Shown: piece by piece, positions 1 through 32,001 of the stretch | Position numbering within the stretch: position 1 is the stretch's first letter | How the letters are laid out: the number at the start of each line of letters is the position of its first letter | Assembly (NCBI GenBank): GCA_947630535.1 | Contig: CANRHZ010000020.1 | Coordinates: 1 to 32,001 of the forward strand | Reading direction: 5' to 3' | From: Candidatus Gastranaerophilales bacterium | GTDB lineage: Bacteria; Cyanobacteriota; Vampirovibrionia; Gastranaerophilales; Gastranaerophilaceae | DNA length: 32,001 nucleotides | Notes under the pieces: model-generated | What the model was told of the DNA's origin: nothing | Seen by the model: only the letters and a program-made list of their open reading frames with translations | Databases searched by the model: none | Made by a program: the position numbers and the translations under genes

Positions 1-54
1 TAAAACCGCCTAATCCCTTGGGGGGGGGGGGTAAGCTCCAAACAATTTAACCAT
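1..54 (-). CDS. 5' end of a type IV pilin-like gene, out of frame at its poly-C tract (partial)
   Basis: Reading the minus strand from the ATG at 54 gives M-V-K-L-F-G-A-Y followed by prolines from a run of 12 C. With 12 C the frame then reads P-R-D-stop (TAG within the window). With 10 or 13 C it would read P-P-P-K-G-L-G-G-F, the end of a prepilin leader with the peptidase site G|F, matching the pilin-like gene at the right edge. An AGGAG Shine-Dalgarno lies 8 nt before the ATG. The gene lies 69 bp downstream of the GGDEF/HD-GYP gene in the same direction, with no clear terminator between them. The rest of the gene lies beyond the left edge, so the product is inferred from the leader alone. 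It is either a phase-off state or an assembly error in the tract length. Confidence 0.6.
20..31. repeat. Homopolymer tract G12 (C12 in the coding strand)
   Basis: Twelve consecutive G on the + strand lie inside the leader codons of the left pilin-like gene, in an otherwise AT-rich region. The flank (CTAATCCCTT before the G run) is the same as at the right-edge pilin. Such tracts slip during replication and can switch a gene on or off. Sequencing also miscounts them easily. Confidence 0.85.
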
Positions 55-123
55 AAATTAAACTCCTATCTATATTTTAGTACAATTTTATTTTATCAAA
101 TTGTTTTTTCTTTTTCAAGAGCT

Positions 124-2040
124 CTATTCTTCAAGATAGATGTCTTTTATTGCGTTTTTAAATTCTCTTACCAATTCTTCAGAATATTTCTTGCCCGCAA
201 GCCCTTCAATTTCTTTAATAGCTTCTTCTTTTGTGTATGCTTTTCTATAAGGCCTTTCTTGTACCATTGCATAGAACGAATCCACAATTAGTATAATTTG
301 AGAAATTAAAGGTATGTCATCCCCTTTTTTGTTATCGGGGTATCCTGAACCGTCCCAATTTTCATGGTGATGTTCAATAATTGGAATAATGCTTGAAACG
401 TGGCTTATCGGTTTTAAAATTTCCTGTGCACCAATAATGGGGTGTTTTGTAATTACATCTTTTTCTTCTTTTGTAAGAGTAGTTTTTTTAGATAGTAAGT
501 CGCTTGGAATCATTATATTCCCGATATCATACAAAAGCATTGCAAGTTTTAGCTTGTCCATATCAGCCTTTGAAAGTTCAAAACGCTTTGCAATCTGATA
601 TGCAAGCTCTATTTTTTGTTTTGTTGTTCCGGAGGCATAAAACGGGGTGTATGTTTTTGAAATTGTATCTACAACATCAAACAAAAGCTCTTTTGTAAAA
701 GTTCCCGTTTGAGTTTCCTGTTTTGCCTGTAATTTTTTAATAAGTTCATCTGCCGTTTTCTTGCCGAATGGGATTTTATGACTGTCTAAGATTTGAACAA
801 AAGCATCAACCGCAATTTCCTGCCATGAAATTGAATCTTGAACTTCTGCCAATTTAACCTGATTTCTGCCGTTTTGTTTTGCAAAATACATGGCTTTATC
901 TGCTATTTCAACGAGCTCATCAACATCTCCCGTCATTTCTATAAAAGTTGCAACACCGATACTTGCGGTTATATGCCCGACCCCTTCCACATATTCTGCT
1001 TCAAGAGAGCTCCTTAATCTTTCTGCGGCAACAAGAGCACCCTGAGAATCCACACCGGGAAGGATAATGGTAAATTCCTCTCCGCCAACCCTGCTTGGAA
1101 CATCAACCGAGCGGGAGTTTTTATTTATAACTCTGCTTACCGCTTTAATGGCGGCATCTCCCGCCGCATGCCCCAAGGTATCGTTTATATGTTTTAACTT
1201 GTCTAAATCAAGTGATATAAGGGAAAAGGGCTGGTTTAACCTTAAGGCCCTTACTGCTTCCCTTGAAAGGGCATCTTCATAAAATCTTCTGTTAAAAAGT
1301 TCTGTCAGAGGATCGGTTACTGCCTGTTTTTTAACGGTTTCAAAAAGATTTGCAATTGTAATTGCAAGCTCTATTTGTCTTGCAAAAAGGCTCAAAAAGT
1401 TCAATTCGGAATCTTTTATTTCTTCTCTCGGTGAAAATACCATTAAAATGCCCGTGAACCCTTTTGATACGATTGGCAGAGTAATGAGCGATTTTGCGGG
1501 GTTGTGCTCTTTAAATTCTTCAATTTTTTCTTCAGGAAGCTTATACGGTAAAATTTCCGTCAGAACTTCTCTTATATTGTTAAAATATCGGATTTCTTTG
1601 TTTTTTAGAACTTCTATAAGTTGCGAACCTTCTTTAATATTAAATCTTGTTTCAAAAAGGTTGTTTTCAAGGCAATTTTCAAGTTCTTTTGAAAAAGAGT
1701 TTTGAAGGTAAGTTTTAAATCCGAAAAATACTCCGTTTGAGTCGATTTGTTTTTGGATAATACAACTGTATATGTATTCAAATTCTCCATGCAAGCTTGA
1801 AACAATCGTTTCAAGAACGCTTGATAAGGGCCGTGAAGAATTCATCATATCCCAGACATGTTCTAAGGTTAAAAGGGTTTGATTTGCTTTTCTTAATTCT
1901 TCCGTTCGCTGGGCAATTTCTTTTTCAAGAGCGATGTTCCTTTGATATACCTCAATAAAATCATTTTTTTGACGGTACATCTTATCTTCTACCTGTTTAA
2001 GAGCTTCGCTTGAAATTTTTATCCAATCAAAAAGTCCCAT
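124..2040 (-). CDS. GAF-like/GGDEF protein with degenerate HD-GYP domain (cyclic-di-GMP signalling)
   Basis: The 638-residue cytosolic protein has no membrane segment. Residues ~10-60 are a coiled coil, ~60-235 a GAF-like sensor region, ~241-398 a GGDEF diguanylate cyclase domain and ~405-638 an HD-GYP phosphodiesterase-type domain. The cyclase looks active: GGEEF is at 319-323, and an RSVD inhibitory I-site sits at 310-313, the usual five residues upstream. The HD-GYP half keeps H-H-x-x-W-D-G-S-G-Y-P (558-568), but the HD-I-G-K motif reads Y-D-I-G-N (504-508), so a metal-binding histidine is lost and hydrolysis is doubtful. It may therefore be a cyclase with a ligand-sensing or structural HD-GYP tail. 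It faces the Spy-like gene divergently and precedes a pilin-like gene on the same strand. No Shine-Dalgarno is visible; TATAAT ends 7 nt before the ATG. Confidence 0.88.
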   Translation of the reverse strand: MGLFDWIKISSEALKQVEDKMYRQKNDFIEVYQRNIALEKEIAQRTEELRKANQTLLTLEHVWDMMNSSRPLSSVLETIVSSLHGEFEYIYSCIIQKQIDSNGVFFGFKTYLQNSFSKELENCLENNLFETRFNIKEGSQLIEVLKNKEIRYFNNIREVLTEILPYKLPEEKIEEFKEHNPAKSLITLPIVSKGFTGILMVFSPREEIKDSELNFLSLFARQIELAITIANLFETVKKQAVTDPLTELFNRRFYEDALSREAVRALRLNQPFSLISLDLDKLKHINDTLGHAAGDAAIKAVSRVINKNSRSVDVPSRVGGEEFTIILPGVDSQGALVAAERLRSSLEAEYVEGVGHITASIGVATFIEMTGDVDELVEIADKAMYFAKQNGRNQVKLAEVQDSISWQEIAVDAFVQILDSHKIPFGKKTADELIKKLQAKQETQTGTFTKELLFDVVDTISKTYTPFYASGTTKQKIELAYQIAKRFELSKADMDKLKLAMLLYDIGNIMIPSDLLSKKTTLTKEEKDVITKHPIIGAQEILKPISHVSSIIPIIEHHHENWDGSGYPDNKKGDDIPLISQIILIVDSFYAMVQERPYRKAYTKEEAIKEIEGLAGKKYSEELVREFKNAIKDIYLEE

Positions 2041-2047
2041 AAATCTT

Positions 2048-2053
2048 ATTATA
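2048..2053 (-). promoter_or_regulatory. -10 box, likely leaderless promoter of the GGDEF/HD-GYP gene
   Basis: TATAAT on the minus strand, preceded by ATG and followed by seven bases and the start codon. Initiation about 7 nt downstream would fall on or next to the ATG. No -35 consensus and no Shine-Dalgarno are visible. Confidence 0.5.
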
Positions 2054-2169
2054 CATCTTTTTTATTAAAAAAAGAAGTTTTAATTAAAATTTAAGGGTAT
2101 ACAAATCTCTTGATTAATTTTATCGTATGAGTTAATTTATATGTGTAATTTAAGGAGAATAGTTTTTTT

Positions 2170-2820
2170 ATGAAAAAGATTGTACCCGTTTTGGCTTTTA
2201 TTTTTACCGTAGGATTTTCACCTGCGTTTGCTCTTGATAATGCAAATACAGTATCTTCCGATTATGAAATAGCTCACCCAACGACGTTTAAAAAACTTTA
2301 TAATGTTGAGGATGTTAAAAGAATGAATACTCCACACTCTGTTAAAAACAGGGCTGAACTTCATGAAAAACTTAATCTAACCGAAGAACAGAAACAGTCA
2401 ATCAATGAAATTAAACAAAAATCAAAAGGAAAACTGGACGAATTATATAAACAAATAGAAGCAAAAAAAGATGAAATTGAAACAATAAAGCTCTCAAAAA
2501 TGGCAGTAAGGGCGCAAAATGAAAAAATTGAACCCTTAAGAGAAGATATACATAAATTAAACGAAAAAATAAGAAAAATTAAAGCAAAAGATATGAAAAA
2601 AATTAAATCAATTTTGACAACCGAACAAAAACAGGAACTTTCAAAATATAAAAAGGAAAGATTGCAATCAAAAAATTGCAACTGTAATTGTGAGTTTTCA
2701 AATAACAAAGAAAATCAAGAGAACAAATGCAACTGTAATTGCGGTTGTTCAAAAGAGAAGAAAGCGCCTGATTTTATTGGCGGCTATAGACCCCTTCCCC
2801 CAAAAAGAATGCACAAATAA
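2170..2820 (+). CDS. Secreted Spy/CpxP-like (LTXXQ) protein with Cys-rich CNCNC tail
   Basis: The 216-residue product starts with a signal peptide (M-K-K, hydrophobic core, probable cleavage after S-P-A-F-A near residue 22). A long charged helical region (~65-165) carries two LTxEQ-like motifs, L-T-E-E-Q-K near 75 and L-T-T-E-Q-K near 150, as in periplasmic Spy/CpxP chaperone-type proteins. The C-terminal ~50 residues hold N-C-N-C-N-C and C-N-C-N-C-G-C clusters (seven cysteines), encoded by a repeated 14-bp sequence (about 2677-2690 and 2728-2741). These could bind metal or form disulfides. AAGGAG lies 12 nt before the ATG. It converges on map with 32 bp between them. The helical family call is by motif only, and the Cys tail is not usual for that family. 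Confidence 0.65.
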   Translation: MKKIVPVLAFIFTVGFSPAFALDNANTVSSDYEIAHPTTFKKLYNVEDVKRMNTPHSVKNRAELHEKLNLTEEQKQSINEIKQKSKGKLDELYKQIEAKKDEIETIKLSKMAVRAQNEKIEPLREDIHKLNEKIRKIKAKDMKKIKSILTTEQKQELSKYKKERLQSKNCNCNCEFSNNKENQENKCNCNCGCSKEKKAPDFIGGYRPLPPKRMHK

Positions 2821-2852
2821 AATTCATAAAAGATAAAGATTAAAGATGCCTT

Positions 2853-3608
2853 TTATTCTTCAAGTTGTGTAAGAATTAAAGGCTCTTTTTCTCCCGCCAT
2901 AACGGTGTGCTCAAAGTGAGCGGAAGGAAGTTTATCTTTTGTTATTACCGTCCATTCATCATCCAAAACAAGAACGTCATCCCCGCCCAAATTGAGCATG
3001 GGTTCTATTGCAATAACATTTCCCGCTTTTAATTTCAGATGGTTTCCTACTTTATAGTTAAAAAGGAACGGTTCTTCATGCATATTATGTCCGACACCAT
3101 GTCCGCCATATTGCCTTACTATTCCGTATCCGCCTTCCTTTGCAACTTCTTCAATTGCTCCCGAAACGTCGTCTAATACGTTTCCTTCTATCATTTTGGA
3201 TATACCGCTAAAGAGAGCTTTTTGAGTATAGTCAAGAAGTTTTTGGACTTTAGGGTCAATATTTCCGACAGGATATGTCCATGCGCCGTCACCAACGAGC
3301 CCATGGTATGTTGCACCCACATCAATAGAGATGACATCTCCCTCTTTTAAAATTCTGTCTTTATTTGGAATACCATGAACCACTTCTTCATTGATTGAAG
3401 CGCATATTGATGCGGGGAAACCGTGATATCCTAAGAATGTGGGGGTTGCCTTATTGTCTTTTATAATTTCATAAGCAATTTTATCAAGGTCCAGTGTTGA
3501 AATGCCTGGCCTTATTTCCTCTTTCATTGCTTTGTGTACTTTGGCAACAATAGAGCCCGCTATTTTCATTAGTTTTATTTCTTCTCTTGATTTTTTTTGA
3601 GGTGTCAT
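2853..3608 (-). CDS. map: Methionine aminopeptidase, type I
   Basis: Removes the initiator methionine from nascent proteins in the cytosol. At 251 residues it has the usual bacterial type I length. The five metal ligands are in place: D96 (S-I-D-V-G), D107 (G-D-G-A-W), H170 (G-G-H-G-V-G-H), E202 (I-E-P-M) and E233 (F-E-H-T), together with H79 and H177 of the active site. It is the last gene of the secY-adk-map tail of the spc operon. AAAGGA lies 7 nt before the ATG. The stop is 32 bp from the convergent stop of the Spy-like gene, with no convincing terminator between them. Confidence 0.97.
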   Translation of the reverse strand: MTPQKKSREEIKLMKIAGSIVAKVHKAMKEEIRPGISTLDLDKIAYEIIKDNKATPTFLGYHGFPASICASINEEVVHGIPNKDRILKEGDVISIDVGATYHGLVGDGAWTYPVGNIDPKVQKLLDYTQKALFSGISKMIEGNVLDDVSGAIEEVAKEGGYGIVRQYGGHGVGHNMHEEPFLFNYKVGNHLKLKAGNVIAIEPMLNLGGDDVLVLDDEWTVITKDKLPSAHFEHTVMAGEKEPLILTQLEE

Positions 3609-3629
3609 AAAAGTTTCCTTTCAAAAATT

Positions 3630-3652
3630 AAAGGTAAGAAATTCTTACCTTT
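3630..3652 (-). other. Intergenic hairpin between adk and map
   Basis: AAAGGTAAG and CTTACCTTT form a 9-bp stem around a 5-nt AAATT loop, with A/T runs on both sides. It lies just before the map ribosome binding site. It could be a weak bidirectional terminator, an attenuator or an mRNA processing site. The stem has only three G-C pairs. Confidence 0.35.
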
Positions 3653-4321
3653 TTATTGTTTTGTTATTCCCGCTTTTTTACTTAATTCCAACCATACTTC
3701 ATTGACCTTTTTATTTGCGTCTATTGTTTTCAAATTTCCCCTTTTTGTATAAAAATCAAGGAGAGGTTTTGTTTCATTTTCGTATGTTTGGAACCTTAAA
3801 AGGGCGGTTTCTTTTGTGTCGTCTTTTCTTTGAGTTAATTCAGTGTTGCAAATATCGCAATAGCCTTCTTTTTTAGGGGGCATTGTTTTTAAATTATATA
3901 TTTTCCCGCATTTCGGGCATGAGCGTCTGTTTACAAGCCTTTCAATAAGAACTTCCGTCGGAATATCAAAATAAAAGGCTTCTATATCCTCTTTTTTTAT
4001 ATCTCCGTTTATCTCGTCAAGAATTTTGTCAAACTCTCTTGCCTGTTCTAAACTTCTCGGGAAGCCGTCAAGCACATACCCCTTTTTGCAGTCCTCTTTC
4101 ATAAGACGCTCTTTTATAACCTCGGAAACCACATTAACAGGGACAAGCTGACCTTTATCAATGTATGATTTTGCTACAAGGCCTATTTTTGTCTTTTCAT
4201 TAATGTTTTTTCTCAAAAGGGATCCCGTATCAATATGCGGTAAATTCAGTTCCTTTGATAATATATCTGTCTGAGTGCCCTTTCCGCATCCGGGAGGCCC
4301 TAAGAATATGAATGCTTTCAC
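3653..4321 (-). CDS. adk: Adenylate kinase, zinc-type lid
   Basis: Catalyses AMP + ATP = 2 ADP in the cytosol. The 222-residue protein has the P-loop G-P-P-G-C-G-K-G-T at 8-16, the AMP-site region D-T-G-S-L-L-R at 31-37, and D-G-F-P-R at 85-89. The long lid domain carries four cysteines (C135, C138, C155, C158) in C-P-K-C...C-D-I-C arrangement, as in zinc-binding adenylate kinases of Gram-positive type. The start is GTG at 4321, with GAGGA upstream, 11 nt after the secY stop, so it is co-transcribed and probably translationally linked with secY. Confidence 0.97.
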   Translation of the reverse strand: MKAFIFLGPPGCGKGTQTDILSKELNLPHIDTGSLLRKNINEKTKIGLVAKSYIDKGQLVPVNVVSEVIKERLMKEDCKKGYVLDGFPRSLEQAREFDKILDEINGDIKKEDIEAFYFDIPTEVLIERLVNRRSCPKCGKIYNLKTMPPKKEGYCDICNTELTQRKDDTKETALLRFQTYENETKPLLDFYTKRGNLKTIDANKKVNEVWLELSKKAGITKQ

Positions 4322-4332
4322 TTTATTTTCCT

Positions 4333-5667
4333 CTATTTCAAAAAGGTTTCATAATTTTTTGCAAGCATGTGGGTCTTTATTCTGTTGATAAAGTCAAGAG
4401 CAACACCCACCATAATGATTAATGAGGTTGAGCCCAAGCCTTGCATTGTTGTAATGCCCGATACTCCGGATGCAACCGCAGGAACCATAGCTATTATACC
4501 GAGTGCAATAGCGCCTATAAACATTAATCTTGAAAGTATTTCATCAAGTTTATCGGCAGTAGGTTTACCGGGTTTAACACCGGGGATTGCGGAACCATAC
4601 TTTTTAAGGTTGTCCGCTATTTCTTTTGGCTGCATGGAAGGAATGATTGATGCATAAAAGAAAGTTAAGACAACGATTAAAAGAAAGTAAATTATATAAT
4701 AGCTAATGCTTGAGGGGCTTAAAAATGCGTTTATGCCTTCAAGAGCACTTTGCAGTGCAGGATTTTGCAATTTCATCTGGGTTAAAAGACTTAAAATTGT
4801 TGAAGGAAACAACAATACGGCAATTGCAAAGATAATAGGCATAACACCCCCGGGGTTTAATTTAAAAGGTATGTTAGAATTTTGCCCGCCGTATACTTTG
4901 TTGCCGACCTGTCTCCTTGCTGACACAATCGGAACTTTTCTTATTGCATCATGAAGCACGATAATAAACACCATTGCGGCAATGAATATTGCAAGCAGTA
5001 CAACAAGCCCTAATTGGAGCCTCGGGTCTTGAGAAACAAGAGTTGCCGTTCTTTGCGTGTATAAAGGTATACCTGAGATAATACCTATAAAGATAATTAA
5101 AGAGGCGCCGTTTCCTATCCCTTTTTCAGTAATTAACTCACCTATCCACATAACAAATATTGCCCCTGCGGTAAGTGCGACAAGGCTGCCAAAATAGAAC
5201 AGTGCAGGGTTTAACCCGTGGATAATAGTTCCGGGCAATTTTGAGAGCAACAAAACGAACACTAATGATTGAAGAAGGGCAATTAGTACGGTTACAACCC
5301 TTGTAATCTGTTGCAGTTTTCTTCTTCCTGCTTCCCCGTCCTCTTTTTGCAGCCTTTCAAGCGGGGGAATTATTACCGCAAAAAGCTGCATGATAATTGA
5401 AGATGTAATATAGGGCCCTATTCCTAACGCAAAAATTGAAACCTTTCCCAGTGCGCCCCCCGAAAATAAATCAAGGAAACCTATTATATTATTCCCCTGT
5501 GCGAGTGCAAGGAAAGCATCATTATTTATGCCGAATATGGGAAGCTGTGCGCCGAATCTAAATAGCGCAATCATTAAAAAAGTAAATATAAGTTTTTGCT
5601 TCAAACCGCTTGATTGAATGTTATTCATTAAGCTCTGAAGCATTTGTTCGTTTGTTGCCTGTTGCAT
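4333..5667 (-). CDS. secY: Protein translocase subunit SecY
   Basis: Central channel of the SecYEG translocon in the inner membrane. It is 444 residues with about ten hydrophobic segments, normal for the family. Recognisable parts are the first helix and plug region (F-R-F-G-A-Q-L-P-I-F-G-I near 37-48, F-S-G-G-A-L-G near 68-74), the T-E-K-G-I-G-N-G segment near 185, and the cytosolic loop with Q-P-K-E-I-A-D-N-L-K-K-Y-G near 350. The ATG lies 2 nt after the rplO stop, so the two are tightly coupled. The order rplO-secY-adk-map is the standard spc operon order. Confidence 0.97.
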   Translation of the reverse strand: MQQATNEQMLQSLMNNIQSSGLKQKLIFTFLMIALFRFGAQLPIFGINNDAFLALAQGNNIIGFLDLFSGGALGKVSIFALGIGPYITSSIIMQLFAVIIPPLERLQKEDGEAGRRKLQQITRVVTVLIALLQSLVFVLLLSKLPGTIIHGLNPALFYFGSLVALTAGAIFVMWIGELITEKGIGNGASLIIFIGIISGIPLYTQRTATLVSQDPRLQLGLVVLLAIFIAAMVFIIVLHDAIRKVPIVSARRQVGNKVYGGQNSNIPFKLNPGGVMPIIFAIAVLLFPSTILSLLTQMKLQNPALQSALEGINAFLSPSSISYYIIYFLLIVVLTFFYASIIPSMQPKEIADNLKKYGSAIPGVKPGKPTADKLDEILSRLMFIGAIALGIIAMVPAVASGVSGITTMQGLGSTSLIIMVGVALDFINRIKTHMLAKNYETFLK

Positions 5668-5669
5668 TG

Positions 5670-6113
5670 TTAGATTATTTCAACCTTTCCGCCTGCTTTT
5701 TCAATTTTTTCTTTTGCGCTTTCAGTAACATAGTTAGCCTTGATGCTCACTTTTCTTTTGATTTCGCCGTTACCTAAAACTCTTAAAATTTCTGATTTAG
5801 GATGAACAAGTTTGTTTTCTTTTAAGTAAGAAAGCGTAATTTCATCAGCTTCAATTTTGTCTAAAGCAGACACGTTAATTTCAGCGGCATTCAAAGCAAA
5901 TACGTTATTAAACCCTTTTAATTTGGGTAAACGTCTGAATGCGGGCATTTGACCCCCTTCAAAACCTCTTTTTGAGCTTCTTCCGGATCTTTGTCCTTCG
6001 CCGTTATTACCTCTTGCAGAAGTTTTACCGCAGCCTGATGAACGGCCACGTCCGACTCTTACAACTTTTTTAACCGCACCCTTGTTGGGTTTTAAATCTT
6101 CTAAAGTTATCAT
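5670..6113 (-). CDS. rplO: 50S ribosomal protein L15
   Basis: Large-subunit protein of 147 residues, the usual length. The basic glycine-rich N-terminus (V-G-R-G-R-S-S-G-C-G-K-T, R-G-N-N-G-E-G-Q-R-S-G) and G-F-E-G-G-Q-M-P-A-F-R-R-L-P-K-L-K-G-F mark L15. AAAGG lies 8 nt before the ATG, and the stop is 2 nt before secY. It belongs to the spc operon segment rpsE-rpmD-rplO-secY. Confidence 0.97.
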   Translation of the reverse strand: MITLEDLKPNKGAVKKVVRVGRGRSSGCGKTSARGNNGEGQRSGRSSKRGFEGGQMPAFRRLPKLKGFNNVFALNAAEINVSALDKIEADEITLSYLKENKLVHPKSEILRVLGNGEIKRKVSIKANYVTESAKEKIEKAGGKVEII

Positions 6114-6127
6114 TTTTATTACCTTTA

Positions 6128-6322
6128 CTATTCAACTATTTCTACTAAATGTGGGATTTTATTTACCATGCCCATTATGGCAGGTGTTTTAGAGTGTTCA
6201 ACAACTCTGTTTGTTTTTGTAAGCCCTAAAGCTTTAACAATTTTTTCGTGTTTTTCGGGAGCGCCGATTACACTTTTTACTAATTTGATTTTAACTGTTT
6301 CACTTGTATTTTTCTTAGCCAT
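6128..6322 (-). CDS. rpmD: 50S ribosomal protein L30
   Basis: Small large-subunit protein of 64 residues. V-K-I-K-L-V-K-S-V-I-G and the L-G-L-x-K-x-N-x-x-V-x-H segment are typical of L30, as is its place between rpsE and rplO. GGGTGA serves as the ribosome binding site. It is 13 nt from the rpsE stop. Confidence 0.94.
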   Translation of the reverse strand: MAKKNTSETVKIKLVKSVIGAPEKHEKIVKALGLTKTNRVVEHSKTPAIMGMVNKIPHLVEIVE

Positions 6323-6335
6323 TTCATCACCCGTT

Positions 6336-6983
6336 TTAACCTAATAATTGTTTCATTGATATTCCTCTTTGAGATGCGGCATCTTTGAACGTCCTTAATT
6401 CACGAAGTGCGTTTAAAGTAGCATTAGCAGCATTCAAAGGAGATTTTGAGCCCAATGATTTACTTAAAATGTTTTCAATTCCGCAAAGTTCAAGAACGGC
6501 ACGAACTGCACCACCTGCGATAACACCTGTACCTTGGCTTGCAGGTTTTAATACAACATTGCCTGCTCCAGATCTTCCTGTTATCATATGGGGAATTGTG
6601 GTCTTATATATAGGAACGGTGATTAAATTTTTTCTTCCGTCTGCAATTGCTTTTTGAATTGCAACTATAACTTCAGATGCCTTTGCAACACCCATGCCCA
6701 CTTGACCTTTTTTATTTCCGACGATAACAATTGCTCTGAAGCTTAATTTTTTACCGCCCTTTACAACTTTTGTTACCCTTCTGATTTGAACTACCTGTTC
6801 TTTCCATTCTGATTCAACCGGTTCAACCGTTTCAATCTTTCTTCTTCTTGAGGATTTCTTTTGTGGTTTAAGTGTGGTTACTTCCACTTCTTCTTCTGTT
6901 TCAACAGTTTCTTTATTGTCAACTTCAACAACGGTTTCTTCTGTTTCAACAGTTTCGTTTGTGTCTTTAATTTCTTCGCTCAC
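6336..6983 (-). CDS. rpsE: 30S ribosomal protein S5 with acidic N-terminal extension
   Basis: Small-subunit protein involved in decoding fidelity. The S5 core begins about W60 ([14 protein letters not shown]) and contains [10 protein letters not shown] and the C-terminal domain I-G-G-type glycine-rich region ([12 protein letters not shown]). At 215 residues it is about 50 longer than E. coli S5. The extra N-terminus is strongly acidic (residues 1-35) and then basic (K42-K49), and includes a duplicated E-T-V-E-T-E-E unit. The start is GTG at 6983 with AAAGG 10 nt upstream; no later Met precedes the core. It is the first ribosomal gene of the block. The rplR and rplF genes that normally precede it are missing; the malic enzyme gene lies 93 bp upstream instead. 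Confidence 0.95.
6891..6956 (-). repeat. In-frame 21-bp direct repeat within rpsE
   Basis: A perfect 21-bp repeat occurs at 6891-6911 and 6936-6956, a 45-bp period (15 codons). It encodes the doubled E-T-V-E-T-E-E of the acidic S5 extension. It can expand or contract without a frameshift. Confidence 0.85.
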
Positions 6984-7076
6984 TTTTTAAATACCTTTCG
7001 ATTTAATGTTTTACATAACTTATTTAGGGTTTATCCCTATAAACAACAAAAAAGAACAACAAAAACTACCCACTTT

Positions 7077-8558
7077 TTATATCGGGCGTTTATTTTGTTC
7101 GGTTGTTAAATTTCTGACATATTCAATAATACATGATGAAATATTTTTTGCAACATTTTTATCAAGCGCATTTGGGATAATGCAGCTATACGATAATTCA
7201 TCCTCTTTAACCATTGAAGCAAGGGCCTTTGCAACTACAATTTTTATGTTATTATCAATTACTCTTACACCCGAATTAATGACCCCGTCAAACAATCCCG
7301 GGAAAACAAGAGCATTATTGAGCTGATTTTTAAAATCCGACCTTCCTGATGCGACAATTTTTGCTCCCGCTTTTTTTGCTATATCAGGCATAATTTCGGG
7401 TATTGGGTTTGCAAGTGCAAAAACTATCGGGTAATACTCCATTTTCTCCACCATTTTGGGCGTAACTATGTTTCCTGCGCTTACTCCTATGAAAACATCC
7501 GCCCCCTTCATTGCAACTTCAAGAGAACCCCTTAAATCCGTTCTGTTTGTAATTTTTGCAATTTCATCAAGGGAAGAATCGTTCCCTTGCCTTCCTTTAT
7601 AAACTATTCCGTTTATATCTGACATTATTATGTTTTTTGCTCCCGCAGCCAAAAGAAGCTTTGCTGTTGCCTGCCCTGCGGCACCTGCTCCCGAAATTAC
7701 TATTTTTACTTTATCTATACTCTTTTTAACCAGTTTAAGCGCATTATATAGTCCCGCAAGCGCAACTATTGCCGCCCCGTGCTGATCGTCATGAAAAACG
7801 GGAATGGATAAATTTTGAACAAGGAACTTTTCAATTTCAAAGCATTGGGGGGCTTTAATATCTTCAAGGTTTATCCCTGAAAATGAATGCTCTAGAAGAA
7901 GAATAATTTTTTTGATTTTTATGGAATCTTGCGTATTTAAACATAAGGGCATAGCATCAATATTGCCGAGTTCTTTAAAAAGAACGGATTTTCCTTCCAT
8001 AACGGGAAGCCCCGCATCCGGCCCTATATTCCCGAGACCCAATATTGCGCTTCCGTCCGTTACTATGGCAACCGGTTTTCTTTTACCTATTGAATCGCTT
8101 ATTTTTGTTTCTATAACCCCTCCGAATGCGCTTCTTAATTCAAGGGGTTCCATATCCTCAAACTTAAAAGACTCGGGGAATATACATCCTTTGGAGCAGG
8201 TTGGTATAAATTCATTGTTATCAAAGGGCTTTCCTTCCATTAAAGTGGTATCAACCCCCATAAAGTTAGGAATAATGGCATCAATTACCATTTTAAGGTC
8301 CTCTTTTGAGCATTCTTTTATAACAAGAGGATAGGCATCTGTTGATATTTTTTCTTTAATATAAACCGCCCTTTTTGTTGAAAGCTCATAGTCATTTGAT
8401 AGAACCGCAATGGAATTAGACCTGTTTGTAAGCTCAAAAACCTTTTCAATGTTTTCTTTTATCTTTAAAGCTGATTCTGATACCCCCGGAGTATATACAA
8501 GGGATAAAATTTTAGAATTTTTAACTTTAACTTTAGGTGTTATTTCAATAGATTTCAT
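7077..8558 (-). CDS. Malic enzyme (NAD-type), with apparently duplicated N-terminal subdomain
   Basis: Oxidative decarboxylation of malate to pyruvate. The family signatures are present: Y22 in V-Y-T-P-G-V, G-S-A-I-L-G-L-G-N-I-G-P (169-180), M-E-G-K with catalytic K190, I-N-L-E-D (229-233), H-D-D-Q-H-G (256-261) and a Rossmann G-A-G-A-A-G at 290-295. D314 ends the second strand and favours NAD. At 493 residues it is about 100 longer than simple bacterial malic enzymes. The surplus is residues ~58-160, between I-A-V-L-S-N-D and V-A-I-V-T-D-G, and that segment resembles the following 160-245 region. The ATG overlaps the plsY stop (TAATG). Placement before rpsE is unusual. Function is firm; cofactor preference is inferred. 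Confidence 0.88.
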   Translation of the reverse strand: MKSIEITPKVKVKNSKILSLVYTPGVSESALKIKENIEKVFELTNRSNSIAVLSNDYELSTKRAVYIKEKISTDAYPLVIKECSKEDLKMVIDAIIPNFMGVDTTLMEGKPFDNNEFIPTCSKGCIFPESFKFEDMEPLELRSAFGGVIETKISDSIGKRKPVAIVTDGSAILGLGNIGPDAGLPVMEGKSVLFKELGNIDAMPLCLNTQDSIKIKKIILLLEHSFSGINLEDIKAPQCFEIEKFLVQNLSIPVFHDDQHGAAIVALAGLYNALKLVKKSIDKVKIVISGAGAAGQATAKLLLAAGAKNIIMSDINGIVYKGRQGNDSSLDEIAKITNRTDLRGSLEVAMKGADVFIGVSAGNIVTPKMVEKMEYYPIVFALANPIPEIMPDIAKKAGAKIVASGRSDFKNQLNNALVFPGLFDGVINSGVRVIDNNIKIVVAKALASMVKEDELSYSCIIPNALDKNVAKNISSCIIEYVRNLTTEQNKRPI

Positions 8559-9169
8559 TATTTTCTTACCTTATTTTCTTCCCCTTTAATAAGTCTTTGA
8601 ATATTTTGCCTGTGCAGATAAATTATGTAAATTGCGGCAATTGCGGCATAAAATGTATATGCAACAGGGTTTTTTAAATAAAACATTAAAAACGGTGCAC
8701 ATATTAAAGTAATAATTGAGCCCAAAGAAACATACTTTGAAAACCATGTTATAATACACCATATTAAAGTTAAAATAAGCCCTACAAGAGGATTAAGGGC
8801 ATATATCGTTCCTATACCCGATGCCACGCTTTTTCCGCCTTTAAATCCTAAAAATATCGGTTTAGAATGTCCTACAATTACCATAATCGCTGCAATAACG
8901 GCACAAAGTCCCAACTCATCCCCATAAATCAAGAGTTTTGTTAATATTACAGGAATCATGCCTTTGATTGCATCAAGAATCATAACGATAAAAAACCATT
9001 TTTTTCCGAGAACTCTCTTAACATTTGTGGCACCGGTTGAGCCTGAACCAACCTGTCTTATATCTTGTCCTGTTTTGGTTTTTACTATTATATATCCTGT
9101 AGGAATTGAACCTATCAGATATGAAAGTACGGCTATAATTAAAATGAATACATAGTATGGAATATTCAT
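8558..9169 (-). CDS. plsY: Acyl-phosphate:glycerol-3-phosphate acyltransferase PlsY
   Basis: Inner-membrane enzyme that starts phosphatidic acid synthesis by transferring an acyl group from acyl-phosphate to glycerol-3-phosphate. The 203 residues and about five membrane segments are typical. The conserved motifs are S-G-S-T-G-A-T-N-V-x-R (near 42-52), G-H-x-x-P-I-F-L-G-F-K-G-G-K-S-V-A (near 100-115), and H-R-x-N-I-x-R-L-x-x-G-x-E near the C-terminus. Both junctions (der to plsY, plsY to malic enzyme) are TAATG stop-start overlaps, so the three are translationally coupled. Confidence 0.96.
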   Translation of the reverse strand: MNIPYYVFILIIAVLSYLIGSIPTGYIIVKTKTGQDIRQVGSGSTGATNVKRVLGKKWFFIVMILDAIKGMIPVILTKLLIYGDELGLCAVIAAIMVIVGHSKPIFLGFKGGKSVASGIGTIYALNPLVGLILTLIWCIITWFSKYVSLGSIITLICAPFLMFYLKNPVAYTFYAAIAAIYIIYLHRQNIQRLIKGEENKVRK

Positions 9170-10482
9170 TATTTTTCTCCTTTTTCTTTATATAGCATCC
9201 TAACAGGAGTGCCAAAAAACCCGAAGGCTTCCCTTATTTTCTTTAGAAGGTATCTTTTATAGGAATCCGATAAAAGTTTTTTTGAGTTTACAAAAAATGT
9301 AAAGGTTGGCGGTTTTGTTTTTGATTGTGCGCTATAGTACACTTTGAGAAATTTTCCCTTAACGGAGCTTGGCGGGTTAATATTAATTGCCTCGTTTACT
9401 ATTTTATTTAAGGTGCTTGTTTGAACCTTTTTTGTTCTTTCGTTTTGAATTAAAATGGCTTCTTCAAATATGTTATTAAGTCTTTGGCCTGTTTTTGCGC
9501 TTATGAATATTTTCTTTGCATAGTTTAAAAAAGGCGCCTCTTTTTCTATTTCGTTTTCGACTTTGTGGGTTTGTACATTTTTAATTAAATCCCACTTGTT
9601 ATATGCAATTATTAACCCTGAGCCTGCCATTTCAACGGTTTGAGCAATTTTTTTATCCTGATCGGAAAGCCCTTCTTTTGCATCAATTACAAGAAGGGTT
9701 ACATCGGCTTCTTTTATGGATTTTAGCGCTCTGTCAACCGCAAAAGCTTCAACACCAAAATCTACTTTGGATTTTTTTCTTATGCCTGCCGTATCAATAA
9801 GAATGAATTCTTGATTTTTATAGGTGATTGAAGTGTTGATTGAATCTCTTGTTGTTCCTGAAACATTTGATACTATTGACCTTTGTTCGTTTAAAAGGTT
9901 ATTTAATATGGAACTTTTTCCCGCATTTGGTTTTCCCGCTATTGCAATTTTTATTGTATCGTCCTTTTCAATTTCGTTTTTTACCTTGATATCTTTTGTG
10001 ATTATATCAAGTAAATCGCCAACTCCTCCCGAGCCATGAAGGGCAGAAAGAGGAATAATTTCATCAAATCCCAAAGAATAAAACTCACAATATGAGGTTA
10101 ATTCCACGGAAGAATCAACTTTATTTGCAACAACTATAACTTCTTTTTTTGACTGTCTTAAAATATCTGCTATATCGTTATCATAAGGGTTAAGACCGCT
10201 TTTTGCATCTACGACAAATAAAATCAAGTCCGCTTCATCCACGGCAAGTTTTGCCTGTTTAAAAATGTTTTTTACAAACTCATCCTCATCATTTGTTATG
10301 ATGCCGCCGGTGTCAATTATTATAAAGGGTTTTTGCTGCCACATTGCATCAAAATATATTCTATCTCTTGTGACACCGGGCATATCATCAACAATAGAGC
10401 GTCTTTCGCCAACAATTCTGTTGGTGAGAGTAGATTTACCCACATTTGGGCGCCCAACTATCGCAACGGTTTTTGTTTCCAT
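9169..10482 (-). CDS. der: Ribosome-assembly GTPase Der (EngA)
   Basis: Double-GTPase that matures the 50S subunit. At 437 residues it has two G domains and a KH-like C-terminus. The first has G-R-P-N-V-G-K-S (10-17), D-T-G-G (57-60) and N-K-V-D (120-123). The second has G-K-P-N-A-G-K-S (183-190), D-T-A-G (230-233) and N-K-W-D (295-298). It heads the minus-strand gene block ending in map and is divergent from the phosphodiester glycosidase-like gene. No Shine-Dalgarno precedes the ATG; TAAAAT ends 6 nt before it. Confidence 0.97.
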   Translation of the reverse strand: METKTVAIVGRPNVGKSTLTNRIVGERRSIVDDMPGVTRDRIYFDAMWQQKPFIIIDTGGIITNDEDEFVKNIFKQAKLAVDEADLILFVVDAKSGLNPYDNDIADILRQSKKEVIVVANKVDSSVELTSYCEFYSLGFDEIIPLSALHGSGGVGDLLDIITKDIKVKNEIEKDDTIKIAIAGKPNAGKSSILNNLLNEQRSIVSNVSGTTRDSINTSITYKNQEFILIDTAGIRKKSKVDFGVEAFAVDRALKSIKEADVTLLVIDAKEGLSDQDKKIAQTVEMAGSGLIIAYNKWDLIKNVQTHKVENEIEKEAPFLNYAKKIFISAKTGQRLNNIFEEAILIQNERTKKVQTSTLNKIVNEAININPPSSVKGKFLKVYYSAQSKTKPPTFTFFVNSKKLLSDSYKRYLLKKIREAFGFFGTPVRMLYKEKGEK

Positions 10483-10488
10483 AAAGCT

Positions 10489-10494
10489 ATTTTA
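10489..10494 (-). promoter_or_regulatory. -10 box, likely leaderless promoter of der
   Basis: TAAAAT on the minus strand, then AGCTTT, then ATG. Initiation would fall on the start codon. A TTGACA lies upstream, but about 27 nt from this box, too far for a normal spacer. Confidence 0.45.
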
Positions 10495-10547
10495 CAATAA
10501 AAAAATTCTTTTTACATAAAGTGTCAAAAGTACTATAAATAAAGGGG

Positions 10548-10576
10548 TTGCAATATTTTTTTGTTTATGCTATAAT
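10548..10576 (+). promoter_or_regulatory. Sigma-70-type promoter of the phosphodiester glycosidase-like gene
   Basis: TTGCAA (10548-10553), a 17-nt spacer and a perfect TATAAT (10571-10576). Expected initiation near 10583 gives a ~95-nt leader. The gene start at 10679 has its own AGGAAG site. This is the best canonical promoter in the window. Confidence 0.75.
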
Positions 10577-10678
10577 AGTAGTATAAAGCCGTGACTTTTT
10601 TTAGATAAGAAACTAATCAATCAAAATATATAAATCCCCAAAAATTAAAATCTGTCTTTTCAATCAGGAAGAATAACA

Positions 10679-11983
10679 ATGAATACGGCTGACTTATTTT
10701 TGATTCTCCGCAGGCGAGATGACAAAAGGGCATCTTGCAGGGGCAGATTTATTGTTTCATTCAGATATCTCATAAACACTTTAATTGTAATAACATGTTT
10801 TCTTGCCGTTTGTTTCGATTTGTTTAAAGATGACCTCAATTTAAAACCGATAAATATAAGTAAAGCCGCCAAAATACAAACAACCGATTCTCAAATAAAT
10901 AAAGAAATCCGGCTTATAGACTGGCTAAACGCTAAATCGGCAAAATATGCCAAATATAAAATAAATTACCCGAATGACGGAATTGTTCATGCCAAAGGTT
11001 TCACTCCCGTTTATAAAGGTGCGGTTAGGGTTAATATACTTGAAATTAGCCAAACTATTAACCCTAACCTTGTTATTAAACCAATGGTTGCTTCCAAGTA
11101 TTTGAATTCAAGGGTTAAAATAAGACAAATTGCTCAAAAAAATAATTCGATAGCGGCAATTAACGGAGGATATTTTAAGCCCCAAACGGGTGTTCCTTTG
11201 GGTGCTCTTATAATAGATAATGAGGTATATACGGGCCCGATATACAACAGAGCCGCCATAGGAATAAATTCTGACGGTACGTATTCAATCGGCAAAACAA
11301 ACTTTAAGTTCTTCTTAAAAAACAGAAAATACAACTTAAAAATAGATAATATAAACCAACCGAGAATGTTATCCACCTATACTCTTTTATATACTGAAAG
11401 GTGGGGCTTGAATTCTCCTCCGCCACCAAAATACGGGCTTAATGCGGTAATAAAAGACGGAAAAGTGCTTGGTTTTTATAACGCTTCCGTTCAAATTCCA
11501 AACAACGGTTATGTTATATCTGCTCCCAAAAAAGCTCTTTTAGGGCTAAACGGTCAAAAAAACCTAAAGCTTGATATAATTTACCCCGATGAATTTAAAG
11601 AAAGCGTCCATGTTATATCGGGCGGGCCGTATCTTGTAAAGGACGGGGAGATTTATATTGATACAAAGGAAGAAAAACTTCAGGCAATAAACGGCGCAAA
11701 CCCGAGAACCTTAATCGGCTATACAAAAGATAACGATTTTATAATGGTGACGGTTGATGGCAGAGAGTCGCATTCTGTCGGCATGAATTTGTACGAAGCG
11801 GCGAAATTTATGAAAAGCTTAGGCTGCATAAATGCGATAAACCTTGACGGAGGTTCATCAAGCGTAATGTATTTAAACGGAAAAATAACAAATACCCCCC
11901 CTCAAGACGGCGGTATACCGATATCAGGTGCACTTACAGTCGGACTAAATTCCGCATTTGCCAATGAACAGGCTTCTTTTTAG
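10679..11983 (+). CDS. Membrane-anchored phosphodiester glycosidase (NAGPA)-domain protein
   Basis: The 434-residue protein has one N-terminal membrane segment (~29-46) and a large extracytoplasmic NAGPA / DUF2233-type domain. Signatures are A-A-I-N-G-G-Y-F with G-V-P-L-G (near 157-174), N-P-R-T-L-I-G-Y (near 340) and I-N-L-D-G-G-S-S-S-V-M-Y near 395. Bacterial relatives act on exopolysaccharide or cell-envelope glycans; the substrate here is unknown. AGGAAG lies 7 nt before the ATG, and no later in-frame Met precedes the domain. The first ~25 residues are Arg-rich and come from a GC-rich hairpin-forming stretch unlike the rest of the gene, so this part may derive from an inserted palindromic repeat. 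It is separated from alaS by a terminator. Confidence 0.8.
   Translation: MNTADLFLILRRRDDKRASCRGRFIVSFRYLINTLIVITCFLAVCFDLFKDDLNLKPINISKAAKIQTTDSQINKEIRLIDWLNAKSAKYAKYKINYPNDGIVHAKGFTPVYKGAVRVNILEISQTINPNLVIKPMVASKYLNSRVKIRQIAQKNNSIAAINGGYFKPQTGVPLGALIIDNEVYTGPIYNRAAIGINSDGTYSIGKTNFKFFLKNRKYNLKIDNINQPRMLSTYTLLYTERWGLNSPPPPKYGLNAVIKDGKVLGFYNASVQIPNNGYVISAPKKALLGLNGQKNLKLDIIYPDEFKESVHVISGGPYLVKDGEIYIDTKEEKLQAINGANPRTLIGYTKDNDFIMVTVDGRESHSVGMNLYEAAKFMKSLGCINAINLDGGSSSVMYLNGKITNTPPQDGGIPISGALTVGLNSAFANEQASF
10714..10738 (+). other. GC-rich hairpin in the N-terminal codons (possible palindromic repeat remnant)
   Basis: GCGAGATG and CATCTTGC pair over a 9-nt loop (one G-U). The surrounding ~45 bp use CGC, CGA, GGC and TGC codons rare elsewhere in the window. 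The motif CCGCAGGCGAGATGAC resembles the short palindromic repeats found in several bacterial groups. There is no second copy here to compare. Confidence 0.3.
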
Positions 11984-12055
11984 GATTTGTAAAGATTGGT
12001 TAATATATAAATAATATATATGTTATATATAAAAATGTTGTGGAATAATAAAAGT

Positions 12056-12150
12056 GGTTAGTTCTTCTCTTTTCCACTCCTTCCTCCATTATATACTAAA
12101 TTTCGGCGATTGCCTTGACAAAGTTTGTCAACAGTCGCCTTTTTATTTTT
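12056..12150 (+). ncRNA. Candidate small RNA with pyrimidine-rich 5' part and terminator hairpin
   Basis: An extended -10-like TGGAATAAT (12041-12049) could start a ~95-nt transcript that ends at the terminator 12105-12150. Its 5' part is CU-rich and contains CCTTCCTCC, complementary to Shine-Dalgarno sequences. No protein is supported here: the open frame that runs through it into alaS is only upstream extension of that gene. It may simply be 3' trailer of the preceding gene. Confidence 0.25.
12105..12150 (+). terminator. Rho-independent terminator upstream of alaS
   Basis: GGCGATTG pairs with CAGTCGCC outside a second stem, TTGACAAA with TTTGTCAA, separated by a CC bulge, and is followed by TTTTTTATTTTT. 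This is a long, stable hairpin with a U tract. It ends transcription from the gene at 10679 (or a small RNA). The alaS promoter lies after it, so it does not look like an alaS attenuator. Confidence 0.85.
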
Positions 12151-12167
12151 CAACATTTCTTTGTTTG

Positions 12168-12176
12168 TGGTATATT
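12168..12176 (+). promoter_or_regulatory. Extended -10 promoter of alaS
   Basis: TGGTATATT fits the TGnTATAAT pattern. Initiation near 12183 gives a ~30-nt leader containing the AAAGG ribosome site before the ATG at 12213. Confidence 0.5.
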
Positions 12177-12212
12177 TTTTTTAAAAGAATTTATTTAAAA
12201 AAGGTATATACA

Positions 12213-14849
12213 ATGTTAACATCTGCTGAAATTAGAGAAATGTTTCTGGATTTTTTTGAAAAAAAACACAATTCCACAAGGGTTAAAAGTTCTTCTTTAA
12301 TACCCGATAATCCGACCATATTGCTAACAACGGCAGGCATGGTTCAGTTTATGCCTTATTATCTCGGGCTTGAAAAACCCCCTTATAATCCCCCAAGAGC
12401 GGTTTCTTGCCAGAAGTGCGCAAGAGCGGGCGGAAAGGATTCCGATATTGAAAATGTGGGAAGAACCCCGAGGCATCATACTTTTTTTGAAATGCTCGGT
12501 AATTTCAGCTTTGGTGATTACTATAAAAAAGAGGTTATACCTTGGGCATGGGAATTTGTAACCGACAAAAGATATTTGGGACTTGATAAAAACAGGCTTT
12601 GGATTACTATTTTTGAAACGGACGATGAAGCCTTTGAAATATGGAAATCAGTCGGAGTCAGTGAAGATAGAATTATAAGAAAAGGCAAGAAAGATAACTT
12701 CTGGGGTCCTCCCGGGGCTTCAGGGTCTTGCGGGCCGTGTTCCGAAATTCATTATGATTTGGGAGAACACTTAAAATGCAGCGACAACTGTTCGATTGCA
12801 ACATGTGAATGTAACAGATGGGTTGAAATTTGGAACCTTGTATTTACCGAACTTTTTCAGGACGAAAACGGCAATCAAAGCCCGCTTGACAAGAAAAATG
12901 TTGATACCGGAATGGGATTAGAAAGAATTGCCATGGTTTGTCAGGGAGTTGAATCAACCTTTGATACAGACCTTCTTAAGTCCATACTTGAAAAAGTTTC
13001 TTTAATATCGGGGAAAAAATACAAGGAAAATGAAAAAACCGATATATCTTTAAGAATAGTAACCGACCATGCAAGGTGCGTTTCTTTTATGATTGCAGAC
13101 GGTATTCTTCCGACTAACGAAGGAAGGGGGTATGTTCTTAGAATGATTTTAAGAAGGGCGCTAAGACATGGCTATATTTTAGGCCTTGAACTTCCTTTTA
13201 TGGCGCCTGTTATTGATGTTGTTATTGACAAGTATAAAGATGCATATCCTGAGTTATTTGAAAACAGAGAAAAAATTCAAAAAGTTGTTTTAGGTGAAGA
13301 AGAAAGGTTTAAACAAACCCTTCAAAGAGGGTACGTTCAAATAGAAGAAATTTTGAACCGTTCAAAAGACAAAGGCATAATGTCAGGTTCTGATGCTTTC
13401 AAGCTTTATGATACCTATGGTTTCCCGTATGAACTTACAAAAGAAATCGCTCAGGAAAAAGGAATAAAGGTTGATGAAGCGGGCTTCAAAGATGAAATGG
13501 AAATTCAAAGGCAAAAAGCAAGACAATCAATGCAAAAGGTTATTTTAACGGATGATTTGAACTATACAAATAACAAAGATACTGAATTTGTCGGCTACGA
13601 GAAAGATTTTGTTGAAGCCAATGTTCTTGCAATTGTTAAAGACGGGCTTGAGGTTGATTTTATATCCAATGAAAAAGCGGATGTTATCTTGGATAAAACT
13701 CCTTTTTATGCCGAATCAGGCGGTCAGATTGGCGATATGGGGCAGATAAACGACTTTAAAGTCGAAAAAACTTTTAAGGCAGGAAAAGTTTTTGTCCACA
13801 GGGGTTTTGGCACAATAAAAAAAGGTGAAAAGGTAATTGCTAAAATTGATAAAATAAAAAGGGAAGAAATCCAAAAACACCACTCTCTTGCCCACCTTTT
13901 ACAGGCTGCACTCATTAAAGTACTGGGAAATGAGGTTCACCAGGCAGGTTCTCAGGTAGAGGATAATAGAACGAGGTTCGATTTTTCATTTTCAAGAGGA
14001 CTTACAAAAGAAGAATTAAATAAAGTCGAAAACGTTATTAATAACTGGATTAAAGAAGCTCTTGACGGGAAAACCGAGATAATGGATATTGAGTCCGCTA
14101 AAAAATCGGGCGCAATGGCATTATTTAACGAAAAATACGGAGATACGGTCAGAGTAGTGAGCTTTTATAGGGGAAACGAAACCATATCAAAGGAACTTTG
14201 CGGCGGATGCCATGTTAAAAACACATCTTCACTAAGGGTTGCAAAAATCGTATCCGAATCCGCAGTTTCTCAAGGGGTAAGAAGAATTGAGGCCGTATGC
14301 TCGGATGAATGCGTTCGCTATTTGAACGATAAATGCTCCATTATATCCGATATAGCCATTCAGTATAAAATTAAACCCGAAGAAATAAAATTAAAAATCG
14401 AAAAATTATCGGATGAAATTAAAGAACAAAATAACAAAATATCAGAGCTTGAAAATAAAATAACTTCATCCAAATTTGAGTCTCTGTTATCAAGAGTTCA
14501 GGATATTGAAATAAAAGGGCAAAAAGGTAAACTCTTTATTACAATGGCGGAAGATATTCCCATGGGCGCCCTCAGGTTTGGAATTGAAAGGCTTGCAAAA
14601 AGACTTGGCGAATCCATCATCCTTATATGCTCTAAAAAAGAAGATGGCGGAGCGGTTGTTATTTCAAAAGTAACGGACGGCTTTGTTAAACAAGGTGTGT
14701 TTGCCGGGAATATAGTTTCCAAGACCGCAAAACTAATGGAAGGTCAGGGGGGCGGAAAACCTAACATGGCACAAGGTTCTGCAAAGAACATAGAAAATGC
14801 GGTTGAAATTCTAAGCCAAATTGAAAAAGAGATAAAAGAAACAAAATAA
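12213..14849 (+). CDS. alaS: Alanyl-tRNA synthetase
   Basis: Charges tRNA-Ala. From ATG 12213 the protein is 878 residues, matching the family. An upstream in-frame GTG at 12054 would add 53 residues encoded by the terminator hairpin and is rejected; AAAGG lies 8 nt before 12213. The catalytic domain has T-P-R-H-H-T-F-F-E-M-L-G-N-F-S-F-G-D-Y near 95. The editing domain has H-S-L-A-H-L-L (HxxxH) and C-G-G-C-H (CxxxH). The C-Ala domain ends with G-G-G-K-P-N-M-A-Q-G. A coiled coil (L-S-D-E-I-K-E-Q-N-N-K) separates editing and C-Ala domains, as usual. It converges on an orphan gene with only 2 nt between stops. Confidence 0.97.
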   Translation: MLTSAEIREMFLDFFEKKHNSTRVKSSSLIPDNPTILLTTAGMVQFMPYYLGLEKPPYNPPRAVSCQKCARAGGKDSDIENVGRTPRHHTFFEMLGNFSFGDYYKKEVIPWAWEFVTDKRYLGLDKNRLWITIFETDDEAFEIWKSVGVSEDRIIRKGKKDNFWGPPGASGSCGPCSEIHYDLGEHLKCSDNCSIATCECNRWVEIWNLVFTELFQDENGNQSPLDKKNVDTGMGLERIAMVCQGVESTFDTDLLKSILEKVSLISGKKYKENEKTDISLRIVTDHARCVSFMIADGILPTNEGRGYVLRMILRRALRHGYILGLELPFMAPVIDVVIDKYKDAYPELFENREKIQKVVLGEEERFKQTLQRGYVQIEEILNRSKDKGIMSGSDAFKLYDTYGFPYELTKEIAQEKGIKVDEAGFKDEMEIQRQKARQSMQKVILTDDLNYTNNKDTEFVGYEKDFVEANVLAIVKDGLEVDFISNEKADVILDKTPFYAESGGQIGDMGQINDFKVEKTFKAGKVFVHRGFGTIKKGEKVIAKIDKIKREEIQKHHSLAHLLQAALIKVLGNEVHQAGSQVEDNRTRFDFSFSRGLTKEELNKVENVINNWIKEALDGKTEIMDIESAKKSGAMALFNEKYGDTVRVVSFYRGNETISKELCGGCHVKNTSSLRVAKIVSESAVSQGVRRIEAVCSDECVRYLNDKCSIISDIAIQYKIKPEEIKLKIEKLSDEIKEQNNKISELENKITSSKFESLLSRVQDIEIKGQKGKLFITMAEDIPMGALRFGIERLAKRLGESIILICSKKEDGGAVVISKVTDGFVKQGVFAGNIVSKTAKLMEGQGGGKPNMAQGSAKNIENAVEILSQIEKEIKETK

Positions 14850-14851
14850 AA

Positions 14852-15502
14852 TCAGAAATTAAAAAGCGAATTCGGTTTTGGCGGTTGTTCGTGGAAATCG
14901 CCTCCGGCACAGACAATTTCTATGACTTTTAAAAGAAAATCTCTGGGCGCATCAACATGGCTTAACATGGATTCTTGATTGTCTTTGTGCCTTATTGTCA
15001 TAATTACGCTTTGATTTTTTTCTGCCGGTACATACAAAGAGGCAATTTCATTATCCAAAAGAACCTTCATTTGGCCTTCATAATCGCCAATTCCCTGCAT
15101 AAGGTTTGTAAAGTTTCCCTTAATTGCAAAAATTCTTCCGCAAAATATGGGATTTCCCCCCACCCTTTTTAGAGCCTGAGGGGTTATGTTAAATCTTGAA
15201 GTAAAGCTTATTGTGTGCCAGAGAATGTTAATTGTGGCAACGGTTTTTGTTGAATCAACTTCATAATATATGTTGCCTGAGGGTACGTTTCTTACGCTAA
15301 ATGATTGTTTTAGTGATTCAACAACCTGTGACATAATATCCGTCATTTTAAAGAAAATTTCATTTATATTCTGGTTGTACTTTTGAAAATCCATAAATTG
15401 CTTATACATGTGTACTGCAACCAGTCCCGTTCTTTCTTGAACAACGGATGTTTTCCTCACGTTTCCTTCAAGGTTATTTATACTTTCAAAGCTATTAGTC
15501 AA
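14852..15502 (-). CDS. Uncharacterised protein, TTG start
   Basis: I do not recognise this 216-residue protein. It has no signal peptide or membrane segment, and helical N-terminal ~65 residues followed by a beta-rich part (Y-Y-E-V-D-S-T-K-T-V-A-T-I-N-I near 79-93; F-T-S-R-F-N-I-T near 100). The start is TTG at 15502; an in-frame stop lies about eight codons upstream and the next Met is residue 32. The Shine-Dalgarno is weak. Codon use matches neighbours. It converges on alaS and is divergent from the xer gene. Confidence 0.75.
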   Translation of the reverse strand: MTNSFESINNLEGNVRKTSVVQERTGLVAVHMYKQFMDFQKYNQNINEIFFKMTDIMSQVVESLKQSFSVRNVPSGNIYYEVDSTKTVATINILWHTISFTSRFNITPQALKRVGGNPIFCGRIFAIKGNFTNLMQGIGDYEGQMKVLLDNEIASLYVPAEKNQSVIMTIRHKDNQESMLSHVDAPRDFLLKVIEIVCAGGDFHEQPPKPNSLFNF

Positions 15503-15625
15503 TTTTATTCCGTTCTTTTTTTAATAAGTTAATCATAACTTAAAAATGAGGATTTACTATATCATATTATAATTTTTTTTACATAGGTTAAATACATAAT
15601 TTATATTAATTTTAAAAAAACAATG

Positions 15626-15631
15626 TATAAT
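15626..15631 (+). promoter_or_regulatory. -10 box, likely leaderless promoter of the xer gene
   Basis: TATAAT preceded by ATG, followed by six bases and the start codon. No Shine-Dalgarno and no clear -35. The arrangement is nearly identical to the one at 26418. Confidence 0.55.
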
Positions 15632-15637
15632 TAAAAT

Positions 15638-16540
15638 ATGGGAGTAAATGAGAAGTCAAAAGAATACCTTTCGGATTTTAAATCTTACCTTAAGGTAGAA
15701 AAGAATTTTTCCAAACATACAATAAGGGCTTATGTTCAGGATATTATGAATTTTTTAATCTGGGCAAACGAAAAGGAATTAAACAAAATTGATGCTAAGG
15801 ATTTCTCTGATTACCTTTATTTTATAGGGCAGATGAACTATACAAAAACTACGGTTGCAAGAAAAATTGCCTCTATAAGGGCATTTTACAGATTTTTATA
15901 TACAATGGAAATTGTGGATTATAACCCCACGGATACAACAAAAGGCCCAAAACTTCCAAAAAGCCTGCCTGATTTTTTAACAACCGAAGAAATTGAAAAC
16001 CTTCTTGCCAACATCAAAATTACAACACCCGCAGGGTACAGAAACCGTGTAATTTTTGAACTTTTATGGGTTTCAGGCATGAGGATTTCCGAGTTATCGG
16101 GGTTAAATTTTGAAAATTTGAATTTGGAACAAAACGAAATAAAGGTTTTTGGCAAGGGCTCAAAAGAAAGAATAGTGCTTGTTCCAAATAAAACAAAAGA
16201 ACTTATTTTAAATTATATAAATAATGTCTACAACCTTATATCCGAAAAAAATATAACCCCTTCTTCTCCTCTTTTTATAAACAATACAGGATACAGGCTT
16301 CAAAACCAAAGTATAAGAAAAGCCCTAAAGCAGGTTGTAGAATCTGTTGAACTAAAAAAACATGTAACTCCGCACGTATTCAGACACTCTTTTGCAACAA
16401 GGCTTCTTGAAAACGGCGCTGATTTAAGGGTTGTTCAGGAACTGTTAGGGCATGCAAGCATATCAAATACCCAAATTTACACCCACGTTTCAACCCGCAG
16501 GTTAAAATCCGTGTATGATTCTTCGCACCCGAGGGCCTGA
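15638..16540 (+). CDS. Tyrosine recombinase XerC/XerD family
   Basis: Site-specific recombinase, most likely the resolver of chromosome dimers at dif. The 300 residues are typical of XerC/D. The N-terminal SAM-like domain (~6-90) carries K-N-x-S-x-H-T-I-R-A-Y. All catalytic residues are present: R149 (G-M-R-I-S-E-L), K173 (G-K-G-S-K-E-R), H246 and R249 (T-P-H-V-F-R-H), H272 (L-L-G-H) and Y281 (Q-I-Y-T-H-V). It is not flanked by att-like repeats or phage genes, so a mobile-element integrase is less likely. Whether it is XerC or XerD cannot be told here. The start codon lies 6 nt after a TATAAT box without a Shine-Dalgarno. Confidence 0.93.
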   Translation: MGVNEKSKEYLSDFKSYLKVEKNFSKHTIRAYVQDIMNFLIWANEKELNKIDAKDFSDYLYFIGQMNYTKTTVARKIASIRAFYRFLYTMEIVDYNPTDTTKGPKLPKSLPDFLTTEEIENLLANIKITTPAGYRNRVIFELLWVSGMRISELSGLNFENLNLEQNEIKVFGKGSKERIVLVPNKTKELILNYINNVYNLISEKNITPSSPLFINNTGYRLQNQSIRKALKQVVESVELKKHVTPHVFRHSFATRLLENGADLRVVQELLGHASISNTQIYTHVSTRRLKSVYDSSHPRA

Positions 16541-16586
16541 AATAAAGTAAAATTATTGTTAAATTTGTGCCTTCAATTACGGCATT

Positions 16587-16595
16587 TGCTAAAAT
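16587..16595 (+). promoter_or_regulatory. Extended -10, likely leaderless promoter of the histidine kinase
   Basis: TGCTAAAAT (TGnTAAAAT), six bases (TATAAT), then ATG. Initiation on the start codon is expected. No Shine-Dalgarno. Confidence 0.5.
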
Positions 16596-16601
16596 TATAA
16601 T

Positions 16602-18572
16602 ATGGCAGGGATTTTCATAATAAGCAAAGAAGATAAATTAAAAGACATTCTTGAAAAAGAAGGTCACAGGGTTTATCAAAAAGAAAAGATAAATTCAATT
16701 AATGATGAAATATTAGAGTTTGAGCCAAACATTGTCATACTTGATTTTGATGTTGAAAATTCAAAAACCCTTTTTTATGAGCTTTCAAGCTTAAATTCAA
16801 CAAACGAGTTTGATATATTGTCCCTTATTAATGAAAAGGATATTGTAGATTTTTCCGATAAAAGTACAAAGCTTATTTTAAAACCCGTTTTAGAAAATAT
16901 TTTGGTTAATGAAATTAATCTTATATCGGAAAATCAAAACAGACTAAAATCTCTCCATTTAGAGATTATGGAATTAAAGAAAAACCTTTATCAGATTGAT
17001 GCTTTTTATAATGCAAGTTCAAAATTTGCAGGCACCCTTGATAAAGAAAAGTTGTATCAGGTTATGTTTGAAACTTATGAAAGAGTTTTAAGCTTTGATA
17101 TAGCCTGTGCCCTTTTTAAAGATAACTTTTTAGAGGATAAAATTAAATTTTATATAAATTCGCTTAAAAAAACGACGGATGAGATTAATAATAACCTTAT
17201 AAAAAGACTGTCTTTAAGCGCACTTAATGAAGGCTTGAGCGAATTAAAACCTTCAAAATACGAAGTTGAAATTATCCAAAATGTTAAGCCTTCATATAAA
17301 AACGAATTTTATGATTCCGCACTTGAAGGGTTTGATTCTTTATATGCGCCCATTATTATAAACAATAAATTTGAAGGAATAATTGAAATATTCAGAAAAA
17401 CCCCCTTTACAAAAGAAGATGTCACATGTTTTCAATCCATAGCGCACCTTGTATTATCCCCCTTAAGAAGCGCTATTTTATATGAAGATATGATAAATAC
17501 AAATGAAAAGCTAAAAAAACTTGAAAGGATAAAATCCGAATTTGTATCCATTGTATCTCATGAGTTAAGAACTCCTCTGACCCCTATAAATAATGCCCTC
17601 AGTATTATTTTATCCGAACAGGGGGGAAAAATCGGGGATACAAATAAAAATTTTGCAAACATTGCAAAAAGGAATGTTGCAAGGCTATCAGGCATCATAG
17701 AAGATTTGCTTGATTTATCAAGAATGCAAACCGGAAAATTTGATTTTAAATTTAAAAAGACCTCTATATATCCTTCCTTTAATCTTGCTTATGACACATT
17801 TAAAAATCAAGCCTCAATAAAAAATATAGAATTAAAAACCGAAATTGATGAAAACCTTCCTTATGTATATATAGATACTCACAAATTTGACCAAATTTTA
17901 TCAAACATAATTACAAATGCGCTTAAATTTACTCCCGAGCAAGGAAAAATTACGCTGAGCGCCAATATAGAAAAACAAGTTGCTAAAAACCTTCTTATAT
18001 CCCCCATAGATGAAAGTTTTGAAGGTGAATACATAAAAATTTCCATAAAAGATACAGGGGTTGGAATTGAAAAAGATGATATTCCAAAAATCTTTGATAA
18101 ATTTTCTCAAATTGAAAATACCCTATCAAGAAATACGGGCGGAATTGGTCTTGGATTGACCATTACAAAACACTTTATAGATGCGCACCTTGGGGGGATA
18201 TATGTTGAGTCGGCCAAAAATGAAGGGTCAACTTTTAATGTTTTTATCCCCGTATATGACGATAAAAAGGCCTTTGATGCGGAATTAAACCTAAAAATTA
18301 AAAATGAATCCGAGGTAGGCTACATAAAAATAGAAGAAAACGACAATTCAAATTTTTATAATTATCTCAAAACAATGAACATAATTAAGCTCACAAAGTC
18401 ATCAAAGGAGCTTACATACAAAAAGAATAACAAAAACGTAAATGAGGTCTTTATTTCAAATCTTGACAGAAACGCATTCGATTTTATGGTTTCAAAAATT
18501 CAAGAGGAGATAAATTCTAAAGACTGTGATATATTATTAACAAAGGCATATTATAAAAAAGAAAATGCGTGA
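16602..18572 (+). CDS. Soluble sensor histidine kinase with pseudo-receiver and GAF-like domain
   Basis: The 656-residue protein has no membrane segment. Residues 1-105 look like a receiver fold (I-V-I-L-D-F-D at 44-50) without the full acidic pocket. A helix (~108-135) leads to a GAF-like domain (~140-292). The HisKA domain has S-H-E-L-R-T-P-L with H320. The ATPase domain has N-box N435/N439, D-T-G-V-G-I (484-489) and G-G-I-G-L-G-L (513-519). The last ~100 residues (after ~552) match nothing I know and end near K-Y-Y-K-K-E. It forms an operon with a CheY-like regulator (25 nt) and a PilB/GspE-like ATPase (3 nt further), so its output may be that ATPase. Confidence 0.9.
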   Translation: MAGIFIISKEDKLKDILEKEGHRVYQKEKINSINDEILEFEPNIVILDFDVENSKTLFYELSSLNSTNEFDILSLINEKDIVDFSDKSTKLILKPVLENILVNEINLISENQNRLKSLHLEIMELKKNLYQIDAFYNASSKFAGTLDKEKLYQVMFETYERVLSFDIACALFKDNFLEDKIKFYINSLKKTTDEINNNLIKRLSLSALNEGLSELKPSKYEVEIIQNVKPSYKNEFYDSALEGFDSLYAPIIINNKFEGIIEIFRKTPFTKEDVTCFQSIAHLVLSPLRSAILYEDMINTNEKLKKLERIKSEFVSIVSHELRTPLTPINNALSIILSEQGGKIGDTNKNFANIAKRNVARLSGIIEDLLDLSRMQTGKFDFKFKKTSIYPSFNLAYDTFKNQASIKNIELKTEIDENLPYVYIDTHKFDQILSNIITNALKFTPEQGKITLSANIEKQVAKNLLISPIDESFEGEYIKISIKDTGVGIEKDDIPKIFDKFSQIENTLSRNTGGIGLGLTITKHFIDAHLGGIYVESAKNEGSTFNVFIPVYDDKKAFDAELNLKIKNESEVGYIKIEENDNSNFYNYLKTMNIIKLTKSSKELTYKKNNKNVNEVFISNLDRNAFDFMVSKIQEEINSKDCDILLTKAYYKKENA

Positions 18573-18597
18573 TTGCTTTTATTAGTTGGAGAGTTTT

Positions 18598-18966
18598 ATG
18601 TCAAAAAAAATATTGGTAGTGGATGATGAATCCGATATAACGGAAACAATGTCTTTTATGCTTAAAGCGGAAGGGTATGATGTAATAACCGCACAAGACG
18701 GCGAGGAAGGTTTAAGGCTTGCAAAAGAAGAAATGCCCGATTTAATAATTCTGGATGTTATGATGCCAAAAATTAACGGATACAAAATTGCAAGACTTTT
18801 AAAATATGATAACAAATATAAAAACATTCCGATTGTTATGGTAACTGCAAGAGGGCAGGATGCGGACAAATTAATAGGTGAAGAAACGGGAGCGGATGAG
18901 TATATAACAAAACCATTTGAATTTGAAGAAGTTTTGGATGCTGTTCATAAGTATCTGGAGATATAA
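18598..18966 (+). CDS. CheY-like single-domain response regulator
   Basis: A 122-residue receiver with no output domain. Phosphorylation site D53 (I-L-D-V-M-M-P), acidic pocket D9/D10 (V-V-D-D-E), T83 (M-V-T-A-R-G) and K105 (I-T-K-P-F) are all present. The start is ATG 18598 with GGAGAG just upstream; a TTG at 18586 in frame lies on that ribosome site and is rejected. With only a receiver it must act by protein contact, most plausibly on the ATPase encoded 3 nt downstream, or as a phosphorelay shuttle. Confidence 0.95.
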   Translation: MSKKILVVDDESDITETMSFMLKAEGYDVITAQDGEEGLRLAKEEMPDLIILDVMMPKINGYKIARLLKYDNKYKNIPIVMVTARGQDADKLIGEETGADEYITKPFEFEEVLDAVHKYLEI

Positions 18967-18969
18967 ATA

Positions 18970-20349
18970 ATGGATTTAGTTACAAATAAAACCATCGACA
19001 AGCTTAAATACGACCTTGTCAGAAACAATATTATAACTTTTGAAGATATTGAAAGGGCGCAAGAAATTGCAAATGCCCAAAATACCAATTTAGGACAGGT
19101 TTTGATAAATTCGTCTTTAATAACGGAAGAAAACCTGCTTAAATTTTTGGAAGAAAAACTCCACATTCCTTTTGTTAATCTGGATGATTATGAGATAGAT
19201 AAAAGGTGTTTAAAATATATAAGCTATAAAGAGGCGGTTGACTATAAAATGCTTCCCCTTTTTCAAATTGAAGATACTCTTACCGTTATTATGGCTGACC
19301 CTCTGGATTTATTTGCAATAGATAAGATAATCGAGCGCACGGGAAAAACCATAGAGCCTGTTCTCGGAAGTCAAAATGCCATACTGAAAAAAATAAATGA
19401 ATACTACGATCTTAAAGGTAAAGTTCAGGATATTACAACAAAAGAAGAAGAAAATTTTAAATGGACGGATGAACTTCATAAAGATGACGTATCCGAAGAA
19501 CACCTTCAAAACCTTTTCAGGGGAATTTTAAGACAGGCAATAAATGAAGGGGTGCATGAGCTCTTTTTTGAGCATGTGGAAGATGACCTTACGGTTAATT
19601 TCAAAAAAAATGATACTTCGTATATGACAGGTTCAATTCCGTCCCTTTTAATAAGTCCTTTTATTCGTATGTTAAAAAACCTCTGTGCGCTTGACCCTAC
19701 GATATCTGAAATTCCTCAACTGGGGAAATTGAATTTTAATGTTAACCAAATCAGTCTGACTGCAAGCATATCTGCTTACCCTACAATTAACGGGGAGAGG
19801 ATAATGCTTAAAATTTATCATCCGCCAAAAAAGATTGATGAACTGATAAAAGATAAAGAAACAATAAAAAAACTTCAAGATGCTCTTTTGGGGGCGGGGG
19901 TTATACTTGTGTGCGGAAGTTCCTTATCCGGTAAAACCCATCTTGTATATTCAATTTTAAGCGATTTAATTCCTCAAAATAAAACGGCCATGACTCTTGA
20001 ATCGGTTGCAAAATACAACTTGAAAAATGTAAGACAATCAGAATTAAATGAATCTGTGGGGTTTAACTTAGATAAGGCTATGAGGTATATTGAGTTTCAA
20101 TCCCCCGATATTGTTTATTTTGAGGGTGTTTCTACAAAAGAAGGACTTGATTTTTTCACATCTTTAACCCTGAAAAATAAAACCCTTATCACGGAATTTC
20201 TTGCAGATAATATGGACGAATTAAGAAGAAAATTTTCATATCCTGAATTTTCCTTTTTTAAATCGGTTATTTCCTGCCTCATTTTTATACATTCAAAAGA
20301 CACAATAGAATTTTTTGATAAAAGTGCAATCCAAAAGTATTTGCTTTAA
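18970..20349 (+). CDS. Degenerate PilB/GspE-like secretion ATPase with MshEN domain
   Basis: 459 residues. The N-terminus (~35-147) is a MshEN / GspE-N domain (L-G-Q-V-L-I...I-T-E-E-N-L-L-K-F-L...I-P-F-V-N-L), a fold that binds cyclic-di-GMP in some relatives. The rest follows the type II/IV ATPase plan: I-S-A-Y-P-T-I-N-G-E-R-I-M-L-K (267-281) and Walker A G-S-S-L-S-G-K-T (316-323). The usual I-E-D-P-V-E Asp box is replaced by M-T-L-E-S-V-A, Walker B/G-E-I-R-D by Y-F-E-G-V-S, and the zinc cysteines are absent. It may bind nucleotide without hydrolysing it and act as a regulator or a decoy of the real motor. GGAG inside the preceding gene is its ribosome site. Confidence 0.8.
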   Translation: MDLVTNKTIDKLKYDLVRNNIITFEDIERAQEIANAQNTNLGQVLINSSLITEENLLKFLEEKLHIPFVNLDDYEIDKRCLKYISYKEAVDYKMLPLFQIEDTLTVIMADPLDLFAIDKIIERTGKTIEPVLGSQNAILKKINEYYDLKGKVQDITTKEEENFKWTDELHKDDVSEEHLQNLFRGILRQAINEGVHELFFEHVEDDLTVNFKKNDTSYMTGSIPSLLISPFIRMLKNLCALDPTISEIPQLGKLNFNVNQISLTASISAYPTINGERIMLKIYHPPKKIDELIKDKETIKKLQDALLGAGVILVCGSSLSGKTHLVYSILSDLIPQNKTAMTLESVAKYNLKNVRQSELNESVGFNLDKAMRYIEFQSPDIVYFEGVSTKEGLDFFTSLTLKNKTLITEFLADNMDELRRKFSYPEFSFFKSVISCLIFIHSKDTIEFFDKSAIQKYLL

Positions 20350-20402
20350 ATCAGGCAAAAAAATTTATTTTCATGCCTTATAAAATCAATTTTATTGTTA
20401 AA

Positions 20403-20408
20403 GATAAT
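20403..20408 (+). promoter_or_regulatory. -10-like box before the orphan gene at 20417
   Basis: GATAAT, eight bases including a T run, then ATG. No Shine-Dalgarno. The preceding gene's stop is 67 bp upstream. Confidence 0.35.
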
Positions 20409-20416
20409 GTTTTTTT

Positions 20417-21640
20417 ATGAGAATTGAAAATAATTATATAAGCTATTTGCCCCCAAAAAAAGTAATCGAAGAAAATAAAACAAGTAAATTTCAAGGCAAA
20501 AGAAGTCTTGCATCTTCTCCTTGCAATCCCGATTACTATAAAGCAATAAATATTCCGAGTTTTTCAGGCAAAAAAATTAAAGACTTTAGCTTTTATATTA
20601 AAGCGGAGGATGGCGTATATTTTGAAGTAAAATTAAATCCGTTTGAAGCCAGAAGGCTTCTGTATGATAACGAAAATTCCATAGATAAAAACTATCTTAA
20701 ATCTTTTATGGACCTTTTGGATAGTAACCTTAAAGATTTATATATGACAGAAAAAAATACCCTAAACAGATTGAATTCTTATTCCGATAATTCTCAGAAA
20801 ACAAGCTATACTAATGAAAATTATATGGAAGATATAAATAATCTTAGTATTTATTCCGATGAAACCGCAACAGAGATGGAAGAAATAAATTCGCTTCCTC
20901 CAAACGAAAAAAACAGTTTTATAGAAGAACTGAAATCTCAAGTAAATTCAAATATTGAAGAACTGGGCGGTGTTGCGCTTGATATGACAAAGAAATTCTT
21001 TGACCTTTCATGGACAAATGACGGGTTTGATTTTTCCAATGAAAAATTGAAGATGGCATGTATAAAAAATGTTGAAATCATAGGCGAGTTTTATGATGAA
21101 TACGGCGATTTCGGAGAGGAAATTTTTAACAAAATTGTGGATGCCTCAACAAAAGACGGCAGGATAGATTGTTCTTTTGCATACTGTTTATCGGAGATGC
21201 TTATTTTTAACAATAATATGGCATCCACGGAAAAAATTGCGGATGTTTTAGAAAAATGTTTTGAAAAAGACCCCGACTCCAAAAAAGAGATTTGGTACGG
21301 AATAAAACTTTTGGCAGATACAAACTATAAAATTGAAGATGACAATAACTGTTTTGAAGAACTTTTTAGTCTGTGTTTTGATAAAAATAACAAATACCAA
21401 CCGAACAAAATGAGCAAACTTCTTGAAATGATTACGTATACCTCGTTAATGTCAGAAAAATATCAGAATACAAAAATATTGGAAAAAGCTCAAAAAAGAG
21501 CTTACGATATGATTTTCACCTATTTTGAGGACAATACGGATAAAGAAGGAAAATTAACAATAAATCCTGAATTACCGAAAAAATATGTTCAAAAAAGAAG
21601 TTTATCCGATACCAAAAATAAAGCGGAACGGGTGCTATAA
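20417..21640 (+). CDS. Uncharacterised protein with N-terminal F-x-G-K motifs
   Basis: 407 residues, not recognised. No signal peptide or membrane segment. The N-terminal ~55 residues are basic and low in structure, with K-F-Q-G-K-R (24-29) and S-F-S-G-K-K (48-53). After that the protein is acidic and mostly helical, with a region of D-x-D/E-rich loops (D-G-R-I-D near 238; D-P-D-S-K-K near 285) that recall EF-hand-like or tetratricopeptide-like helical hairpins without being clear matches. The same F-x-G-K/R motif appears near the N-termini of the proteins at 29740 and 30628. Transcription is probably its own, from a -10 box close to the ATG. Confidence 0.7.
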   Translation: MRIENNYISYLPPKKVIEENKTSKFQGKRSLASSPCNPDYYKAINIPSFSGKKIKDFSFYIKAEDGVYFEVKLNPFEARRLLYDNENSIDKNYLKSFMDLLDSNLKDLYMTEKNTLNRLNSYSDNSQKTSYTNENYMEDINNLSIYSDETATEMEEINSLPPNEKNSFIEELKSQVNSNIEELGGVALDMTKKFFDLSWTNDGFDFSNEKLKMACIKNVEIIGEFYDEYGDFGEEIFNKIVDASTKDGRIDCSFAYCLSEMLIFNNNMASTEKIADVLEKCFEKDPDSKKEIWYGIKLLADTNYKIEDDNNCFEELFSLCFDKNNKYQPNKMSKLLEMITYTSLMSEKYQNTKILEKAQKRAYDMIFTYFEDNTDKEGKLTINPELPKKYVQKRSLSDTKNKAERVL

Positions 21641-21741
21641 CATAAAAAAGCTTTTTGCCATCTTTAAAAAAATAAATAACAAACAAAACGGGATAGTAGG
21701 ATAAAGAACTTAACGGGATTTGTATAAAGTTATTTTATCTG

Positions 21742-21747
21742 TATACT
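21742..21747 (+). promoter_or_regulatory. -10 box, likely leaderless promoter of hydE
   Basis: TATACT preceded by TG, followed by seven bases and ATG. A weak TTGTAT lies 16 nt upstream (21720-21725). No Shine-Dalgarno. Confidence 0.5.
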
Positions 21748-21754
21748 TTTAAGT

Positions 21755-22747
21755 ATGGATTTAACAAAAAAAGAAATAATCGAACTATTAAAATCGGACG
21801 GCGCTTCTCTTTTTATGGAAGCTGATTTAGTCAGAAAAAAATATGTAAAAGACGAGGTTCACCTTAGAGGATTAATCGAATTTTCAAATGTATGTAAAAG
21901 AAACTGCGCATACTGCGGGCTTCAAAATAAAAATAAAAACATAAAAAGGTACAGATTATCCGAAGATGAAATTATAGACCATGCAAAAATCGGGGCTTCA
22001 CTCGGGTACAAAACGGTTGTCCTTCAATCGGGAGAGGATGATTATTTTAACCAAAAAAGACTCTGTTCAATCATAGAAAAAATTAAAGAATTTGACCTTG
22101 CAATTACTTTAAGTGTAGGCGAGAGAACAAAAGAGGACTATAGGGCATTTAAAATGTCGGGCGCAGACAGGTTTCTTTTGAGGATAGAAACAACTGATGA
22201 AAATCTGTATAAATCCTTGCATCCCAATATGGATTTTAATAACAGAAAAAAATGCCTCTATAACTTAAAAGAACTGGGGTATGAAACCGGAACGGGTTCT
22301 CTTGTGGGGCTTTTAAATCAAACCATAGAATCTTTTGCTGATGATATTTTATTTTTCAAAGAGCTTGATGCCGATATGGTTGGGATTGGCCCTTTTATTC
22401 CTCATCCCGATACTCCTCTTAGGGGCGAATTAAACAAAAATAACTTTGATATGGCGCTTAAAGTTATGGCAATAACAAGACTTGTTTTACCCGATATAAA
22501 TATACCTGCAACCACTGCAATGGAAACAATAAACCCTAACGGCAGAATAATTGCTCTAAAATCGGGCGCAAACGTTGTCATGCCGAATTTAACCGATATA
22601 AGTTACAGAAAAAATTATGAAATATACCCGAATAAAGCTTGTATAAATGAAGATGCAATTAAATGCAGAAAATGTATAGAGGGTAAAATTTTATCCATAA
22701 ACAGAACCCTCTCAAATTCAAAAGGTTTTAGAAACAGGGCAAAATAA
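21755..22747 (+). CDS. hydE: [FeFe]-hydrogenase H-cluster maturase HydE (radical SAM)
   Basis: Radical SAM enzyme needed to build the H-cluster of [FeFe] hydrogenase. The 330 residues include the cluster motif C47-x3-C51-x2-C54 (V-C-K-R-N-C-A-Y-C-G), R-Y-R-L-S, V-V-L-Q-S-G-E-D and V-G-I-G-P-F-I-P-H-P-D-T-P-L, which separates HydE from BioB. A C-terminal C-R-K-C pair is present. hydF, hydG and the hydrogenase are not in the window. Its presence implies H2 metabolism and an anaerobic host. The start codon lies 7 nt after TATACT with no Shine-Dalgarno. Confidence 0.92.
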   Translation: MDLTKKEIIELLKSDGASLFMEADLVRKKYVKDEVHLRGLIEFSNVCKRNCAYCGLQNKNKNIKRYRLSEDEIIDHAKIGASLGYKTVVLQSGEDDYFNQKRLCSIIEKIKEFDLAITLSVGERTKEDYRAFKMSGADRFLLRIETTDENLYKSLHPNMDFNNRKKCLYNLKELGYETGTGSLVGLLNQTIESFADDILFFKELDADMVGIGPFIPHPDTPLRGELNKNNFDMALKVMAITRLVLPDINIPATTAMETINPNGRIIALKSGANVVMPNLTDISYRKNYEIYPNKACINEDAIKCRKCIEGKILSINRTLSNSKGFRNRAK

Positions 22748-22748
22748 A

Positions 22749-22777
22749 AAGCGCCTTTTATTTTAAGACGCTTATTT
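22749..22777. terminator. Bidirectional terminator between hydE and the orphan on the minus strand
   Basis: AAGCGCCTT and AAGACGCTT pair (one C-A mismatch) around a TTATTTT loop; A runs precede and ATTTT follows. It sits between two convergent genes. Confidence 0.6.
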
Positions 22778-22799
22778 TAAATAGTGAGTTTTATTGAAT

Positions 22800-23120
22800 T
22801 TAAATTTCTTCTAATTCATCTTCTATATTATCAAAAACAGCAAGTTGCTTTTTTTTCAAATTGTGTACTACGGCATCCACAAGCATAGGATAAGATTTTG
22901 AATTTTTTATTTTGGGGCCGAATTCTTTTATCAGACTTTCTTTTACCATGTTTTCAAGCTTAATGCTATCATATTCAATACTTTTCTTTTGCTCCGGAAT
23001 GATGTAGTCAATGTATTGTGAATTAATTTTGTAATCCTGCACATTTTTAAACATTGCCCACTTGATTTTTGGAGCCACATTTTTTAGCTTCTTTACGAAT
23101 TTTAAATTTTTGAAATCCAT
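22800..23120 (-). CDS. Small uncharacterised protein
   Basis: 106 residues, not recognised. Basic N-terminal half (M-D-F-K-N-L-K-F-V-K-K-L-K) and acidic C-terminus (D-N-I-E-D-E-L-E-E-I); predicted largely helical, cytosolic. AAAGGA lies 12 nt before the ATG, and a TATAAT box on the minus strand is at 23177-23182. It is divergent from the 84-residue orphan at 23403. Confidence 0.65.
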   Translation of the reverse strand: MDFKNLKFVKKLKNVAPKIKWAMFKNVQDYKINSQYIDYIIPEQKKSIEYDSIKLENMVKESLIKEFGPKIKNSKSYPMLVDAVVHNLKKKQLAVFDNIEDELEEI

Positions 23121-23258
23121 GGGATTTAATAATCCTTTCAGTGCTATCGTTATCGCAATTTTATTAACCTTCAGATATTATAAGTTTTGTGAAAATAAAA
23201 AGTGCCTGTTTTTAACTAAAAGTTCATAAAACTTTACGTTTATTAAAATTATACACTA

Positions 23259-23402
23259 TATAATGCCCTAAGAGAAGCTTGAAGGGGAAATTATCCTACG
23301 GAAAATTGATTGTAAATTTATTTTACAAACCGCCAAAAATCATTAAAGAAACATGTAAATGCAGTCGAATAATATAATACAAGAACTTTGAGGTAATTTT
23401 AA
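23259..23402 (+). promoter_or_regulatory. Promoters and structured leader upstream of the 84-residue orphan
   Basis: This is most of the 282-bp gene-free interval 23121-23402. Two + strand TATAAT boxes occur at 23259-23264 and 23373-23378. Between them the sequence can form CCCTAAG/CTT-GA-AGGG (23266-23286) and a hairpin TTGTAAA/TTTACAA (23310-23328) enclosed by CGG/CCG. The rest of the interval shows only the minus-strand box noted for the neighbour. It could be an mRNA leader or a small RNA; no known riboswitch was recognised. Confidence 0.35.
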
Positions 23403-23657
23403 ATGCTTAATAATATTAAAGCTTTTGGCTTAAATGTAATCCCCGACAGGCAAAAAACGCTTGAGCACACATCTCAGGCCGTTGAGGGTGCAATTTCCAA
23501 CATGTGGGAACCTATACTGGGGTACCTTAAGGAAAACGAAAACGTATTTTCAGGCGTGGTTATGAATGAAATAGATAAAATTCAAAACCAAACAATGCGC
23601 CTTGGCATGACTATTAACGCAGGAATTGAAAAGCGTAATATTAATTACGAAAGTTAA
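23403..23657 (+). CDS. Small uncharacterised protein
   Basis: 84 residues, not recognised. No membrane segment; probably helical (N-x-x-K-T-L-E-H-T-S-Q-A-V-E-G-A-I-S near 15-32). Good GAGG site 9 nt before the ATG, promoter box TATAAT at 23373, and a strong terminator right after it support a real monocistronic gene. Confidence 0.75.
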   Translation: MLNNIKAFGLNVIPDRQKTLEHTSQAVEGAISNMWEPILGYLKENENVFSGVVMNEIDKIQNQTMRLGMTINAGIEKRNINYES

Positions 23658-23677
23658 ATTTTACGCTTATTAATTTT

Positions 23678-23703
23678 AAGGCCGGCAATTTTGCCGGCTT
23701 TTT
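23678..23703 (+). terminator. Rho-independent terminator after the 84-residue orphan
   Basis: GCCGGCAA and TTGCCGGC form a GC-rich stem (loop A-T rich) followed by TTTTT. It isolates the orphan from pgk. Confidence 0.9.
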
Positions 23704-23731
23704 GTATATTTAAAAAAGATTTTTTTCATTG

Positions 23732-23737
23732 TAGAAT
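23732..23737 (+). promoter_or_regulatory. -10 box of pgk
   Basis: TAGAAT preceded by TTG. Initiation near 23744 gives a ~34-nt leader with AAGGAG before the pgk ATG. The -35 is weak. Confidence 0.45.
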
Positions 23738-23777
23738 ATTTTTCAAAAGAAAAAGAATTATTATAAAGGAGTTAGCA

Positions 23778-24974
23778 ATGAAAAAATCAATTCAAGATTT
23801 AGGCGACATTAAAGGGAAAAGAGCTCTTGTCAGAGTTGATATTAATGTTCCTTTGGATGAAAACAAAAATGTAACCGATGATACAAGAATACAGGCAATT
23901 TTACCCACATTAAATTTCTTAAAAGAAAAAGGTGCAAAAATTATTTTAATGGCACACTTAGGCAGGCCCAAAGGCGAAAAAAATCCCGAATTTACACTTG
24001 CACCGGTTGCAAAATATATGTCAAAAATCTTAAATGAAGATGTTATGTTTATACCCGATGTTGATGAAGCTGAAAGGATGCTTATAGATTTGAAAGACGG
24101 TCAAATAGCACTTTTAGAAAATATCAGATACTATAAAGAAGAAGAAGCAAAAGATAACGACCTTACATTTGCAAATAAATTAGCAAAACTGGGTGATTTT
24201 TATGTTAATGATGCATTCGGCGCAGCCCACAGAAATCACACATCAACCGCTAAACTTGCAACCGTATTAAAACCTGCCGTATCCGGCTTATTAATGGAAA
24301 AAGAAATAAGATGCCTATCTGAAGCACTTGATAATCCGACCCGTCCGTTTACGGCCGTTGTCGGCGGTGCTAAAGTTTCATCTAAAATCGGAGTTTTAGA
24401 AAACCTGCTTGATAAAGTTGACAATATGATAATCGGCGGCGGCATGGCATACACTTTTATTAAAGCAAACGGCGGTAAAATCGGAAATTCAATTTGCGAA
24501 GACGATCAGCTTGATGTTGCAAGAGCAATTGAAAAGAAAGCAAAAGAAAAAGGGGTTAAGCTTGTTATGGCAACAGACGTTCTTGTTACGAACGATTTTT
24601 CGGGAAACGGCGAAAACAAGTTTACTAAAATTGATGAAATTCCTGACGGTTTTGAAGGGGTTGATGCAGGTATTGACTCAAGAAAAGCGTTTGCGGATGT
24701 TTTAAAATCATCAAAGACAATCTTAATGAACGGGCCTGTCGGAGCATTTGAAAATCCTAAATTTGCCCAAGGTACAAAAGCAGTGCTTCAAGCAATAGTT
24801 GATGCAACCAAAAACGGTGCAACATCAGTTATAGGTGGCGGTGATAGCGTATCTGCGGCAAAGAAATTTTTCAAAGCGGAAGATTTTACCCATGTATCAA
24901 CGGGGGGCGGAGCTTCCTTAGAATTTATTGAAGGAAAAATTCTCCCGGGTGTTGCCGCTCTTGATGATAAGTAG
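23778..24974 (+). CDS. pgk: Phosphoglycerate kinase
   Basis: Glycolytic enzyme, 1,3-bisphosphoglycerate + ADP = 3-phosphoglycerate + ATP. From ATG 23778 it is 398 residues, the usual length; AAGGAG is 6 nt upstream. An in-frame opening at 23691 lies in the preceding terminator and is rejected. Motifs: R-V-D-I-N-V-P-L, A-H-L-G-R-P-K-G, D-A-F-G-A-A-H-R, V-V-G-G-A-K-V-S-S-K-I, N-G-P-V-G-A-F-E, G-G-G-D-S and T-G-G-G-A-S-L-E-F-I-E-G. It is monocistronic between two strong terminators; no other glycolytic gene is adjacent. Confidence 0.98.
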   Translation: MKKSIQDLGDIKGKRALVRVDINVPLDENKNVTDDTRIQAILPTLNFLKEKGAKIILMAHLGRPKGEKNPEFTLAPVAKYMSKILNEDVMFIPDVDEAERMLIDLKDGQIALLENIRYYKEEEAKDNDLTFANKLAKLGDFYVNDAFGAAHRNHTSTAKLATVLKPAVSGLLMEKEIRCLSEALDNPTRPFTAVVGGAKVSSKIGVLENLLDKVDNMIIGGGMAYTFIKANGGKIGNSICEDDQLDVARAIEKKAKEKGVKLVMATDVLVTNDFSGNGENKFTKIDEIPDGFEGVDAGIDSRKAFADVLKSSKTILMNGPVGAFENPKFAQGTKAVLQAIVDATKNGATSVIGGGDSVSAAKKFFKAEDFTHVSTGGGASLEFIEGKILPGVAALDDK

Positions 24975-24987
24975 TTAACAAAATATT

Positions 24988-25015
24988 AAACCCCCCTAAA
25001 AAAGGGGGGTTTTTA
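24988..25015 (+). terminator. Rho-independent terminator after pgk
   Basis: AAACCCCCC, loop TAAAAAA, GGGGGGTTT, then TTTAT. A perfect 9-bp stem with U tract. The reverse strand also reads as a terminator for the convergent gene. Confidence 0.93.
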
Positions 25016-25026
25016 TATAAAATTTT

Positions 25027-25254
25027 TTATTTTATATCAATTAATTCGACCTTATTTTTTTTCTTTATATTCAGTGTTTTTCTTAGGTATTCAATTTTAT
25101 CAAAGACTTTTTTTAATTTAATTATTGAAGTTGCAATAAGATAATTTGACGGATATTCTGACCCGATAATATCCACCCCTTCAAGTATTGCAAGAATATC
25201 AAGCATTTGTCCTTGAGTTTTCTTTAAAGTCCTTTTTACCTGTTTTCTTTTCAC
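25027..25254 (-). CDS. Small helical protein, possibly distant CsoR/FrmR-like
   Basis: 75 residues, GTG start with GGAG 7 nt upstream. A basic N-terminus (M-K-R-K-Q-V-K-R-T-L-K-K) leads into T-Q-G-Q-M-L-D-I-L-A-I-L-E, which resembles the R-I-E-G-Q-V-x-G-I-x-R-M-I-E helix of CsoR/FrmR repressors, then a second helix (I-I-K-L-K-K-V-F-D-K-I-E). The metal-binding cysteine of that family is absent, so the match is weak. It is divergent from a small HTH gene with ~128 bp between. Confidence 0.55.
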   Translation of the reverse strand: MKRKQVKRTLKKTQGQMLDILAILEGVDIIGSEYPSNYLIATSIIKLKKVFDKIEYLRKTLNIKKKNKVELIDIK

Positions 25255-25368
25255 GGCTAAACTCCATTAAAATAATTTAATATCTTTAAATATATATTTT
25301 AATATTAAACTATTAATTTAAAACATGCAAGAATATTTTTAAAAATAACTTTAATTTTAAAGATATAT

Positions 25369-25374
25369 TATACT
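25369..25374 (+). promoter_or_regulatory. -10 box close to the HTH gene start
   Basis: TATACT, eight bases, then ATG. No Shine-Dalgarno is visible. Confidence 0.4.
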
Positions 25375-25382
25375 TTTAAATT

Positions 25383-25592
25383 ATGGAGATAAATATTGAA
25401 ATAAGAAAACTTGCCCTGAGCGAAAATGTTACGTTGACTGCTCTTGCAAAATATATAGAAAAAGAAAAAAACAAACACTATTCAATCCAAAACCTTTCAT
25501 CCAAGCTAAAAAAAGGAACAATCAATATAAACGAATTGGAGCTCATATTAAAAAAACTGGGTTATAAAATTGATTTTATAAAAATTACTTAA
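25383..25592 (+). CDS. Small XRE-type helix-turn-helix protein
   Basis: 69 residues that match the minimal Cro/C1-type HTH plan: I-R-K-L-A-L-S-E-N-V-T-L-T-A-L-A-K-Y-I, then I-Q-N-L-S-S-K-L-K-K-G-T-I-N-I-N-E-L-E-L-I-L-K-K-L-G-Y. It should bind DNA as a dimer. The target is unknown; the divergent small gene is a natural candidate. No phage genes lie nearby. Confidence 0.75.
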   Translation: MEINIEIRKLALSENVTLTALAKYIEKEKNKHYSIQNLSSKLKKGTININELELILKKLGYKIDFIKIT

Positions 25593-25617
25593 AACTGCTT
25601 GTCTTACTTTAAAAAAG

Positions 25618-26292
25618 CTATAATAAATCCTTTAAGACAGAGTGTGTTTCTTTTTTTATTCTTTTTGATTCTTTTATTTTTCTTGTTGCCATACGGATTA
25701 TTTCTTTTTCGATTTTTGTATTTTTCAAAAATTCATACGTTTCTTTTTGAAATTTGACAAATATAACCGAAATAAGCCATGCTGCGCCCATTTTGGAATA
25801 GTAACCTTTGTATTCAATTGAATTTATAATTTCAAAAATTTCATTTAAGTAGTTTTCATTCACAAAATAATTAAGAGCCATAACAAGGAAAAATCTGGTT
25901 TCAAACTCTTTTTTTGTGTTTGCATACTTTTTTATAAATTCAAAATACAAATCCTGCTCTTTTTTTGCCCCTTTCAGGCTTGAGCAAAAAGAGTCACAAA
26001 TTGACCAGTTTGTAATTTCGGGGATAAATTTTTTAATTGAGACAAACTGTTCTTTTGTATCTAAAAGCCCTATAACAAACCCCTTTAATAGAGTCTGTTC
26101 CATAAATTCGGATTTTGAGTTTAAAAAAGTTCTATAATCGTCCCTTTTAATTTCTTTTGCAAATTTTCTTAAAATGGGAATTTTAACCCCAAGAAGGTTA
26201 TTTTCATCCAAAAGAAGGGAAGAAGCAAAAATTTTATATTTTTCATCCCTGTTTTCTTTAAGAAATTTATTTGCCCTGTTTATAATATCCAT
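25618..26292 (-). CDS. AlkD-like DNA alkylation repair protein
   Basis: 224 residues of helical repeats of the AlkD / DNA alkylation repair (HEAT-like) family. Signatures: G-V-K-I-P-I-L-R-K-F-A-K (near 35), N-W-S-I-C-D-S-F-C-S-S-L (near 94-105), Y-Y-S-K-M-G-A-A-W-L-I-S (near 166) and R-K-I-K-E-S-K-R-I near the C-terminus. AlkD removes bulky or cationic alkylated bases, but many family members lack proven activity. It converges on the HTH gene with ~25 bp between. No clear Shine-Dalgarno precedes the ATG. Confidence 0.85.
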   Translation of the reverse strand: MDIINRANKFLKENRDEKYKIFASSLLLDENNLLGVKIPILRKFAKEIKRDDYRTFLNSKSEFMEQTLLKGFVIGLLDTKEQFVSIKKFIPEITNWSICDSFCSSLKGAKKEQDLYFEFIKKYANTKKEFETRFFLVMALNYFVNENYLNEIFEIINSIEYKGYYSKMGAAWLISVIFVKFQKETYEFLKNTKIEKEIIRMATRKIKESKRIKKETHSVLKDLL

Positions 26293-26417
26293 ATCAGTCT
26301 TTATTTAACCCGTGTTTTTGCATTTTTTACAAACTTTTGCCATGCCGAATTTAAACTTTTTAGTTTGTATGTGCTAAATTAATTTTTTTGTAAGATAAAA
26401 GTTTTTATAAAATTATG

Positions 26418-26423
26418 TATAAT
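26418..26423 (+). promoter_or_regulatory. -10 box, likely leaderless promoter of the orphan at 26430
   Basis: TATAAT preceded by ATG, followed by TAAACT and ATG. The 15 bases from TATAAT to the start codon differ from those at the xer gene by one base. Confidence 0.55.
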
Positions 26424-26429
26424 TAAACT

Positions 26430-27149
26430 ATGGAAAAAAACTTTTTATCTTACATTATAAATAAAATTTTCTTTTTTCAAGAAAAATTTCTTGAGGGTAA
26501 ATACAATAAAAAAATGAACAAATTGAACTATTCAAACGGTTCTTTATATAAAAGCCACATGACAAAAAATGCCACCTTGACTTTATCGGTTGCGCTTGAA
26601 AAAAGAAAAGAAAAAGTGAAACGTGAAATAAAAAAACTGGTATATGAAAATAAAGAGAACCTCTATAACCTACTGGATTATGTTGAAAATAGCGGCAATA
26701 AGATTTTTTTTATAAAAAACGCATCAAAACTTCTTAAACCGATAAAAGAAAAAGAAGGCTTAATACTCCCCAAAAAAGGTCTTTTTGCCCTTTATATAAA
26801 TTTACTTACAACAAAAAAAATATCTTTTTCATCCGATACAATGTTAATATTTGAAAAAGCAGAAGTAAGCCCCTATAATCTTTTATACAACTTTTATAAA
26901 TGGTATTTATTCACCCGTAATCTTCCGGGGTTTGATGAAAAATCGGTTTCAAAACTAAAAAACCTTGATGATTTTGATAATCCGCAAATTATTGAAAGCT
27001 TAAGCTATGAAGATATAATCAAATTAAGACAATCTATAGACCAAGATAGAGAAGCAATGGAATTTACGCTTGAATTTATGAAAGAGCTTGAGGGCTCTAA
27101 AAAAGCCTTTGATATTATCAAAAACAAAGATAACGGCGCAAACATCTAG
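26430..27149 (+). CDS. Uncharacterised basic protein
   Basis: 239 residues, not recognised. An aromatic-rich N-terminus (L-S-Y-I-I-N-K-I-F-F-F-Q-E-K-F) could lie on a membrane but is too short and charged for a clear transmembrane helix. A strongly basic region follows (K-R-K-E-K-V-K-R-E-I-K-K-L near 70-82), and the C-terminal third is mixed charge and helical. The stop overlaps the stop of the convergent gene in the palindrome CTAG (27146-27149). Confidence 0.7.
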   Translation: MEKNFLSYIINKIFFFQEKFLEGKYNKKMNKLNYSNGSLYKSHMTKNATLTLSVALEKRKEKVKREIKKLVYENKENLYNLLDYVENSGNKIFFIKNASKLLKPIKEKEGLILPKKGLFALYINLLTTKKISFSSDTMLIFEKAEVSPYNLLYNFYKWYLFTRNLPGFDEKSVSKLKNLDDFDNPQIIESLSYEDIIKLRQSIDQDREAMEFTLEFMKELEGSKKAFDIIKNKDNGANI

Positions 27150-28336
27150 TTTTCTTTGAGTTCTTCAATTTTATAAAAGAGCTCTTTTGAATTAAAACTC
27201 TTTATGCCGTTTATAAAAAGGTTTTCAAGGTAATTATTTATCGTTTCGTTAATTTCCTTTTTATTTTTATATCCAAAAGAATCATTGTTTGGGTTATTCA
27301 ACTGCTTTATCGAAGTGCACCTTGATTTTTCAATCAGCTCGTTTGAACAATTTTTAAAATAAGAATTTAAAAGTGCACTTTTATTAACGGGAAGGGTGTT
27401 TGTTTTTTTGGAAAATTCAATCTGATTTTCTTTGCTTAAAAGTTGTTCTATAAATTCTTTTGCAAGTTCAACATTTTTTGCACGTTTCGGGATTATAAAA
27501 TTCATTATTGAAACGTCATATTTCCCGTTTTTGCCCGTAAGCTGGGGTTTTATGTATGAGTTTTTATAAATATCGGGGGCATTTTCTTTTATCATGTTTA
27601 TAAAATTACTCCCCGTTACAATGAAAGAGGCCGAATTTGACATATACTTTTCAACAAGTTCTCTGTGGTTAATGGTAAGGGTGTCTTTCAATAGAAGCCC
27701 CTCATCATTCATTTTTTTGAAAAGATAATAAACATCTTTTATATCATCTTCATCTTTTATATCGTACTTGTTTAATATCTTTGAAAAAGTATCGTTTTCG
27801 TTAAGGTTAATTCCATATACGGGGGGTTTTTTACAGTTTTTTAATTTTAAGATGTCATCATACGTTTTAATATCTATATTACAGTCTTTGAAGCTTTCTT
27901 TATTGAATATGGTGACAGCGCTTGTTGCATAAAAAGGAAGCGCATAAATTTTTCCTTCATACCTTAACTTATCAACCAGAGAAGGAAGATAATCTTTTGC
28001 ATCTTCTTCGCTAAAATAATTCAATACCCCGATTTGAGCCAGTGATACAGAAAATTCAGGATTAAGGTTAATTAAATCGGGGGGAGTGTTTCCTAAAATG
28101 CTTGCTATTGTTCTTTTTTGAGCTTCCGCAATAGGGATATCAACCCAGACAACCTCAATTTCGGGGTGTTTTTCTTTGAATTTATCTATGTTCTTTTGAA
28201 TTAAATCACCCGCAGGCGCTTTTAGTTGAACCGTCCAGAAGGTAAATTTTGTCTTGGGCTCATTTTTTTTAATTAAAAACGGGATTAAAATTAAGCAAAA
28301 TATAAATATGCAAGCTAAGATTTTTTTATATACCAT
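27146..28336 (-). CDS. ABC-transporter sugar-type solute-binding protein (orphan)
   Basis: 396 residues of the family 1 extracellular solute-binding type (maltose-binding-like). The N-terminus is a hydrophobic export signal (~5-22) with no clean lipobox, so it may stay as a membrane anchor. The mature part begins with F-T-F-W-T-V-Q, and carries F-K-E-K-H-P-E-I-E-V near 53-62, P-D-L-I-N-L near 86 and Y-A-L-P-F-Y-A near 128. No permease or ATPase genes are adjacent, so the transporter partners must be elsewhere. It shares a 14-bp divergent promoter region with rarA. The ATG follows TATAAT by 6 nt without Shine-Dalgarno. Confidence 0.85.
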   Translation of the reverse strand: MVYKKILACIFIFCLILIPFLIKKNEPKTKFTFWTVQLKAPAGDLIQKNIDKFKEKHPEIEVVWVDIPIAEAQKRTIASILGNTPPDLINLNPEFSVSLAQIGVLNYFSEEDAKDYLPSLVDKLRYEGKIYALPFYATSAVTIFNKESFKDCNIDIKTYDDILKLKNCKKPPVYGINLNENDTFSKILNKYDIKDEDDIKDVYYLFKKMNDEGLLLKDTLTINHRELVEKYMSNSASFIVTGSNFINMIKENAPDIYKNSYIKPQLTGKNGKYDVSIMNFIIPKRAKNVELAKEFIEQLLSKENQIEFSKKTNTLPVNKSALLNSYFKNCSNELIEKSRCTSIKQLNNPNNDSFGYKNKKEINETINNYLENLFINGIKSFNSKELFYKIEELKEN

Positions 28337-28350
28337 GATAAAATTATACT
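28337..28350. promoter_or_regulatory. 14-bp divergent promoter with overlapping -10 boxes
   Basis: The start codons of the solute-binding gene (-, A at 28336) and rarA (+, A at 28351) are only 14 bp apart. On the plus strand TGATAAAAT (28336-28344; TAAAAT 28339-28344) lies 6 nt before the rarA ATG. On the minus strand TATAAT (28348 down to 28343) lies 6 nt before the other ATG. The two -10 boxes overlap by two bases and each one's upstream DNA is inside the other gene. Confidence 0.55.
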
Positions 28351-29568
28351 ATGAATTTATTTGATGATTTAGAAAACAATAATAAACAAATGCCTCTGGC
28401 AAATATATTGCGTCCGAAAACTCTGGATGAATATTTAGGGCAAACAAATGTAATTTCCGAAAATTCTCCCATACAGAATTTATTGAAGGCAAAAAGAATA
28501 TTCTCTTTTATTCTCTGGGGCCCCCCCGGGTGCGGAAAAACTACCCTTGCAAGGCTTATTGCAAATTATCATAACTGTAATTTTCTTGAACTTTCAGCCG
28601 TAACCTCAGGTGTTAAAGACGTTAAAGATGCGGTTGAAAAAGCTAAAGAGAATTTAAGAAACGGGGTTAAAACAATTCTTTTTATAGATGAAATTCACCG
28701 TTATTCAAAAACCCAACAAGATGCACTGTTACCTCACATTGAAAACGGCACCTTACATTTAATGGGCTCTACAACCGAAAATCCTTCTTTTCAGGTCATT
28801 CCCGCTCTTTTAAGCAGATTGCAGGTTATAATGCTTAACCCTATTGATGATGCTTCTATGGAAAAGATAATTTTAAAGGGGTTTAAATATCTTGAAGAAA
28901 ATTATGAAAACAAGGTTGAAATTGAAGATGGAGTTATAAATTCAATCATAAAACTATCCTCAGGTGATGCCAGATTTGCACTCAATACGGTAGAAAATTC
29001 TTATTTTGCGGCAAAAGGGAAGCTTACCGTAAAACTGGTTGAAGATTTGCTTCAAAGGTCGCTGGTTAAATATGATGAAAACGAACATTATGACTGTTTA
29101 TCTGCTTATCAAAAATCCTTAAGAGGTTCTAACCCTGATGCTGCCGTATATTACCTTGCAAAAATGCTTGTAAAGGGGGAGGACCCGAGAGTTATTGCAC
29201 GAAGGCTTGTCGTATGCGCATCAGAAGATGTCGGAAACGGCGATTACAGAGCCGTTTTGATTGCCAATGCCGCTTTAAATATTGTAAATAACATAGGAAT
29301 GCCCGAATGCAGAATAGCGCTTTGTCAGGCAACCGAATATGTAGCGAGGGCAAAGAAAAGGAACCTTAATATCGTTGCAATTGATAAGGCAATGAACGAT
29401 ATTAAATCGGGAAAAGACTATCCGCCCCCTATTCACCTGAAAGATGCACATTATAAAGACGCTTCAAAATACGGTTTTGGGGTAGATTATGTTTATACCC
29501 ATGATAACCCTGAATATATTCAAGAGTTTATGCCGAATGAAATGAAAGATGTAAAATATTTTTCATAA
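28351..29568 (+). CDS. rarA: Replication-associated recombination protein A (RarA/MgsA)
   Basis: AAA+ ATPase acting at stalled replication forks. The 405 residues include R-P-K-T-L-D-E-Y-L-G-Q, Walker A G-P-P-G-C-G-K-T (57-64), Walker B L-F-I-D-E-I-H-R (110-117) and sensor 1 G-S-T-T-E-N-P-S-F (139-147). The C-terminal part has S-L-R-G-S-N-P-D-A-A-V-Y-Y and E-D-V-G-N, as in the RarA family. A terminator follows. The ATG has no Shine-Dalgarno. Confidence 0.95.
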   Translation: MNLFDDLENNNKQMPLANILRPKTLDEYLGQTNVISENSPIQNLLKAKRIFSFILWGPPGCGKTTLARLIANYHNCNFLELSAVTSGVKDVKDAVEKAKENLRNGVKTILFIDEIHRYSKTQQDALLPHIENGTLHLMGSTTENPSFQVIPALLSRLQVIMLNPIDDASMEKIILKGFKYLEENYENKVEIEDGVINSIIKLSSGDARFALNTVENSYFAAKGKLTVKLVEDLLQRSLVKYDENEHYDCLSAYQKSLRGSNPDAAVYYLAKMLVKGEDPRVIARRLVVCASEDVGNGDYRAVLIANAALNIVNNIGMPECRIALCQATEYVARAKKRNLNIVAIDKAMNDIKSGKDYPPPIHLKDAHYKDASKYGFGVDYVYTHDNPEYIQEFMPNEMKDVKYFS

Positions 29569-29581
29569 AAAAATGTATTTT

Positions 29582-29612
29582 AGGGTATAATAAATTTTAT
29601 ACTCTGTTTTTT
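29582..29612 (+). terminator. Rho-independent terminator after rarA
   Basis: AGGGTATAA and TTATACTCT pair (one G-U) around TAAATT, then GTTTTTT. AT-rich stem, so moderately strong. Confidence 0.6.
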
Positions 29613-29739
29613 AAAAAATACCATAAGAAAAGATTAAAAAATTTGTTAATAATTTGTTACATTACTCATAAAAAATAGCAATTTTAACTGTTTACGAGTC
29701 TTTATCATGGTGTGTGAAGATAAAATTAAGGAAGGCATT

Positions 29740-30615
29740 ATGTCTCAAATAAATGCAATATCTGCTTCAAATGTTAGTTTTAGCGGAAGAAAAACCAATA
29801 AATCCGAAGCAAAAAAATCCGAAGTTAAAAAATCTGAAACTAAAGAAAAACCAAATATTGCAAAAAAAGTAATATCGAGAATATCGCAACCTCTCAAAGA
29901 TGATTTTAATAAAAAATATGATGGTGCATCCCCTACGCCGACACTTGTTGCTGATTATTTTTCAGATAACATTTTTAAAACCGGTGTTGCAATTTTGGGT
30001 AGTGCTCTTGTGTTTGCAAAATCAAGAAAATTCACAAACGGTTTAACAGAAAGCTTGCTTGAAAATGCAAGAAACACATTTGCAAAAAAAGATATCGGTG
30101 CGTTTAAAAAGCTCACAACCACGCTAAGTGAAACTTTTGCTAATATTAAAGCTAACAACAGAAATGCTATAATTGATAAAGCAAAAAAAGAAGCCGAAGA
30201 AACACTTGCATCAGGTAACCACACAATTATGGAAAGTGTAAAAGATGCAATATTAAGACCTGTTGAAAAATTTGATACCAATTCAAAATTGGGAAAAGTG
30301 ATTGATAAAATTGCGGGCGAAGGTTCTATGCTGAATACATTCTTTACTAAAAACGCAAAGAAAGAAGTTGAAGGAAATCTTGCTCAAGTCATAGAAAAAA
30401 ATCTTGCAAAAGTCGGTATTAAAAACGGTTCAAGTTTAGTTGACACTGCTATTGCAGGTGCTGCAACCGGTACAGTTGGTGCAAATATGATGGGTGTTGC
30501 TGATAATGTCACATCTAAGGACAATGATGCCATTGCAAAACAATCTAAAATAGAAGCTTTGGTTGATGCGGCAGATAAAATGGCAAATGTTGCACAGTTA
30601 ATCGGTGCGGCATAA
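29740..30615 (+). CDS. Uncharacterised protein with N-terminal F-S-G-R-K motif
   Basis: 291 residues, not recognised. The start is taken at ATG 29740, behind AAGGAAGG; an in-frame ATG at 29707 has no ribosome site. The N-terminus reads S-N-V-S-F-S-G-R-K followed by a K/S/E-rich repeat stretch (S-E-A-K-K-S-E-V-K-K-S-E-T-K). A moderately hydrophobic segment (~70-85, G-V-A-I-L-G-S-A-L-V-F-A) and a glycine/alanine-rich C-terminal part (A-I-A-G-A-A-T-G-T-V-G-A near 250-261) suggest membrane contact. The upstream region has ATTTGTTA twice, 11 bp apart (29641, 29652), one helical turn. It is co-transcribed with the gene 12 bp downstream. Confidence 0.7.
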   Translation: MSQINAISASNVSFSGRKTNKSEAKKSEVKKSETKEKPNIAKKVISRISQPLKDDFNKKYDGASPTPTLVADYFSDNIFKTGVAILGSALVFAKSRKFTNGLTESLLENARNTFAKKDIGAFKKLTTTLSETFANIKANNRNAIIDKAKKEAEETLASGNHTIMESVKDAILRPVEKFDTNSKLGKVIDKIAGEGSMLNTFFTKNAKKEVEGNLAQVIEKNLAKVGIKNGSSLVDTAIAGAATGTVGANMMGVADNVTSKDNDAIAKQSKIEALVDAADKMANVAQLIGAA

Positions 30616-30627
30616 AAAAGGTGAAAG

Positions 30628-30951
30628 ATGATAAAACCTATAAATCAAAATTTAAACATAAATCTATCCAACAACCTTCAACCCGTTGAAGTTCCGCACT
30701 TTATGGGTAAAGCAAGAAATGCAAAAGCCCCAAACAAAAAACCTGTTAATGATACATTCAAAAGGGAAGCAAAAAAGACGCTATCTTGCACTAAAAGAGG
30801 TTTAAAAAAGGGTGTCGGTGTTATTACAGATTTTAGCTATAAGACACTTGTTTTTACGGGAGCTTTCTTTAAATCATTGCTTGAAGACACAACAAAATTT
30901 GCAGAAGAAAAAGGTGCAAAAACAATTTCAGGCATAAATAGCGTAATTTAA
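30628..30951 (+). CDS. Small uncharacterised protein with N-terminal F-M-G-K motif
   Basis: 107 residues, basic, not recognised. P-H-F-M-G-K-A-R at 23-30 parallels the motif in the preceding gene. The middle is Lys-rich (K-R-E-A-K-K-T-L) and a short hydrophobic patch (T-L-V-F-T-G-A-F-F) follows. AAGGTG lies 4 nt before the ATG, 12 bp after the previous stop, so the two form an operon that ends at the terminator at 30970. Confidence 0.7.
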   Translation: MIKPINQNLNINLSNNLQPVEVPHFMGKARNAKAPNKKPVNDTFKREAKKTLSCTKRGLKKGVGVITDFSYKTLVFTGAFFKSLLEDTTKFAEEKGAKTISGINSVI

Positions 30952-30969
30952 TCATATAATATTATAAGT

Positions 30970-31006
30970 AAAACCCCCGCTTCTTTATTTAAAGTGCAGG
31001 GGTTTT
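30970..31006. terminator. Bidirectional terminator between the F-x-G-K operon and the pilin gene
   Basis: AAAACCCC and GGGGTTTT close a long imperfect hairpin (inner GC/GC and CTTTA/TAAAG pairs), with A and T tracts on either side. It can serve both convergent units. Confidence 0.8.
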
Positions 31007-31038
31007 AATTTGTTTTAAAGCTAAATATGATTTATATT

Positions 31039-32001
31039 TTATCTTTTAATGCAGCGAACGTAGTATGCGTTTGAGCGAAAGCTTCTGGAGCGTCCCCCGC
31101 TAATCATACCCTGTCTCCACGCAATGCCGTCAGCACCTGACGAGAGGGCAGACCCTGACCAGTAGCTATCAACATCTTTCATATCTACTAAAGAGCGGTT
31201 GACAAACATTGAACCTAATTCATCAATATCGGGTATTCTTGCATCATCCCCTTGTTTAGCGCAAAGAGATGCGGCATCATTACTTGAAGCTTCTTGAGGA
31301 TAAGATGCTGCATTTCCCGCATCACTTGGAAAAGGAACAGGTGCCACAACAACACTGTTTGTTCTATGCAGAACTGTGATAAATCCAACATCCTTACCAA
31401 CTTCATTAGGACCTTTTAAGCCATTAAGATCGTATATCATATTTACGCAAAATGCCTGACCTGCAAAATAGCTTTTATCGAGACGATTTGATTCGCATAA
31501 GGGATTATAGTATAGAGCTATTGATTCACCGTTAACGGTTTCAAAGGCTGCAGCATCCGTATCCATTGCTTTATTGTTGTCATCAGTTAAACCGGCATTT
31601 AATAAGCTTACTGTTTTTGGAAAATCCATTGTATTGCCATTTAGCGTTATTATGCTTGACGGTATTCCGCATGCTTTTAAGTTATTCTTATTACATACAT
31701 TTTGAACCCTGTAGACTTTTGATAAACCATCTATAATAAAGCTTTCTGCTGCTGATGATTTTAGATTAGCATCATTTTTATCGGGAATTGCACCATTTTT
31801 TGTTCCATACCCTGATACACTATCCATCTCCCCTATTGCCTGGCTCATTCTTGCATATAGTGCTTTTCTTTGTGCGTTCCAAGCTTTATCGTTGACGTTC
31901 ACAAGTAAACTGGGTAAGGTTATCGCTGCAACAATACCAATAATTGTTAGTGTTATCAATACTTCAGCTAAAGTAAATCCGCCTAATCCCTTGGGGGGGG
32001 G
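31039..32001 (-). CDS. Type IV pilin-like protein with C-terminal DUF1566/Lcl-like domain (5' end missing)
   Basis: 320 codons are visible; the start lies beyond the right edge. The frame passes through at least nine C (P-P-P), then K-G-L-G-G|F-T-L-A-E-V-L-I-T, a prepilin peptidase site with E at +5, and a hydrophobic helix ending I-V-A-A-I-T-L-P-S-L. The middle part (~45-240) is a pilin-type globular region with several cysteines. The C-terminus reads C-A-K-Q-G-D-D-A-R-I-P-D-I-D-E-L, then D-S-Y-W-S-G, A-W-R-Q and Y-Y-V-R-C-I-K-R, the DUF1566 / Lcl C-terminal pattern with C-type-lectin-like fold. A TTG inside the helix (31959) opens a shorter frame but would cut off the leader, so it is not the start. 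The protein is probably a surface pilin or pseudopilin carrying a binding domain. Confidence 0.85.
   Translation of the reverse strand, partial: PPPKGLGGFTLAEVLITLTIIGIVAAITLPSLLVNVNDKAWNAQRKALYARMSQAIGEMDSVSGYGTKNGAIPDKNDANLKSSAAESFIIDGLSKVYRVQNVCNKNNLKACGIPSSIITLNGNTMDFPKTVSLLNAGLTDDNNKAMDTDAAAFETVNGESIALYYNPLCESNRLDKSYFAGQAFCVNMIYDLNGLKGPNEVGKDVGFITVLHRTNSVVVAPVPFPSDAGNAASYPQEASSNDAASLCAKQGDDARIPDIDELGSMFVNRSLVDMKDVDSYWSGSALSSGADGIAWRQGMISGGRSRSFRSNAYYVRCIKR
31051..31160 (-). other. GC-rich, adenine-poor 3' segment of the pilin gene (candidate variable region)
   Basis: By hand count this 110-bp stretch has 65 G+C (59%) and only 20 A on the coding strand, while stretches just upstream in the gene are about 37-40% GC. 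It encodes the end of the lectin-like domain from about S-A-L-S-S-G to Y-Y-V-R-C. Many codons end in C or T (CGC, TCC, AGC, GGC, GAC, GCC, CTC), as AAC/AAT codons would after adenine-specific mutagenesis. No template repeat or reverse transcriptase is in the window. Confidence 0.45.
31993..32001. repeat. Homopolymer tract G at least 9 (C in coding strand), cut by the window edge
   Basis: Same sequence context as positions 7-31: CCGCCTAATCCCTT followed by a G run. It encodes prolines in the pilin leader. The full length cannot be seen. Confidence 0.8.

Follow-up and report, generated by a model that had tools for sequence, protein, structure and literature searches.

Genomic context of the pilin locus

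The window, a stretch of 32,001 bases from a Candidatus Gastranaerophilales genome assembled into 72 contigs (1.85 Mb, 98.5% complete), constitutes the whole of contig C20. At one end lies a prepilin-type open reading frame whose own 5′ end, including the start codon and most of the leader, is removed by the contig end (Table 1). Its N-terminal methylation motif was recognized by PF07963 at 23.1 bits (cut-off 21.2), and a weak match to Lcl_C/DUF1566 scored 18.9 bits, under the cut-off of 34.9. A profile search of the PDB with this pilin matched the N-terminus and not the tip. An AlphaFold model built from the pilin and six relatives reached a mean pLDDT of 41; it was considered unusable and set aside. 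An Rfam search of the window returned nothing. At the opposite contig end lies the leader of another family member, and a protein resembling type IV pilus or type II secretion ATPases is encoded between them. Elsewhere, the genome encodes a prepilin peptidase and T2SSE assembly ATPases.

The 3′ end of the pilin gene comprises the segment 31,051–31,160. The first-pass annotation had singled it out as a possible target of a diversity-generating retroelement (DGR), describing it as GC-rich and adenine-poor in a gene of about 38% GC, with codons resembling randomized AAY. Both descriptions proved accurate. On the coding strand, the segment has 59.1% GC and 18.2% A, compared with 38.2% GC and 34.1% A in the remainder of the gene and 33.9% GC across the window, and it ranks highest in GC among all 110-bp stretches of the window. 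It aligns with a template repeat (TR) on contig C30. Eight codons of the core read AAC or AAT in that TR, and seven of the eight are recoded in the window copy. The unusual base composition probably stems from a GC-rich TR in which many adenines were replaced.

Table 1. Coordinates of the pilin, leader, pilus and retroelement features. Positions refer to the window (contig C20) unless an L013 locus on contig C30 is given.
Feature	Position	Strand	Remarks
Type IV pilin-like gene, DGR target family	31039..32001	-	ORF; PF07963; 60-odd genome paralogues
TR-homologous stretch (variable repeat, wide sense)	31039..31167	-	Ungapped alignment, 69% identity to contig C30 TR
Variable repeat (VR) core, 23 codons, TGG...TGC	31051..31119	-	Mismatches to TR: 13/25 adenines, 10/44 other positions
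14 bases identical to TR at VR 3′ end; candidate homing (IMH-like) end	31051..31064	-	Sequence identity
Poly-C tract (coding strand) in prepilin leader	31993..32001	-	Contig end cuts after 9 C
Second family pilin, leader	1..54	-	ATG 54-52, 12 C at 31-20, then contig end
MshEN + T2SSE protein, type IV pilus/type II secretion ATPase-like	18970..20349	+	PF00437 2.6e-20, PF05157 4.1e-19
Avd-like protein	L013:4758-5099		PF22296 bAvd 59.3 bits, cut-off 40
TR	about L013:5272-5402		Between Avd and RT
DGR-type reverse transcriptase (RT), 404 aa	L013:5429-6643		RVT_1 1.2e-18

A single DGR cassette on contig C30

As a check on the DGR assignment, the first-pass annotation had proposed a genome search for a template repeat, an RT, and Avd. 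All are present on contig C30, where the Avd-like protein, the TR, and the RT follow one another in a row. Against NF033474, the Avd-like protein scored 52.1 bits, under the cut-off of 80. The RT contains LPIGNLTSQF, which fits the DGR-type motif [ILV]GxxxSQ. Its closest solved structure is 8ub7 (E 1e-35), the DGR RT of a Bordetella phage. Folding of the TR RNA was no better than that of shuffled sequence (z 1.05).

Besides the contig C30 set, no DGR-type RT or TR was found in the 98.5% complete genome. The sole other RT found, on contig C50, was considered as a second DGR and rejected, being retron-like and showing no TR. Its gene (L014:4680-5594) is preceded by a small helix-turn-helix gene.

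Recently rewritten members of the pilin family

Searching the genome with the window gene identified 62 places, and 58 pilin C-termini were comparable with the TR, the TR itself being excluded. Over the 69-bp core, 12 VRs differ from the TR at 8–15 of its 25 adenines and at 0–4 of the 44 other positions, and in a thirteenth, adenines account for 75% of the core mismatches. Across all 13, this share spans 75–93%. Adenines are replaced most often by G, then by T, then by C, an order consistent with the reported DGR pattern, in which G is the commonest replacement and C the rarest (PMC3521204).

Silent differences between VR and gene body were compared in four of the 13 young genes, namely those whose bodies are long. 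The bodies diverge by 29–42% at third codon positions, whereas the VRs are changed at 1–2 of 21 such sites. Given such diverged bodies next to nearly unchanged VR third positions, these four tips appear to have been overwritten recently. The young-tip pattern is unlike that expected from ordinary descent and fits overwriting from a common template. These comparisons indicate that at least 13 pilin tips were recently rewritten by one retroelement through targeted random mutations.

In the oldest family members, the adenine bias relative to the TR is absent. A better-kept 3′ homing end in old VRs was also considered, and the third-position mismatch of 0.37 at that end versus 0.42 was judged unconvincing. 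The TR itself carries a T in one AAT codon where C is present in 11 of 12 young VRs; it seems, therefore, to have changed since these copies were written.

The window copy as a probable aged variable repeat

Core mismatches of the window VR fall on TR adenines in 57% of cases (13 adenine, 10 other). DGR targets are usually expected to have an adenine share of mismatches of 75% or more (PMC8144416) and fewer than four other mismatches (PMC6642488). The window VR lies outside both, and by these standards the copy is not acceptable as a present DGR target. At codon positions 1 and 2, however, 12 of 23 adenines are changed versus 2 of 23 other bases (Fisher p=0.0015), and AAC codons altered at both positions have become GGT, GGA, and TCC; the replacements are thus adenine-directed. 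Third positions of the VR have drifted at 8 of 21 sites (0.38), and the body of the gene differs from its nearest paralogue by 0.36 at such positions. Silent drift in the VR thus equals that of the body, so the signature is old and does not look like recent writing. The third-position pattern of the window VR is unique among the VRs, the nearest of which differs from it at 14 of 37 sites. The window copy looks like a VR that was written long ago and has not been overwritten since. Identity with the TR over the last 14 bases suggests that it may have remained a possible recipient of cDNA.

We consider it quite likely that the segment is the VR of one member of a pilin-like family of about 58 copies served by the single DGR of contig C30, and that the window copy was written by this TR, or by an earlier form of it, and then drifted without overwriting. 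An unlikely alternative holds that the tip was never written by the DGR. It would then belong to an ordinary paralogue with surface residues driven apart by selection, and the TR would resemble it because the TR and the VRs derive from the pilin family. The equal silent drift of VR and body agrees with such an origin, as does the lack of adenine bias among the oldest members. The excess of adenine changes at codon positions 1 and 2, including the doubly altered AAC codons, argues against it, as does a base composition that equals that of DGR-written tips. The adenine excess nevertheless stays inconclusive on this point, because TR adenines sit at change-tolerant codons.

Somewhat less probable is ongoing diversification of the window copy by a second or population-variant TR missing from the assembly, to which the silent differences would belong. 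The 72-contig assembly does break at the pilin family, in the related genome G125 two copies of the TR lie next to the RT, and the last 14 bases of the window VR equal the TR exactly. Set against this are the unique third-position pattern of the window VR and the finding of one TR and one DGR-type RT in a genome that is 98.5% complete. A second TR was also sought through third-position patterns common to older VRs, and none emerged for the window copy. An assembly artefact, in which the contig end joined one pilin body to the tip of another, is very improbable. Two family members are indeed truncated by the ends of contig C20, but more than 800 bp separate the VR from the contig end, the reading frame is uninterrupted, and no other copy has the third-position pattern of this tip.

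Leader tracts and a proposed mechanism

In most complete leaders of the family, the ATG is followed by some 20 bases, a poly-C tract, AAGGGATTAGGCGGA, and the FTLAE codons. Among the 19 complete tracts, whose length differences are those between copies in one assembly and not between cells, lengths of 10, 11, 12, and 13 C occur one, six, eleven, and one times, respectively. Only the 13 C tract (1 of 19) places the ATG in the pilin frame; the ATG of the second pilin leader in the window, with 12 C, is out of frame. A few family members lack the tract and have their ATG in frame. The tract pattern occurs 23 times in the source genome and was found 0 times in eight congeners. Homopolymer lengths and copy number derive from an assembly that is fragmented and leaves most of the family at contig ends, 46 of 61 pilin matches falling within 150 bp of one (about 8% expected), and tract lengths are therefore to be read with caution.

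The first-pass annotation had further suggested a pilin both phase-switched and hypervariable. For the family, with its DGR-written C-termini and leader poly-C tracts, this idea is supported. For the window copy, the data do not show recent or continuing diversification, given its 57% adenine share, its changes at 10 of 44 other positions, and a VR drift equal to that of the body.

A plausible sequence of events can be outlined. TR RNA would be reverse transcribed with random bases placed opposite adenines, and the cDNA would take the place of a pilin gene's 3′ end by mutagenic retrohoming. Each rewriting would alter a lectin-like tip at about ten residues, and the tips would be exposed on a type IV filament. 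Slippage in the poly-C tracts would decide which copies are translated, with few displayed at once. Tentatively, and with slightly less than even confidence, we propose that one DGR may edit tips genome-wide across a pilin family of 60–117 genes, in which frame switches would choose the displayed copy and old silent copies would form an archive of past tips.

Occurrence in related genomes

The nearest named relative of the RT comes from the Candidatus Gastranaerophilales MAG BRZ_GD__bin71 (L048). There, two adjacent pilins (L048:5857-6828 and 7293-8264) have identical mutated tips on differing bodies, which indicates conversion or duplication between copies. The congener G007 displays the same architecture, with its own TR and about 110 pilins, and one of its VRs is changed at 6 of 23 adenines and at 0 other bases. 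Six genomes of genus g10 (G081, G106, G054, G143, G017, and G125) contain 92–117 pilins each, with RTs 59–62% identical to that of contig C30. G159 has a similar RT and only 6 pilins, and sampled genomes without a similar RT have 0–13. In the 1.7–2.0 Mb genomes of G007 and g10, the 92–117 pilin-like domain copies make up roughly 5% of the genome.

With the TR of G081 as query, one close repeat besides the TR was found in G081, likewise in G106, and eight in G017; G125 yielded none beyond two near-identical copies. These are TR-like stretches near the RT of G125 (L083:2881 and 4008, minus strand). Few g10 copies stand close to the TR, and fresh tips are therefore few in most of these genomes. 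The notion of a hundred active targets in g10 was accordingly rejected, since few copies lie near the TR despite the large family.

Relation to known systems and significance

The system resembles known multi-target DGRs (PMC3521204, PMC6642488, PMC8144416, PMC7517822) in its Avd-TR-RT set and its adenine-directed C-terminal VRs, which lie in proteins that are, in the present case, putatively DUF1566/lectin-like. Earlier work has already reported dispersed paralogues and more than one target per RT. Up to four VRs per cassette are described (PMC3521204), as are cyanobacterial DGRs with dispersed paralogues (PMC7517822) and DUF1566 targets of putatively pilin-like structure, together with larger, highly repetitive, atypical non-adenine cases (PMC6642488). 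The authors of one survey state that remote targets would escape their detection (PMC8144416). What differs here is that at least 13 apparently fresh and 58 TR-homologous tips belong to one dispersed pilin-like family, nearly all of them remote from the RT, so that a survey confined to its neighbourhood would miss them.

DGRs are reported to act on tip proteins of Bacteroides type V pili (cited in PMC12632263). As in those systems, a DGR of a gut bacterium would diversify a pilus-type binding tip; unlike them, the present one involves type IV prepilins, dozens of paralogues, and a leader frame tract. Contingency loci of Neisseria and Campylobacter (PMC5084427, PMC3025981) offer another parallel, since coding poly-C tracts of 10–13 near the start differ in length by copy and leave most copies out of frame. 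In contrast to those loci, the tract lies in the prepilin leader of paralogues with DGR-target tips. In the mainly open-access literature searched, no paper was found that pairs a leader frame tract with DGR-target tips, and none that joins DGRs with Gastranaerophilales or Melainabacteria; we make no claim of priority.

Hypermutation directed by a retroelement and frame switching at homopolymers are mostly investigated separately, yet both would operate within a single, very large family of surface proteins. DGR surveys based on contigs can overlook the largest sets of targets, because these are distant from the RT and cause assemblies to break. Comparison of silent sites between VR and body ranks copies by the time since their last rewriting and is usable for any multi-target DGR. 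The hosts are gut-lineage bacteria, relatives of cyanobacteria known mostly from genomes. If the proposal is true, tip editor and frame switch would constitute a two-layer system of surface variation in Gastranaerophilales-type bacteria.
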